DNA of 64,000 nt from Candidatus Ruthia magnifica str. Cm (Calyptogena magnifica). Its GTDB lineage: Bacteria > Pseudomonadota > Gammaproteobacteria > PS1 > Pseudothioglobaceae. The stretch lies in assembly GCF_000015105.1 (NCBI RefSeq), contig NC_008610.1, positions 62,001 through 126,000 on the forward strand, in the 5' to 3' direction. Below are positions 1 to 64,000 of this stretch, piece by piece. The position numbers and the translations under genes are program-made. A model generated the notes under the pieces. That model ran no database searches, was not told the origin of the DNA, and saw only the letters and a program-made list of their open reading frames with translations. The first letter of the stretch is position 1. Every line of letters starts with the position of its first letter.

Positions 1-489
1 ATTAAGCTTGCCTCTCGTTTAACTGGTTGGAGATTAAATGTGATGTCAACAACTCAAGCTGATGAAAAACAAGCACAGGAAACGTTAAAAATTAGCGATA
101 AACTTGCCGACCAATTAGGCGTTGATTCTGAAGTGGCAGGCGTGTTAATTGAAGAAGGGTTTGGTAGTGTGGGTGAGTTGGTTGATGCAGATGCACAAGT
201 ATTAGAAAACATAGAAGAGTTTGACGCATCAATGGTTGAAGAACTTCAAGAGCGCGCATCAGATGCACAATTAGTGCAGGCTTTGGGAGATGCTGAGGCT
301 TCTGAGCTACTAATGAGTGTTGAAGGAGTTGGTGAGGACTTGGCAAGTGCATTAATTGAAGCAGATATTGTTACTGTTGATGACTTGGCAGAGTTGTCTA
401 TTGATGACTTGCTCGATATTCAAAACATGGATACTGAAATAGCATCTAGTGTTATCATGATTGCAAGAGAAAATGAAGGATGGTTTTAA
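1..489 (+). CDS. nusA: Transcription termination/antitermination factor NusA, C-terminal part (5' truncated by window)
   Basis: The reading frame is open from base 1 and begins inside the last KH RNA-binding domain (LASRLTGWRLNVMS), so an ATG/GTG near base 40 is internal and not the gene start. The remainder is an acidic tail with two helix-hairpin-helix style repeats (VAGVLIEEGFGSVGELV and LASALIEADIVTVDDLAEL), as in the AR1/AR2 repeats of gammaproteobacterial NusA. NusA binds RNA polymerase and modulates pausing, termination and antitermination. It is followed by infB, rbfA and truB in the usual nusA-infB operon order. The partial nature comes from the window edge only. Confidence 0.95.
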   Translation: MKLASRLTGWRLNVMSTTQADEKQAQETLKISDKLADQLGVDSEVAGVLIEEGFGSVGELVDADAQVLENIEEFDASMVEELQERASDAQLVQALGDAEASELLMSVEGVGEDLASALIEADIVTVDDLAELSIDDLLDIQNMDTEIASSVIMIARENEGWF

Positions 490-545
490 TTTAGAGTTAG
501 AATTTATTTTAAGTTAATAATTTTAAAAAAATATAGGCAAAGCTT

Positions 546-2993
546 ATGGCACATACAGTTCAAACACTCTCTAAATTATTGAAAAAGACGCCTGATGAGG
601 TAATCACAATTCTGGCTAATGCTGGTGTTGATGGTAAAAATTCAGATTCTGCCATTTCAGCAGAAGAAAGAAAAATTTTGATGAGTAGCCTTTCAAAACG
701 TTCAAGTAGTAAATCTAGTATGTTTTCCTTTTCTAAGACTGGCATTAAGTCTAGTGCCAATTCAGCAAGTGGTGCCAAGGTGCAAGTTAAGAAAAAACGT
801 CTTACAAAGTCAGCTACAGCGACTGATGAACAGCCTGAAATCGCTGTTAATGAAGTCGCTCAAGCCGTTCAAGTTGCCTTGGATGCTGGTCGTGATGCAG
901 ATAAAAAATTATTAGCCCAAGATGCTAAACGCTTGGAGATGGTACGTTTGCAAAAAACTCAAGCAGAAGTGCTAAAAGCCCAGAAAAAAACTGTTAAACA
1001 GGCGCAAGCGCAAGAAATTGAGAAAAAAGCTGAAAAACCAAAAATGATAGATAAGTTCAAAGAAGATAAGAAACCTAAACGCTTACGCAATACACTTAAT
1101 GGCAATAATACTCGCAGGCAACTTCACGTTGCTAGACATAATCCAAATCGTAAACTAAAGAAAAAAGACAGAACACGCCTGTCACAAAAAGTACAAGAAG
1201 AGCAGGCGCAACACGCTTTCCAAAAACCTATTGAAAAAGTGGTTCACGAAATTGCTATTGCTGAAAATATTAAAGTAACCGAACTTGCACAAAAGATGGC
1301 TACTAAAGCTGGCGAAGTTCTTAAGGTGTTGATGGGTATGGGCGTTATGGCAACACTGAATGATGTGATTGACCAAGATACTGCCATGTTAGTTGTAGAA
1401 GAAATGGGACATAAAAGCATTGCTAGTGTTGAAGAAACCGTTGAAGATGTATTAATTGAGCAGTTAAAATCTAGTGGTAATGAAAAGGCCAGACCACCTG
1501 TTGTAACCATTATGGGACATGTTGATCATGGAAAAACCTCACTGCTTGATTATATTCGTCAAGCCAAAGTAACGCACGGTGAAGCTGGCGGTATTACGCA
1601 ACACATTGGCGCTTATCAAGTTCAGTCAAATGGTAATACCATTACTTTTATTGATACACCAGGGCATGCAGCGTTTTCTAAAATGCGCTCTCGTAGCGCT
1701 AATGCGACTGATATTGTTATTTTGGTGGTGGCTGCTGATGATGGTGTGATGCCACAAACGATTGAGTCTATCAAGCATGTACAAACCGCAGGTGTGCCAA
1801 TGATTGTTGCAATTAATAAGATAGATAAAGAAGGAATTGATATTGATAAAATTAAGCAAGTACTTTCAACGCATAATGTTATCTCTGAAGATTGGGGTGG
1901 CGATGTAATGATGATACCAGTATCAGCGTATACTGGAGAAGGCGTAGATGCTTTATTAGACGCAATCTCATTAACTGCTGAGGTTTTAGAATTTTCAGCT
2001 GTGATTAAAGCGTTAGCACGCGGTACTGTACTGGAAGCGCGTCTTGAAAAAGGCCGCGGCAAGGTTACTACTATTTTGGTACAATCTGGCACGTTGAATA
2101 AAGGTGATATCATGATTGCTGGGTTTGAATATGGAAAAGTGAAGCAAATTGTGGATGATAAAGGTAAAGTACTCAAATCAGCTACGCCGTCAATGCCTGT
2201 AGAGGTATTAGGTTTGTCTGGCGTTCCCAATTCTGGTGATGAAGTGTTAGTGGTGGATAGTGAACGTAAGGCTCGTGAAGTGGCTGATTTTAGAAAAGCT
2301 AAAAATCGTGAAGCGCAATTGCAAAAACAACAAGCATCGAAGATGGAAAACTTCCTAATGAAAATGGAGGAAAGCAATGTTTCAACCGTTAATGTATTGC
2401 TTAAAGCGGATGTTAGAGGTTCAGCGCAGGCATTGATTGAAGCCTTGGAAGGGTTGTCAACGGATGAAGCTAAAGTGAAAGTGGTGTCAAGTGGTGTTGG
2501 TGGCATTAACAATACTGACATTACATTAGCAGCAACTTCTAACGCTTTGGTACTTGGTTTTAATGTGCGTGCTGATGCTGTTGCACGTAAAACAGCTGAC
2601 AATGAAGGTGTTCGTATTGAATACTATTCAATTATTTATAACTTAATTGATGATGTTAAAACGATTATGAGTGGTTTACTTAGCCCTGAACTTAGTGAAA
2701 ATATTATTGGTATTGCCTCTGTTAAGAGTGTGTTCAGATCTCAAAAAATGGGTGATATTGCAGGGTGTATGGTTGAAGAGGGCGTGGTTAGACGTGACAG
2801 CCTAATCCGGGTATTGCGTGATAGTGTGGTTATTTTTGAAGGCTGGCTAGAATCACTAAGACGTTTTAAGGACAATGTTAATGAAGTGAAATCAGGTACT
2901 GAATGTGGTATTGGCGTCCTTAATTACACAGACATTCAACCGGGTGATCAAATAGAAGTTTTTGAACGTATTGAAAGAATACGTACACTTTAA
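546..2993 (+). CDS. infB: Translation initiation factor IF-2
   Basis: GTPase that brings initiator fMet-tRNA to the 30S subunit and promotes subunit joining. The 815-residue protein has the IF2_N domain at about 1-55, a lysine-rich charged linker at about 100-225, a second IF2_N-like segment near 230-280, then the G domain. G1 is GHVDHGKT at 324-331, G3 is DTPGH from 370 and G4 is NKID at 424-427. The C-terminal IF2 domains follow ([15 protein letters not shown] and the [16 protein letters not shown] region). Length is slightly below that of the E. coli alpha form. It lies 56 bases after nusA with no strong Shine-Dalgarno sequence. Intact. Confidence 0.98.
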
Positions 2994-3001
2994 TTGAGCT
3001 T

Positions 3002-3349
3002 TTGATACAAGTGTTAGAACAGACCTCTTATAGAGTTGAAAGAATTAGTGAACTAATTCGTCGTGAGTTAACGTTATTATTAAAAACCACTACCAAAGAT
3101 CCAAGGTTAAGTGGTGTGATGATTACTGATGTATTGGCAAGTCGTGATTTAAGCAGTGCTAAGGTTTTTTATACAGTCACTAAAGAAGATAGGACGGTAG
3201 TTGAACCTATACTTAGTAAAGCTAGTGGTTTTTTTCGTTCGCGTTTGTCAAAAACGTTAGACCTTCGCCACACACCTGCACTTGGATTTATCTTTGACTC
3301 TGCGTCTAATACAGGTGCAAGAATTGAACAACTACTGTCTAAACTTTAA
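3002..3349 (+). CDS. rbfA: Ribosome-binding factor A
   Basis: Small KH-fold protein needed for 30S maturation and 16S rRNA 5'-end processing. At 115 residues it has the family pattern RVERISELIRRELTLLL, then DPRLSGVMITDVLASRDL with AKVFYTV, and the C-terminal HTPALGFIFDSAS strand. It begins 8 bases after the infB stop. No ATG is available: TTG at 3002 or GTG at 3011 must start it, and both keep the conserved domain. It sits between infB and truB as in most gammaproteobacteria. The C-terminal extension seen in E. coli is missing. Confidence 0.93.
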   Translation: MIQVLEQTSYRVERISELIRRELTLLLKTTTKDPRLSGVMITDVLASRDLSSAKVFYTVTKEDRTVVEPILSKASGFFRSRLSKTLDLRHTPALGFIFDSASNTGARIEQLLSKL

Positions 3350-3373
3350 TGGACTATTGCGTTAGCTCATTTC

Positions 3374-4282
3374 ATGTCGAGACGTAATCCAAAAGGTAGA
3401 GACATTAATGGTATTGTTTTATTAGATAAAGATGTTGGTCTAAGCTCTAATGCCGCTCTACAAAAAGTAAAACGACTTTTTTTTGCAAAAAAGGCTGGGC
3501 ATACAGGCGCCCTAGACCCTTTAGCAAGTGGTATTTTGCCAATTTGTTTAGGCCAAGCGACTAAGATTGCACAATTTTTACTAGAGAATGATAAGAGTTA
3601 TTTTGTGCGTAGTAAGCTGGGGCAAATGACTGATACAGGTGATTGCGAAGGCAGTATTATCAAAACCCAATCTTTTGAGCATTTAAATGAGCGTGAGATT
3701 GTTAATACGGCTATAAGTTTTATAGGTGATATTTTGCAAATTCCACCTATGTATTCAGCACTCAAAAGAGACGGACATCCATTGTATAAACTTGCCAGAC
3801 AAGGTGTGGAGGTAAAAAGAGAATCGCGCCCAGTTACTATTCATAAAATGACTTATCTTGGTTATGCAAATGGCATACTTTCGCTTGAAATAACCTGCTC
3901 TAAAGGCACTTATATTCGTACTTTAATAGAAGATATTGGTAAAAAACTAGGTTGTGGTGCACATGTTGTTGAACTCAGACGCACAGGCTTTGCACATATT
4001 GACATCAGCCAAACTTTTAAATTTTCTGATCTTGAGGCACTAGCATTGGATAATTATCAAACACTGGATGATAAAATTCTTGCTAGTGAAGCTATGCTAC
4101 CAAATCTTGAAAACGTTTATTTGAGTGAAGCTCAAAGTGTGAATATCAAGTTTGGTAGAGAGATTCAAACAGATAAGCAAGGATTGTTTAAAGTGAAATT
4201 ATTTGATGAGAAAAAACAATTTTTTGGTATTGGAGAGTGTCAAGAAAATGGGACAATTGTACCAAAAAGGTTATTTATATGA
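3374..4282 (+). CDS. truB: tRNA pseudouridine(55) synthase TruB
   Basis: Makes pseudouridine 55 in the T-loop of tRNAs. The catalytic motif GHTGALDPLASGILPICLG lies near residues 41-60, with the aspartate as nucleophile. Other family blocks are PPMYSALKRDGHPLYKLAR and CSKGTYIRTLIEDIG. The 302-residue length is normal for the family, including the C-terminal TruB domain. It starts 24 bases after rbfA and is the last intact gene of the nusA operon. rpsO, which often follows truB, is absent; a degraded stretch follows instead. Confidence 0.97.
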   Translation: MSRRNPKGRDINGIVLLDKDVGLSSNAALQKVKRLFFAKKAGHTGALDPLASGILPICLGQATKIAQFLLENDKSYFVRSKLGQMTDTGDCEGSIIKTQSFEHLNEREIVNTAISFIGDILQIPPMYSALKRDGHPLYKLARQGVEVKRESRPVTIHKMTYLGYANGILSLEITCSKGTYIRTLIEDIGKKLGCGAHVVELRRTGFAHIDISQTFKFSDLEALALDNYQTLDDKILASEAMLPNLENVYLSEAQSVNIKFGREIQTDKQGLFKVKLFDEKKQFFGIGECQENGTIVPKRLFI

Positions 4283-4318
4283 GAAAAAAGCACCAGTTGT
4301 TATTTTTATAACAATTTA

Positions 4319-4720
4319 ATGCGCTCTATTAAGGACAATAAAAGCTTGCGTGAAAGTGTTTATAATCACGAACGAGTTTTTAATATTGTAGATGAGTACT
4401 TGATAAGCTGTCGATGTTTGGCTATTTTTGCTACTTAAAATGGGTGCGTATCGTTTTGTTATAGGATTCAATAATGAAGAGTTGAGTGTTACATCAATAT
4501 CAGTATTTGACCTGTTTAATACTGAGAATCATTTAGTAGATTATTTGTTAAAGCTTGACTATATTGATTTTAATAAAATTAACCTTTATGAAAAAGATAA
4601 GACCTTTGTCCTATTTTCAAAGGATTGGCAGTAGTTCTATATTGGATAGAAATCAAAAAATTCAGCAGCTAATTCATGAGGATGACTTGCATTTTATCTT
4701 GCAAAATATTTTATAATTAC
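4319..4720 (+). pseudogene. Frameshifted unrecognised protein-coding remnant
   Basis: Three open segments in different frames read like one broken protein. The first starts at ATG 4319 (MRSIKDNKSLRESVYNHERV) and ends with a stop near 4430. The second continues in another frame through MGAYRFVIGFNN to a stop at 4634. The third runs on with ILDRNQKIQQLIHEDDLHFI and ends at about 4716. The composition looks coding (hydrophobic and acidic alternation, no repeats), but I do not recognise the family. The 68-residue middle segment could be called a small gene on its own, but its neighbours in other frames argue for decay. The gap to purD (about 4720-4830) holds nothing else I can identify. Confidence 0.45.
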
Positions 4721-4844
4721 GCCTCTTGAGGGTTGTTATTTACACTCAATTATTATTAATTTGTTTAATTCAATCGTATTAATGTCGATTAATTACGATG
4801 GCATCGTGAGTTTTATCACATAAAAAATTTATTACGGAGTGCTT

Positions 4845-6116
4845 ATGAAAGTTTTAGTTATTGGTAGTGGTGGTCGTGAACATGCTTTTGCTTGGCAGTG
4901 TGCTAAATTTGATACAGTCAGTCAAGTATTTGTTGCCCCTGGTAATGCTGGTACACAGTTAGAAAATAAGTTGACTAATGTTGGTATTGCTGCAGAGGAT
5001 ATGGAAGGTTTAATTGCTTTTGTAAAAGTCAATAAAATTGATTTAACCATTGTTGGTCCTGAAGCGCCATTGGTAATAGGCGTGGTTGATCGTTTCCAAG
5101 AAGAGGATTTGGTAATTTTTGGACCAACTAAAGCGGCTTCACAACTTGAGGGTTCTAAGGCATTTTGTAAGTATTTTTTAGAACGTAATAATATTCCAAC
5201 AGCGTATTACGGCGTATTTACCAACGTAGATTCTGCCATTCAGTATGTTAAAAATAAAGGCACACCTATCGTCATTAAAGCTGATGGTTTGGCTACAGGT
5301 AAAGGTGTGATTATTGCTCATACGCAAGCTGAAGCCGAAGGTGTAATTATTAATATGTTACAAGACAATCGTTTTGGTGAAGCGGGTTCACGTGTAGTTA
5401 TTGAAGAGTTTTTGAGTGGCGAAGAAGCAAGTTTTATTGTGATGTGTGATGGTAAAAATGTTTTGCCAATGGCAACCTCACAAGACCATAAAACCCGTGA
5501 TAATGGCGATAAAGGCCCAAACACTGGTGGTATGGGTGCTTATTCTCCAGCGCCTATTGTTACCGATGAGATTTTTCAGACAATCATGACTAAAGTTATT
5601 TACCCAACTGTTGATGCAATGGCAGCAGAAGGAAATATCTACACAGGATTTTTATATGCAGGATTGATGATTGATCAAGATAATAATTTTAAAGTATTAG
5701 AATATAATTGTCGTTTTGGTGACCCTGAAACTCAGCCGATTATGATGCGTCTTAGATCTAATTTGGCAGACTTATGTTTATTAGCAACACAACAAAAATT
5801 AGACCAAGCAAGCATTGAGTGGGATGAACGCATTTGCCTTGGTGTAGTTTTAGCTGCAAAAGGCTATCCAAATGCTTACAATACTAGTGAATCAATTATT
5901 CTGCCAGAAAATAGTCAAGACGCTAAAGTTTTCCATGCAGGAACAAAGCTAGAAAATGGCAAGATCCTATCCAGTGGTGGGCGTGTTTTATGTGCGACAG
6001 CTTTGGGTGAAAGTATCTTAGATGCTAAAACTAAAGCCTACCAACTGGTGAAAAAAATCAATTGGAAGGGTGCTTATTATCGGGATGATATCGGTTTTAA
6101 AGCTGTTGATGGTTAG
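4845..6116 (+). CDS. purD: Phosphoribosylamine-glycine ligase (GAR synthetase)
   Basis: Second step of de novo purine synthesis: ATP-dependent joining of glycine to 5-phosphoribosylamine. The N-terminal GSGGREHAFAW motif, the ATP-grasp core (VIKADGLATGKGVIIAHT; EEFLSGEEASFIVMCDGKN; GPNTGGMGAYSPAP) and the metal-binding YNCRFGDPETQPI are all present. The 423-residue length is typical. ATG 4845 is chosen over the in-frame GTG 4839 because a good Shine-Dalgarno sequence (ACGGAG, 4834-4839) sits just ahead of it and overlaps the GTG. The gene is monocistronic here and is followed by a terminator-like hairpin. purH, its common partner, is not next to it. Confidence 0.97.
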   Translation: MKVLVIGSGGREHAFAWQCAKFDTVSQVFVAPGNAGTQLENKLTNVGIAAEDMEGLIAFVKVNKIDLTIVGPEAPLVIGVVDRFQEEDLVIFGPTKAASQLEGSKAFCKYFLERNNIPTAYYGVFTNVDSAIQYVKNKGTPIVIKADGLATGKGVIIAHTQAEAEGVIINMLQDNRFGEAGSRVVIEEFLSGEEASFIVMCDGKNVLPMATSQDHKTRDNGDKGPNTGGMGAYSPAPIVTDEIFQTIMTKVIYPTVDAMAAEGNIYTGFLYAGLMIDQDNNFKVLEYNCRFGDPETQPIMMRLRSNLADLCLLATQQKLDQASIEWDERICLGVVLAAKGYPNAYNTSESIILPENSQDAKVFHAGTKLENGKILSSGGRVLCATALGESILDAKTKAYQLVKKINWKGAYYRDDIGFKAVDG

Positions 6117-6121
6117 TAGAA

Positions 6122-6157
6122 AAATAAATGTTATTAAGCATAACATTTATTTTTTAT
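6122..6157 (+). terminator. Rho-independent-like terminator after purD
   Basis: A perfect 13-bp inverted repeat (AAATAAATGTTAT at 6122-6134 and its complement at 6140-6152) with a 5-base loop runs into a T-rich tail. The stem is almost all A/T with only one G-C pair, so it is weaker than a textbook terminator. Its position 5 bases past the purD stop supports the call. Confidence 0.6.
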
Positions 6158-6189
6158 TTGAATTCTTTTTAAGTGTGGAAGTTATCCTT

Positions 6190-6465
6190 TGAACACGTCT
6201 ATGTTAGATTGAAGAGAGTGTTAATAATTATTGTGGGTGTAGTTATTTTGTCAAATAATTTTGATTTGCCTGAATTGACCGATTCAAAAAATCTTAGTGA
6301 GAAAAAGTGTGAGATTTTGTGTATGCGTTGATTGTTTATTAATGCTAATGGGCGGTGTGTGAAGTAAGTGTGATTGAAATTGATAAAATTAATACTTTGC
6401 AAACCACTATGTTGGTTATGCATCGTACTGTTGAGTGTCTAAATATCAAGTATGGGTGGAAGGTT
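6190..6465 (+). pseudogene. rnhB: Ribonuclease HII gene remnant
   Basis: Conceptual translation across frames gives the middle of RNase HII: GVVILSNNFDLPELTDSKNL followed by SEKKCEIL, then after an in-frame stop and a shift, VIEIDKINTLQTTMLVMHRT and VECLNIKYGW. These match the family blocks LTDSKKLSEKKRE and EIDxINILQATxLAMxRAV. The N-terminal GxDExGRGPLAG block is damaged, and the C-terminal half with the other catalytic acids is deleted where the dolP 3' end begins. No intact frame remains. RNase HII removes ribonucleotides from DNA, so its loss leaves that job to other enzymes. The identification comes from eye-matching conserved blocks. Confidence 0.75.
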
Positions 6466-6471
6466 ATGGTA

Positions 6472-7230
6472 TTAGAATGCATATTCTGGTGAAAAATTTG
6501 TCGCTGTAGTATTGCTACTTAATGCTCTAATTTGTCGCTGTAAGTCAGCTTTTTTTGTCTCAAGGTCGACTTGTTGTTTTTCAAATTCAGCTTTACGTTT
6601 ATCTTCAAGTTCTTTAAGCTTATCACGTTCTATTTCAGCCTTTGGACGAGTTTTTAGATAATCAAATAACTTCACAACCTTGTAAGCACCTTTGGCTTTA
6701 GCAGCAGTTTTAGCAGCCATATTCGCTTCGCGCTTAGTTAAAGCGCCCATTAAATAAACCACCTGGTTTTCGGTCATTACCCGAACATGGATTGGATGAA
6801 ACACTTCTTGGTTTTGAAATAGAAACTCTACTTGTATGGTGATAGCTGAATCTTTGACTCGACTGATTAACCCGCTTGAAGGTCCGAGTTTGATTTCATT
6901 AAATATTTGTGAAATATTTGGTACTTGAAGTTGTGCTTGTTTGCTAGCATAAATGCGTATTTCTGGTGTTGACACTTCTCCAGTAATGAGCACTGTTTTG
7001 TTATAAACCATAAAATTAAGATGCACATCACTTAGTGTTGGATCTTCACTGTACCAGATTAATAGCCTAGAAGCAATAGTCTTATCATCTAGTATTTTTC
7101 CAATACTGCGTCTATCATTACTTATTGAAATTACTGAACTAACGGTTGAGGCGCCTTGAATGACTGGTGCACAACCTATTAGAAATAAAGAGTTTACTAT
7201 TAGAGATATTGATAGAATGATTTTTTTCAT
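6472..7230 (-). CDS. dolP: DolP-like outer-membrane lipoprotein with two BON domains and a C-terminal coiled coil
   Basis: Start is taken at ATG 7230, which gives a clean lipoprotein signal (MKKIILSISLIVNSLFLIGC, lipobox LIGC, Cys20); a longer frame from 7263 would only add an 11-residue leader. Two BON domains follow, one around VHLNFMVYNKTVLITGEVST and one around VRVMTENQVVYLMGALTKRE. E. coli DolP (YraP) has the same plan and supports outer-membrane integrity and lipoprotein quality control. This protein (252 residues) is longer because of a lysine/glutamate-rich coiled-coil tail of about 60 residues. It lies divergent to rsmI, as in E. coli, with a yraN remnant between them. The tail is unusual for the family. 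Confidence 0.85.
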   Translation of the reverse strand: MKKIILSISLIVNSLFLIGCAPVIQGASTVSSVISISNDRRSIGKILDDKTIASRLLIWYSEDPTLSDVHLNFMVYNKTVLITGEVSTPEIRIYASKQAQLQVPNISQIFNEIKLGPSSGLISRVKDSAITIQVEFLFQNQEVFHPIHVRVMTENQVVYLMGALTKREANMAAKTAAKAKGAYKVVKLFDYLKTRPKAEIERDKLKELEDKRKAEFEKQQVDLETKKADLQRQIRALSSNTTATNFSPEYAF

Positions 7231-7269
7231 GATGTTTAGTTTTCGAAAGCGTCTTTTATTCAAAAAATC

Positions 7270-7590
7270 TTAGGGTATTTTAAATTAGATTCTAATACTT
7301 GAGCAGATAATCTTAATATTTTTTTTGGTGTCTTTGTAAATATAATTTAGCAAATGTGAATTATATTTTCTTGCTTTTGAAAGCGGCCGTTTCTATCGCA
7401 GTACTAAAACGAATATTAGTACGATAACGAACTTCAGTTAAAAATTAGTGTTTGACCGATTTTATCAAGCATAATGATACCTGTTTTACCCAACGGGGTT
7501 AAATAATTTTTTTCAATGAGCTTAAGATGCTATGTTGGACAAATATGCCAATGCAATACTTTTTGTCTGATTAGCAATTTTTCTTTTAAA
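7270..7590 (-). pseudogene. yraN: YraN/UPF0102 nuclease-like gene remnant
   Basis: The minus strand between rsmI and dolP translates, across several frames, into the YraN family. An N-terminal TKSIALAYLSN piece is followed by LIFTEVRYRTNIRFSTAIE and TAAFKSKK, then AKLYLQRHQKK in another frame. These match the conserved blocks VFVEVRYR, ESItxxKQRKL and AxxYLQRH. In E. coli the order is rsmI, then divergent lpoA-yraN-diaA-dolP, so this remnant sits where expected and shows that the operon has collapsed to dolP alone. Several frameshifts and stops rule out function. Confidence 0.75.
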
Positions 7591-7597
7591 ACCGAAT

Positions 7598-8428
7598 ATG
7601 AACGGAACGCTTTATATTGTTGCCACACCAATTGGAAACCTAGATGATATCACTTTTAGGGCGATTGAAACGCTAAAAATAGTTGATATTATTTTGGCAG
7701 AGGATACACGTCATTCCAAACACTTGCTTAATCATTATGATATTACAACGTCTATGCGTGCTTTTCATGAGCATAATGAAAAACGTAAAACACCAGATGT
7801 AATCAATGAATTATTAGCAGGCAAACATATTGCATTGATTAGCGATGCAGGTACGCCACTTATTAGTGATCCAGGCTATATATTAGTGAGCGAGGCGAAA
7901 AAAGCAGACATTAACGTATCGCCAATTCCTGGTTCTAACGCAATGATTAGCGCAATTAGCGCATCAGGAATTGCCAGCGATAAATTTAGTTTTTTTGGTT
8001 TTTTACCCAGTAAGCAATCAGCACGTCTTAAGGTAATTCGCTCAATCGCCCATATCAATGAAGTGGCTATTTTTTATGAATCGCCCAAACGTATTCTTTC
8101 CTGTGCGCAAGATTTACAAGTAATACTAGGTAATGAACGTATTGTTTGCTTTGCCAAAGAGCTCACCAAGTTGTTTGAGACAATCAACACAAACACATTG
8201 CCAAAGTTGATTGATTATTTACAAGCGGATGATGCACATCAAAAAGGTGAATTTGTGATTCTTATTTCAGCAATGGATAAGGGTAATAAAATATCAGAAG
8301 AGGAGATATTGGACAAAATATTACCTATTTTGCTCGCTGAAATGGGTGCGGCAAAAGCTGCTAAACTTGTAGCTAAAATAACCGGTTTTGATAAAAAATA
8401 CTGCTATCAGCGTGCTATTGATTTTTAA
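7598..8428 (+). CDS. rsmI: 16S rRNA (cytidine(1402)-2'-O)-methyltransferase RsmI
   Basis: SAM-dependent methylation of C1402 in the ribosomal P site. The N-terminus LYIVATPIGNLDDITFRA, the AEDTRHSKHLL block, ISDAGTPLISDPGY near residues 85-100 and SPIPGSNAMISAISASG mark the tetrapyrrole-methylase fold of RsmI. The 276 residues are full length, including the short C-terminal domain. No obvious Shine-Dalgarno sequence precedes ATG 7598. It is divergent to dolP across the decayed yraN, and a ferredoxin remnant follows. A 7-bp inverted repeat (GTACTAA/TTAGTAC at about 7400-7421) lies inside the yraN remnant upstream. Confidence 0.97.
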   Translation: MNGTLYIVATPIGNLDDITFRAIETLKIVDIILAEDTRHSKHLLNHYDITTSMRAFHEHNEKRKTPDVINELLAGKHIALISDAGTPLISDPGYILVSEAKKADINVSPIPGSNAMISAISASGIASDKFSFFGFLPSKQSARLKVIRSIAHINEVAIFYESPKRILSCAQDLQVILGNERIVCFAKELTKLFETINTNTLPKLIDYLQADDAHQKGEFVILISAMDKGNKISEEEILDKILPILLAEMGAAKAAKLVAKITGFDKKYCYQRAIDF

Positions 8429-8451
8429 AGATTTTTTTGATAAACCTTTAT

Positions 8452-8719
8452 ATGCGGCATATTTTCTTTTGTAACAATATTTGTAAAAATGGTAAAACGT
8501 ATTGTATAGCTTAAATCTGAAGCGATACATAGTTACGTTAAGAATGAATGTCACCAAGAAGGCAATCTAGGTGAGAGTAAAATTAGTGTCAGTAAGTCGT
8601 GCCGCTTGAGACGTTGTGAATATGGTTGTATGGTGGCTGTTTACCCTGATAATGTTATTGATGAAGGGGATGTTAATAACACTATCACAGAACACCTAAT
8701 CAATCGTAATATTATTTAA
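8452..8719 (+). pseudogene. Thioredoxin-fold [2Fe-2S] ferredoxin remnant
   Basis: ATG 8452 opens MRHIFFCNNICKNGKTYC, matching the start of small (2Fe-2S) ferredoxins (HxFFCTNxR..GKACC). A stop follows, and the protein continues in a second frame: SYVKNECHQEGNLGESKI, SVSKSCRLRRCEYGCMVAVY, PDNVIDEGDVNN and ITEHLIN to a stop at 8717-8719. The second part matches the family blocks SGCLxRCExGPVxVVYP and IIEEHL. One frameshift and at least one stop separate the cysteine clusters, so a working cluster is unlikely. The identification is good; the function of this family is poorly defined. Confidence 0.75.
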
Positions 8720-8722
8720 AGA

Positions 8723-9328
8723 TTACAAATTGGTTAGTTTTTTATACAATTGGTTAGTTTTTTGGGTTAAGTCAGCAATATCTAGGTTATTTTCAATAAT
8801 ATCAATAGGTGTTTTGTTACATAATTCTAAGCGTAGTAAATGATTAATTTGCGTAGAAATCATACTTTTTGCTTCTTTTAGACTAATATCGTTACGAGCA
8901 ATTAATCTTTTTAATTGTTCTTCTTCATTACAACCAACAATGATTATCCTATCAAATAAATGAGTAAGGTTTTTTTCAGCTAATAACGGTATTTCAACCA
9001 CTACTAGTTTACTTTCTAGTTTTTTAATTTCAGTTTGCATACGCATTAATATTTCTGGATGCAACATTGTTTCAATCAATTGTTGATTAGATTTACTTTC
9101 TAATAAAAGCTCACGTAAAGCGCTACGATCAAGACTTTTATCAGCATTAAGAATGTCATTGCCAAAGTGTTTTATTAGCTTTTTAAGTACAAGCGTGTCA
9201 GGTTTGACAGCTTGGCGTGCAAGTTTGTCAAGGTTAATAACATCCACACCCAAGCCACTTAAGATTTGACTTACCCTTGACTTACCACAAGCAATACCAC
9301 CCGTTAGTGCTATTTTAATAATTGACAT
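8723..9328 (-). CDS. coaE: Dephospho-CoA kinase
   Basis: Last step of coenzyme A synthesis: phosphorylation of the 3'-OH of dephospho-CoA. The P-loop GGIACGKS (residues 10-17) opens the protein, followed by the DLARQ-type DKLARQAVKP motif and the HPEI block. The 201-residue length fits the family. It is transcribed toward the ferredoxin remnant, and its start faces the tRNA-Met promoter. Intact. Confidence 0.96.
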   Translation of the reverse strand: MSIIKIALTGGIACGKSRVSQILSGLGVDVINLDKLARQAVKPDTLVLKKLIKHFGNDILNADKSLDRSALRELLLESKSNQQLIETMLHPEILMRMQTEIKKLESKLVVVEIPLLAEKNLTHLFDRIIIVGCNEEEQLKRLIARNDISLKEAKSMISTQINHLLRLELCNKTPIDIIENNLDIADLTQKTNQLYKKLTNL

Positions 9329-9362
9329 AGTAATTGATTTTATTAATATTACGTCTTATCTG

Positions 9363-9391
9363 TTGACATTTACGTTAAATCTTTCGATAAT
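9363..9391 (+). promoter_or_regulatory. Promoter of tRNA-Met
   Basis: A consensus -35 TTGACA (9363-9368) and a -10 GATAAT (9386-9391) are separated by 17 bases. The predicted start near 9398 is about 8 bases ahead of the tRNA. This is among the best sigma-70 matches in the window, as expected for a stable RNA. Confidence 0.75.
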
Positions 9392-9405
9392 ACTCCCTTC
9401 TTATT

Positions 9406-9479
9406 GGTTATGTAGCTCAGTTGGTTAGAGCACAGCATTCATAATGCTGGGGTCGGTGGTTCAAGTCCACCCATAACCA
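9406..9479 (+). tRNA. tRNA-Met (CAT), elongator type
   Basis: The cloverleaf folds cleanly: 7-bp acceptor stem GGTTATG/CATAACC, D arm GCTC...GAGC, anticodon arm CAGCA-TTCATAA-TGCTG with CAT at 9440-9442, and T arm GGTGG-TTCAAGT-CCACC. The sequence resembles E. coli metT more than tRNA-Ile2 (CAT), so elongator methionine is preferred. The bases after discriminator A9479 are CCCA, so the CCA end is not encoded exactly and would be added after transcription. Confidence 0.95.
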
Positions 9480-9594
9480 CCCATACAATATTACGTATCT
9501 TGCTTTGTTTGTTATAAAAAACTAGCTTCATAATCGAGTCAGTGTTCCTATTGTGTGATTACTTGTTTTTATAAAACAATCATTTGAGAGCGCC

Positions 9595-9622
9595 TTGATT
9601 AAGGGTAATTTTTACGTATAAT
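9595..9622 (+). promoter_or_regulatory. Promoter upstream of tkt
   Basis: TTGATT (9595-9600) and a perfect -10 TATAAT (9617-9622) with a 16-base spacer lie about 28 bases ahead of the transketolase start. A Shine-Dalgarno sequence (AAGGA, 9639-9643) follows. Confidence 0.55.
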
Positions 9623-9650
9623 TATTCAATTTTTGAGCAAGGAATTTTAT

Positions 9651-11636
9651 ATGCCATCACGCAGAGATTTAGCAAATGCCATTCGTGCTTTAAGCATGGA
9701 TGCAGTTCAAAAGGCAAACTCAGGTCATCCAGGTGCGCCAATGGGTATGGCAGATATTGCTCAGGTACTTTGGAATGATCATTTGAAGTATAACCCAATA
9801 CACGCTAAGTGGGCTGATCGTGACCGTTTTGTATTATCAAATGGACATGGATCGATGCTAATTTATTCATTGCTACATTTATCAGGTTATGATCTTAGCA
9901 TGAATGATATTAAAAACTTTCGTCAATTGCATGCTAAAACAGCAGGTCATCCTGAATATGGATATGCAGATGGTATTGAGACAACAACAGGACCATTAGG
10001 ACAAGGCGTTACCAATGCAGTTGGTATGGCAATTGCCGAGCGTACATTAGGGGCACAATTTAACAAGCCAGGTCATGATATTGTTGATCATAACACCTAT
10101 GTATTTATGGGTGATGGTTGCTTAATGGAGGGCTTGTCTCATGAGTCTTGCGCTATGGCTGGTACGTTGGGGCTTGGCAAATTGATTGCGTTTTGGGACG
10201 ATAATGATATTTCTATTGATGGCCATATTTCTGACTGGATGGAAAAAGATGCAGCGGGTCGTTTTGAGTCTTATGGTTGGCATGTTGTTCGTGATGTTGA
10301 TGGGCATGATGCTGATGCCATTAATGCAGCTATTAATGCAGCCAAAGCTGAAACTGCTAAACCTTCGCTTATTTGTACACGAACAACCATTGGCTTTGGT
10401 TCGCCTAATTTATGCGGTACACATAATTGTCATGGCGCCCCATTGGGTGATGATGAAATTGCTGCAACTCGTAAAGAGTTGGGCTGGGACTTTGCGCCAT
10501 TTAAAATTCCTGCAGATATTTATAAAGGCTGGGATCATAAAGAAAAAGGTACTATTGATGAATCAGCTTGGGATGTTAAATTTGCAGCTTATAAGGCTGA
10601 GTTTCCAGCAGATGCTGCTGAGTTTGAGCGCCGTATGTCGGGTGATTTGCCTGATAATTTTGTAATTGAAATGGATAAATTCATTGCTAAAACGCAAGAA
10701 GAAATGCCAAGCATCGCTTCTCGTCAAGCCTCTCAACGTACGATTGAAACCATGGCTCCTTTATTGCCAGAAATGTTTGGAGGCTCTGCTGATTTGACCG
10801 GATCTAACCTAACTAATTGGTCAGGTACTGTTAAAGTGAATGCACAAAACGCGAATGGTAATTATATTTCATGGGGTGTTCGTGAATTTGGTATGGCACA
10901 CATGATGAATGGTATGGTGCTTCATGGTGCTTTTAAGGTTTATGGTGCAACATTTTTTATGTTTATGGAATTTATGCGTAATGCATTGCGTATGTCAGCA
11001 CTGATGAAAATTGGTACAATTTATGTTTATACTCATGATTCTATCGGTCTAGGCGAAGATGGTCCTACGCATCAGCCAATTGAGCAGTTAGCAACCATGC
11101 GCATGATTCCTAATTTCCAGTCTTGGAGAGGATGCGATGCAGTGGAATCAGCGGTATCTTGGAAAATGGCGATACTTAGAAATAATGCGCCAACAGGACT
11201 GGTTTTTTCACGCCAAACTTTAACGGCAATGGAGCGAACTTCTGAGCAAGTGGCAAATATTGAAAAAGGCGGTTATATTCTTAAAGATTGTGAAGGTACG
11301 GCTGATATTATCTTTATTGCAACGGGTTCTGAAGTGGGCTTAGCAGTTGAAGCAGCAGCAGCAATGGATGTCAAAGTGCGTGTTGTTTCAATGCCTTGTA
11401 CAAATGCTTATGATGATCAAGGCCAAGCTTATAAAGATTCAGTTTTAACACCTGGTGTAAAGCGCCTTGCAATTGAGGCAGGTGTTGGTGATGGATGGTA
11501 TAAATACGTAGGTCTAGATGGTGATGTGGTTTGTATGACAACCTTCGGTGAGTCTGCACCAGCGGATCAATTATTTAAAGCATTTGGTTTTACAATAAAT
11601 AACGTCATTGCAAAAGCAATAGCTGTTATTGGTTAA
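9651..11636 (+). CDS. tkt: Transketolase
   Basis: Thiamine-diphosphate enzyme of the Calvin cycle and the non-oxidative pentose phosphate pathway; it moves two-carbon units between sugar phosphates. The N-terminal domain shows [14 protein letters not shown], then [18 protein letters not shown] and the TPP-binding block [13 protein letters not shown]. The middle domain has [20 protein letters not shown]. The start is set at ATG 9651 with AAGGA upstream; an in-frame TTG at 9633 would add six residues. The 661 residues are full length. It leads the run gap-pgk-pyk-fba, a carbon-fixation and lower-glycolysis cluster, with its own promoter. Confidence 0.97.
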
Positions 11637-11707
11637 AATAATAAATTTAAACATGGTAAAAGTTATTGATAATCTTTTTAGTGTTTTTAATGAGATTTAT
11701 GCCTAAA

Positions 11708-11716
11708 TGGTATAAT
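11708..11716 (+). promoter_or_regulatory. Extended -10 promoter upstream of gap
   Basis: TGGTATAAT at 11708-11716 is a perfect extended -10 element (TG-N-TATAAT) about 29 bases before the gap start. No good -35 box lies at 17 bases, which is usual for extended -10 promoters. Confidence 0.55.
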
Positions 11717-11744
11717 GTAATTGGAGTAAAAAAGGAGTAAGAAA

Positions 11745-12740
11745 ATGGCAATAAAAGTGGGTATTAATGGTTTTGGTCGTATTGGTCGCATGGTATTTCG
11801 TGCAATTGCAAAGAATTTTTCAGAACTAGAAGTAGTTGGTATTAACGACTTATTAGACAATGATTACTTGGCATATATGCTAAAGTATGATACAGTTCAC
11901 GGTCGTTTTGATGGCGATATTGTAGTTGATGGTGATAATTTTGTCATCAATGGCAAAAAAATTCGCTTGTCAGCTGAACGTAATCCTGCTGATCTTGCAT
12001 GGGGTGATATTGATGTAGATGTGGCAATTGATTGCACAGGTTTTTTCTTAACTGAAGAATTTTGTCAAGCGCACATTGATGCGGGTGCAAAAAAAGTGGT
12101 TCAATCAGCACCTTCTAAAGACAACACACCAATGTTTGTATATGGTGTAAATCACACTAAATATACAGGTCAGGCCATTATTTCAGCAGCATCTTGTACC
12201 ACTAATTGTCTTGCACCAATCGCTAAAGTGATTAATGATAATTGGGGCTTAAAGCGCGGTTTAATGACGACAGTTCATGCATCAACAGCAGCACAAAAAA
12301 CGGTTGACGGTCCTTCAATGAAAGATTGGAGAGGTGGTCGTTCGGTGTTTGAGAATATCATTCCTTCATCAACAGGTGCTGCTAAAGCAGTAGGTGTTGT
12401 ATTGCCAGAGCTTAATGGTAAATTAACAGGTATGGCATTTCGTATTCCATCGGTTGATGTTTCAGTGGTTGATTTAACTTGCGAGTTAAACAAGAATGTA
12501 ACTTATGAGCAAATTTGTGATGCTATGAAAGAAGCCTCAAAAAGCTCAATGAAGGGCACATTAGCCTACACCGAAGACTCAGTTGTATCAAGTGACTTCC
12601 GTGGTTTTAGCGCTTCTTCTATTTTTGATTCTAGCGCAGGTATTGCGCTGGATGATACGTTTGTTAAAGTTGTATCTTGGTATGATAACGAGTATGGTTA
12701 TACTTGTAATATGCTTCGTTTAGTTGAGCATATTGCTTAA
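11745..12740 (+). CDS. gap: Glyceraldehyde-3-phosphate dehydrogenase, type I
   Basis: Interconverts glyceraldehyde 3-phosphate and 1,3-bisphosphoglycerate. The Rossmann motif [13 protein letters not shown] is at residues 8-20, the active-site SCTTNC has Cys151, and the catalytic-domain blocks [14 protein letters not shown] and [16 protein letters not shown] are intact. Length 331 is standard. A strong Shine-Dalgarno sequence (AAGGAG) precedes ATG 11745. It lies between tkt and pgk, so a Calvin-cycle role in the reductive direction is likely; coenzyme preference cannot be decided by eye. Confidence 0.97.
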
Positions 12741-12780
12741 ACTATTAAAAATACGGCTCGTATTACGAAGCTGTTCTTTT

Positions 12781-13117
12781 ATGTCAGGTTTATATATTAA
12801 AAGCTCACAACTAAGTGTTAGTGGGGTAATTAAAAGACTTAAGAAAGCTGTTATAGACAACCGGTTTGATATTTTGCATATTTTTGATATTAAACAAACA
12901 TTGGCTGACAGAGGAATGCCAGATATTCGAAATTTGTAATCCAAAAGTTGCAAAAGATATTCTTGAAAAGGATATTAATTTAGCCACAATGTTACCGTGT
13001 CGAATTTCAGTGTATACTCAGGATAATGTTACTAAAGTTGGTTTGGTATTGCTCTCTAAGCAAATTGTTCAACTGTTAAATGCTAATGAGCTATTATCAT
13101 TGGTTGAGCCTGATTAA
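12781..13117 (+). pseudogene. DUF302 family gene, frameshifted
   Basis: ATG 12781 opens MSGLYIKSSQLSVSGVIKRL and continues as KKAVIDNRFDIL, the N-terminal half of a DUF302 protein. The frame stops at 12939. A second frame overlapping from about 12917 carries the other half, QIFEICNPKVAKDIL then NLATMLPCRISVYTQDN, up to the stop at 13117. The family blocks KSSxSVxETIxRLxxAL and FxVCNPKxAxxxL...LLPCRxxVY are both recognisable. A single shift near 12917 separates them, so this is either a very recent loss or a sequencing or slippage event. DUF302 proteins are of unclear function and are common in sulfur oxidisers. Confidence 0.75.
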
Positions 13118-13161
13118 AATTGTTAATCAGTCTATTGCATAAAATAAATAGGAGAATTATT

Positions 13162-14337
13162 ATGTCAGTTATTAATTTATTAGATTTGGATTTAAGTTCA
13201 AAACGAGTGTTAATTCGTCAAGACCTTAATGTGTCGATTTCTAATTGGATTGTTACCAGTGATAAGCGTATTAAAGCCTCTCTACCAACCATTAAAATTG
13301 CTTTAAAACAAGGCGCTAAAGTCATGCTGATGTCACACCGTGGTCGTCCAATTGAAGGTGAGCCAAGTGATGAATTTAGCCTGCAACCTGTTGCTGATCG
13401 TTTGAGTGAATTATTAAATACCACAGTGCGTTTAGAAAAAGACTGGCTGAATGGTGTTCAAATGAACAATGGTGAGGTGGTGCTTTGTGAAAACGTACGC
13501 TTTAATGCTGGTGAAATGGCTAATGACGATAACTTATCTAAGCGTATGGCTTTGATGTGTGATATTTTTGTGATGGACGCGTTTGGTACTGCGCATCGCG
13601 CTCAGGCTTCTACTCATGGTGTTGCTAAATATGCGCCCATTGCTTGTTCAGGTCCATTATTATCGGGTGAGCTTGATGCGCTTGGAAAGGTATTAGATAA
13701 TCCTAAGCGCCCAATGGTTGCGATTGTTGGCGGCTCTAAGGTTTCAACAAAGTTAACCGTACTTGAGTCTTTATCTAAAATAGTAGATCAACTAGTTGTA
13801 GGTGGCGGTATTGCCAATACTTTTATTGCAGCTCAGGGTTTTAACGTGGGCAAATCTTTGTGTGAACATGATTTAATCCCAATGGCTAAAAAACTAATGG
13901 AAGATTGTGAAATCCCAGTGCCAACAGATGTGGTTTGTGGCAAGGAGTTTTCAGAGACTGCAGAAGCGCAAACCAAGGCTTCAACAGAAGTTTCTGATGA
14001 TGATATGATTTTTGATATTGGGCCTGAGTCTATTAAGCAGCTAGCTAAAATTATGGAAAACGCAGGTACTATTGTATGGAATGGGCCAGTTGGTGTGTTT
14101 GAATTTGAGCAATTTGCTAGTGGTACCAAAACACTAGGTAAGGCAATTGCTGAATCTGATGCATTTTCAATTGCTGGTGGTGGTGATACATTGGCAGCTG
14201 TTGATAAATACGGCATTGAAGACAAGATAAACTATATTTCAACAGGTGGTGGTGCATTTTTAGAATTTTTAGAAGGCAAAATATTACCAGCAGTAGAAAT
14301 TTTAGAACAAAGAGCTTCGGGTGTAGATTTTGCCTAG
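13162..14337 (+). CDS. pgk: Phosphoglycerate kinase
   Basis: Reversible phosphotransfer between 1,3-bisphosphoglycerate and ADP; in the Calvin direction it uses ATP. ATG 13162 is preferred because AGGAG (13150-13154) lies just ahead; the open frame extends upstream to 13120 without support. Motifs: [12 protein letters not shown] near residue 14, SHRGRP, the GGSKVSTKL block, NGPVGVFE and the glycine-rich GGGDTLAA. The 391 residues are full length. The last 8 bases overlap the start of pyk, so the two are probably translationally coupled. Confidence 0.97.
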
Positions 14338-15772
14338 AAGAACTAAAATATTAGCCACGCTTGGCCCTGCAACGGACAAAGAAGGTGTACTAGATAGCAT
14401 TCTTGAGGCAGGCGTTAATGTTGTGCGTATTAATTTCTCACACGGCTCAAAACAAGAACATTTAAACAGAGTTAAGGCAGTGCGTGCTTGGGCGCAAGTA
14501 AATCAGACTTATGTGGGTGTGTTGATGGATCTTCAAGGTCCTAAAATTCGTATTACTACTTTCAAAGATGGCATGAAAATTCAACTGAATAATGGTGATA
14601 TTTTTGCACTTGATGCTGATTTGGATGAGAATTCAGGCAATCAATATTCGGTGGGTATTGTGTATAAAAAATTACCACAAGAGGTGCGAGTTGGTAATGT
14701 TTTATTATTAGATGACGGAAAAATAGTACTAGAGGTTATTGGTATTAAAGGCAATAAAATTAATACTATTGTGACACAAGGTGGTATCTTGTCAGATAAA
14801 AAGGGTATCAACCTTCGTGGTGGTGGTTTGTCTGCTAATGCATTGACTGAAAAAGATAAAAAAGATATCTTAATTGCAGCAAAAGCTAAAGCAGATTATG
14901 TGGCTTTATCGTTTCCAATTAGCGGTGATGATGTGCGTAAAACTAAGCAATTATTAAAACAAATGGGTTGTGATGCTGGTGTAATTTCAAAAATTGAACG
15001 TGCCGAGTCTTTGGTAGAGAGTGTTATTTTAGACATCATCAAAGAGTCGGCAGGCATTATGGTGGCACGTGGTGATTTAGGTGTTGAAATTGGTGATGCA
15101 CAATTGCCTGCACAACAAAAACGCTTAATTAAGTTGGCTAGATCGAATAATCGAATTGTTATTACTGCAACGCAAATGCTGGAATCAATGATTACCAGTC
15201 CAATCCCGACTCGTGCTGAGGTTTTTGATGTCGCTAATGCAGTATTAGATGGCACTGACGCAGTGATGCTTTCAGCTGAAACAGCAGTAGGTAATTTTCC
15301 TGAAAACGCTGTTAAAACTATGCATGATGTTTGTATTGAAACTGAAAAAAATCCTATTGCTAAAATATCCCATCATCGTCTTGATGAAACATTTACTTAT
15401 ATTGACGAAACTATTGCTATGAGTGCAATGTATGCTGCTAATCATATGGGTACTAGGGTGATTGTGACCTTAACAGAAAGTGGTAAAACCGCCATATGGA
15501 TGTCAAGAATTAGTTCAGGTATTCCTATTGTAGCGATGTCTGATAAAGTATCAACTTTGCAAAAAGCTACACTCTATAGGGGGGTTCATCCTTGTTTTTT
15601 GTCAACTAAAAAAGATTGGATAGAGATAAATAAGGCTGTCATTAAACGTTTACAAGTTGGTAATTTTGTTTATGATGGTGACAGCGTTATACTAACCAAG
15701 GGTATGTATAAAAATAAGTCAGGCGGTACAAATTTGATGAAAATTTTGACAGTTGGCGATTCAGAATATTAA
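14330..15772 (+). CDS. pyk: Pyruvate kinase
   Basis: Makes pyruvate and ATP from phosphoenolpyruvate. The N-terminal [13 protein letters not shown], the NFSHGS motif with the substrate-binding arginine just before it, MDLQGPKIR, the [11 protein letters not shown] block and the TATQMLESM signature are all present. The 480-residue length fits. The start is TTG 14330, inside the last codons of pgk; no ATG or GTG is available before the conserved N-terminus, so coupling to pgk is likely. Intact. Confidence 0.96.
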
Positions 15773-15855
15773 AATAAATATAAATAGTTATAATCATTAA
15801 ATAATAAGACACTAAACCTTAATTATCAAGAAAAAACTTAAAAAAGGAGAAAAAT

Positions 15856-16917
15856 ATGTTAATTTCATTAAGAGAATTATTAGATCATGCGGCAGAAAAT
15901 GACTATGGCATGCCAGCATTCAATGTTAACAATATGGAGCAAGTTCATGCTATTATGCGAGCTGCAGATAAAACCAATAGTCCTGTTATTATGCAAGGCT
16001 CTGCTGGTGCAAGAGGTTATGCAGGTGAGCCGTTTTTACGTCATTTAATTTTAGCAGCAACCGAAATGTATCCACACATTCCAGTGGTTATGCATCAAGA
16101 CCATGGTTCTGAGCCATCTGTTTGTTTGCGTTCAATTCAATCTGGTTTTTCATCAGTGATGATGGATGGTTCATTAAAAACGGATATGAAAACACCAGCC
16201 TCATTTGAATATAATGTTAATGTGACTGCTGAAGTTGTAAAAATGGCACACGCAGGTGGCGTTTCTGTTGAAGGTGAGTTAGGTTGTTTGGGCTCATTAG
16301 AAACTGGCATGATGGGCGAAGAGGATGGCCATGGTGCTGAAAGTAAATTAGATTTAGATATGTTGTTAACTTCAGTTGAAGAAGCCGCTGATTTTGTTAA
16401 AGCAACTAACGTTGATGCACTGGCCATTGCTATTGGTACCTCGCATGGTGCTTATAAATTTACCCAAGAGCCAACAGGTGATGTGTTACGTATTGACAGA
16501 ATTAAAGAAATTTATACGCGCATTCCAGATACGCATTTAGTGATGCACGGCTCTTCTTCAGTGCCACAAGATTGGTTGAAGATTATTAACGATTTTGGGG
16601 GTGATATGGGTCAAACTTATGGAGTTCCTGTTGAAGAAATTCAAGAAGGTATTAAACATGGCGTACGTAAAGTTAATATTGATACCGATTTACGCATGGC
16701 GTCAACAGGAGCGGTTCGTAGATACTTGGTCGAAAATGCATCAAACTTTGATCCACGTAAATTCTTAAAAGAAGCAACTAATGCAATGAGTGATATTTGT
16801 GCAGCACGTTTTGAAGCGTTTGGCTCAGCAGGTAATGCTGATAAAATCACCGTGTCTTCATTAGATACTATGAGTCAAAGATATCTCTCTGGTGAATTGG
16901 ACGTTCAAGTAAAGTAG
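15856..16917 (+). CDS. fba: Class II fructose-1,6-bisphosphate aldolase
   Basis: Zn-dependent aldol condensation of dihydroxyacetone phosphate with glyceraldehyde 3-phosphate (or with erythrose 4-phosphate to give sedoheptulose bisphosphate in the Calvin cycle). Family marks are the N-terminal [18 protein letters not shown], the zinc-ligand block [30 protein letters not shown] and [13 protein letters not shown]. At 353 residues it resembles the CbbA-type subgroup. A strong Shine-Dalgarno sequence (AAAAGGAG) precedes ATG 15856, and a terminator follows. It ends the tkt-gap-pgk-pyk-fba block. Confidence 0.97.
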
Positions 16918-16939
16918 ATGCCTAATAATTAAGAATCAA

Positions 16940-16974
16940 AAAAGGCTCGTTTTAACAACGGGTCTTTTTATTTT
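16940..16974 (+). terminator. Rho-independent terminator after fba
   Basis: A 12-bp stem (AAAAGGCTCGTT, 16940-16951, pairing with AACGGGTCTTTT, 16957-16968, with two G-U pairs) and a 5-base loop are followed by a T-rich tract. It closes the carbon cluster just ahead of mnmG. Confidence 0.75.
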
Positions 16975-16980
16975 AAGTTA

Positions 16981-18855
16981 ATGAACATGGGACAAGCTAA
17001 GAGCTATTCAGTGATTGTTATTGGTGGTGGTCATGCTGGCACAGAAGCGGCACTTTCAAGTGCTCGTATGGGTGTTTGTACGTTGCTTATTTCTCATAAC
17101 ATTGAAACACTTGGGCAAATGAGTTGTAACCCTGCAATTGGCGGGATTGGTAAAGGACATTTGGTTAAAGAGATTGATGCGATGGGTGGTATTATGGCAC
17201 GCGCGATTGATAAGTCTGGGATACAATTTCGTACACTAAATGCTTCAAAAGGTCCAGCAGTACGTGCGACCCGTGCGCAGGCTGATCGTATTTTGTATAA
17301 GGCACAGATTCGTTACACTTTAGAAAATCAAGACAATCTATCTTTATTTCAACAGGCAGTTGATGATTTAATCATTGAGCATGATCAAATTAAAGGTGTT
17401 GTGACTCAGATGGGGCTTGCTTTTATGGCGGATAAGGTGATTCTAACATCAGGTACTTTTTTAGGTGGTGTTATCCACATTGGACAGCGTAATTTTCAAG
17501 GCGGTCGTGCAGGTGATGCGCCATCAAACGCTTTGTCAGGAAAATTGCGTTCTTACGATTTACGTGTTAGTCGACTAAAAACAGGTACACCACCAAGATT
17601 AGATAATAGAACATTGAATTATTCCCTCATGCAAGTACAACCAGGAGACACACCATTGCCGACGTTTTCATTCATGGGTGTTAAAGAAGACCATCCAAGG
17701 CAAATCCCTTGCTATATCACGCATACTAACGAAAAAACTCATGATCTTATTCGTGATGGATTAAAAGACTCGCCCATGTTTACTGGCAATATCGAAGGTA
17801 TTAGTCCCAGATATTGTCCGTCAATTGAAGACAAAGTGGTACGCTTTAGTGAGCGTGATTCACATCAAATTTTTGTTGAGCCTGAAGGGCTAACTACCAA
17901 TGAGGTTTATCCAAATGGGGTGTCTACATCGTTATCTTATGAAGTGCAATTAAATTTTATTCGTTCAATTAAGGGTTTTGAAAAAGCGCATATTATACGC
18001 CCAGGTTATGCGATTGAGTATGATTTTTTTGATCCCAGAGGATTAAAACAGACACTAGAAGTTAAGAAAATCTCAGGGCTATATTTTGCTGGGCAAATTA
18101 ATGGCACTACGGGCTATGAAGAAGCGGCAGCCCAAGGGTTGTTGGCAGGTGTTAATGCGGCATGTGCTATATTAGAAAGAGATGCTTGGCTACCAAAACG
18201 TAACGAGTCCTACATTGGCGTTATGGTGGATGATTTGATTACTAAAGGCGCTAATGAACCTTATCGGATGTTTACCTCACGCGCTGAATATCGCTTGTTA
18301 TTAAGAGAGGATAATGCAGACGAGCGCCTTACGCCCAAGGCTAGAGATCTTGGATTGATTAGTGAGGTATGCTGGCAGTCTTTTCAAGTTAAATATGAAG
18401 CTATTACACAAGAAAAAAACCGTCTTAAAAATACTTGGATACAAGCGAGCGACACTCAAGCTGGTGTAGTTTTAAATCAAAATTTAAATCATGAATATTC
18501 TTTACTTGAACTACTTAAACGACCTAAAATTGATTATCAAATATTAAGTCAAATCGAATCTGGAAAACCGTTTCTAACGGATGCTACTTTAATTAATTCG
18601 ATTGAAAATCAAATTAAATACGCAGGTTACATTAAACGTCAATTAGAGGAAATTGAAAAATATCGTAAGAATGAAAATACAATATTATCTGTAAATATAG
18701 ATTATGACTCAATTAAAGCGCTCTCTTCTGAGGTCAGACAAAAACTTGAACTACATAAGCCAGAAACCATTGGTCAAGCAAGCCGTATCCAAGGCGTCAC
18801 CCCTGCTTCTATTTCCATTTTATTAGTTTATTTAAAAACGTATCAGTCAAAATGA
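16981..18855 (+). CDS. mnmG: tRNA uridine 5-carboxymethylaminomethyl modification enzyme MnmG
   Basis: FAD-dependent partner of MnmE that installs cmnm5U34 in tRNAs. The N-terminal dinucleotide-binding motif [20 protein letters not shown], the [20 protein letters not shown] block and the [20 protein letters not shown]-contact region are intact. Length 624 is standard. ATG 16981 lies 7 bases past the fba terminator with no Shine-Dalgarno sequence; ATG 16987 is an alternative. The stop overlaps the rsmG start (ATGA), the classic gidA-gidB pair. Confidence 0.97.
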
Positions 18856-19463
18856 ACTCTGAAGTATTGTTAATAGAAGGTGCCAGCTTGATGAATATTA
18901 AGCTTGAAAGTGAACAAATTAGCAAATTGATGAATTACCTTAAGCTAATTATTAAGTGGAATAAGAGCTACAATCTAAGCGCTATCAGAACCATGGAGAA
19001 AGGCGTTTACAAGCACTTATTAGATAGCTTATCAGTTATTGCGTATATTAAAGATAAGTCCTTATTAGATGTCGGTTCTGGTGCGGGCCTGCCAGGTATT
19101 GTGATTAGTATTATGAGGCCAGAACTTTTAGTTACTGTGCTTGATACAGTTGGTAAAAAATGTCGTTTTATGCAATTTGCTAAAACCCAACTACAATTGA
19201 AAAATCTTAATGTTATTAAGAATAGGGTAGAAAATTATCAAATTGAGTTTTGCTTTGAACAGATTATTTCAAGAGCTTTTTCAAAGGTTGAAAAAATATT
19301 GAAATTGACACAACATTTATTATGTAATAATGGCGAATACTTGCTGATGAAAGGAGCAGGTTTTCAACAAGAGACATTACCTTATGGTGTAGACATTCAG
19401 TCGTTATGCGTTCCAGAAATTTTGGGTAAGCGATATTTATTAATTTTTAGGAGAGAAAAATGA
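18852..19463 (+). CDS. rsmG: 16S rRNA (guanine(527)-N7)-methyltransferase RsmG
   Basis: SAM-dependent N7 methylation of G527 in 16S rRNA. The block [15 protein letters not shown], the SAM motif [17 protein letters not shown] near residues 73-90 and the [12 protein letters not shown] region identify it. It has 203 residues and overlaps mnmG by 4 bases (ATGA); its own stop overlaps the next gene the same way. Confidence 0.96.
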
Positions 19464-20260
19464 AAAAAATAGGGTATTTTTTAATAGGTTTAATCGTTAT
19501 TTTAGCCCTTATTGTGACAGTTGCATTTGATCCGATGGGTAAAAAATATGCACAACAATATGCACAAAATTTACTCAAAATACCAGTAACTATTAGCCAA
19601 TTTAGCACCAGTTTTTTAGATAAGCGTCTAAATATTGATTTTATTAAAGTGAAAAACCCCCCAAATTTTAACAATAAATATGCCTTTTCTTTGGACCACT
19701 TTGTATTAAAAATAAGTGATGAAAGCATCTCAGATTTGATTGTCATTGATGAGCTGTCTTTTGATGGAATAAGTTTTGTTTTGGAACAAAATAAGACCAA
19801 TGTGAATTTAGTTACACTAATTGATAATCTAGATAAAACGAGTAGTGGCACTACTTTTTCTTTATCTGAAGAGATCCAAAATATCGGTAATAAAAGAATT
19901 AAAATTAATCAATTTTATGTCACTAATATCACATTAAAAATTGACACGAAGTGGCTTAAAGAAACCATCAAAGTACCTAATATTAACCTTCAAAAATTTG
20001 GCGGTGGTAGTGGTATTGCACTTAGTCAGGTTGGTCAAGAATTGATGACAGTTGTACTTAAAAATATAAAAGACGCTCTAGAGAAAAAAGGCATTGAGTT
20101 GGGTAAGAAAGAAATTAAAGAAACCCTAATGCATAAACTGAGAGTTGATAGTATTAAAGAAAAATTTAATTTAGATAAAATTAAAGACTCATTGAATTTT
20201 AGTGGCACAGAAGAGCTACAAAACAAAGCTAAAGATTTATTTAAGCAACTTGGCTTTTAA
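19460..20260 (+). CDS. AsmA-like membrane-anchored protein of unknown function
   Basis: A 266-residue protein with one N-terminal transmembrane helix (residues 4-24, IGYFLIGLIVILALIVTVAF). A beta-rich region follows (strands around LNIDFIKVKNPPNF, IDELSFDGISFVLEQNKTNV and INQFYVTNITLKI), then a helical, lysine-rich C-terminus. The pattern of short strands after one helix and the motif of the type IxxISFDG...NxxxL resemble AsmA/DUF748-type proteins that sit in the inner membrane facing the periplasm. No catalytic motif is visible. It overlaps rsmG by 4 bases and is followed by tatD after 6 bases, so it is co-transcribed. Confidence 0.6.
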   Translation: MKKIGYFLIGLIVILALIVTVAFDPMGKKYAQQYAQNLLKIPVTISQFSTSFLDKRLNIDFIKVKNPPNFNNKYAFSLDHFVLKISDESISDLIVIDELSFDGISFVLEQNKTNVNLVTLIDNLDKTSSGTTFSLSEEIQNIGNKRIKINQFYVTNITLKIDTKWLKETIKVPNINLQKFGGGSGIALSQVGQELMTVVLKNIKDALEKKGIELGKKEIKETLMHKLRVDSIKEKFNLDKIKDSLNFSGTEELQNKAKDLFKQLGF

Positions 20261-20266
20261 TTAATC

Positions 20267-21037
20267 GTGCAAATAGTTGACTCGCATTGTCATATTGATA
20301 GAATAGATTTATCTGCTTTTGGTGGTAATGTTGAGCGTATGCTTGCTCATGCTAAAGAATTATCGGTAACGCAATTTTTATGTGTATGTATTGATTTAGA
20401 GCATTTTGATGAGGTATTTTCTTTGGCGAAAAATTACCCGCAAATTTATGCCTCAGTAGGCGTGCATCCTTGTGAACTAGAGGGCAAAGACCCAAGTGTG
20501 AAAGAATTATTAGTATTAGCAGAACATGATAAAATTATTGCCATTGGTGAAACTGGGTTGGATTATTTTCATGTTGAAAAGATAGCAGCTGATTGGCAAA
20601 GAGATCGTTTTAGGCGGCATATTAAAGCCTCAAATCAATCGGGTAAGCCGATGATTATTCATACACGCAATGCCAAAAAAGATACTATTGCAATTATGCA
20701 AACTGAAAAAGCCGAACAAGGTGTCATGCATTGCTTTTCTGAAAACTGGGAAACTGCCAAGGTAGTGCTAGATTTAGGTTTTTATATTTCTTTTTCTGGT
20801 GTTATTACCTTTAAAAGTGCTAAAGATTTGCGCGAAGTAGCAAAAAAAGTACCTAGCGATAGATTGTTGGTTGAGACTGATTCACCCTATTTAACGCCCG
20901 TACCTTATAGAGGCAAGCCTAATTCACCAGCTTATAGCTATTATGTCGCTGAAAAGTTAGCTGAAATTCGCGGCGTGAGTATTAATAATATTGCCAATAC
21001 AACCACCAATAATTTTAAACAACTTTTTTTAGCATGA
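20267..21037 (+). CDS. TatD family metal-dependent hydrolase
   Basis: TIM-barrel hydrolase of the TatD/YcfH group, with DNase activity reported for relatives. The metal-binding DSHCHIDR is at the N-terminus (residues 5-12). IAIGETGLDYFHV, PMIIHTRNAKKD, MHCFSENWETA and LLVETDSPYLTPVPYRGKPN complete the active site. Length is 256 residues. GTG 20267 is the likely start, as the conserved block begins only 4 residues in and no ATG is near. The stop overlaps the rluC start by 4 bases. Confidence 0.92.
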   Translation: MQIVDSHCHIDRIDLSAFGGNVERMLAHAKELSVTQFLCVCIDLEHFDEVFSLAKNYPQIYASVGVHPCELEGKDPSVKELLVLAEHDKIIAIGETGLDYFHVEKIAADWQRDRFRRHIKASNQSGKPMIIHTRNAKKDTIAIMQTEKAEQGVMHCFSENWETAKVVLDLGFYISFSGVITFKSAKDLREVAKKVPSDRLLVETDSPYLTPVPYRGKPNSPAYSYYVAEKLAEIRGVSINNIANTTTNNFKQLFLA

Positions 21038-21945
21038 GTATAAGTTTTCAAATCGTTGATGAATTTTCAGAAGGCCAGCGTTTGGATAATTATTTGCTTA
21101 AAATACTTAAAGGTGTTCCTAAGTCGCACATCTGTAGGGTCATTCGCAAAGGCTGGGTGCGCGTTAATAAAGGTAGAAAAAAAGTAAGCTATAAACTTAT
21201 TTTAAATGATATTGTACGTATTCCGCCAATTAAAGTGTCTATTATTAAGTCTATATATATTTCAGATAGCTTAAAAAAATTATTAATCGATGCTAAGTTG
21301 TATGAGGACAAAGGTCTGCTTATTATCAACAAGCCAAGTGGTTTGTCAGTGCATAGTGGTTCTGGAGTTGATGTTGGTATTATTGAAGCTCTTAGGCAAA
21401 TATATAAAAAACCTATTGAATTGGTGCACCGATTAGATCGAGCCACTTCTGGGGTGCTTTTAATTGCCAAGAAGCGTAGCGTATTAAAAAACTTGCACGA
21501 GCAGCTAAGTCAACACACCGTTGAAAAACGTTATACAGCCTTGGTTAAAGGAGTTTGGTCAAAAAAATGTCATACTATTGATGCGCCACTTTATCAAAAC
21601 TCAAGGTATATTATGGTGGATGCTAAAGGTAAATATGCAATTAGTCATTTTCAGCCACTTAAAAATTTTTCCGATGGAGGTTTTTCTGCTTCATTGGTTG
21701 AGATTAGCATTGAAACTGGACGCACTCACCAAATTCGTGTACACGCAAAGTATGCTGGACATGCGTTGGCTTGTGATGACAAATATGGTGACAAAGAATT
21801 TGATAGACAAGTTAAATTTAAAGGCTTAAAAAGATTATTTTTGCATGCACATCAGTTTATTTTTACAAATCCATTAACCAATGATATTCAGAAAGTGAAT
21901 GCATCTTTACCAGTCGAATTAGAAGAATTTTTAGCTAAACTATGA
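21034..21945 (+). CDS. rluC: 23S rRNA pseudouridine synthase RluC
   Basis: Makes pseudouridines in 23S rRNA (955, 2504 and 2580 in E. coli). An S4 RNA-binding domain (about residues 10-75, RLDNYLLKILKGVPKSHICR and IRKGWVRVNKGR) precedes the catalytic block VHRLDRATSGVLLIAKK with its catalytic aspartate, and TGRTHQIRVHAKYAGH. The 303 residues and the S4 domain favour RluC over RluD; that distinction is by resemblance. It overlaps both neighbours by 4 bases. Confidence 0.9.
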   Translation: MSISFQIVDEFSEGQRLDNYLLKILKGVPKSHICRVIRKGWVRVNKGRKKVSYKLILNDIVRIPPIKVSIIKSIYISDSLKKLLIDAKLYEDKGLLIINKPSGLSVHSGSGVDVGIIEALRQIYKKPIELVHRLDRATSGVLLIAKKRSVLKNLHEQLSQHTVEKRYTALVKGVWSKKCHTIDAPLYQNSRYIMVDAKGKYAISHFQPLKNFSDGGFSASLVEISIETGRTHQIRVHAKYAGHALACDDKYGDKEFDRQVKFKGLKRLFLHAHQFIFTNPLTNDIQKVNASLPVELEEFLAKL

Positions 21946-22814
21946 GTAGCTTACAAACCAAGACTATTTCCTTCTGGAGGTATTTACGCCTGATGCGTTT
22001 GGACAAGCCAATTGGTATTTATTTGTTATTATGGCCAACATTATGGGCATTATTTTTGGCGGCAGAAGGAGTGCCTGATTTAAAATTATTATTGATTTTT
22101 GTTTTGGGTGTTATTTTAATGCGATCAGCAGGTTGTGTGATTAATGACTACGCAGATAGACATGTTGATAAACTCATAAAACGCACCAAACAAAGGCCTA
22201 TTACTTCAGGCGAGATTAATCATAAATCTGCACTTAAATTATTTGTATTACTAATCATGTTGGCATTTATATTAGTGCTATTAACCAACTGGTTAACTAT
22301 TCAACTTGCAATGATTGCAGCATTATTAGCAATCTTGTATCCATTTACTAAACGTTGGACTCACTTTCCACAATTTGTACTAGGGTTGGCATTTGCCATG
22401 AGTGTGCCAATGGCTTTTTCAGCAACTCTTAATACTATACCAACTACTGCTCTGTATGTATTCGCAGCAACGGTAATTTGGACAGTAATCTATGACACGA
22501 TGTACGCCATGGCTGACCGAGAAGAAGATTTAAAAATTGGTGTTAAATCAACCGCTATTTTATTTGCTAAATTTGACCGATTAATTATTGGAATTTTCCA
22601 AATTGGACTGTTGTTAATTCTAATAAAAATATCAGACGTTTTTAATCTGACTATCCTTTATGATATTTCATTAGCCTTAGTTGCGTTGTTAATGATTTAT
22701 CACCAATATTTTATTAGGCATCGTAAGAAGAGCGCCTGTTTTCAGATATTCTTACATAATAAATATATAGGCGTAGTCATTTTTGCAGGCATTGCGCTGT
22801 CTGTTGTTTTATAA
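21942..22814 (+). CDS. ubiA: 4-hydroxybenzoate polyprenyltransferase
   Basis: Integral membrane prenyltransferase that attaches the polyprenyl tail to 4-hydroxybenzoate in ubiquinone synthesis. The first aspartate motif NDYADRHVD and the second, DTMYAMADREEDL, are intact, with the N-terminal RLMRLDKPIGIYLLLWPTLW. About eight hydrophobic segments are visible over 290 residues. It closes the mnmG-rsmG-...-rluC overlapping run. ubiC is not adjacent. Ubiquinone is needed for the membrane electron transfer expected with AprM. Confidence 0.95.
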   Translation: MSSLQTKTISFWRYLRLMRLDKPIGIYLLLWPTLWALFLAAEGVPDLKLLLIFVLGVILMRSAGCVINDYADRHVDKLIKRTKQRPITSGEINHKSALKLFVLLIMLAFILVLLTNWLTIQLAMIAALLAILYPFTKRWTHFPQFVLGLAFAMSVPMAFSATLNTIPTTALYVFAATVIWTVIYDTMYAMADREEDLKIGVKSTAILFAKFDRLIIGIFQIGLLLILIKISDVFNLTILYDISLALVALLMIYHQYFIRHRKKSACFQIFLHNKYIGVVIFAGIALSVVL

Positions 22815-22864
22815 GTATTTTGATGTATCAAAGTTTTTATTTTTTAATGAATTAGGTAATACTA

Positions 22865-23473
22865 AATAACATCCAAGAATTTGTGAATGAAAATCTGTGA
22901 ACGCAGTAATTTGGGCTTATACGAATAGTATCATGGCTTTAGGCGTGTATGATACTGAAGTAACAAAATGCAAAAAATTTATCATGATAATTTAGCAAAT
23001 ACTACCTTTTCTTTAGTGTCTTTTGGTTGTATATTAATGATTAATGCCTGTAACTTTAGTAATATTTTCATTGATTTGTACATTGATTGTTAGGTTGCTT
23101 GAGTTTCCATAACCAGTAAAAATAATCTCTAAATTAGAATTGTTGATGATCTTAAAGATGCGGATACCCTCTCTAGCTCTTTTTAAACTAGTGTTGCCAA
23201 TTTAGCTAAACAATGGCCAGATCAACATCTAAAGCATGAATGTATTCAATATTATTACTAACGTTATATTTTTGGTGAGTATTCCCTAGTTATTTTATTA
23301 AATTATTAGCAACTGATTGGTAGCTAAAAAATAACAAATAAGAAGAGAGAGACGCTTAAAAAGCTTTAGCTTTTGTGTAACAAGAGCTATATAAGACAAG
23401 TACCAAAGGTTAATATTAACTTAACAAAAAAAGTAATGAGCTTTTTGCTAAGAAAAGAAAGCTTATTTGTTGT
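22865..23473 (-). pseudogene. ElyC/YdcF-type DUF218 membrane protein remnant
   Basis: Directly downstream of dapD on the same strand, the minus strand reads in pieces as a DUF218 protein. An N-terminal LFLLSKKLITFFVKLILTFG and a SYQSVANNLIK piece are followed by EYIHALDVDLAIV, then SLKRAREGIRIFKIINNSNL and EIIFTGYGN. After more shifts comes HFVTSVSYTPKAMILF with TAFTDFH. The last two match the family blocks LVTSASHMPRAMxLF and PAPTDF. Several stops and frameshifts separate the pieces. ElyC relatives act in envelope biogenesis. Eye-matching only, but the order and spacing of blocks fit. Confidence 0.7.
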
Positions 23474-24289
23474 TTAAATACCTCGTAAAAGTTCGTTGAT
23501 TCCAACTTTAGAGCGTGTCTTAGTATTAACTTGTTTGACAATCACCGCACAATAAAGTGAATAAGCACCATCCTTGCTTGGTAAATTACCAGGCACGACT
23601 ACTGAACCAGCAGGAATGCGTCCATACGTAATTTCTTTTGTTTTACGATTGAAAATTTTGGTGGATTGTCCAATATAAACACCCATTGAAATAACAGCAC
23701 CTTGTTCAACAATCACGCCTTCTACCACTTCTGACCTAGCACCAATAAAACAGTTATCTTCAATAATCGTTGGACTAGCCTGTAATGGCTCTAATACACC
23801 GCCAATACCAGCACCACCTGAAAGGTGAACGTTTTTACCGATTTGTGCGCATGAACCAACCGTTGCCCAAGTATCCACCATCGTGCCTGAGTCTACATAA
23901 GCACCAATATTGATATAGCTTGGCATCAATACGGTGTCTTTAGCAATAAAAGAGCCTCGGCGTGCACTTGCTGGTGGTACTACACGAACACCTGTTGCAT
24001 TAAATTCATCTGCTGACATATCAGCAAATTTAGAGGAGACTTTGTCAAAGTATTGAGTAAAACCACCTTGCATAACAACATTATCTTCTAATCTAAAAGA
24101 TAACAGGACTGCTTTTTTCAACCATTCGTTAACAACCCAATCGCCTACACCTTTTTGCTCGGCAACACGCGCCTGTCCTGAATCAAGAAAATGGATAGCT
24201 TCAGCAACGGCTTGTTTAATTTCCATACTAGCTGATTGTGGGTTAATATTAACCCTGTCTTCAAAGGCCTGTTCAATAATATCTTTCAT
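23474..24289 (-). CDS. dapD: 2,3,4,5-tetrahydropyridine-2,6-dicarboxylate N-succinyltransferase
   Basis: Succinylase step of lysine and diaminopimelate synthesis. The left-handed beta-helix hexapeptide region includes [36 protein letters not shown] and [15 protein letters not shown]; the C-terminal [11 protein letters not shown] tail is conserved. Its 271 residues are standard. With lysA further on in this window, lysine synthesis looks active. It is divergent to ccoG across a 159-base spacer that holds an FNR box. Confidence 0.97.
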
Positions 24290-24371
24290 GTTAAATCCTG
24301 TCCAAAAAATTAAGAATTATATCAGTAAATACGTTTTGTTGATAAATGACGGGTTTAAATTGTTGTATTTT

Positions 24372-24412
24372 TTGATGCAAATCAAGAAAAAAATTAGGAT
24401 TGGTGATATGAT
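24372..24412 (+). promoter_or_regulatory. FNR-box (class II) promoter of ccoG
   Basis: TTGATGCAAATCAA at 24372-24385 is a perfect match to the FNR/ANR palindrome TTGAT-N4-ATCAA. A -10 box TATGAT lies at 24407-24412. With a start near 24419-24420 the FNR dyad would centre at about -41.5, the classic activating position. The site lies 64 bases ahead of the ccoG start codon, and 83 bases ahead of the divergent dapD start. Confidence 0.75.
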
Positions 24413-24448
24413 ACGTAAGGTTAACAATCCCCCATTAAAGATGCGAGT

Positions 24449-25843
24449 ATGACAGACAAGAAAATTCAAGTGGAAGGCCTATATGAAGAGGGTGAGCAAT
24501 GGGTGCAAAATCTAGGAGATGAAACCATTCATGCAAAACGTATGAAGGGAAAATTTCGCAACTTCAAATGGCTGGCTATTATTGGTTGGTTACCATTTTT
24601 TGTTGGTCCATACTTTACTTGGAATGATAAGCAAGCCATTTTATTTGATATAGATAAAAGACAGTATCATTTGTTTAATATTACCATTTTCCCGCAAGAT
24701 ATTTGGATGCTTACCATGGTGTTGCTATTTTTAGCGATTCTATTAGCGGTAATGACCACTATTCTGGGTCGAGTGTTTTGCGGTTATTTTTGTTTTCAAA
24801 CGATTTGGACGGATATTTTTACCAAAATAGAACAATGGATTGAGGGTACGCCAGTCCAGCAACGAAAGCTAGATAAAGCACCAATGAGTGTCAATAAATT
24901 TAAACTTAAACTAGCTAAACATGCTATTTGGATAGTAATCGCATTTTTCTCTGGTATTACTTGGATGTTATATTTTGGGGTGTCCTGGGCTGATTATTTT
25001 AAGGGCGATGTTACCTCCACAACGATAGCCATTACTGCCATTATTGCACTTGGTGCTTATGTATTTGCTGGGTTTATGAGAGAGCAAACTTGTTTGTGGA
25101 TTTGTCCATATGCGCGCATTCAAGGGGCAATGGTTGATGATCAAAGCATTCTGCCAACTTATGACCATTATCGTGGTGAACAGCGTGGTAGGCTTAAAAG
25201 AGGTGAGTTTGTTGAAGGGTTTGGTGACTGTATTGATTGTCATCAATGCGTTGCTGTTTGTCCAACAGGTGTTGATATCCGTAAAGGTCAGGAGTATGGC
25301 TGTATTACTTGTGGGCTGTGTATTGATGCCTGTGATTCAGTGATGAAAAAGGTTGGCAAACCTAAAGGCTTAATTCGTTATACTTCCTTAGCTGAAATGA
25401 AATTTAACAAACCAATTAAAGCTCTTTATAAACGTCCAAGGGTTGTTATTTATATGTCAATATTATTAGTAGCATTATCAGTATTGACGTGTGGTATTTT
25501 AAATCTTGACCAAATGGATTTAAAAGTATTGCACGATAGACAGCCACTATTTGTACAGCTTTCTGATGGCTCAATTCGCAATAAATATAAACTAAAAATC
25601 ATGAATAAAACAGATAAAGTTATGCCAATTAATATTAGTTTTAGCAGTAAAATTGAAAATCTAAAATCTAAAAAAGCATTCAAAACAGTAATGATTCCAA
25701 GTGGTAATATTAAATCTATTTATGTTTATTTAACCGCCTTTGAAAGTGACGTAGGTGCTGATAACGATGTTGTGTTTATGGTTAAAAGCGAACAGGCCAC
25801 TTTAGAATATAAGACTTCATTTTTCACATCTAAAAGCATGTAA
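24449..25843 (+). CDS. ccoG: Cytochrome c oxidase accessory protein CcoG (FixG/RdxA)
   Basis: Membrane-bound iron-sulfur protein that helps assemble cbb3 oxidase, probably by reducing copper. Four to five transmembrane helices are visible (for example WLAIIGWLPFFVGPYF and IWMLTMVLLFLAILLAVM). Conserved cysteines sit at GRVFCGYFCFQTIW and CLWICPYARIQG. Two 4Fe-4S cysteine clusters follow (DCIDCHQCVAVCPTGVDI and GCITCGLCIDACD). A C-terminal Ig-like FixG domain completes the 464 residues. Its stop overlaps ccoH by one base. The perfect FNR box upstream fits low-oxygen induction. The ccoNOP oxidase genes are not in this window. Confidence 0.95.
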   Translation: MTDKKIQVEGLYEEGEQWVQNLGDETIHAKRMKGKFRNFKWLAIIGWLPFFVGPYFTWNDKQAILFDIDKRQYHLFNITIFPQDIWMLTMVLLFLAILLAVMTTILGRVFCGYFCFQTIWTDIFTKIEQWIEGTPVQQRKLDKAPMSVNKFKLKLAKHAIWIVIAFFSGITWMLYFGVSWADYFKGDVTSTTIAITAIIALGAYVFAGFMREQTCLWICPYARIQGAMVDDQSILPTYDHYRGEQRGRLKRGEFVEGFGDCIDCHQCVAVCPTGVDIRKGQEYGCITCGLCIDACDSVMKKVGKPKGLIRYTSLAEMKFNKPIKALYKRPRVVIYMSILLVALSVLTCGILNLDQMDLKVLHDRQPLFVQLSDGSIRNKYKLKIMNKTDKVMPINISFSSKIENLKSKKAFKTVMIPSGNIKSIYVYLTAFESDVGADNDVVFMVKSEQATLEYKTSFFTSKSM

Positions 25844-26322
25844 TGAGCATTTATAAAAGCCCAATCATGATATCCATGTTAGTACTGTTTATCACTTTAG
25901 TGAGCGCAACTGCCTATCGAATTATGATCGCACTTGAAACCCATCCTGGGCTAGTGGTTGAAGATGCGTATTCGAGTGGCAAACGATACGTAAAAACACT
26001 AAACCATAAAAACCAATTAGCACGGCTTGGTTGGATATTAAACCTTGCTACTCCTAAGGTTGTAATTCATAATATTAAACAAACCTATACGGCTAATAGT
26101 GCACAGAACGATAAAACTTTAGCAAATGCTTTTGTTACAGCATACTTTTATCGCCCTTTAGAAAAAGCACATGATTTTTCCATCAATATGGCATTTAACC
26201 AAGAAATAAACCAATATCAAGCACAAGTAACATTACCCTTAAAAGGGCGCTGGGATGTCGTAGTTGAAGTGGTTAAAAGGGGTTTTGTACAAAGAACTTC
26301 TAGAAAGTTATTTGCTCAATAG
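25843..26322 (+). CDS. FixH/CcoH-like cytochrome oxidase assembly protein
   Basis: A 159-residue protein with one N-terminal transmembrane helix (about residues 8-26) and a periplasmic beta domain. DAYSSGKRYVKTLNHK, LARLGWILNL and the closing PLKGRWDVVVEVVKRG block match FixH. FixH/CcoH proteins assist cbb3 oxidase assembly. It begins at the ccoG stop, so it shares the FNR-controlled transcript. ccoI and ccoS do not follow; the gene-poor island begins instead. Confidence 0.85.
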   Translation: MSIYKSPIMISMLVLFITLVSATAYRIMIALETHPGLVVEDAYSSGKRYVKTLNHKNQLARLGWILNLATPKVVIHNIKQTYTANSAQNDKTLANAFVTAYFYRPLEKAHDFSINMAFNQEINQYQAQVTLPLKGRWDVVVEVVKRGFVQRTSRKLFAQ

Positions 26323-26365
26323 TTATTGATTTCTTATAAAAGCTATTACAAGGCTTGTCTCTTTT

Positions 26366-26403
26366 TAATAATATAATTATATTATTAGTCGTTACTTAGT
26401 AAC
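26366..26403. repeat. Two adjacent palindromes downstream of ccoH
   Basis: A perfect 22-bp A/T palindrome (26366-26387, half-site TAATAATATAA) is followed after three bases by GTTAC-TTA-GTAAC (26391-26403). They lie about 45 bases past the ccoH stop and could end its transcript, but no clear T tract follows. Such A/T palindromes also arise by chance at this base composition. Confidence 0.35.
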
Positions 26404-26769
26404 TATCAATCCTAGATTAGCAAGACTAACATAGTTGAAATTAGAATAGAATGTATTATATTCTTAAGTAAATTCATTAGTTGTTATTTTGTTAAGCAAC
26501 CACCACCACTTAAGATTTTACATAAAATTAATGTGTATGCTAATGAATTTTTTACAGAGGTCATTTATTTCATTTTTGGAAGTTTTCTAACGTAAATGAA
26601 AAGGAAATTAATAGTTTTTATAAGAAGACTTCTAAGAATGTAAAACTAATTTTAGTTAGTTGAGACTAACAATAGATGCTGAGATAGGCATTGATACTTT
26701 TTATTCTTATTTATGAATCATTTTAATTTAGAGCGTCTTTATAAGGTCTTTAAGGTTTAAAAGGTTGAC

Positions 26770-27720
26770 AGGAGTTAACATGAATAATAATGAGACCAAC
26801 AAGTGAGCCAGACAGTAGCTCAATGTTAGGATACAAAACATGCTACTGAAAGGATTACTAGTAAAAACAGAAGGAAAAATAACAGGTAAACAGAAAAAAA
26901 TAATGGAAAAACCAAAATTCTAGAAGAGCCAAGACTAACAGGAAGCAAAGCAGACATAGAAGAAAAAGAAAATGAATGGCGGGGAATGCTAAAGCGCTAA
27001 ATATAGGTACAAGAGTATTAGGAATATTAAAAGTAACAAAAGCAGCAAAAGGATTAAAATGGAATAACAAGAAATTACAAAAAAGAAGTAAACAAAAATA
27101 AAAAACTAACGTACTAAGAAAAACATGGAAAAAATAATTAAAAACCTGTTAACAAAACTAAAAGAAATAAAAACATACTTAATAGTAATGGGAACAATAA
27201 TAGGTGTAATATACACAGACGCACTAAAACTCTTATAAGAAGGAAAAGAAATTAAGAAAGAAATACAAGAAATACAAGAAATAATAAAAGATATAAAAGA
27301 TATAGAAGGACCGAATAAAAAATAAATGCTAATATAGTAAAAATGAATATAAATGTAAAAAAACTACCAAAAGAAGTTACAACATCATATTTACATGATA
27401 AAACATATCGCCTATATCGAAGCATGGACGGAAGAATAAAAGGTATGGAAAGACAGATAAGAATGAACAATGAAATGTAGAACCAGAAATAGGCGAAATT
27501 AAAGATGTATTTTACAGGAACTTAAAAAATAAAGTATGGGAAGCAGATCTAAAAAGTATAAAAAACTATAAAAAGGTGGAACAAATTGGTGTTTATCAAG
27601 TCGAACGCAAACACAGAAATCGAGTATAAAAAACTCATAAAAAAATATAATAGAGAGATCCAAAAAATTACAAAAGAACATTGCAATATGTGTAAATTCT
27701 TTGTTTAAAACATAATTACC
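26770..27720 (+). other. A-rich island of short, broken ORFs of foreign-looking composition
   Basis: The plus strand here is strongly A-rich with AAA, ATA, ACA, GTA and AGA codons, unlike the T- and G-leaning plus-strand genes around it. Several short frames look protein-like. The segment ending at 27101 reads RVLGILKVTKAAKGLKW. ATG 27125 starts EKIIKNLLTKLKEIKTYLIV followed by MGTIIGVIYTDALKLL, a single hydrophobic helix, and stops at 27236. The frame then continues as a charged coiled coil (EGKEIKKEIQEIQEIIKDIK). Another starts at ATG 27343 (MNINVKKLPKEVTTSYLHDK). Others (EPEIGEIKDVFYRNLKNK and QKITKEHCNMCKFFV) follow in different frames. I do not recognise any family. It may be a decayed mobile or phage-derived block. 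The stretch 26404-26770 ahead of it holds no gene I can support. Confidence 0.4.
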
Positions 27721-27999
27721 AAAATTCACTATCTTTTAGTAAAATGGTTATTAGTATAATTGTACTAACTGTTATTTAATAATTGATGGAGCTGTTACAG
27801 CAAGGACAACGGCTAAAATTAAAATAGGATGTGTTACTTTTTTTATTAAATTAGAAGCAATTAGTTTGAATATTTTATACAAAAACCTTCTCTAGAATTT
27901 TTAAGAATTAATTTAGCATATTCTTTTAAGCTTTAATAACAATGCCATATGTTGAATTCAAGTCAAAATTTTCATTTGAAAACTTTTCAAAATATAAAA

Positions 28000-28180
28000 T
28001 GAATTAAAAAACAGAAAGGTATTACACAGTTAAACCTTGTCATTGTAATAGATATTAATTCATGAGACTCTTATTTAGATTACGAGAATATTAAGAATAA
28101 TAAAAAACTTAATTTAGACCATTTGTATAAAATTGAAAAAGTTTTAAAGATTATTGATGGTTGTGTATTTTTTATTTAAT
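28000..28180 (+). pseudogene. Possible Xre-type helix-turn-helix regulator remnant
   Basis: One frame gives KQKGITQLNLVIVIDINS, a stop, then DSYLDYENIKNNKKLNLDHL and YKIEKVLKI. This resembles the Xre helix-turn-helix layout (KLTQExLAxxxGIS...S.YENGKxxLxLxxLxKIAKVL). Start and C-terminus are unclear and a stop lies inside, so it is not functional as read. It lies at the end of the A-rich island and could be its former regulator. The stretch 27720-28000 shows nothing else. Confidence 0.35.
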
Positions 28181-28189
28181 GGTTAATAA

Positions 28190-28891
28190 TCAATGTTTAT
28201 GTTTATAAGTAGCCATAAGTTCATCCATTTGGTCGGCGAATAAATGATTAAATTGAGCATTTTTTAAAATTGTCTCAGGCTGTCCCATGCAGCAAATATG
28301 GTGATATAAACATAAAACCTGAGTTGATTCTTTCATGACTCTATGAAGGTCATGCGATACCATGAGCACAGCACAATTTTGTTGGTTATGAATATCTTGA
28401 ATGAGTTTATATAGATGCATTTGGCCATTTACATCAAGGTTTTGTACGGGCTCATCAAGAATTAAGACATTGGGCTTTGCAAGAAAGGCACGAGTTAATA
28501 ATACACGTTGTATTTCACCACCAGATAAATTTTTTAATGATAAGTGTAACAATGTTTCGATGCCTGTGAGTGTAGTAGTATTTATTAAAGATTGTGTATT
28601 AATTTTTTGATTGAGTTTTAGAAAATCAATGACTGAAATGGGGATAAATTCATTGGGGATAAATTTTTGTGGTGTGTAGCCTAGCCTAATATACTTAGAT
28701 TTTTTAATCTTACCATCGTCAGGAGCAATAAGTTCAAGTAGAATTTTAATCAACGAACTTTTTCCAGCGCCATTTGGGCCAATTAAGGTAATGAATTCGC
28801 CCGTTCTTAATTCAAAGCTAACGTCATCAAGCACTTTTTTGCCATGATGACTAAAACTAACATGATTTGCACTAATAAGGACTTCTGACAT
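28190..28891 (-). CDS. znuC: Zinc ABC transporter ATP-binding protein ZnuC-like
   Basis: ATPase subunit of a metal (probably zinc) importer. Walker A is GPNGAGKSS, the signature LSGGEIQRVLLTRAFLAKP, Walker B VLILDEPVQNLDVNGQ, and the H-loop MVSHDLHRVM. The segment VLCLYHHICCMGQPE matches ZnuC closely, and the short histidine-containing C-terminus (KHKH) fits. The 233 residues are full length. znuA and znuB are not next to it, so the subunit stands alone here; partners would have to be elsewhere. It is divergent to polA. Confidence 0.88.
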   Translation of the reverse strand: MSEVLISANHVSFSHHGKKVLDDVSFELRTGEFITLIGPNGAGKSSLIKILLELIAPDDGKIKKSKYIRLGYTPQKFIPNEFIPISVIDFLKLNQKINTQSLINTTTLTGIETLLHLSLKNLSGGEIQRVLLTRAFLAKPNVLILDEPVQNLDVNGQMHLYKLIQDIHNQQNCAVLMVSHDLHRVMKESTQVLCLYHHICCMGQPETILKNAQFNHLFADQMDELMATYKHKH

Positions 28892-28998
28892 AGGCTAAAC
28901 AATGATGAATGACTAGTTTGTATTTTATACGTATAATTTATATGTCTTGGCTTATCTTATATTCGTGTTGACGTTCAAAAATTGGTAAAATTTAACCC

Positions 28999-31719
28999 AT
29001 GTCACATAAACTAATTTTAATGGATGGATCGGCTTTTTTATTCCGAGCTTATTTTTCTACACTAAAACAAAACTTAACTAATCAAGACGGTTTTCCAACA
29101 GGCGCTATATTTGGTGTTATTAGTGCCATTAAACGTCTTCAAAAGCAGTATCCAGAGGCTAAGATAATCACTATATTTGACGCTAAAGGTAAAAATTTTA
29201 GACACGATATTTATCCGCAATACAAAGCACATAGAAAACCAGCTGATAGTGAACTAGTGGTTCAAATTGAACCTTTGTATGAGATTATTAGAGCCATGGG
29301 GCTTCATTTTATGTGTGTGCCTGATGTTGAAGCGGATGATGTGATTGCCACCTTGAGTTGTTACGCTAATCAAAATAATATTAAGACCATTATTGCTAGT
29401 GGCGATAAAGATTTAATGCAATTAGTGAGTGCTAATATTTCTCAATTAGACATGAAAGGCACTGTGTATGATCGTCAAGGTGTGATTGAAAAAATGGGTG
29501 TTGCACCGGAAATTTTTTTAGATCTCTTAGCCTTAACTGGTGATAGTGCAGATAACGTTCCCGGTGTGCCTAGTGTTGGCCCTAAAACAGCCATTAAATG
29601 GTTACAAACTTATAATGACATTGCGGGTATTAAAGAAAATGCAACGCAAATTAAGGGCAAAGTAGGTGAAAAGTTACGTAATAATTTTTATTTGTTGGAT
29701 TTGTCCCGACGATTAGTCATGCTTAAATTTGATGTTGCCTTGCCTTGTAATATTTCTGATGACGAGTCAGAACAAGATGTTGTCAAACTGGCTGATTTAT
29801 ATCAGCAGTATGGCTTTTCTATGTGGTTAAAGCAGCTGGATAATATGCCTATGCTAGAGCAAGAAGGCATCCAAGCTACTGAAGTGACTGAAAGTACTAG
29901 CAATATGGTTGATGTTCTTGAGGATTATTCACAGACATTGGTACTAGATTCGGATGTATTTAATGCAATGGTTAATCGGCTTAAAACCTCAAAGACATTT
30001 GTGTTTGATTTAGAAACCACGTCGCTAGATTATATGAATGCTACCATTGTCGGCTGGGTATTTTTAGTTGATAAGAATAGTTTTTATGTGCCTGTTGGTC
30101 ATGATTATTTAAATGCACCAAAGCAGTTAGATTTTAAGGACGTACTTGATCAATTAAAACTAATTTTAGAAGATGTGTCTATTGGAAAAGTTGGGCAAAA
30201 TCTAAAATATGATGCACATATCTTAGCTAATTACCAAATTGATTTGCAAGGCATTAGTGATGACACTATGGTGAAATCTTATTGTTTAAATTCAGTTGCC
30301 ACAAGACATAATATAGATGATTTGAGTGAATATTATTTGAACCATAAAACCATCCATTTTGATGATATTGCAGGCAAAGGTAAAAAACAAATTACTTTTA
30401 ATCAAGTAGATTTAGAAACTGCCTTTCCTTATGCTTGTGAATACGTGATAGTGACGGATTTGTTAAATCACGTGTTAGATGAGGAGATTGTCCAATACCC
30501 TAAATTGGTTAAGTTGTATCAAAACCTAGAATTGCCATTGATTAAAGTCTTGTTGTGCATGGAACGTAATGGTATTGAATTAGACATGAACGAACTAAGC
30601 ACTCAACAAATAGACATTGTTCAACAAATGAAGGATATTCAGGCTCAAGTATTTGAGCTGGCAGGTGATATATTTAATCTTGAGTCGCCTAAGCAAATTC
30701 AACAAATTTTATTTGAACCTGAAGGTTTAGGGCTGACTCCTTTGAAAAAAACTCCCAAAGGCGCACCTTCTACGAACGAAGAAGCATTAAAACTTTTAGA
30801 CCATCCATTGGTTGATTTAATATTAAGTTATCGTACATTAACTAAACTTAATTCCACGTATCTTGAAGCATTGCCCAAGCAAATTGATTTAAACACACAT
30901 AGACTTCATACTTCCTATCATCAGGCAGTAACTGTCACAGGTCGGCTATCATCAAGCAACCCAAATTTACAAAATATTCCCATCCGCTCTAAACAAGGTG
31001 CGCGTATTCGTGGTGCGTTTGTTGCAGGTAAAGATAACGTTATTATTGCTGCTGATTACTCGCAAATTGAACTGCGAATTATGGCGCAATTATCCCAAGA
31101 TAAAAATCTATTAGATGCTTTTAATCATGATAAAGATGTGCACAGTGTAACAGCATCAACCATGTTTAATATGCCAATCAATGAGGTGACAAAAAAACAT
31201 CGTAGGCGATCCAAGGCAATTAATTTTGGCTTGATTTATGGTATGAGTGCTTTTGGACTGACAAAACAAATTGATGTTTCCATAATTGAAGCAAAACAAT
31301 ATATTGATACTTACTTTGATAATTATCCTGGTGTGTTACACTACATGGATAGCATTAAAGAAAGCGCAAAAGTATGGGGCTATGTTGAAACCGTCATGGG
31401 TAGACGTTTGTATTTGCCACAAATTAATTCCAAGAATAAAATATTACAACAACACGCGCTTAGAACTGCTATTAATGCGCCTATGCAAGGCTCTTCAGCA
31501 GATATCATTAAAAAATCTATGCTAGATATTCACGCATGGATTGGAGAAAATAACCCAGATATTAGAATGATTATGCAAGTACACGATGAGTTGGTATTTG
31601 AAGTAAGTGAATCAAAAGCCGATGAATTCGCCCATAAAATACAAGGTCTAATGGCAAACGTCTACTTATTAGACATTCCTCTTAAAGTGAATGTGGGGAT
31701 TGGCACTTCTTGGCAATAA
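28999..31719 (+). CDS. polA: DNA polymerase I
   Basis: Gap-filling and primer-removing polymerase. The 906 residues contain the N-terminal 5'-nuclease (MDGSAFLFRAYF; DVEADDVIATL; TGDSADNVPGVPSVGPKTA), a 3'-5' exonuclease domain in which the motif FDLETTSLD (Asp337, Glu339) is kept, and the polymerase domain with motif A DYSQIELRI (Asp686) and motif C VHDELVFEV (Asp863). The proofreading site is therefore likely active. It is followed 15 bases later by argS. Confidence 0.97.
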   Translation: MSHKLILMDGSAFLFRAYFSTLKQNLTNQDGFPTGAIFGVISAIKRLQKQYPEAKIITIFDAKGKNFRHDIYPQYKAHRKPADSELVVQIEPLYEIIRAMGLHFMCVPDVEADDVIATLSCYANQNNIKTIIASGDKDLMQLVSANISQLDMKGTVYDRQGVIEKMGVAPEIFLDLLALTGDSADNVPGVPSVGPKTAIKWLQTYNDIAGIKENATQIKGKVGEKLRNNFYLLDLSRRLVMLKFDVALPCNISDDESEQDVVKLADLYQQYGFSMWLKQLDNMPMLEQEGIQATEVTESTSNMVDVLEDYSQTLVLDSDVFNAMVNRLKTSKTFVFDLETTSLDYMNATIVGWVFLVDKNSFYVPVGHDYLNAPKQLDFKDVLDQLKLILEDVSIGKVGQNLKYDAHILANYQIDLQGISDDTMVKSYCLNSVATRHNIDDLSEYYLNHKTIHFDDIAGKGKKQITFNQVDLETAFPYACEYVIVTDLLNHVLDEEIVQYPKLVKLYQNLELPLIKVLLCMERNGIELDMNELSTQQIDIVQQMKDIQAQVFELAGDIFNLESPKQIQQILFEPEGLGLTPLKKTPKGAPSTNEEALKLLDHPLVDLILSYRTLTKLNSTYLEALPKQIDLNTHRLHTSYHQAVTVTGRLSSSNPNLQNIPIRSKQGARIRGAFVAGKDNVIIAADYSQIELRIMAQLSQDKNLLDAFNHDKDVHSVTASTMFNMPINEVTKKHRRRSKAINFGLIYGMSAFGLTKQIDVSIIEAKQYIDTYFDNYPGVLHYMDSIKESAKVWGYVETVMGRRLYLPQINSKNKILQQHALRTAINAPMQGSSADIIKKSMLDIHAWIGENNPDIRMIMQVHDELVFEVSESKADEFAHKIQGLMANVYLLDIPLKVNVGIGTSWQ

Positions 31720-31734
31720 GTACATCAAATTATT

Positions 31735-33438
31735 ATGAAAGAACAATTACAAAAAATATTAAAGCAATCTCTAAACTTATTAGAGAATGAAGGTGTGCTT
31801 GAGAGTGCACCTGAGAATATTCGTATTGACCATACCAAAGACAAAACTCAAGGAGACTTTGCCTCAAACATTGCCATGGTTTTGGCAAAGCGATCAGGAC
31901 TGATTCCAAAAGTATTAGCACAAAAAATTATTGACAACTTGGGTGATAATACGCAGATTGATAAAGTGCAAATTGCAGATCCTGGATTTATTAACTTTTT
32001 TATTTCTCAAGGTGAAAGCGTACAAATAATTGAGCAAATTATTAATCAAGCGGAACATTATGGAAAAGCAGATGTAGGTAAAGGTCAGCGCATATTATTG
32101 GAGTTTGTATCTGCCAATCCAACTGGTCCACTTCATGTGGGGCATGGCCGTGTAGCGGCGTATGGAGCAACAGTTGCTAGTCTTTTGCGTGCAGTAGGAT
32201 TTGAAGTTGACAATGAATATTATGTGAATGATGCAGGTCGGCAGATGGATATTTTGGCGATCTCGGTTTACTTGCGTTATGTTGAAACTGAGCAATTTCC
32301 AGATAATGGCTACAAGGGTGATTATATCTTTGATATTGCTAAAAAAATTAGTGGTGTAAAAAAGCTTGATATTTTTATCTCTCAAAGGAGTGTTAAAAAA
32401 AACGCTGGTAACAAGGAAAAGCATATTGATAGGTTGATTGCTAATTGCAAGTTTCAATTAGGACATGATTATAAAAAAATCCTTGATTTGGCGATTAATA
32501 ATATTTTAAGTGGCATTAAAATTGATTTGGTTGAGTTCGGTGTTAAGTATCAGCAGTGGTTTTCTGAACAGTCTCTAATGGATAGTGGCTTGAGTAAAGA
32601 AATCGTGAAAAAACTGCAGGACTCAGGATATATTTATGAAAAAGAAGGTGCACTTTGGTTTAAAACTACTGATTTTGGTGATGATTTAGACCGTGTAGTG
32701 GTTCGTAAAAATGGGAAGTACACTTATTTTGCTTCTGATATTGCCTATCATCTTGAGAAGTTTGAACGTGGTTATGACAAAATTATTAACATTTGGGGTG
32801 TTGATCACCATGGTTATATTGCTAGGATTAAGGCGTCGATTAAAGCGCTTAATCACAATTCTAATAAGTTAGAAATCTTGTTAGTGCAATTTGTTAACCT
32901 TTTTAGAAATGGTAAGAAAGCTTCCATGTCAACCCGTAGTGGTTCGTTTATTACTTTAGAAGAATTGCGTGAAGAGGTAGGCAATGATGCGGCACGTTTT
33001 TTCTATATTTTGAGCAAATCAGGACAGCACATGAATTTTGACCTAGATTTAGCCAAATCAAAAAGTAATGAGAATCCAGTATTCTATATTCAATATGCTC
33101 ATGCGCGTATTTGCTCGGTCTTAAAACAAGCCAAGTCGCCCTCTATGGTAGATATTGATCTGTCGGTATTAAATAATGAATCAGAAGCCTTATTAATTAA
33201 AGAGCTTAATCGCTATAAAGACATCTTGCAATCATCCGCACTTAATTATGAACCACACGTGTTGGCTTGTTACTTGCGTGAATTAGCTGGCCATTTTCAC
33301 AGTTATTATAATAATAGCAAGTTTTTAGTGGATGATGATAAATTGCGAAACGCAAGATTGTTTCTCATTATAGCAGTGAAGCAAATATTGGTAAATGGTT
33401 TAAATTTATTGGGCGTTAGCGCACCTGATTCAATGTGA
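31735..33438 (+). CDS. argS: Arginyl-tRNA synthetase
   Basis: Class I synthetase. The N-terminal Add-1 domain (residues 1-110) precedes the HIGH-type motif HVGHG (from residue 134, in [19 protein letters not shown]). [20 protein letters not shown] and [14 protein letters not shown] lie in the catalytic core. The KMSKS region is the variant [14 protein letters not shown], usual for this enzyme. Length 567 is normal. Its stop overlaps the GTG start of the helicase-nuclease gene by 4 bases. Confidence 0.97.
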
Positions 33439-36400
33439 ATGATCAAACACAAAGGCGACAAGCATTAGATGTTAGTCAATCTTTTATTGTTCAAGCGCCT
33501 GCGGGTTCTGGGAAAACAGAGTTATTAACGCAACGTTATTTGAAATTATTATCAGTTAGTGCTTCACCTGAGAGTGTGATTGCAATGACTTTTACTAAAA
33601 AGGCGGTGAGCGAGTTGACCACTCGAGTGATTGAGTCTTTAAAATTAGCCCAAGGTAATCGACCAAAAGAATCGTATAAACAAACTACTTATGACTTGGC
33701 TCTTAAAGTATTAGAAAAATCCAAAACACTTGATTGGCAATTATTAAATATGTATGAACGGTTTAAAATCTTAACGATTGACGGTTTATCAGGTTTGATT
33801 GCCAGTCGTTATCCAAGTAAGAATCAATTAGTGCCCAAGCAAATCATAGCGCAAAATTGTGTAAGAAATGATATTTATCTTAAAGCCGCTAAGCAAACCT
33901 TATTAGCAATTGATGAGTCTGAATATCAAAATAGTATTGAGTCGGTACTCCTATATTTGGATAATAATGTTAATAAATTTTATCGTTTGATTATAGATAT
34001 GCTGGCTAAACGTGACCAGTGGCTTTTGAAGCTGTATCAGCATGGAGTGCTTAATATTGAAACTTTGAGGTTAAGCTCTAAAAAGATTATTATCCAACAT
34101 TTGTTGCTGTTAAAAAATGAGGTTGAGCGCTATTTTAATGTTACTTTTTTTAAACTGTTAAAAGATAACACTAAACCGGAATTTGCACAAATTCAAGGTG
34201 TACCAGATGCCACTGTTGAATCGTTAGAGGTCTGGAAAAACTTATGTCAGCTATGTTTGACTACGCAAGGTAAGTGGCGTACATCATTGAATAAAAATAA
34301 CGGTTTTCCCGTAGAATTAAAAACACAAAAACAAGCTGTTATTAAAATTTTTCAAGACTTATCTAGCCATCAGCAATTAAGGAAATTATTAGCAGGAGTT
34401 GAGCAATTACCTGATGTGAACTTTTCAACCAATCAAATTAATATCCTTCAAGATATTGCACAAGTATTAAAGTTGGCTGTTATTCAATTAAATATTTTGT
34501 TTGATGTTAATCAAACGTATGATTTCATCCAGGTTGCTTTAGATGCAAATCAGGCACTAGATGAGCATCAAGTGGGTGATGTTGCACTGTTCTTGGATAA
34601 TAAAGTTCAGCATATTTTGATTGATGAGTTTCAAGACACCTCAGCTACTCAATTTGTTTTATTAGAAAAGTTGATTATTAATTGGCAAGTAGGTGATGGT
34701 AAGACATTGTTTTTAGTGGGTGACCCCATGCAGTCTATTTATTTATTCAGGCAATCTCAAGTGGGCTTATTTTTGCAAGTTCGAGTACAAGGCATTGCTA
34801 ATATTAAGCCTAAATTTTTACAACTAAGTACTAATTTTCGTTCCTCTGAATCTGTTGTTGAAGGTAATAATAAAATATTTTCAAAGATATTTCCTCAGCA
34901 GGAAGATGCTTTTAAGGGCGCGATTAAGTATGAACATTCACAGGCTAATTTTGTTGATGAAAATGAAAACGCCATTAGATTTTATCCATTTGCGTATAAA
35001 CGCTATGATTTTGAGGCACAGAAAGTGCTTGAAATTATTCAAAATAATCCAACAAAAGAGATCGTTATTTTGGTGAGAAGTCGTTCACATCTAGATGATA
35101 TTGTATCCATTCTGAAGCGTGCTAATATTGAATTTGAGGCATTAAAAATACTTCCATTAAAGGAAGATTTATTTACTCGTGACTTGCTGAGTTTGACTCG
35201 AGCGCTCAAACATTTGGGTGATAAACTTGCTTGGCTAGCTATCTTAAGAGCGCCATGGTGCGGGCTATTATTAGAAGATTTACTTGTATTGTCACAACAG
35301 GATGAGCGTGTTATTTTTGATTTAATTCAAGATGAGCAAGTTTTACAAGGTTTGAGCGAAAATGGACAATTACGTATACGAAATTTTGTCCATGTTTTTT
35401 GTGATATTGTTAATCAACAATCTAGATTTAGTTTTACGAAGGTGCTTGCATTTGCGATTAATCAGTTAGCACCTCAGAGTTCTTTATCCGTTAAGCGATC
35501 TATGATTAAAATCCAATTCTTGCAAATTATTCATGATTGTGAGTCTGTGCAACAACTTGATATTGAAACCATTAATCAAATGTTAGATGGGTTGTATGCA
35601 CCTAGTGTAAATGCACGAATTAAGCTAATGACCATTCATGAGGCTAAAGGCTTGGAATTTGAGTTGGTTATTATTCCTGGGTTGGGTAGAATGCCACAAA
35701 ATAACATACCATCCATCATTCACTTGCAAGAATTTAGCAATCAATCATTATTATTAGCGCCGATAAGATCTTATACGCAATTAGATGACAGTCATACTTA
35801 TACCTACTTGAAGCATATTAAATCACAACAAAATAAGTTTGAAACGATGCGTTTATTGTACGTAGCAATGACACGTGCTAAGCTTGAAATTCATTTATTA
35901 GGAACGCTAAATCAAAGCAATCAAGCTAGTAGTAATACTTTTTTAAAACTATTGGCGCCCATATTTCAGCATCAATTTGACAAGCTTAAACTATCAACCA
36001 CTGAGGACAATCAACCACTCGTTCAAGCGCCAGAGTTTGTGCGTTATATTAAGCCCTTAGAATATGATAATTTGCCTGATGAAAGTAAGAAAAAAATGGA
36101 TTTTCAACTTAGTGTTGATTTGCAATACAAAAGCTTACTTGGCACTTTATTGCATCAATATTATGAAGACAGTTTGTTCTCACCAGATAAACAAAGTATA
36201 AGAGCAAGACTAATGGAGTGTGGTGTTGGTAATATGGATATTGACAGTCATATCAATTTTATTGTCAATATGCTTAATTTAACGAAACAAGACAAACACT
36301 TTTCTTGGTTGTTTAAGCAAAGAACATCAACTCAAGTTGAGGTAGAATTTATAAATGACAAGCATAGTGTTATTATTGATCGATTATTTATTGATGAAGA

Positions 36401-36596
36401 CACTTTGTGGATTATTGATTTTAAAACTGCAACGAAATCGAATAATGAATCAATAGCGCAATTTATACAAAGACAAAAAATCAAATATACTCAACAATTG
36501 TTGTCTTATAAGGTAGCTTTATCAGAGTATTATTCAATGGAAATAAAATGTGCTTTATATTGTTCATCAGTACAAGAGTTAATTGAAATTTACTAA
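33435..36596 (+). CDS. UvrD/AddA-like helicase with C-terminal RecB-type nuclease domain
   Basis: A 1053-residue superfamily 1 helicase. Motif I is [15 protein letters not shown] (about 17-31), motif Ia [14 protein letters not shown], motif II DEFQDTS (from about 396), motif [18 protein letters not shown], motif [18 protein letters not shown] (about 730) and motif [13 protein letters not shown]. At about 980 a PD-(D/E)XK nuclease follows (IDRLF...LWIIDFKT, then QLLSYKVAL), as in AddA and RecB. Such enzymes process double-strand breaks, usually with AddB or RecC and RecA. GTG 33435 overlaps the argS stop. No addB lies in the window; AddA is the best guess, RecB the alternative. Confidence 0.85.
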
Positions 36597-36649
36597 ATAT
36601 TTGTTTTCAGGTGCTATTAAGTTGATAAGAAATTCATTTTATGTTTGTC

Positions 36650-37157
36650 AATTAAGTCCACTACCACGAGTAGTATAATTTAACTGTTCTTGTACTGATG
36701 TGCAATGAATCTGCATAGACAATATCATTCAAAGACATAATTGCAATCTCGGTTGTTGCCAACATCAATGATTATGTGTCCAGACGATTGCTCAATTTTT
36801 ATGCTAGCATCAAGTGCTACTGCGATAGACTCTTCAATTAAAAATACATTTTTTACACCAGCATCAATTTTTCTTTAATTGTATGACTGTTTACTTGTAT
36901 GGCACCACAAGGCACACAAATTGAAACATTAGTACTAAGTGAGAAAATTTTAGTGTCTAATACTTGATGAATAAAATGTTGCAATATTTTTTTGATAATA
37001 GTGAAATCAACAATCCACAGTCTCTTAATGATTTTTTGTCATTAAGAGCTACTACAACCGATGACTCATTTAGAACTAACTTATTATTTAGGTAAATAAG
37101 TTTATTAACTGTATTCAAGTCAATTGAAAGGCTCTTTGGCTTAAATAGTTTAAGCAT
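36650..37157 (-). pseudogene. mreB: Rod-shape actin homologue MreB remnant
   Basis: ATG 37157 starts a frame containing LSIDLNTVNKLIYLNNKLVL and NESSVVVALNDKK, the MreB N-terminus (DLGTANTLIY...VLNEPSVVA). After a frameshift, MLQHFIHQVLDTKIFS, VSICVPCGAIQVNSHTIKEK, VFLIEESIAVALDASI and GHIIIDVGNN follow, matching MLxHFI, VCVPxGxTxVERRAI, VxLIEEPxAAAIGA and VVDIGGGT. A last piece reads NDIVYADSLHI. The C-terminal half is missing and several frames are used, so no MreB can be made from here. mreC and mreD are not adjacent. The spacers 36597-36650 and 37158-37326 show nothing else. Confidence 0.85.
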
Positions 37158-37326
37158 GGAAGCTCAAGCTAAGTTGTGCTTGTGTTCGTTTTTAGTTGTT
37201 TAAGATTTAAACTTAATTTCCATTTAAGAAAATGGAGTAACAAAAAATTAAATTGGTGATATTAAACTAGACTTTAAATTTAGGATTGTATACTAACCTA
37301 GATGCATACGAAAGAAGTGGTAATTT

Positions 37327-37908
37327 CTAGTGATGTTTTTTAAACAAAGTGTTAATCATTGCAACTGCATCACAGCCAGCATCAAATGCTTGTTGTTGGT
37401 TATGAAGGTCAATGCCACCAATGCCAACAATAGGTATATTCAATATTTTTTTGACTTTTGTGATTAAACTAAATGGACAATATGGTGCGTTAGGTTTGGT
37501 GTTGGAATCAAATAGTGCACCAAAGGCTACATAACTAGCGCCTTGATTTTGGGCTTGAAGTGCTAAATCGATATTATCATAGCAAGACATGCCAATAATA
37601 GCTGCATCGCCTAATTGCTGTCTTGCTTGTTGTATTGAGTCATCATCTTTGCCCAAATGCACGCCATCAGCATGGATTTTTTCTGCTAGGTTAATGTCAT
37701 CATTAATGATAAATAAAGTATTATATTCCAAACATAAAAGACGTAATGCATATGCTTCTTTGAGTTTAATATTGTCATCGTTAATTTTATGTCGATATTG
37801 GAGTATACTAATTTGATGTTCAATAATGACCCGTTTTATTAAAGCAGAATTAAGAAAAGTATTGGGTGTTACGGCATAAATATTTGATATTTTTTTATTA
37901 AACACCAT
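37327..37908 (-). CDS. thiE: Thiamine-phosphate synthase
   Basis: Joins HMP pyrophosphate and thiazole phosphate to give thiamine phosphate. The 193-residue TIM barrel shows YAVTPNTF at the N-terminus, ILQYRHK, LFIINDDINLAEKIHADGVH with LGKDD, IGMSCYDNIDLALQAQNQGA, YVAFGALFDSNTKP and VGIGGIDLHN. It is slightly short. Its start codon overlaps the start codon of lptC head to head at 37906-37909, so its promoter must lie inside lptC. Thiamine is the cofactor of the transketolase in this window. Confidence 0.93.
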   Translation of the reverse strand: MVFNKKISNIYAVTPNTFLNSALIKRVIIEHQISILQYRHKINDDNIKLKEAYALRLLCLEYNTLFIINDDINLAEKIHADGVHLGKDDDSIQQARQQLGDAAIIGMSCYDNIDLALQAQNQGASYVAFGALFDSNTKPNAPYCPFSLITKVKKILNIPIVGIGGIDLHNQQQAFDAGCDAVAMINTLFKKHH

Positions 37909-38869
37909 GGCTAGTTTTCAGTTAAGGCTTAATTTATTAAGTACAATTTCCATTATAGTGATTATTGGTGTTATATGGCTTTTGATAGAGTTATTATTGT
38001 CTTCATTTTTCATACCAGAGAATAAAAAAAAAATCTCGTTAATACAAAATAAAACCACCTATAAAGGAAAGGTTTATCTTGAAAAAATTCATAATTTTTC
38101 CTTGCAAGAGTTTGATGCTAAAGTACAATTATCACATTTTGTTAAAGCCAAAAGCTATTTTAGTTTTAAAAATTCTCCAGCATTGTTAATAGAACCAGAA
38201 GTAATATTTTATGATGAAAATGGCCTTAAAGACTATGTGCTAAAATCTAAATGCGCTCACTATACTGATAGAGGTGAGATTAAATTTAAAGGTGAAGTGA
38301 GTATCCAATCTAGCAATGGACTTAGTCATAAAGTAAATACAGAAGAATTATTGGTAGGTATTAAAACAAGTGACTTGATAAGCAAAAAACAAGTGACTTA
38401 TTTGGGTAAAAATGTCAAGATCATTGCTCAAGGCATGCGTATGTATGCTAAGGATGATACAATGAGATTAATAGGTCGTACTAAAATTAATCAAGGTAAC
38501 GGACAACAAATATTAACCAAAGATTTGTATATCAACCAATCTAAAGGTCAGAAACATTACTATTCAAATAATAAAACCACTTATCTAGCTAAGAAAAATA
38601 TAATCTATGCCAATGGCGTTGATATGATGAATAGACAAAAGCAAGTGATACAATTATTAGGCAAGGTGAAAATTGTACAAGATTCTGGCTCTAAAATTTT
38701 TACTAAAAATTTAACTATTGATCAGTCAGATGGTTTAGAAGTTTACCGAACCAAGGAAAAAATACATTATCAATCTAAAATTGTCGATATTCATGCTTTT
38801 GGTATGAATTATGATGTGATTGAGCAAAAAATTAGATTGACTGGTGGTGTGGTTGGGCGCTATGAGTAA
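37907..38869 (+). CDS. lptC: LptC-like LPS export protein with extended C-terminus
   Basis: Inner-membrane bitopic protein that passes LPS from LptBFG to LptA. An N-terminal transmembrane helix (about residues 12-33, TISIIVIIGVIWLLIELLLS) precedes a periplasmic beta-jellyroll region (YDENGLKDYVLKSKCAHYTD, RGEIKFKGEVSIQSSNG). At 320 residues it is well above the roughly 190 usual for LptC. The extra C-terminal part repeats OstA-like strands (NIIYANGVDMMNRQKQVIQL, IRLTGGVVGRYE), as if an LptA-like segment had been fused. lptA overlaps it by 8 bases. The assignment rests on topology, fold pattern and neighbour. Confidence 0.75.
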   Translation: MASFQLRLNLLSTISIIVIIGVIWLLIELLLSSFFIPENKKKISLIQNKTTYKGKVYLEKIHNFSLQEFDAKVQLSHFVKAKSYFSFKNSPALLIEPEVIFYDENGLKDYVLKSKCAHYTDRGEIKFKGEVSIQSSNGLSHKVNTEELLVGIKTSDLISKKQVTYLGKNVKIIAQGMRMYAKDDTMRLIGRTKINQGNGQQILTKDLYINQSKGQKHYYSNNKTTYLAKKNIIYANGVDMMNRQKQVIQLLGKVKIVQDSGSKIFTKNLTIDQSDGLEVYRTKEKIHYQSKIVDIHAFGMNYDVIEQKIRLTGGVVGRYE

Positions 38870-39347
38870 AGTTCTTTTAATATGTTTATTAGCGCTGTCT
38901 GGTTATGCAATCGCTTTAGTAATTGACAATTATAAGCCTATCGAAGTTAGTGCCAGTATGGTTGTGATTGATGAAAAAAAGAAAATAAGTACTTACGTGG
39001 GCAAGGCTAGTATTACTCAAGGCTCTTTTATGTTAAATGCTGAAATCATACAATTATTTAGCAATCAACAAGAGGTTATTAAAATTATTGCCAAAGGCAC
39101 CTATAAACAACCTGCGCATTACCAACAAAATCAATCAAACCAGTCTCGCTTTATAGAAGCACAAGCACTTAATATAACTTATTTAACCAAACAAGAACTT
39201 GTACATCTTAAAGGCAAAGCGCACCTAGTTCAAGGGGTTGATTTTTTCAGTGGTGATACGCTTGATTATGATATTAAGAATGATAAAATAATTACTAGTA
39301 TGTCAAAAGACGGCACACAAAGAGTTCGATTTAAAATTAAACTTTAA
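38862..39347 (+). CDS. lptA: LptA-like periplasmic LPS-binding protein
   Basis: ATG 38862, overlapping the lptC stop, gives a signal peptide (MSKVLLICLLALSGYAIA) followed by OstA/LptA strands (PIEVSASMVVIDEKKKIS, TYVGKASITQGSFMLNAEII, LVHLKGKAHLVQGVDFFSGD, TLDYDIKNDKI). LptA forms the periplasmic bridge that carries LPS to LptDE. The 161-residue precursor is normal. lptB, usually next, is missing; sat follows after a 144-base spacer. With lpxB also here, an LPS-bearing outer membrane is indicated. Confidence 0.85.
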   Translation: MSKVLLICLLALSGYAIALVIDNYKPIEVSASMVVIDEKKKISTYVGKASITQGSFMLNAEIIQLFSNQQEVIKIIAKGTYKQPAHYQQNQSNQSRFIEAQALNITYLTKQELVHLKGKAHLVQGVDFFSGDTLDYDIKNDKIITSMSKDGTQRVRFKIKL

Positions 39348-39371
39348 ATGTAGTTATTCTTCATTACTTCT

Positions 39372-39459
39372 ATATAGATATTTTTAACCCATATATCTAT
39401 ATGGATATATATGAATATCCCCATAGAACAATATGGTCAAAAATGACAGTGTGTATAAT
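39372..39459 (+). promoter_or_regulatory. Tandem hairpins and -10 element upstream of sat
   Basis: Two inverted repeats lie between lptA and sat: a perfect 10-bp pair ATATAGATAT/ATATCTATAT (39372-39381 and 39393-39402), then GGATAT/ATATCC (39403-39408 and 39415-39420). A TATAAT box follows at 39454-39459, 33 bases ahead of the sat ATG. No clear -35 is seen. The hairpins may end lptA transcription or bind a regulator of sat. Confidence 0.4.
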
Positions 39460-39491
39460 TTTTGGTTTTATGTTTAAAATAGGATTAAAAC

Positions 39492-40700
39492 ATGACAAAA
39501 TTGGTCCCACCACATGGAAGTGACACATTAAAGTCTCTAGCACTAGAGGGTAATGCTTTAACAGTTGAGTTAGAAAGAGCAAAATTACTACCAAAAATTA
39601 ACTGCTCTTCAAGGGAAGAGGGTGATATCATTATGATGGGGGTTGGCGGTTTTACACCGTTAGAAGGCTTTATGGGTAAGGCAGATTGGCAGAGTGTTTG
39701 TGATAATATGACCATAGAAAGTGGTTTATTTTGGCCAATTCCTATTACATTATCTACTGATAATGAAGGAGTTAACCAGGGGGATGAAGTTGCCTTGGTC
39801 AATGGTGAAACGGATGAAATTATCGCAACCATGGTCATCAGTGAAAAGTATTCAATTGATAAGACCCATGAGTGCAATACCGTTTATAAAACAACTGAAA
39901 TAGAGCATCCAGGGGTTGTCATGGTAATGGCTCAAGGCAAATATAATCTTGCTGGATCTATTAAAGTATTGTCAGATGGTGGTTTTCCTGAAAAGTATAG
40001 TAGTTTATACATGACGCCTATGGAGACTCGTGCTTATTTTGATGACAAAGGCTGGAAAACAGTTGCAGCATTTCAAACACGTAATCCAATGCATCGTTCA
40101 CATGAATACTTGGTTAAGATTGCAGTGGAGGTTTGTGATGGCGTTATGATTCACTCAGTATTAGGTAATCTTAAAGCCGGTGATATTCCTGCTAATGTGC
40201 GTTCAGAAGCAATTTCAGTATTAATCGAAAACTATTTTGTAGATAATACTATTCTACAATCTGGCTACCCATTAGACATGCGTTATGCAGGTCCTCGTGA
40301 GGCATTATTACATGCATTATTCAGACAAAACTATGGTTGTTCACACCTGATTGTTGGTCGTGACCATGCTGGTATTGATGATTATTACGGCCCATTTGAT
40401 GCGCATAACATCTTTGATGAAATTGCTGATGATGCGCTGATGACAAAAGCGCTAAAGATTGATTGGACATTTTGGTGTCATAAATGTGGTGGCATGTCTT
40501 CAATGAAAACCTGTCCTCATAGTGCAGAAGATCGTGCACTGCTTTCAGGCACTAAAGTTCGTAAGATGCTTTCTGATAGTGAAGATTTGCCAGAGACTTT
40601 TTCTCGACCTGAAGTGGCTAAAGTTTTACAAGCTTATTATGCGGGTATTAAGGATGAAGATAAAGTAGAAATTAAGCTGAACGGACACTCAGCAAAATAA
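39492..40700 (+). CDS. sat: Sulfate adenylyltransferase (ATP sulfurylase), dissimilatory type
   Basis: In sulfur oxidation it makes ATP and sulfate from APS and PPi. The active-site motif [11 protein letters not shown] starts at Gln195, [19 protein letters not shown] and the C-terminal [10 protein letters not shown] block are present, and a [15 protein letters not shown] cysteine cluster suggests bound zinc. The 402 residues match the homo-oligomeric Sat of sulfur oxidisers and sulfate reducers, not the CysDN type. aprMBA follows, so the two steps of reverse sulfate reduction lie side by side. The gene has its own -10 region. Confidence 0.97.
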
Positions 40701-40749
40701 TAAATTATTCCTATAATCAAGATATCTTGAGAAATTAAGGATTTTTTGA

Positions 40750-40778
40750 TTGTCACAAAAGTTTTATGTAAGTATAAT
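40750..40778 (+). promoter_or_regulatory. Promoter of the aprMBA operon
   Basis: TTGTCA (40750-40755) and a perfect TATAAT (40773-40778) are spaced by exactly 17 bases, giving a leader of about 110 bases before aprM. The aprM start has a strong Shine-Dalgarno sequence (AAGGAG). Confidence 0.65.
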
Positions 40779-40896
40779 GAGTCGGATTTTGACGAAACTT
40801 CATCGAGCGTTAAGGCAAAAAATATTTGTAAGGTTGCTAATTGAAGAAAATTGGCAAATTTAGAATGAGAGTGATTTAACTTAAGGAGAGAAACCA

Positions 40897-41766
40897 ATGA
40901 TCGACATCAATTCAACACCAATTACTAGTTTATTAGTAGAAGGTATTTCATACGTAGACATGCAAATATATGTCATCATCATGATTGCCCTAGTGGTTGT
41001 TATGACGGCATTAGATTTGCTACATAAGAAAAGTGCAACTTACTTTTTCAATACAGCGGCAAAGGCTGACAAAGATTTAGCTGCAGGTGATGCGCCATGT
41101 TCATTGGGCAAAGAAGAAGACAGACTTAAGGTATTAAGCGCTGGCGATAAAGTAAATATATTAGCAAGTACAGTTGTAGTGGACGTTGTAACAGCTGGTG
41201 AATTTAGCAATGGGCTTCGTAGATTTGTACATATTTTAACTATGTGGGGTTTCATTTTCTTTAATGCCTCAACTGCAATCATTATTTTTGGTACACAAGA
41301 AACTCAGGTATTAGCGCAAGTATGGAATGTTGGCGCAATCATGTTATTTATTGGTACATTTTGGTATTGGTTTGGCTTCAAAGTAGATAGCCAAGCAGAA
41401 GGTTATTCGTGGACAAAAATTATTCTTAAAAGAGATATGTTTAGTTTATCATTAATGGCAACTTCAGTAACTGCACTAGGTTGGAATATCTACGGTGGTG
41501 GTATTGGTGTGTGGTTTATCTTAGTTCTTTTTTCTACTACGTTTCTATTTGGTGGCGTATATTGGTCTAAATTTTCTCATATGTTCTTCAAACCTGCTGC
41601 TGCATACAATAGGCGTATTATCAAAGCTAATGGTACAAACGAGAACTTGCCTCACGAGACAAGAGACGACGTATGGCAACAAAATAGACATTCTATGGGG
41701 CTTCTAAAAGATGCACCGATGAATATGGGTCTTGGTATTAAGCGTGAAGCGCCTAAGCACTACTAA
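40897..41766 (+). CDS. aprM: AprM membrane protein, putative anchor for APS reductase
   Basis: A 289-residue membrane protein with about five helices (VIIMIALVVVMTALDLL; FVHILTMWGFIFFNAST; VGAIMLFIGTFWYWFGF; LSLMATSVTALGWNIY; WFILVLFSTTFLFGG). It lies directly before aprB and aprA with the same order as aprMBA of Allochromatium-type sulfur oxidisers. AprM is thought to pass electrons from APS reductase to quinone, in place of the QmoABC complex. No haem-binding pattern is obvious. A strong Shine-Dalgarno sequence precedes ATG 40897. Confidence 0.88.
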   Translation: MIDINSTPITSLLVEGISYVDMQIYVIIMIALVVVMTALDLLHKKSATYFFNTAAKADKDLAAGDAPCSLGKEEDRLKVLSAGDKVNILASTVVVDVVTAGEFSNGLRRFVHILTMWGFIFFNASTAIIIFGTQETQVLAQVWNVGAIMLFIGTFWYWFGFKVDSQAEGYSWTKIILKRDMFSLSLMATSVTALGWNIYGGGIGVWFILVLFSTTFLFGGVYWSKFSHMFFKPAAAYNRRIIKANGTNENLPHETRDDVWQQNRHSMGLLKDAPMNMGLGIKREAPKHY

Positions 41767-41797
41767 ATTAATTAAATAAGAAGAGAGGAAAATAAAT

Positions 41798-42277
41798 ATG
41801 CCAACTTTTGTATATATGACTCGTTGTGATGGTTGTGGACATTGTGTAGATATCTGCCCATCTAACATTATGCACATTGATGATAAATATCGTCGTGCTT
41901 ATAATATTGAACCAAACATGTGTTGGGAGTGTTATTCGTGTGTTAAGGCATGTCCACATCAGGCAATTGATGTTCGTGGTTATGCAGATTTTGCACCACT
42001 AGGACACAGCGTTCGCGTTATTCGTGATGAAGAGAAGGGCACCATTGCATGGAGAGTTAAGTTTCGTGACGGTCGTGTCAAGAACTTTTTATCGCCAATT
42101 ACGACTCAACCATGGGGAACCAAGATTCCTGATTTTAGAAATGAGCCTGAGCCTAGTGACGACATGCGTAACTCGCAGTTATTGGCATTTGAGCCTAAAT
42201 ATATTCGTATGGATGATGGTGATATTCATACGTTAGAATCTAACGGTTTGAAATTTAAAGAAGGAGTGTACTACTAA
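41798..42277 (+). CDS. aprB: Adenylylsulfate reductase beta subunit
   Basis: Iron-sulfur subunit of APS reductase. The first 4Fe-4S ligands are Cys10, 13, 16 and 20 (RCDGCGHCVDICPSNIMHI); the second set is Cys42, 45, 48 and 52 (CWECYSCVKACPHQAIDV). The C-terminal tail that wraps AprA is present. Length 159 is normal. The aprA ATG overlaps its stop by one base, so the subunits are translationally coupled. Confidence 0.97.
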   Translation: MPTFVYMTRCDGCGHCVDICPSNIMHIDDKYRRAYNIEPNMCWECYSCVKACPHQAIDVRGYADFAPLGHSVRVIRDEEKGTIAWRVKFRDGRVKNFLSPITTQPWGTKIPDFRNEPEPSDDMRNSQLLAFEPKYIRMDDGDIHTLESNGLKFKEGVYY

Positions 42278-44160
42278 TGGGTATTAAAACAATTGTAGAA
42301 GACAATATTGATATTTTAGTTGTTGGTGCTGGTTTAGGTGGTACAGGTGCCGCTTATGAGGCTAGATATTGGGGTCGTAATAAAAAAATTATCATTGCAG
42401 AAAAAGCAAATATTAACCGTTCAGGTGCTGTTGCTCAAGGTTTATACGCGATTAACTGTTATATGGGCACTCGTTTCGGTGAGAATAATCCTGAAGACCA
42501 CGTGCGTTATGCGCGTATGGATTTAATGGGTATAGTTCGTGAAGACTTGCTGTTTGACATGGCTCGCCATGTTGACTCTGCAGTGCATAAGTTTGAAGAA
42601 TGGGGCCTTCCATTGATGAAGGATCCTAAAAGAGAAGACATTGGTGCTTACATGCGTGAAGGTCGTTGGCAGATTATGATTCACGGTGAATCATATAAGC
42701 CTATTGTTGCTGAAGCTGCAACTAAGCAAGTTGATAAAGTTTACAACCGTATTATGGTTACCCATTTGCTAATGGATGACGCACAAGAAAATCGTATTGC
42801 TGGCGCTGTTGGTTTTAACGTTCGTACTGGTAATTATCATGTATTTAAGTCTAAGACTACTATTGTTGGTGCTGGTGGTGCGTCTAATATCTTTAAGCCT
42901 CGTTCAGTGGGCGAAGGTATGGGTCGTGTATGGTATGCGCCATGGTCTTCTGGGTCTGCATATGGCTTACTAATTGAAGCTGGTGCGAAGATGACACAAA
43001 TGGAGAACCGTATCGTTCTTGCTAGGTTTAAAGATGGTTATGGCCCTGTTGGCGCATATTTCTTACATCTTAAAACCTATACTCAAAATGGCTATGGTGA
43101 CGAGTATGAATCTAAATGGTTCCCAGCACTATCGAAAATGGTAGGTAAAGAATATCTAGATACAGAGGGTCAGCATTTGTCTCATAAGCCAATTCCAACT
43201 TGTTTGCGTAATCATGCATTTATCAGTGAGGTAAATGCTGGTCGTGGTCCAATTCACATGGTAACAATGGAGGCATTTCAAGACCCTCATTTAGAAGAAG
43301 TTGGTTGGGAAAACTTCTTAGGTATGACGGTTGGTCAAGCAGTACTCTGGGCGGCAACAGACGTTGATCCTAAATACGAAAATCCTGAATTAACAACGTC
43401 TGAGCCATATGTAATGGGCTCACATGCCACTGGTTGCGGTGCATGGTGTTCAGGTCCTGAGGACGTCTCTCCTGATGAATATTTTTGGGGTTATAATCGT
43501 ATGACAACAGTAGACGGTTTGTTTGGTGCAGGTGATACTGTTGGTGGTACGCCACATGCATTCTCATCAGGCTCATTTACCGAGGGTCGTTTGGCCGCTA
43601 AAGCGGCTTGTAAGTACATTGATGACGGTAAAGCAGAAGGGATTAGAGTATCTGACAAGCAAATTGCTGAGCGTAAAGAACAAATCTTTAAACCTTTAGA
43701 AAATTATACAATTGGTCGTAATGAAATTGTTGCTGGCACAGTATCGCCAAGTTACATTTTGCCAATGAGTGGATTACAACGTTTGCAAAAGCTTATGGAT
43801 GAATATTGTGGTGGTGTTACTGTTTCTTATGTAACTAACGACAAATTGCTTAATATAGGCTTGAAGAAATTAGCTATTTTAGAAGAAGATTTAGAGCACA
43901 TTGGTGCAGAAGATTTTCATCAGTTGATGCGTGGGTGGGAGTTAAGACACCGCCATCGCACTTCTGAATGTGTGACTCAGCATACCTTGTTCCGTAAAGA
44001 AACTCGCTGGCCTGGTTACTATTATCGTGGTGACGCTATGAAATTAGATGATAAAAACTGGCATGTATTGACAGTGTCTCATCGTGATCGTGTTACTGGT
44101 AAATATACATTAGAGAAGGCGCCTTGTTACCATTTAGTTGGTGAAAAAGATGAAAAATAG
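42277..44160 (+). CDS. aprA: Adenylylsulfate reductase alpha subunit
   Basis: FAD-containing catalytic subunit; in the oxidative direction it converts sulfite and AMP to APS. The N-terminal FAD motif ILVVGAGLGGTGAAYEARYW, NRSGAVAQGLYAINCYMG, VGAGGASNIFKPRSVGEGMG and GLFGAGDTVGGTPHAFSSGS are all kept, with the C-terminal GWELRHRHRTSECVTQHTLF region. Length 627 fits AprA of sulfur oxidisers. It forms the operon aprMBA, followed by three small genes. Confidence 0.98.
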   Translation: MGIKTIVEDNIDILVVGAGLGGTGAAYEARYWGRNKKIIIAEKANINRSGAVAQGLYAINCYMGTRFGENNPEDHVRYARMDLMGIVREDLLFDMARHVDSAVHKFEEWGLPLMKDPKREDIGAYMREGRWQIMIHGESYKPIVAEAATKQVDKVYNRIMVTHLLMDDAQENRIAGAVGFNVRTGNYHVFKSKTTIVGAGGASNIFKPRSVGEGMGRVWYAPWSSGSAYGLLIEAGAKMTQMENRIVLARFKDGYGPVGAYFLHLKTYTQNGYGDEYESKWFPALSKMVGKEYLDTEGQHLSHKPIPTCLRNHAFISEVNAGRGPIHMVTMEAFQDPHLEEVGWENFLGMTVGQAVLWAATDVDPKYENPELTTSEPYVMGSHATGCGAWCSGPEDVSPDEYFWGYNRMTTVDGLFGAGDTVGGTPHAFSSGSFTEGRLAAKAACKYIDDGKAEGIRVSDKQIAERKEQIFKPLENYTIGRNEIVAGTVSPSYILPMSGLQRLQKLMDEYCGGVTVSYVTNDKLLNIGLKKLAILEEDLEHIGAEDFHQLMRGWELRHRHRTSECVTQHTLFRKETRWPGYYYRGDAMKLDDKNWHVLTVSHRDRVTGKYTLEKAPCYHLVGEKDEK

Positions 44161-44230
44161 AGATTTAGTTTAAATTTTTATCTATTGTATATTTTAAGAA
44201 AAAACGTTTTATTGGAGTATTGGTGGATAA

Positions 44231-44581
44231 ATGAATATTATTGATAAAACAGATGAGGAGATTTTAGCAATTGCGAGCCCAATGTGGGATGACTTAGTTA
44301 AATATTCTAATAATAGTAATTACGGCGCTTTTAGTCGTCATTTTTCAGAGGATTTTTTGCGTGGTGCCAATGAAATTGAAATGGGAAAACAATTTGCTCG
44401 TAGTGAACTAACTAAGGGTCTTGAGAAAAATGCAGGATATTTGGGTATGATCCGTCGTGGTCAGTATGTGACTGTATTGTATAAGCAAACTCACTCTAAA
44501 AAAGAAGGTGAATACTTAGGAAGGCTTGTACTTGGTTATGAAGATGATGTGGTTAAGATTTTTGGCACAACAATTTTTTAA
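44231..44581 (+). CDS. Conserved small protein linked to aprMBA, unknown function
   Basis: A 116-residue soluble protein with no signal peptide. The pattern of an N-terminal helix (DEEILAIASPMWDDLVKYSN), a middle helical part and C-terminal strands (MIRRGQYVTVLYKQTHSK, YLGRLVLGYEDDVVKIFG) recalls the small NTF2/SnoaL-like cone fold, but I cannot name a family. It lies 70 bases after aprA and 5 bases before the SlyD-like gene, so the three small genes look like an extension of the apr operon. Codon use is like that of the neighbours. Confidence 0.65.
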   Translation: MNIIDKTDEEILAIASPMWDDLVKYSNNSNYGAFSRHFSEDFLRGANEIEMGKQFARSELTKGLEKNAGYLGMIRRGQYVTVLYKQTHSKKEGEYLGRLVLGYEDDVVKIFGTTIF

Positions 44582-44586
44582 AAGTT

Positions 44587-45093
44587 GTGAATAATGTTAT
44601 TCAAGAAGCTAAATATGTTGAGCTTATCTATAAAGTTATTGATAAAAAAACAGGCAATGTCTTTTCAGAAATTGAGTATCCAGTCGGCTATGTGCACGGT
44701 GTTAATGATACACTAGGTAAACAAGTTATTTCTGAGCTAGAAGGCAGAAAGCAAGGCGATATCCTTGAAGTTAACATTGATGTAGAAAAAATCTATGGAT
44801 CTCGTGACGAAACTTTAGTTTTTATTGATAAAATTGAAAACGTTCCACTAGAATATCAAAAAATCGGTGCCAAAGTTGTTATGGAAAATTCCAAGGGAGA
44901 CTCTAAGGAATTTTTAGTAACTAAGGTAGATGATAAAACAGTCACCATTGATGGTAATAATCTGCTTTGTGGCCGTGAAGTTAAGTTTTTGCTTGAAATT
45001 CTTTTAGTGCGTGATGCAACGGATGAAGAAATAGAAGCGGGCGGCATGATAGAGAAGCAATCAGATATAGAACAATTATTAACAGTGCATTAA
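44587..45093 (+). CDS. SlyD-like FKBP-type peptidyl-prolyl isomerase
   Basis: A 168-residue protein that follows SlyD in layout: VELIYKVIDKKTGNVFSEIE, YPVGYVHGVNDTLGKQVISE with LEGRKQGD, the insert-in-flap region, and the closing VTIDGNNLLCGREVKFLLEI with RDATDEEIEAGG. SlyD relatives are folding helpers and metal-binding chaperones; the histidine-rich tail of E. coli SlyD is missing, so a nickel role is unlikely. The start must be GTG 44587. It sits between two unknown genes after aprA, which suggests a role in folding or assembly of the Apr proteins (inference). Confidence 0.8.
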   Translation: MNNVIQEAKYVELIYKVIDKKTGNVFSEIEYPVGYVHGVNDTLGKQVISELEGRKQGDILEVNIDVEKIYGSRDETLVFIDKIENVPLEYQKIGAKVVMENSKGDSKEFLVTKVDDKTVTIDGNNLLCGREVKFLLEILLVRDATDEEIEAGGMIEKQSDIEQLLTVH

Positions 45094-45095
45094 TT

Positions 45096-45455
45096 ATGAG
45101 TATTGACTTTACAGAATTAGAAATAAAGACCATTCAAAGTGCGGTTGATCGTCGTTGGAGAAAAGAGAAAATTGAGGCTAATTTAGCTAATATTGAAATT
45201 ACCAAAGAAGGTGAAGACGAATCAACGTTTACCCCAGCGGTTGTTTGGGAAGATGAAAACTCAACTTTTATTATTTTAAAAATTGGTGTATTTTCCTACA
45301 AAAGTTTCTTTTATTATTTGACTGATCAGCGTTTTGACACTGGCGTTCCTGAATATAACGATTTGTACGAATGTGCGAATAAATTATTAAAAGTACAAGC
45401 GGATTTTATGCTAAGTAAAAATATCAAAGATTTAGGTTTACATATTCAAAAATAA
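45096..45455 (+). CDS. Conserved small protein at the end of the apr operon, unknown function
   Basis: A 119-residue soluble protein starting 2 bases after the SlyD-like gene. It is acidic in the middle (KEGEDESTFTPAVVWEDENS) with a hydrophobic strand-rich centre (TFIILKIGVFSYKSFFYYL) and a helical C-terminus (YECANKLLKVQADFMLSKNI). No motif I recognise. Close spacing indicates co-translation with the SlyD-like protein. The next gene, hppA, converges on it across about 100 bases in which I see no strong terminator. Confidence 0.65.
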   Translation: MSIDFTELEIKTIQSAVDRRWRKEKIEANLANIEITKEGEDESTFTPAVVWEDENSTFIILKIGVFSYKSFFYYLTDQRFDTGVPEYNDLYECANKLLKVQADFMLSKNIKDLGLHIQK

Positions 45456-45557
45456 TGCTTATAAAAAAGTATAATGGATTTCCCTTTTGGTTATTTATAT
45501 TGCTTCAGACGTAGAAAAAGAATCAATCATTCTCAATTTTAATGGATCAATTGATTG

Positions 45558-47558
45558 TTACAGAAAAGGAATAATCATAATTGCAACAATGTTAATAATC
45601 TTAATTAATGGATTAATAGCAGGACCTGCTGTATCTTTGTATGGGTCGCCCACTGTATCACCAGTAACAGCAGCTTTATGAGTATCTGAGCCTTTACCAC
45701 CAAAGTGACCGTCTTCGATATATTTTTTAGCGTTGTCCCATGCGCCACCACCCGTGGTCATTGAGATTGCAACAAAAATACCCGTTACGATAGAACCGAT
45801 TAGTAACCCGCCTAGTGCTTCAGCGCCTAATAGCAAGCCAACGATAACTGGAAATGCAATTGGTAGAATAGAAGGTAATATCATTTCTTTAATGGCAGAT
45901 TTGGTCAGCATATCAACCGCTTTAGAATAATCAGGTTTTTGTGTGTAATTCATAATATCTGGAATTTCTCTAAATTGACGACGAACTTCATTGACAATAT
46001 CGCCTGCAGCACGACCAACAGCCTCCATTGCCATTGCACCAAATAAATAAGGCACTAAACCACCTAAGAATAAACCAATGATTACTTTATGGTTAGATAA
46101 GTCAAATGCAATATCTTTGAATTGCTCAATAGTACGTAATTCATTAGTAAAGTCAGCAAACAATACCAATGTCGCTAAGCCGGCAGAAGCAATTGCATAA
46201 CCTTTGGTTACCGCCTTAGTGGTGTTGCCAACGGCATCTAGAGGATCAGTAATTTTACGAATTTTTTCTGGAAGTTCGGCCATTTCCGCGATACCACCTG
46301 CATTGTCCGTAATTGGGCCGTAAGCATCAAGTGCGACAATAACACCTGTCATTGATAGCATAGCCGTTGCTGCAATTGCAATGGCGTATAAGCCACCCAG
46401 TTCATACGCACCCCAAATACTTGAGCATACTGCAAGTACAGGAAGGGAGGTAGATTTCATACTCAAGCCAATACCGGCAATAACGTTAGTACCATCACCT
46501 GTGAGTGATGCTTCGGCAACATGTTGCACAGGGCTATATTCAGTTGATGTGTAATATTCTGTTATCACAACCATAACAGCTGTTAGCACTAAACCAATGA
46601 GTGATGCGTAGAATAAATTTATTTCCATATTCATGTGATTGGTGATAAAATAAAAAGCAATCGCAGCCATGCCTGCTGAGGCGATTAAGCCTTTATATAG
46701 AGCGCCCATGATAGAACCATTATCGGAGACTTTAACAAAAAAAGTACCTACAATAGAGGTAATAATTGAAGCTGCACCTAAAGCCAGTGGATACAAAATA
46801 GCATTATCGCCCAAGCCTAGAACGCCTGCAAGCATCATAGTTGCAACAATAGTCACCGCGTAAGTTTCAAATAAGTCAGCAGCCATGCCTGCACAATCAC
46901 CAACGTTGTCACCAACGTTGTCAGCTATAACTGCAGGATTGCGCGGATCGTCTTCTGGAATTCCAGCTTCAACTTTACCAACAATGTCAGCACCAACATC
47001 AGCACCTTTAGTGAATATGCCACCACCTAAACGTGCGAAAATTGAAATGAGTGAGCCGCCAAATGCAAGACCAATAAGAGCGTGCAATGCGTCTTTTTGT
47101 GCAACACCATATTCAATCATACCGGCGTAGTAACCAGAAACACCCAATAGTGCCAAACCAACAACCAACATACCTGTAACAGCGCCACCTTTAAAAGCAA
47201 CTTGAAAAGCAGTATTCATGCCGTTATTGGCTGCTTGCGCTGTGCGAGAATTAGATTTAACTGATACGTTCATGCCGATGTAGCCTGTTACACCTGACAA
47301 TACTGCACCAACTAAAAATCCAAGACCAATGGTAACGCCTAAAAAGTAAGTAATGATGATAAGCAAAACAACACCTACTATGGCAATGGTTGAATATTGA
47401 CGATTTAGGTAAGCATTTGCACCTTGTGTAATTGCATCTGAAATTTCTTTCATTTTGTCACTACCTGCAGGTTGTTTGTTAATCCAAATAATTGTAAATA
47501 GACCGTATAAAACAGCGATAATTGATGCCGAAATGGCAAGGATAAGAATTGTATCCAT
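45558..47558 (-). CDS. hppA: Membrane-bound proton-translocating pyrophosphatase
   Basis: Couples PPi hydrolysis to proton pumping, or makes PPi from the proton gradient. About 16 membrane helices are visible over 666 residues. The PPi site blocks [20 protein letters not shown] and [20 protein letters not shown], and the C-terminal [20 protein letters not shown] are intact. The key motif [13 protein letters not shown] has Lys448 where potassium-dependent enzymes have Ala, so this should be the K+-independent, H+-pumping class. A Shine-Dalgarno sequence (AAAGGAG) precedes the start. It follows adk and pfp on the same strand. Confidence 0.97.
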
Positions 47559-47931
47559 TATTTTATTTTCTCCTTTTGGTTGTGTGCAAATTTTCTTCAG
47601 GATTGATTATAGTTAATAATTGCCTGTATAGTAAGGGGATAATCTAATAATTTAATAGAATCGGTTTATGTCAATTATTGAGTGCTAGTTCTTGTTCCAA
47701 TATTTGGTTTTAATACCATGACCTAAATCTATTTCAATTAAGCGAGATCTAAGTTTAAGTAGTTTTTTAATGAGGGAGTGGTTGGCTTTCATAAGCTTAA
47801 AACGTCTTGGATATGGTTAATTACGACGGTTAAAAGTTGTTACCAATTGAATTTTGTAAAAATGGTAACAATGAGTCTATTTTCATCATTGCGATAAGTA
47901 GGCTGCTTAAATGTGGGTTTACTAGCAACAA

Positions 47932-48853
<922 letters not shown>

Positions 48854-48905
48854 TTATTTAATATTTTTTTGTTAAAAAAGAGACCTTGGCTCCTTGTAGT
48901 AATAC

Positions 48906-50150
48906 CTAAATTTCGAATGTGGGTAATTTTTTATCCGTCATTATTTTTTTCATCACCACATAATCAGGCAAGCCATTTTTGTATGGTGGATAGTCTTCAC
49001 CTTCGATAAGTGGTTGTAAATATTCACGGCAAGCGTCAGTAATACCAAAACCATCGTTAGAAATGTAATTCATGGGCATCATTTTTTCAACGTTAGCGAC
49101 ATCTTTTAACTCACCTGAGCCAATCTCCCAAGTGTAGGGATTATTTGAAGTTCGAATAATGGTAGGCATGACTGAATTTTTACCTTCAAGTGCCATGTTA
49201 ACAGCTGCTACACCTAATGCATAAGCTTGTTCAACATCGGATTTTGAGGCTAAGTGACGAGCAGCACGTTGCAAGTAATCTGCAACTGCCCAGTGGTATT
49301 TATAACCCAAGGTATCTTTGATTAAATTAGCAACAACAGGTGCTGCACCACCAAGTTGTGCATTACCAAAGTCATCATGAGTGCCTTGTTCTGCCAGGAA
49401 ACAGCCATCTGGCCATTTTGCACCTTCGGATACAACGATTGTGCAGTAATTAAATTCTTTGACGTTTTTGTTAACTTTAGCTAAAAATTTCTTTTCATCA
49501 AAATCAACTTCTGGGAATAAAATCACCACAGGAATTGAATTATCAACCAATCCCCCTGCTGCTGCAATCCAACCCGCATGACGACCCATGACTTCAAGGA
49601 CAAAAATTTTAGTTGAAGTTGCTGCCATTGAGGCGACGTCAAAACTGGCTTCCATAATAGAAACAGCAATATATTTAGCAACCGAGCCAAAGCCAGGGCA
49701 ATTATCTGTAATTGGCAAATCATTATCCACTGTTTTAGGCACATGAATCGCCTGAATTGGGTAGCCCATTGATTTAGATAATTGAGATACCTTTAAGCAA
49801 GTATCTGCTGAATCACCACCGCCATTGTAAAAGAAATAACCAACATCATATTCTTTAAAGACTTCGATCAATCTTTCGTATTCAGCTTTGTTTGTCTCTA
49901 AAGATTTCATCTTATAACGACAAGAGCCAAAGCCACCAGAAGGGGTATGTTTTAAGGCTTTAATATCAGCATTAGATTCTTTAGAAGTATCAATTAAATT
50001 TTCAGTTAACGCGCCAATAATACCATTTTGACCTGCATATATCGTGCCGATTTTATCTGGATGTTTACGTACTGTTTCAATCACGCCACAAGCTGATGCA
50101 TTAATTACAGCAGTTACACCACCTGATTGTGCATAAAAAGCATTTTTCAT
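48906..50150 (-). CDS. pfp: Pyrophosphate-dependent 6-phosphofructokinase
   Basis: Reversible phosphotransfer between PPi and fructose 6-phosphate. The phosphoryl-donor loop reads GGGDS with Asp113 where ATP enzymes have Gly, and the catalytic loop reads VPKTVDND with Lys139 where ATP enzymes have Gly; both are the known marks of PPi specificity. MGRHAGWIAAAGGL is the substrate-binding block. The 414 residues fit the family used by methanotrophs and sulfur-oxidising symbionts. Such enzymes can also act on sedoheptulose bisphosphate and yield PPi in the Calvin cycle. It leads the strand pfp-adk-hppA. Confidence 0.93.
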   Translation of the reverse strand: MKNAFYAQSGGVTAVINASACGVIETVRKHPDKIGTIYAGQNGIIGALTENLIDTSKESNADIKALKHTPSGGFGSCRYKMKSLETNKAEYERLIEVFKEYDVGYFFYNGGGDSADTCLKVSQLSKSMGYPIQAIHVPKTVDNDLPITDNCPGFGSVAKYIAVSIMEASFDVASMAATSTKIFVLEVMGRHAGWIAAAGGLVDNSIPVVILFPEVDFDEKKFLAKVNKNVKEFNYCTIVVSEGAKWPDGCFLAEQGTHDDFGNAQLGGAAPVVANLIKDTLGYKYHWAVADYLQRAARHLASKSDVEQAYALGVAAVNMALEGKNSVMPTIIRTSNNPYTWEIGSGELKDVANVEKMMPMNYISNDGFGITDACREYLQPLIEGEDYPPYKNGLPDYVVMKKIMTDKKLPTFEI

Positions 50151-50559
50151 AAAAAATGTTTCCTACAATAAAAAACTAATGATTATACTTTATAAACTAA
50201 CAATTTTCTTAAATATGTTTAAGGTTTGTAAAACTTTGACTTAATTCAAAAAAATTCTTTATTTAGAAACAAGTGGATAAGTAATTGTGTGGTATTATCT
50301 ACATATTCGTGTACCAATTTATTACGCAATGGTTACGTATCTATCCAATTGTCAGTATTAATAGCTCTAATCGATGTAAATTATCAATTGCAGTTTTTTG
50401 GATTTCGCCAGATTACTTGAGGAAAATTAGTAATAATTTATCCATAAACGTACCCTCAGTATGAAAATTTAAACATAAAAGATTCTAAATCTATCCATGC
50501 CTTCAGGCGCTTGTAAGGTATTTTTTTATCACTTAGTATTTAAATTTTCTTGAGAGAAT

Positions 50560-50580
50560 AAGCCTACAACTAGGCTTTTT
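50560..50580 (+). terminator. Orphan rho-independent terminator
   Basis: AAGCCTA (50560-50566) and TAGGCTT (50571-50577) form a perfect 7-bp stem with a 4-base loop and a short T run to 50580. It reads on the plus strand, yet no plus-strand gene lies upstream for kilobases, so it may be the end of a lost gene. The rest of 50151-50930 contains no gene I can support. Confidence 0.5.
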
Positions 50581-50929
50581 ACCAGCAAATCCTCTTTGTT
50601 AAAAAAAACATAATTTGGTTAATTTTATCATTTGAATCACTCATAATTCTACCCCTATTTTAAGCACTTGTTGTTAAATGACATTTGGTATTTGATGTGG
50701 GTCTAGGATAATAATGTCGATTTTTTAAGCACCCAATTGTTTTATAAAAGCGTATTACTTTACACGTTAAATGTGTAGTTTCTCTAAATTCTAGTAATAA
50801 ATTAATATCACCCTTTTTAAGGTTATCATCTATTTTTTAGCTAAATAGTTTAACTGTTGCTTGATGGTTAAATTGTTTTCCGGTAGTTTCTTTAATGGTA
50901 TTTTTTGTAAATTAGTTAATCTTATATGC

Positions 50930-53400
50930 TAAATTTATTAATTAGTTATGGACATATACTTCGATAAGCATTATTGCTATTTTCAACATAAATAACAATT
51001 GTAAGTCCTTACGAGTCACCACTAATAACTACGTTGCTAGCTCGAATTTACCCAATTTCTCCTTCTGACGATTAAATTACGACACTGATGGACGTGTTAT
51101 CATTCCAAATATCGATTTTAAATGACGAACAACTGACTTCAATTTTTTTGAGATAACTAAAATTGCATTAGCATCAATACCGCTTAAATTCATAGAAGAG
51201 CCTGCATAAACCTCAATTTTTGCTTATTAATATTGATCGTGTTGTTTTTGCCTTGTAAAGATACTGAGGTATTGCCAAACACAATTAAATTAGAGTCTTT
51301 AGTAGAATTGTTAGTATCATTTTGGGTGATATTTAGCGTATTATCTGATTTTAAAATCATATTGGAATTAGCACTGGTAACAATGCTTGAGCCACAAATC
51401 GTTGCTTTACAATTATTTAAAACATAACCATCAGTAATACATTGGTATCCTTTAACGTAATGATTGAATTATTAAAAATTAAAATGTCATAATTGCGGCC
51501 ATTCAGAACGATGTCTTTTAAATAACCTCTATTAGTAACCTTTTGAGTATGATAACGGGGTCGTGTTAATGATTAAATTTTATAAAATTAATGCTCTATC
51601 GTTAACCTCAATGGTTGCGTAAATGTATTTGTCGAATTATTTTTGTAGCTAACTAGACTAGTTACGTTGAAGTTATAACTTTCGTTTGTTACACTGCTAA
51701 ATCCAGTTACATTTAGATCATTATGGGTTTGCCTTGAATGGTGAGACTTTTACGTAGATAGATATTGTCAGTATAGATGTCAGAGATTTCAATAATAACC
51801 TTGCCATGCAAGAGTACTATTCAATGGCTTGTTGTAAAAAGTCAGCACTAGAGTCAATACTAATGATTTAGTTGTCTGCTATATTATCTGCTGGGGCTGA
51901 ATCACCACCAGAGCCATTACTATTTTCTAAAGTATTTGCAACTACCATAATCTGGTGAGTGCATTGTTAATATTGTCAAAATTTGTTACAATGCCGCCAT
52001 TATCCTCTAAGTTTTTAACACTTGTTTCTAAAGTGATAAGATGACCATCATTAGTATTCACTGCAACTTTAATGGCTATGAAGTTGGTATTAACCAACCA
52101 CATCACTTGATAAAAAAGTATTGGGCATGGTAATGGTGTTTGCCAAGTAATACCTGTTAATAAATCTGATACTATGGTTAAAACCTCCACCAATATTACT
52201 TTCTATTGGTGTGCCATTTAATGTACCAGTTGCAGTATTAAAAGCTGACCAACTGGGTTTATATTGAATACTGAAGTTTAAACTATCACTCTCGATATCA
52301 TTAGCCGTTGTACTTGACTCGAGCTGCAAGTAATGGTGGGTGTATTATTTACAAACTCAATGGTAATATTAATAGCAATTGTGTCATTACCGTCGTTGCC
52401 ATCATTTATATGAGCCTCGAAATTACCATTGTAATTAGTACTTGGTGTGGTGTTTCTACTGACTAAAGCTGTACCATTTTTGTAGCATTAAAGATAAGTG
52501 TCCAAATTAGCGTATCGTTATCATCATAAGTGGCGTCAATATTTACTACGCTAAAGGTAATTGGCATACTATTTTCCTAATGATTATTGAAATATTCTAA
52601 TTTTTGGTAAGTTACTGGCGTATCATCGATGTTGATAACTGTAATGACAAAGGATTATTCAATATCGGCATTTTTACCATTATTAATACCAGTGTTGCTA
52701 TTGGTTGGCGTGTCACTTAGTTGTTTTGTACTCTCATTTAGTGTTAGCTAAAAAACGGTTGTATCGTCTATTTTATCGTTATCAGTAAAGATAATTTGAT
52801 ATCTGTAACTGGTCTTCGGTTGCTTAGACCGATACTTCTGAGGTGAAAATTAGTGTAAGTTAAGGATTGGTTTGGGGTTTTAGTCAGTAGTATAAAATAC
52901 ACCACCAGCATCTGTATCAATATTATTATCTACATTCTATCAGTATCAAGTTGTCCAGTGTTGTCTAATGAGAAGGCATCATTGGCATTGAGCGTACCAT
53001 AACCGTCTAAATCGGAATTAGTTTATGCAAGTAATCGTAACCTCTATCATTGTTAAATTTTCTATATCTATGGTGGGTAGGTTCATCTAATAAAATTTGC
53101 TTGATTTATCCATGTAGTTAGTCCTTCCAAGACTGAGTGGTATTAAAGTACTTTGGTTTGTTCTTCTTTAGTGTTAGTTGTATTGTCAATTAGTGGTGAG
53201 GCTTGAAAGATGCTCATTAAGTCATTCAAGCAAAAACTAAGGGTAAATTTTACCTGTATCTAATACAGTTACAAATTTTGCTGAACTTGCACTTGCTTTT
53301 TAGATGATAATATCAACCACCTTTGAAATTAGCTTTACTGGTATCAAGCGTGTAAATCTTAACTACTAAGGACTATTTAACATAAACCCATAAGCACATT
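50930..53400 (-). pseudogene. Giant cadherin/VCBS-repeat surface protein, heavily decayed
   Basis: The minus strand carries many fragments in all three frames that read like tandem Ig/cadherin-like repeats of a large secreted adhesin. Examples are NSDLDGYGTLNANDAF with SLDNTGQLDTD (about 53000), VITVINIDDTPVTYQ, PSTNYNGNFEAHINDGNDGN with TIAINITIEFVNNTPTIT, and ANDIESDSLNFSIQYKPSWS with AFNTATGTLNGTP (about 52200-52330). Nearer 51.2-51.4 kb a beta-helix-like part reads SANSNMILKSDNTLNITQND and NTSVSLQGKNNTI. Spacing of the repeats and N/D/T richness fit RTX- or autotransporter-type proteins. Stops and frameshifts occur every 50-150 bases. Exact ends are unclear. Confidence 0.75.
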
Positions 53401-53469
53401 GAATAATAGCTTTAACAAAATATTAAGTCAATAGAGGGGTTTATTAGCATTGTTACTTAAGCAAACATA

Positions 53470-53805
53470 TAAAAGGGGTGACTTTTCATTCTTGAGAGTG
53501 ACTAACTTCAAGAATGAAGTGTTTGACACTGCCATGATTATGCATTTTCCAAGAAGAGTCTAGATTGATAATCCAAGGTTTTTCTTAATCGATGGCTTGT
53601 TTATTGGTGTTGTCCATAAATGATAATTTTTGCATTTAAATAGGCTTAATTTTTTACTAAATTTAAATATTATTACCCTAAATAACAATTAATTTTTACC
53701 TGTGCTTGAGTGTTTAAAAGGTTTGTGCATCAATAATATCACCAGCATGGATGATAATATTACATTGATTCATTTGTTTAACAATTTTTAGATGAATAAA
53801 GCCGC
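53470..53805 (-). pseudogene. YfcE/MJ0936-type metallophosphoesterase remnant
   Basis: Minus-strand pieces give VKQMNQCNIIIHAGDIIDAQ, then LKHR.KLIVI.GNNI in another register, and near the end DNTNKQAID, EKPWIINLDSSWKMHN and GSVKHFILEVSHSQE. These correspond to the family blocks IIHAGDI, LxAVxGNxD and PWxINPGSxxxxR. Stops interrupt it throughout. It lies between the HAD nucleotidase remnant and the giant adhesin remnant, all on the same strand. Confidence 0.6.
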
Positions 53806-54485
53806 GTGTTTATCTTTTATAAATGTGTCTTAATGGGTAACGTTTGTTCGAAAGTTTCGATGTTAATAAACCCTCTATTGATTTCATACTCATTTTAGAA
53901 CTGGGTTTGTTAATGGCAATGATGGTATCAATGCCGTATTGTTTGGCGGCACTTAGTACAGAAAAAGAATCGTCAAAAAAGATACTTTTTTGTTTGTTCA
54001 AATGAATCGTTTTGTTTAGTTGGTGCCAAAAATCTTGTTCTTCTTTAACCACGTTATAGTTATGTGATGAAATAATGGCATTAAAATACTGTGATAAAAT
54101 TAGTGACCAGAATTTTTAATTGAATGGTTTTTATATGAGCGTTAGTGACTAAATAAATACGCTTTTTATGTTGTTTTGCTTATTCTAAAAAGTCTAGTAC
54201 AAACGGGTGTATTTGGATTAAATGAGCCATATTTTCTTTGAGTTTGGCGATATCCAGTTTGAACACTTTTTACCAATAATCCAAACAATACCAATGTAGC
54301 CTTCCCTCTTACGCTCGAAGAATAGGATAGATTTTATCTTTTGATTGTTGGTGTGTCAGGTTGTGCTTATTGGCAAAGATCAAGGGCATTATATTCCATT
54401 CAAAAATGTAAATCAAAATGCAAGTCTAGTAAAGTATACCGTCCATGTCTAATAAAATGGTATCTATTAAAGACCAGTCAATGTT
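53806..54485 (-). pseudogene. HAD-family GMP/IMP nucleotidase (YrfG-like) remnant
   Basis: Directly after cysS on the same strand, the translation reads IDWSLIDTILLDMDG, then YWKVFKLDIAKLKEN-type pieces including GRLHWYCLDYW, LKENMAHLIQIHPFVLDFLE, KKRIYLVTNAHIKTIQLKI, and finally an intact 3' frame: VVKEEQDFWHQLNKTIHLNK followed by FFDDSFSVLSAAKQYGIDTI. These match YrfG blocks in order: IDTVLLDMDGTLLD, LDWYCLDYWS, VTNAH, and TLFIDDSxxVLxxAxxxGI. At least four disruptions lie in the first two thirds. YrfG relatives dephosphorylate GMP and IMP. Confidence 0.8.
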
Positions 54486-55872
54486 ATTTTCTACGCCAAG
54501 TAGTGTCATTAGCATTATCCTCTAGTACAATGCCAAGCTCGGCTAACTTGTCTCTAATTTGATCACTTAGTGCAAAATTTTTATCGGCTCTGGCTTCATT
54601 TCTGCTAGTAATTTTTACATCAACCTCGCTATTCGATAAAGAAATACCTTGTTTTAAGAATTTATCTGCGTCCATTTGCAAAATGCCAATATAATCACCG
54701 AGTTTTTTTAATAATTGTGCTAAAGCATTGGCTTGATCAACGTCCTTTTTGCGTTGTAAATTGACTGTTTTTGCCAGTTCAAATAAAATGCTTAAAGCGA
54801 TGGGTGTGTTAAAGTCATTATCAAGCGCTTCATTAAATCGTACTGAATAGTCAAAATACATAGGCACTTTCTCAGTTACCGTGCTAGAAGTATTTAGACC
54901 ACGAATGGCAGTGTATAAACGAGATAATGACGACTTGGCTTTATTAAGATTATCATCTGAAAAATTAAGTGGACTGCGATAATGAGAACTCATGATGAAA
55001 TAACGCAAGGTTTCGCAATTATAGCTTTCTAATATGCTACGAATGGTAAAAAAATTATTCAATGATTTGCTCATTTTTTCATCATCAATATTGACAAAAC
55101 CTATGTGCATCCAAGTATTAACAAAAGTGCAATTATTCGCACCTTCAGATTGAGCGATCTCGTTTTCATGATGTGGAAAGGATAAATCCATACCACCGCC
55201 ATGAATGTCAAAATGATTGCCTAAGTGATGCGTGGACATGGCAGAGCATTCAATATGCCAACCAGGACGGCCTTGTCCCCAAGGGGAGTCCCAGCTTGGT
55301 TCGTTGGGTTTAGACATTTTCCAAAGAACAAAATCTAGCGGGTTTTTTTTGGCACTTTCTATCTCAATTCGAGCGCCCGCTTCAAGTTTATCAATATTTT
55401 TCCTTGAAAGTTTTCCATAATTTTTAAAATGGCGTACTGAATAATAGACATCACCATTATGAGCTTGATAAGCAAAGCCTTTTTCAATCAGTGACTTTAT
55501 CATATAAAATATTTGCTTCATTGCATTAGTTGCGCGTGGTTCAACATCAGGTGGTAACACTCCAAGAGCACGCTCATCTTCGTGCATGGCATCAATAAAA
55601 CGATTAGTCAATGCATATATATCTTCTTTATTTTCAATAGCGCGTTTGATAATTTTGTCATCAATGTCAGTAATATTACGTACATATTCAACATTTGGAA
55701 AATATCGTCTAAGATGGCGAATGATGACATCAAATATTACCAAAATTCGTGCATGACCCATATGGCAATAATCATAAACCGTCATTCCACAAACGTATAT
55801 ACCCACTTTATCAGCATTAATTGGACGAAAAACTTCCTTTTGTTTACTTAATGTATTGTAAATTTTTAGCAT
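54484..55872 (-). CDS. cysS: Cysteinyl-tRNA synthetase
   Basis: Class I synthetase. Zinc ligand Cys28 and the HIGH motif HMGH (37-40) lie in [38 protein letters not shown] with [10 protein letters not shown] and the KMSKS loop ([17 protein letters not shown], about 270) are intact. The 462 residues are full length. Its 3' end abuts the decayed HAD gene. The start faces the peroxiredoxin gene. Confidence 0.97.
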
Positions 55873-56001
55873 AAAACGCTATTTTACGTGAGTATCTGTA
55901 CGATTTTGTCTTGTTAATAACAAAGCTCTTGCTTTTTATATAATTTATCAGTATAAAGTAGCTGTATAATCAAGATATTTAATTATATACAGGAGAAATA
56001 C

Positions 56002-56601
56002 ATGAGCGTTTTAGTTACACAACAAGCTCCAGATTTTACGGCTGCTGCCGTTTTAGCGGATGGTTCGATTGTTGATAATTTTCAACTTTCTAATCTTAAA
56101 GGTAAGAAAATTGTGTTGTTCTTTTATCCACTAGATTTTACTTTTGTCTGTCCTTCAGAGATTCTGGCATGTCACCACAGAATGATGCAGTTTAATGACA
56201 AAGGTGTTGAAGTGATTGGTGTTTCAGTAGATTCACAATTTACGCATAACGCATGGCGCAACACTGCACCAGCAGATGGTGGTTTGGGTGTTATTGATTT
56301 TCCGTTAGTGGCTGATACTGACCATTCTATTATGGAGGCTTATGGTATTGTACATCCAGCAGGTATTGCACTTCGTGCATCGTTCTTAATTGATGAGAAT
56401 TTTGAGGTACGTCATCAAGTAGTGAACGATTTACCATTAGGCAGAAATATTGATGAAATGTTGCGTATGGTTGATGCGCTTGATTTCCATACTGAGCATG
56501 GTGAAGTTTGTCCTGCGGGTTGGAATAAAGGTGACGAAGGTATGAAAGACACACCTGCAGGTGTGTCTGATTATTTGTCAAAACATGCCGATGAATTGTA
56601 A
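56002..56601 (+). CDS. Typical 2-Cys peroxiredoxin (AhpC/Prx1 group)
   Basis: Reduces peroxides. The peroxidatic cysteine is Cys50 in FYPLDFTFVCPSEI, and the resolving cysteine lies in GEVCPAGWNKG near residue 170. The C-terminal YL-containing tail (SDYLSKHADEL) matches the typical dimeric class. Length is 199. A Shine-Dalgarno sequence (CAGGAGA) precedes ATG 56002, and TTGCTT-17-TATAAA or TATAAT (55965) provide a promoter. No ahpF is adjacent; the reductant is unknown. A rubredoxin remnant lies just downstream, which may once have been part of the same peroxide-detoxifying unit. Confidence 0.95.
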   Translation: MSVLVTQQAPDFTAAAVLADGSIVDNFQLSNLKGKKIVLFFYPLDFTFVCPSEILACHHRMMQFNDKGVEVIGVSVDSQFTHNAWRNTAPADGGLGVIDFPLVADTDHSIMEAYGIVHPAGIALRASFLIDENFEVRHQVVNDLPLGRNIDEMLRMVDALDFHTEHGEVCPAGWNKGDEGMKDTPAGVSDYLSKHADEL

Positions 56602-56664
56602 TTAAATTAAATGGGATTTAAGCTCCTTTTTTATGGATTATTATAGGGAAAATAGGTAATAAAA

Positions 56665-56816
56665 ATGAAAAAATATAGGTGTATTGTGTTCGATTTTTGG
56701 TGTACGATGAATATTTAAGCGTCCAAAAGAGTGGATTGAACTAGATACAAAATGGAAGGGTATTTCTGAGGATTGGGCTGGATTGTTAGACTAGTGAGTA
56801 AATGGTTGAAATCTAG
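56665..56816 (+). pseudogene. Rubredoxin remnant
   Basis: ATG 56665 starts MKKYRCIVFDF, matching rubredoxin KKYxCIVCGF but with the second cysteine now Phe. A shifted frame gives VYDEYL, another gives [20 protein letters not shown] followed by AGLLD in place of CPDCG, and the first register returns for TSE and a final MVEI before a stop at 56814. This is the whole 50-residue rubredoxin outline (YDE, G...GTxWEDIPEDWxCPDCG, SKxDFExVEI) with frameshifts and at least three metal cysteines lost. It sits between the peroxiredoxin gene and leuB. Confidence 0.8.
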
Positions 56817-56856
56817 TAAAATAACTTTTTTAACGCCGATGTATAAGGTAAGAAAA

Positions 56857-57927
56857 ATGTTAAAAGTATTAATATTGCCAGGCGATGGTATTGGCCAAGA
56901 AATTACAACGCAAGCACTTAAAGTGATTGATTGTTTGAATGCAGATTTTAATCTTGGCATGATGCTTGAACATGGTCTAGTTGGTGGCAATGCTTATGAT
57001 GAAACCGGTTCTCCTTTGCCACAAGCTACACTGGATGCTGCACGTCAGTGCGATTCTATTTTATTAGGCGCTGTAGGTGGCTATCAATGGGAGTTTTTAG
57101 AGCGTGATTTGCGACCAGAACGAGGCTTGTTAGAGCTACGTGCAGAAATGGATTTGTTTTCTAATTTACGTCCTGCGATTTTATATCCCCAACTTGTTAA
57201 CGTTTCTACGTTAAAAGAGGAAGTGGTGTCAGGGCTTGATTTAATGATTGTTCGTGAGCTGGTTGCGGGCATTTATTTTGGTAAACCACGAGGCGTTGAA
57301 ATCCGTGATGGGCAAAAATATGGGTTTAATACAGCTGCTTATTATGAGTTAGAAATCAGACGTATTGGACGCTCAGCTTTTAAAATTGCACAACTGCGTA
57401 ATAAGCGTGTTTGCTCGATAGATAAAGCAAATGTGTTAGAAGTATGTGAATTGTGGCGCGAAGTGATGACGGATGTGGCTAAAGATTATCCAAATGTTGA
57501 ACTTACTCATATGTATGTGGACAATGCTGCAATGCAATTAGTCAAAGCGCCTAAGCAATTTGATGTAATGGTAACTTCAAATTTATTTGGTGATGTGTTG
57601 AGTGATTGTGCAGCAATGTTGACCGGTTCAATCGGTATGCTGCCGTCAGCCTCTCTTAATCAAGACGGGTTTGGTATGTATGAGCCTATTCATGGTTCAG
57701 CGCCTGATATTGCGGGCAAAGATATTGCCAATCCTTTGGCAGCTATTTTATCGGTTGCTATGATGTTGCGTTATTCGCTCAACCAAGCGAGCTTGGCGTG
57801 CAAAATTGAAGCGGCAGTTAATACTGTATTAAATAAAGGTTATCGTACGCAAGATATTGCAATAGAAAGTGACTTGGTTGTTGGTACGAATAAAATGGGT
57901 GATTTAGTGGTAGAGGCATTGGTATAA
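56857..57927 (+). CDS. leuB: 3-isopropylmalate dehydrogenase
   Basis: Oxidative decarboxylation step of leucine synthesis. ATG 56857 gives [20 protein letters not shown], the usual N-terminus, with AAGGTAAG ahead; the open frame extends back to 56773 through the rubredoxin remnant but without support. [20 protein letters not shown] and [35 protein letters not shown], the [11 protein letters not shown] metal site and [20 protein letters not shown] are intact. The 356 residues are full length. leuC and leuD are not here. Confidence 0.96.
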
Positions 57928-58089
57928 AGATTGTGTATTTATGACAGAGTTTTCAAAAGCGACTAACGATGCTAGCATGGTATCATAAATTATCATTGAC
58001 GATAAACGTATCGATGGATTTAGCGATTTAATTGAGTTATATATGAATGGATTTTTTGGCTAATCATCCTGGGTTATCATTCAAGGTTT

Positions 58090-58879
58090 ATAAATCTAAC
58101 ACTTTCAATCTCAAGTAGCATTTTGCCGATATGTTTGTCAAATTACTCATCAAATTTGTGTTAATTTTTATAAGCAGTTTACTGTTTAACGGTGATAGGG
58201 TTAATTTCATAGTCAGTCAAATTTTTCTCATAGTTTTTTTAGCCTCATATTCGATGATTGGCAAGTGTATTGCCTGACGAGCTATGACCAAGTACTAGAC
58301 TAAAATCTGTTGCATATTGTAATATTTTAATGTTATTGTTATTAAAACGATCCATACGATTAACAAAGCTATTACCTCCTAAAGAATAAAGTTTTATTGT
58401 TGACATGTTCAATCATAATATTTGTATTAGTGTATGCTCTGATGTGGTAAGGCTGTGAATTTTAAATTGCTCTGAGCCTAAGTTGATGATTTGTAAATGC
58501 TAGGTGGTGTCAGTTATAAGTTGTAATTGTGTCTTTTATTAAGTTATTAGTTAGAGTTTCCATTGGATTAAACTAGTTATCGCTTTCGCCGTTTTTTAGC
58601 CTTAATAATCATTTATGGCTGAGCATAAATTTTGGCATGGGGTATTTCGATAATAGCCTGATTACTCAACTAATGGTAATCATAAATGTACGTATTAAAG
58701 ACAATAATAATACCATGGTTGTTCATAAATCCTTGATTTTGTGTACTTGTCTTACTAGATGGAGCATGAATGACCGATAAGTTATTGCTGAGCTTTTCAG
58801 GCGAAAATTCGCCGATATCTTAAGTTGTCCAAGTGTTTGACAAAAGTGATAAAGTAAATAAAAAATAGATTGTTTTCAT
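58090..58879 (-). pseudogene. Metallo-beta-lactamase-fold hydrolase remnant
   Basis: Minus-strand ATG 58879 opens a secretion signal (MKTIYFLFTLSLLSNTWTT), then DIGEFSPEKLSNNLSVIHAP, NQGFMNNHGIIIVFNTYIYD with YH, LSNQAIIEIPHAKIYAQP, and later YSLGGNSFVNRMDRF and DFSLVLGHSSSGNT. These match the MBL order NxGFIVxxxGVVVID..THxHxDHxxGNxAI..A.IYAHP...FxGDxxxxxR....VPGHGxxx. The zinc motif HxHxDH has become YIYDYH, part of the fold is deleted, and stops are frequent. The family includes periplasmic hydrolases linked to sox or quinoprotein genes. The spacer 57928-58090 shows nothing recognisable. Confidence 0.7.
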
Positions 58880-59006
58880 TGCTCTTCAAAAAATTCATTG
58901 TGTTTTATTAGGCTTTAGGAGTACGCTCAGTTAGGATATAAAATAAATCAAGGGTTTATTCTTTGATTGTATCAGGATAAAGTATGTAATAGTTAGAGGA
59001 TATTTA

Positions 59007-60177
59007 ATTATGTCAATACAAGAGATGCAGCATGGTATACTTGAGAATAAATTACAAATTATTCTTCAACTAATGCAAGTTTGTAGTAGGCCTGCCTTAT
59101 GATTGGTATGACAAGGGTGGTTATGCCTAATTTGGCAAACACAAAATTTAATTTAGGTAAGCAGCAGTTTTTATTGTTAATTTTCTTTGTTGTATTTGGT
59201 TAAAGCTGTTATGAATTTATTAGTGGGTCGTTTGAGTCATCAATATGGTCGTAAACATGTACTAATTGTTGGGTGGATTGTTGCAATCCCTATGCCATTT
59301 ATGATTCTATATGCGTCTAATTGGAATTGGATTATAGGATCAACCTTATTATTAGGTATTAACCAAGGCTTGTGCTGGTCAATGGCATTAACGAATTTTC
59401 TGGTTATGCTGCCGTTGCTATTGCTGGCGTAGTAACTGCTTATATTGTTAATTTAATTGGCGCAAGACAAGGTTTGTTCATATTTGGTATTGTGGTGATG
59501 ACACTTGGGTTACTCTCGTCTATCTTTTATGTCAAGGAAACCACATACCATGCGCTAAGTTGCATCAAAGAGACAATCCTACAATAGAACAACAAGGTTT
59601 TATCAAGTTGTTTGTTCAAACAAAGTTGGCATGATAAGATCTTGCTGTCGTTAAACCAAGCAGGATTGATGGAAAAATTTACTGACGCCATAGTTTGGAT
59701 ATTTTTACCTATTTTTTTTATCTAAGACGTTAACGTTAATAGAAGGTGGTGCTATTGTTTCAGTGTATGCGCTTGTATGGGGTGGTTTTCAGTTGATTAC
59801 GGGGCCTTTATCTGACAAAGTTGGACGCAGTAATTGTTGGTGGTATGTGGTTATACGGGCTTGGTTTGTTAAGTATTCCATATACGAATAATGTATTTTT
59901 ATGGATATTGGAAGCTGGAATAATGGGCTTAGGTATGGCAATGTTATATCCAACATTGGGCGCTACTATTGCTGATTTTGCATCGGTAGAAACACGAGGA
60001 ACGCTACTAGGTATTTATCGATTTTGGTGTGATTTTGGTTATGCTGTGGCGGCATTAACATTAGGTGTATCTGTACAAATGACACAAGCATTAATAGCAC
60101 CATTTTTATTAGCATCTGTTGTTATGATTGTATCTGGTCTATATGTTTTAATAAGGTTACCAAATCGTAAAAATTAG
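59007..60177 (+). pseudogene. Major facilitator superfamily transporter remnant
   Basis: Frames from about 59010 read LQIILQLMQV, then MIGMTRVVMPNLANTKFNLG, FFVVFG with a shift into VMNLLVGRLSHQYGRKHVLI (the MFS loop motif G-R-x-S-D-x-x-GR-K), SNWNWIIGSTLLLGINQGLC, then another frame for GINEFSGYAAVAIAGVVTAY. After a stop-rich gap come GGMWLYGLGLLSIPYTNNVF and GATIADFASVETRGTLLGIY, with a stop at 60175-60177. Twelve-helix order is kept but at least four frameshifts or deletions are present. The substrate cannot be told. The 3' frame of 118 residues alone could look like a gene but is only the last helices. Confidence 0.85.
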
Positions 60178-60224
60178 CTTTATATTTTGTGGTTTGGCGT
60201 CAATCCAATGGCATAATATCAACC

Positions 60225-60770
60225 ATGCGTAAGAGACCCATAGTATTAAATATTAAAACCATTGCCACAACCAGTTTTTTTAATATTGAGGAAATGGACA
60301 TTGAGTTTTCAAATGGTTCAAAAAGAATATACGAGCGTTTAAAACCACCAGGTAATGGTGCAGTATTGGTTATACCGATGTTAGATATTGAAACTGTGTT
60401 AATGATTTATGAGTATTCTGGTGGTACAGATCGATATGAACTCACATTAACCAAGGGAAAAATTGATGGTGGTGAAACACTTATTGAGGCTGCTAATAGA
60501 GAGTTAATTGAGGAAATTGGCTATGGTTCTAATAAATTAACTTTTATCAAAGAAATGACCATTGCACCTGGCTATCAATCTAGTATTACCTATATTGTAC
60601 TAGCGCAAGATTTATATAAAGCGAGTGCACAAGGTGATGAACCGGAGCCATTAGAGATAGCAGCATTTAAGATGTCTGATTTAGAAAATTTGGTTTACAA
60701 TGAAGATTTAACTGAAGCCAGGAGTATTGCAGCTTTATACATGGCAAGAGATGTGATTAACAACCAGTAA
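60225..60770 (+). CDS. nudE: ADP compounds hydrolase NudE
   Basis: Nudix hydrolase that cleaves ADP-ribose, NADH and related ADP compounds. ATG 60225 gives MRKRPIVLNIKTIATTSFFN, matching the NudE N-terminus; the frame extends to 60189 without a start signal. IEFSNGSKRIYERLKP and the Nudix box GKIDGGETLIEAANRELIEE with IG are intact, as is the GDEPEPLEI block. The 181 residues fit. It is followed by an aat remnant; the common partner cysQ is not seen. Confidence 0.93.
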   Translation: MRKRPIVLNIKTIATTSFFNIEEMDIEFSNGSKRIYERLKPPGNGAVLVIPMLDIETVLMIYEYSGGTDRYELTLTKGKIDGGETLIEAANRELIEEIGYGSNKLTFIKEMTIAPGYQSSITYIVLAQDLYKASAQGDEPEPLEIAAFKMSDLENLVYNEDLTEARSIAALYMARDVINNQ

Positions 60771-60783
60771 CACAATAGTCAGT

Positions 60784-61290
60784 GATTACATTAGGTGATG
60801 AATTAACAATATATTGGCTTTTAAAAGTGTATTGACGAGGAATTTTCCCTAAGTTCTTTGGTATTCTTCAGACCCAAGAATGATGATTATTTTAGAGTGG
60901 CTTCATATTTAAAAAATCCTTAATAAAACGATTTGTTTTGGTAAGTTTGAGATTAAAGTCGATACAAACTTTGAGCGTGTGATTCGCTATTGTGAAATCA
61001 TTTTGCGTAAAAATCAAAACAGCATTTGGATTGGTAATGGCATGGTATATGCTTATACTGAACTTCACTTATAATAATTTGCATATTCGGTTGAGGTATA
61101 GATTCTAAATTAGTAGGCGGCCTTTATTATGTTGTCTTAAGACGGGTGTTTTTAGTGAGTCTATGTTTTCATTATAGTGCGAAATGCTTCTAAAATTATT
61201 TTTGTGTATTTACTCATAAATATACCTTATAAATTGGTTGATTGCTAAGTTGAGAATCAGCATTTAAAAAGTCTGTATGCTTTTATATAT
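60784..61290 (+). pseudogene. aat: Leucyl/phenylalanyl-tRNA-protein transferase remnant
   Basis: Plus-strand pieces in several frames follow the Aat protein in order: VITLGDELTIYWLLKVY with RGIFPKF (family GGDLSPxRLLxAYxxGIFPW), KSLIKRFV and KFEIKVDTNFERVIRYCE, then NSIWIGNGMVYAYTELH with FAYSVEV (family TWITxxMxxAYxxLHxxGxAHSVEVW), LVGGLYYVV, NASKIIFVYLLI and LVDC. Stops interrupt nearly every block, so the protein cannot be made. Aat adds N-end-rule destabilising residues. Its loss implies that this branch of N-end-rule tagging is gone unless another copy exists. Confidence 0.8.
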
Positions 61291-61372
61291 AGCGTTGTAT
61301 GTTCAACAAACCATTAAAAGAATTACTGTAAAATAGTCTGCGATTTAAATAGAAAATAGCTCAAGAAACGGT

Positions 61373-61504
61373 ATGGAAAAAATAACCAAATTTATAGTAT
61401 TAGCCTTTATTGTTGTTGGTGTTTCTGCTTGTGGTAGGATGGGTGAATTGGAGCGTGTTAAATCGTCATTATTGGTCATGTCAAACATCATTCAAACGGC
61501 ATAA
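61373..61504 (+). CDS. Very small lipoprotein upstream of lysA
   Basis: A 43-residue frame. ATG 61373 is followed by a hydrophobic signal (FIVLAFIVVGVSAC) with a lipobox VSAC and Cys20, then only about 23 residues (GRMGELERVKSSLLVM...). Many gammaproteobacteria have an LptM/YifL-type small lipoprotein just before lysA or dapF, often starting CGxKGxLY; CGRMGEL is reminiscent of that. The stop lies 6 bases before the lysA start. The mature part is short, so it may be partly worn down. Confidence 0.6.
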   Translation: MEKITKFIVLAFIVVGVSACGRMGELERVKSSLLVMSNIIQTA

Positions 61505-61510
61505 TAAATC

Positions 61511-62758
61511 TTGGGTTTTTCTTATAAAAATCACATACTATATGCTGAATCTGTTGCTATAACAGATTTAATAGATGCTTATGAGTCACCACTTTATGTT
61601 TATTCTCGTACTGATATTGAGAATAACTGGTATGAATTTGACCAAGCATTTGGCACACATCCACATTTAGTTTGCTATGCGGTTAAAGCCAACTCTAATT
61701 TAGCAGTACTTAATGTTTTGTCTAAAATAGGCTCTGGTTTTGATATTGTATCCATTGGTGAATTAGAGCGTGTTTTATTTGCTGGAGCAGATGCATCTCG
61801 TTGTGTATTTTCAGGTGTAGCTAAAACAAAGTTTGAAATTAAACGTGCTTTAGAAGTGGGTATTTTTTGCTTTAATGTTGAGTCCATGGCGGAGATGAAT
61901 CGTATTGAGCAAGTAGCAAAAGATATGGGCACGCAAGCACAAATTTCGCTACGTATTAATCCTAATGTTGATGCAAAAACACACCCGTATATTTCAACAG
62001 GACTTAAAGAAAATAAGTTTGGTGTTGATATTGATGACGTCGTTCCTATTTATCGAATGGCACATAATTCACCTTATTTAGCTGTTAAAGGGCTGAATTG
62101 TCATATTGGTTCACAATTAGTAGAAGTGTCTCCTTTTTTAGATGCGCTTGATAAAGTGCTTGAACTAGTTGCTAAGCTTGATAAGATTAATATTCGTATT
62201 ACTCATTTGGATTTAGGTGGTGGTATTGGCATTAAATATAACAACGAACAAATAATTGACATTAATGCTTATATTGCCTCAATTCTTGACAAAGTGAAAA
62301 TGAATGATTTAAAAATTATTTTAGAACCGGGTCGGGCAGTTGTTGGCAATGCCGGTGTATTTGTTACAAAAGTTGAATTTTTAAAGCAAAATTCAGACAA
62401 GTCATTTGCAATTATTGACGGTGCAATGAATGATTTATTGAGGCCTGCTTTTTATCAAACTTATCATCAAGTATTGCCTGTTAATGAAAATGCTAAAGGT
62501 GTTGATGCCAATTGGGATTTGGTGGGACCAATTTGTGAAACGGGTGATTTTTTAGCTAAAAATAGAAAGCTTTCTTTATCTGAAGGGGACTATTTAGCAC
62601 TAATGTCTACTGGTGCTTATGGCTTTACCATGAGCTCAAATTATAATTCTCGTCCTAGAGTAGCGGAAGTAATGGTATCAGGCAATCAACATACACTAGT
62701 GCGAGAACGCGAAACCATTCAAGATTTATTTAACAAAGAGCATATAATTAATGATTAA
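61511..62758 (+). CDS. lysA: Diaminopimelate decarboxylase
   Basis: PLP enzyme making lysine from meso-diaminopimelate. Lys59 in VCYAVKANSN binds PLP; INPNVDAKTHPYISTGLKEN with KFG, GLNCHIGSQL, DLGGGIGIKY, EPGRAVVGNAG and the C-terminal GPICETGDF and MSTGAYGF blocks are intact. The 415 residues fit. TTG 61511, 6 bases after the lipoprotein stop, is the only start that keeps the N-terminal strand. The 3' end overlaps yhbY by 8 bases. Confidence 0.96.
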   Translation: MGFSYKNHILYAESVAITDLIDAYESPLYVYSRTDIENNWYEFDQAFGTHPHLVCYAVKANSNLAVLNVLSKIGSGFDIVSIGELERVLFAGADASRCVFSGVAKTKFEIKRALEVGIFCFNVESMAEMNRIEQVAKDMGTQAQISLRINPNVDAKTHPYISTGLKENKFGVDIDDVVPIYRMAHNSPYLAVKGLNCHIGSQLVEVSPFLDALDKVLELVAKLDKINIRITHLDLGGGIGIKYNNEQIIDINAYIASILDKVKMNDLKIILEPGRAVVGNAGVFVTKVEFLKQNSDKSFAIIDGAMNDLLRPAFYQTYHQVLPVNENAKGVDANWDLVGPICETGDFLAKNRKLSLSEGDYLALMSTGAYGFTMSSNYNSRPRVAEVMVSGNQHTLVRERETIQDLFNKEHIIND

Positions 62759-63053
62759 ATTAACCAACAATCAAAAAAAATTTCTTAGATCAAAAGGCCA
62801 TAGTCTAGAACCTATCGTAATGGTAGGACAACATGGATTAAGTGAGTCTGTTTTGGTAGAACTTAAGGCAACCATGGAAAAGCATGAATTATTAAAAATT
62901 AAAATACGCATTGACAAGAGAGAGGAAAAGCAAAAAATAATTGCTAAAATTATTAGTATTTATAATGCTTACTTGGTACAAGTAATTGGCAATATTGTGG
63001 TGATTTACCGCGGCTTTGATGAAGAACCACAAATTATCCTTCCAAGAAAGTAA
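62751..63053 (+). CDS. yhbY: YhbY/CRM-domain RNA-binding protein
   Basis: A 100-residue CRM domain protein associated with 50S assembly. The pattern LTNNQKKFLRSKGHSLEPIV with MVGQHGLSESVLVEL, LLKIKIRIDKREEKQKIIAK, the VQVIGNIVVIYRG strand and the short tail are typical. It overlaps lysA by 8 bases, and lpxB begins inside its last codons. Confidence 0.93.
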   Translation: MIKLTNNQKKFLRSKGHSLEPIVMVGQHGLSESVLVELKATMEKHELLKIKIRIDKREEKQKIIAKIISIYNAYLVQVIGNIVVIYRGFDEEPQIILPRK

Positions 63054-64000
63054 GGGCCCAATAAAGATTGCAATTAGTGCGGCTGAAACCTCAGGTGATC
63101 TGATTGGTTCCAAGTTAATTAAATCCTTAAAAAAGCAAAAATCCAATGTTAGTATTGAAGGGTTAGCTGGGGATAAAATGATTGCTGCTGGATGTGTACA
63201 ACGTTGGGATCAAAAGCAAATCAATGTGATGGGTTTTAGTGAAGTTTTAAAAAAATTGCCATTTTTATTACGTTTGCGAAAACTTATTATTGTCTATTTT
63301 TCTAATCAAAAACCAGATGTTTTTATTGGTGTTGATGCGCCAGATTTTAATTTTGTAATTGAAAGGAAGCTTAAATCTCAAGGTGTAAAAACTGTACATT
63401 TTATTTCGCCTTCGATTTGGGCTTGGCGCCAATTTCGGATTAAAAAAATTAAACAATCATCAGATTTAGTGTTGTGTTTATTTCCATTTGAAGTGGATTT
63501 TTATCAAGCGCATAATCAAAGAGCATTATTTGTTGGGCATCCTTTAGCGCAGAGTTTGCTACCTAGAAAATCACATATTAAGACAAAAAATATTCTTCTA
63601 ATGCCGGGTTCTAGACAAAGTGAAGTTAAGAGATTACTACCTGAAATGTTGCTAGCAGCTAAAATAATGTTAGTGCAAGATCCAATGTTAACCTTTCACT
63701 TGGCTTTAGCGAATGATGAATTATTAAATTGGGCAACTACTCAAGTAGAGAATATTCCAGTTGAAATTTCACTTGGGCGTGCACATGCGTGCATGTTAAA
63801 CGTAGACTTGGCATTAGTTGCATCGGGCACTGCGACGTTAGAGTTGGCACTGGTTGGTGTACCAATGGTGGTTGTTTATAAGTTGTCTAGTGTTAGTTAT
63901 TTTATTGCTTTAATATTAGTTAAGAGTAAATATATTAGCCTGCCAAATATAATTGCCAATAAAAATTTAGTGCCAGAGCTGATTCAAAATAATGCCAATG
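63019..64000 (+). CDS. lpxB: Lipid-A-disaccharide synthase, 3' end cut by window
   Basis: Joins UDP-diacylglucosamine and lipid X in lipid A synthesis. The frame is open to the window end and contains KIAISAAETSGDLIGSKLIK (near the N-terminus), IGVDAPDFNFVIERKLKSQG, FISPSIWAWRQFRIKKIKQS, LFPFEVDFYQAHNQ, FVGHPLAQSLLP, LLMPGSRQSEVKRLLPEML and ASGTATLELALVGVPMVVVY. The nearest in-frame ATG is 63019, 35 bases inside yhbY, which would give a 15-residue leader before the conserved start; TTG 63016 or a non-standard codon (ATA 63061, ATT 63067) are alternatives. Confidence 0.95.
   Translation, partial: MKNHKLSFQESKGPIKIAISAAETSGDLIGSKLIKSLKKQKSNVSIEGLAGDKMIAAGCVQRWDQKQINVMGFSEVLKKLPFLLRLRKLIIVYFSNQKPDVFIGVDAPDFNFVIERKLKSQGVKTVHFISPSIWAWRQFRIKKIKQSSDLVLCLFPFEVDFYQAHNQRALFVGHPLAQSLLPRKSHIKTKNILLMPGSRQSEVKRLLPEMLLAAKIMLVQDPMLTFHLALANDELLNWATTQVENIPVEISLGRAHACMLNVDLALVASGTATLELALVGVPMVVVYKLSSVSYFIALILVKSKYISLPNIIANKNLVPELIQNNAN

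Follow-up and report, generated by a model that had tools for sequence, protein, structure and literature searches.

Two small genes that lie directly behind aprA, here called P1 and SlyL, probably encode helper proteins of the AprM-type APS reductase that have so far gone undescribed. Both are tied by position and by occurrence to the AprM-type apr operon in many bacterial families, and P3, the third small gene of the same row, belongs with an adjoining cluster of genes for a PPi-dependent phosphofructokinase and an ion-pumping pyrophosphatase. In many marine and symbiotic bacteria that oxidise sulfur, the final oxidation of the pathway is carried out by the AprM-type APS reductase. The window, that is, the whole stretch of 64,000 nucleotides that was analysed, carries the following features around this locus (coordinates are those of the window):

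39492..40700, + strand: sat, dissimilatory sulfate adenylyltransferase (NF003166, 522 bits, above the cut-off)
40897..41766, + strand: aprM, putative membrane anchor of the lineage-I APS reductase, preceding aprBA (role from the available parts of PMC2211403 and PMC3779200)
41798..42277, + strand: aprB, APS reductase beta subunit (TIGR02060, 202 bits, above the cut-off)
42277..44160, + strand: aprA, APS reductase alpha subunit (TIGR02061, 1039 bits, above the cut-off)
44231..44581, + strand: P1, 116 amino acids, ATG start, predicted to be NTF2-like, of no named family (from its linkage to aprA and an AlphaFold2 model)
44587..45093, + strand: SlyL, 168 amino acids, GTG start, SlyD-like protein lacking the metal-binding tail, partner of P1 (from SlyD homology and its place directly 3' of P1)
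45096..45455, + strand: P3, 119 amino acids, ATG start, outside any named family, placed with the pfp-hppA-adk cluster and not with apr
45558..47558, - strand: hppA, membrane ion-translocating pyrophosphatase (NF001951, 1120 bits, and TIGR01104, 870 bits, both above the cut-off)
48185..48835, - strand: adk, adenylate kinase (NF001379, 359 bits, above the cut-off)
48906..50150, - strand: pfp, PPi-dependent 6-phosphofructokinase (NF010675, 635 bits, above the cut-off)

A sequence-only reading of the window had taken the three small genes together for an extension of the apr operon. The spacing to which it pointed is borne out by the frame coordinates, the gaps aprA-P1, P1-SlyL and SlyL-P3 measuring 70, 5 and 2 bases, all on the + strand, and the genes hppA, adk and pfp (45558-50150, - strand) are convergent to P3. 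With P3 lying where the apr block meets the pfp-hppA-adk cluster, what looked like an extension of three genes is the place where two units join. The proposal thus holds for P1 and SlyL, on the strength of position and of occurrence in many families, and is not supported for P3, which elsewhere mostly adjoins pfp.

The frames of P1, SlyL and P3 are conserved among relatives and under purifying selection, in keeping with the earlier remark that P1 and P3, of 116 and 119 residues, are intact. When the window was compared with seven relatives, pN/pS ranged from 0.07 to 0.28 for P1, lower than for AprM in 7/7 comparisons, from 0.15 to 0.52 for SlyL and from 0.21 to 0.45 for P3. A chance origin of the frames was discarded: the mean longest + strand frame in 1000 mononucleotide shuffles of the segment was 49 codons, and 116 codons were reached in a single shuffle. 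A consensus scan recognized neither a promoter-like nor a terminator-like site in the 70-base gap between aprA and P1, but it was uninformative, since its 18 promoter matches, against 24.6 expected, are not above chance.

The order of these genes is conserved far beyond the window. A genome scan returned at least 578 relatives, of which 80 loci were examined; the titles of the named loci include Ruthia, Thioglobus, Sedimenticola, Gallionella, Sideroxydans and two Rhodospirillales/Rhodospirillaceae MAGs. An aprA gene lies at most 700 bases upstream of P1 in 76 of the 79 named loci offering at least 150 bases of upstream sequence, the exceptions being L111 (no aprA within 8 kb), L177 (aprA 1.46 kb away) and L131 (287 bases upstream only). 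Of the 60 named loci with at least 3.5 kb of sequence on the upstream side of P1, 59 have an aprM homologue there. SlyL follows P1 directly in all 77 named loci with room for it; P3 stands behind SlyL in 13 of 76 with room, and one further weak P3 match lies elsewhere in a locus.

Occurrence across genomes agrees with this arrangement. Among 58 relatives, P1 is present in 37, which are the same 37 that carry an aprA above the curated cut-off. Four members of the genus or family (G007, G015, G016 and G019) have no aprA above the cut-off and no P1 either; one of them, G007, belongs to the same genus and has a genome of 1.6 Mb. These genomes may have truly lost sulfite oxidation by the APS route or may be incomplete bins. 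In a sample of 369 genomes of the class, 111 of 125 aprA rows were used, 14 fragmentary rows being dropped, and they were divided into score bands chosen by the analyst. P1 stands behind aprA in 40/40 rows scoring at least 1000 bits, in 5/11 rows of 966-1000 bits and in 0/60 rows of 887-966 bits. In the high band, 39 copies lie 92-348 bases from aprA and the fortieth (G220) lies 1480 bases away. In the ten genomes that possess both a high- and a low-band aprA, P1 follows the high one only. Six of the 40 high-band gene neighbourhoods were inspected, and aprM is present in every one of them; the three inspected among the 60 low-band rows show an AprA of about 45% identity and no aprM. In the middle band, eight of the 11 neighbourhoods were inspected (G388, G075 and G384 left out). 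We take the high and low bands to correspond to lineages I and II, with aprM and qmo respectively, of Meyer and Kuever (as distinguished in the accessible part of PMC2211403).

The same survey viewed from the side of P1 comprises 60 rows, of which 47 are full-length (at least 160 bits), five are cut by a contig end and eight are distant paralogues. All 47 full-length copies, from 27 families, stand behind aprA; 45 of them follow a full-length aprA (one about 1.5 kb off) and two follow aprA fragments (G069 and G376). The five truncated copies (G123, G166, G272, G079 and G219) are cut on the aprA side. For G079, G166 and G219, no aprA was detected anywhere in the genome at E 1e-50; since the break is on the aprA side, a lost contig may account for this. 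G079 and G219 belong to one genus, and their contigs end inside P1 at the same model position (end of G079:C7, start of G219:C4), with SlyL intact and no aprA; the apr region may be repeated in these genomes, so that assembly broke there. The sequence-only reading had named homologues widespread in genomes lacking aprA as decisive against its proposal; in the samples searched, homologues of P1 and SlyL show no such spread.

Absence of P1 beside an aprA of this type was also observed. In G393, G215 and G202, aprBA is accompanied by an aprM homologue (truncated at a contig end in G393), yet neither P1 nor SlyL adjoins aprA, and P1 has no match anywhere in the genome. The AprM-type enzyme can therefore do without P1 and SlyL, which are not indispensable to it. 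The remaining aprA rows of 966-1000 bits that lack P1 belong to G293 and G182, both lineage-II-like, and to G388, of the same genus. In the class survey, the occurrence of P1 and SlyL is restricted to genomes with the AprM-type enzyme; the exceptions are G393, G215 and G202, which have aprM and aprBA but no P1, and G079, G166 and G219, whose P1 is cut by a contig end and for which no aprA was detected.

In a sample of 249 genomes of the phylum, 13 have a match to the P1 profile. Outside the class, all eight loci with a full-length P1 show the order aprA-P1-SlyL, and one more, cut at the contig start, retains P1-SlyL. In the same phylum sample, G489 has an aprA of 1006 bits and no P1. Distant paralogues of P1 exist away from apr, namely the eight rows of the class survey (L205-L212) and copies in G542, G570 and G450, with E values of about 7e-6 to 9e-21. 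Two of these (L206 and L208) have an RND-type efflux pair on one side and a TldD/PmbA-like gene on the other, and two others (L211 and L212) lie near a DsbB-like gene, the neighbours being as interpreted by us, and in the phylum sample no apr gene adjoins the distant paralogues L240 and L241. The fold family therefore has other roles as well.

The P1 protein itself belongs to no family that could be named, as had been supposed for P1 and P3: neither has a Pfam or NCBIfam match above the cut-off. The window's P1 gave no match in either collection at E up to 1, and 52 P1 members compared with Pfam reached 0.026 at best, the most frequent family being chlorite dismutase (seven members, best E 0.035). 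Searches against PDB sequences returned no informative match for P1 or P3, and no relatives of P1 were found in phage records or viral contigs. AprM, too, matches no family above the cut-off in Pfam or NCBIfam. An AlphaFold2 model of P1 built from 52 sequences (mean pLDDT 89, pTM 0.83) shows four helices followed by four strands, the N-terminal helices packing against an antiparallel sheet, and among solved structures it comes closest to NTF2-like or cystatin-like chains, with Z up to 11.7, so that an NTF2-like fold is predicted. The best natural chain is 2rgq (Z 11.0, 2.9 A, 110 residues, 8% identity), slightly outscored by two designed binders. Together with 4hyz (DUF3887) and 3hx8, it places the predicted fold within the NTF2-like/cystatin-like superfamily at Z 10.2-11.0 over 102-110 residues; P1 has no sequence-family match there, and at 8-12% identity no function is transferable. 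Neither of the P1 alignments (A1 and A3) contains a conserved Cys or His. Invariant in P1 are W19, N27, Y31, F38, N47, Q54, R75 and R76, together with an LGR.VLG strand and IF at 110-111. Distances of P1 correlate with those of AprA (0.71) and AprM (0.54; mirror-tree, n=54) no more strongly than those among other apr genes, so that these values do not single out P1 and carry no weight as support.

The middle gene was correctly recognized at the outset as SlyD-like and devoid of the metal-binding tail. SlyL matches the SlyD family PRK10737 of NCBIfam at 2.6e-17 (63.3 bits, below the equivalog cut-off of 174) and SlyD structures at 3.3e-15 by sequence; its profile matches 2k8i_A, a SlyD, at 2.7e-23 over profile positions 7-154, i.e. 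with homology across both the FKBP and the insert domains. Pfam gave a weak FKBP_C match in 2 of 14 members. SlyL is the sole match to the SlyD profile in the window's genome. SlyD is an FKBP-type isomerase and metallochaperone of the insert-in-flap type, to which SlyL aligns at positions 7-154 (E. coli) and 6-153 (T. thermophilus). It differs from SlyD in lacking the His/Cys tail (one Cys and two His in all; the final 20 residues include a single His and lack Cys), in a changed residue at the aligned Asp, where the register is uncertain, and in its score below the equivalog cut-off. The possibility that SlyL is an ordinary SlyD was discarded on account of that score and the missing tail. Two positions, an Asp and a Tyr, are those we take to be catalytic in SlyD isomerase: the Tyr position (Tyr70 of SlyL) holds Tyr in 74 and Phe in 4 of 78 sequences, and the position aligned with the Asp is occupied by Leu, Phe, Tyr or Val in 78/78, in a region of uncertain alignment register. 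SlyL has GNN in 77/78 sequences where SlyD has GNH. Residue 128 is a near-invariant Cys (77/78), in a GNNPLCG motif found where E. coli SlyD has GNHMLAG.

Profile scores separate SlyL from its relatives. Among the matches listed for 185 genomes, the 25 top matches score 248-277 bits and the next one 177, and all 25 of the top group come from genomes with P1. SlyL is a looser partner than P1, because two P1 genomes, G177 and G075, have no top-scoring SlyL among those matches. The class sample also has a second SlyD-like group, which scores roughly 120-177 bits against the SlyL profile and is common there (again among the matches listed). From their scores we read the matches of about 80-100 bits as ordinary SlyD and those of 177-120 bits as this second group. 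In G134, a second-group gene (L254:1183-1683) directly precedes P3 and pfp.

P3 has a different history. Its profile matches 37 of 185 class genomes (membership of this set was inferred from the handle numbering and agrees with the stated total), 35 of them outside the window's bacterial family; 32 of these 35 loci were fetched, G097, G167 and G191 being left out. In 25 of the 32, pfp lies beside P3 at 58-471 bases; hppA is present in 17, adk in 15 and any of the three in 26. P1 was found in none of these 32 loci and aprA in two, 7.6 and 11.8 kb away. By coordinates, pfp also lies within 180 bases of the P3 match in G097, G167 and G191, the match in G167 being a weak fragment. Six fetched stretches have P3 without pfp, hppA or adk (G045:C27, G137:C204, G068:C190, G212:C126, G151:C297 and G133:C14). 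All 37 P3 genomes possess pfp, which occurs in 140/185 overall; 36 of them have an aprA of some kind and 9 have P1 (Fisher p 0.07). P3 was seen behind SlyL only in the window's bacterial family. Its assignment to apr was discarded: since pfp adjoins it in most loci outside that family and P1 in none, and since pfp, hppA and adk follow it here, P3 is a partner of the PPi-phosphofructokinase/ion-pumping pyrophosphatase cluster that adjoins apr in the window's family alone. Searched on its own, P3 has no match above the cut-off in Pfam or NCBIfam; its AlphaFold2 model (pLDDT 84) gave a best Foldseek E of 0.099 and, in a second structural comparison, Z up to 9.3 to an actin-capping protein at 7% identity, which we leave uninterpreted. 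Such weak matches are no demonstration of a new fold.

Sat uses up PPi in the oxidative direction. The presence of P3 and the PPi cluster next to apr may for this reason still be metabolically sensible. A co-localisation of pfp (pfkA) and hppA in sulfur-oxidising bacteria, with a proposed saving of energy in the Calvin cycle, is described in PMC4949241 and PMC4287430. The window's P3 lies in such a pfkA-hppA cluster, as known from sulfur-oxidising symbionts; P3 or adk beside it go without mention in the available parts of both papers.

On balance, we consider it somewhat probable that the AprM-type operon includes P1 and SlyL as its fourth and fifth genes, which would be co-transcribed with aprMBA and act as dedicated assembly or docking factors of AprBA. 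SlyL, a SlyD-like chaperone with an altered-looking isomerase site, would hold nascent or cofactor-free AprA or AprB. P1, as a small soluble NTF2-like protein, would then bind the folded flavoprotein/iron-sulfur dimer and aid either its maturation or its docking on AprM. It would be a factor specific to the AprM type, of which the Qmo-linked enzyme would make no use. This role in maturation or docking is suggested by the restriction to the AprM type, by the slower evolution of P1 relative to AprM, by the SlyD-type partner and by the lack of redox-capable conserved residues in P1. According to the accessible part of PMC10653786, SlyD has proteins of Fe-S biogenesis among its binding partners in E. 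coli and H. pylori, which fits a chaperone beside a flavoenzyme with two [4Fe-4S] clusters. The aprMBA genes of Allochromatium vinosum are Alvin_1119-1121 (PMC3779200, in the part available), and by its locus number Alvin_1122 would be P1. Mutants in sat and apr have been published for A. vinosum DSM 180, in which APS reductase is reported to be dispensable. The available text of PMC11267869 lists Alvin_1122 as a conserved hypothetical protein with a log2FC of -2.73 on pyrite, in a study that reports suppression of Apr genes; Alvin_1118-1121 are not among the genes listed there.

The main competing explanation makes P1 a stoichiometric subunit or coupling protein between AprB and AprM, in docking or electron transfer, with SlyL folding P1 or the complex. 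We regard it as a serious possibility, if an unlikely one. The near 1:1 occurrence of P1 with high-scoring AprM-type aprA speaks for it, as does the slower evolution of P1 compared with AprM, and the electron partner of lineage-I Apr is given as unknown in the accessible portion of PMC2211403. However, P1 is unlikely to be an electron carrier because it has no conserved Cys or His (A1, A3) and belongs to no cofactor family; moreover, some genomes with aprM and aprBA dispense with P1, and the passages of the literature at hand on this enzyme name AprMBA only. P1 could instead be a regulator that adjusts the activity of Apr or Sat by sensing a small ligand (e.g. AMP, APS or sulfite) in its NTF2-like pocket. 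Binding of small ligands is frequent among NTF2-like folds, and several of the chains matched by the P1 model are designed or natural ligand-binding proteins, but a shared fold shows no function and we judge this idea quite improbable. Either alternative, subunit or regulator, would agree with the same observations.

Two further explanations concern the linkage rather than the protein. Gene order is kept for many genes among close relatives, and the association of P1 and SlyL with apr might be no more than inherited order without a shared task. This is very improbable in view of an order that recurs in 27 families of the class and in 8/8 loci outside it, of the ten genomes with both kinds of aprA in which P1 follows the high-scoring one, and of P3, which, unlike P1 and SlyL, does not stay. 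The least credible reading keeps the three genes together as a single extension of apr: P3 does lie close behind SlyL on the same strand in the window's family and in 13/76 named loci, and nearly all P3 genomes (36/37) have some aprA, but outside that family its neighbour is pfp (25/32 loci) and never P1 (0/32), and pfp accompanies it in 37/37 genomes against 9/37 for P1.

The assembly or docking role of P1 and SlyL can be extended to a bolder proposal, which we hold to be rather unlikely as a whole. P1 would be a soluble NTF2-like docking or coupling component of the native AprM-linked APS reductase in most lineage-I sulfur oxidisers, served by its own SlyD-derived chaperone, and P3 would regulate the PPi-phosphofructokinase and HppA, being co-expressed with Sat and Apr in the window's family. 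If this were true, P1 would help to explain how electrons leave AprB through AprM to the quinone pool without Qmo, and P3 would link the use of PPi in sulfur oxidation to a PPi-saving Calvin cycle in that family.

In the parts of the literature covered here, the operon of the AprM-type APS reductase is treated as sat-aprMBA only. P1 and SlyL provide concrete handles on this enzyme, P1 is a possible marker separating AprM-type from other apr loci, and the reassignment of P3 suggests that the PPi-dependent phosphofructokinase of sulfur oxidisers has a partner not yet described. A literature search covering parts of open papers found no description of P1 or SlyL behind aprA.

Comparison with known systems sets these genes in context. 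The QmoABC operon of sulfate reducers likewise links APS reductase to the membrane and ends with a gene for a hypothetical protein; this promoter-distal gene was reportedly studied by deletion by Zane et al. in 2010. It differs from the AprM-type operon in its redox partner, which is Qmo. The sat-aprMBA locus of A. vinosum has the same sat-aprM-aprB-aprA order and the same enzyme type as the window, whereas the genes behind aprA, conserved across families here, go unmentioned in the available parts of its description (PMC3779200; PMC2211403). What the present comparison adds to the known apr operon is two undescribed conserved companions and a third gene reassigned to another cluster.
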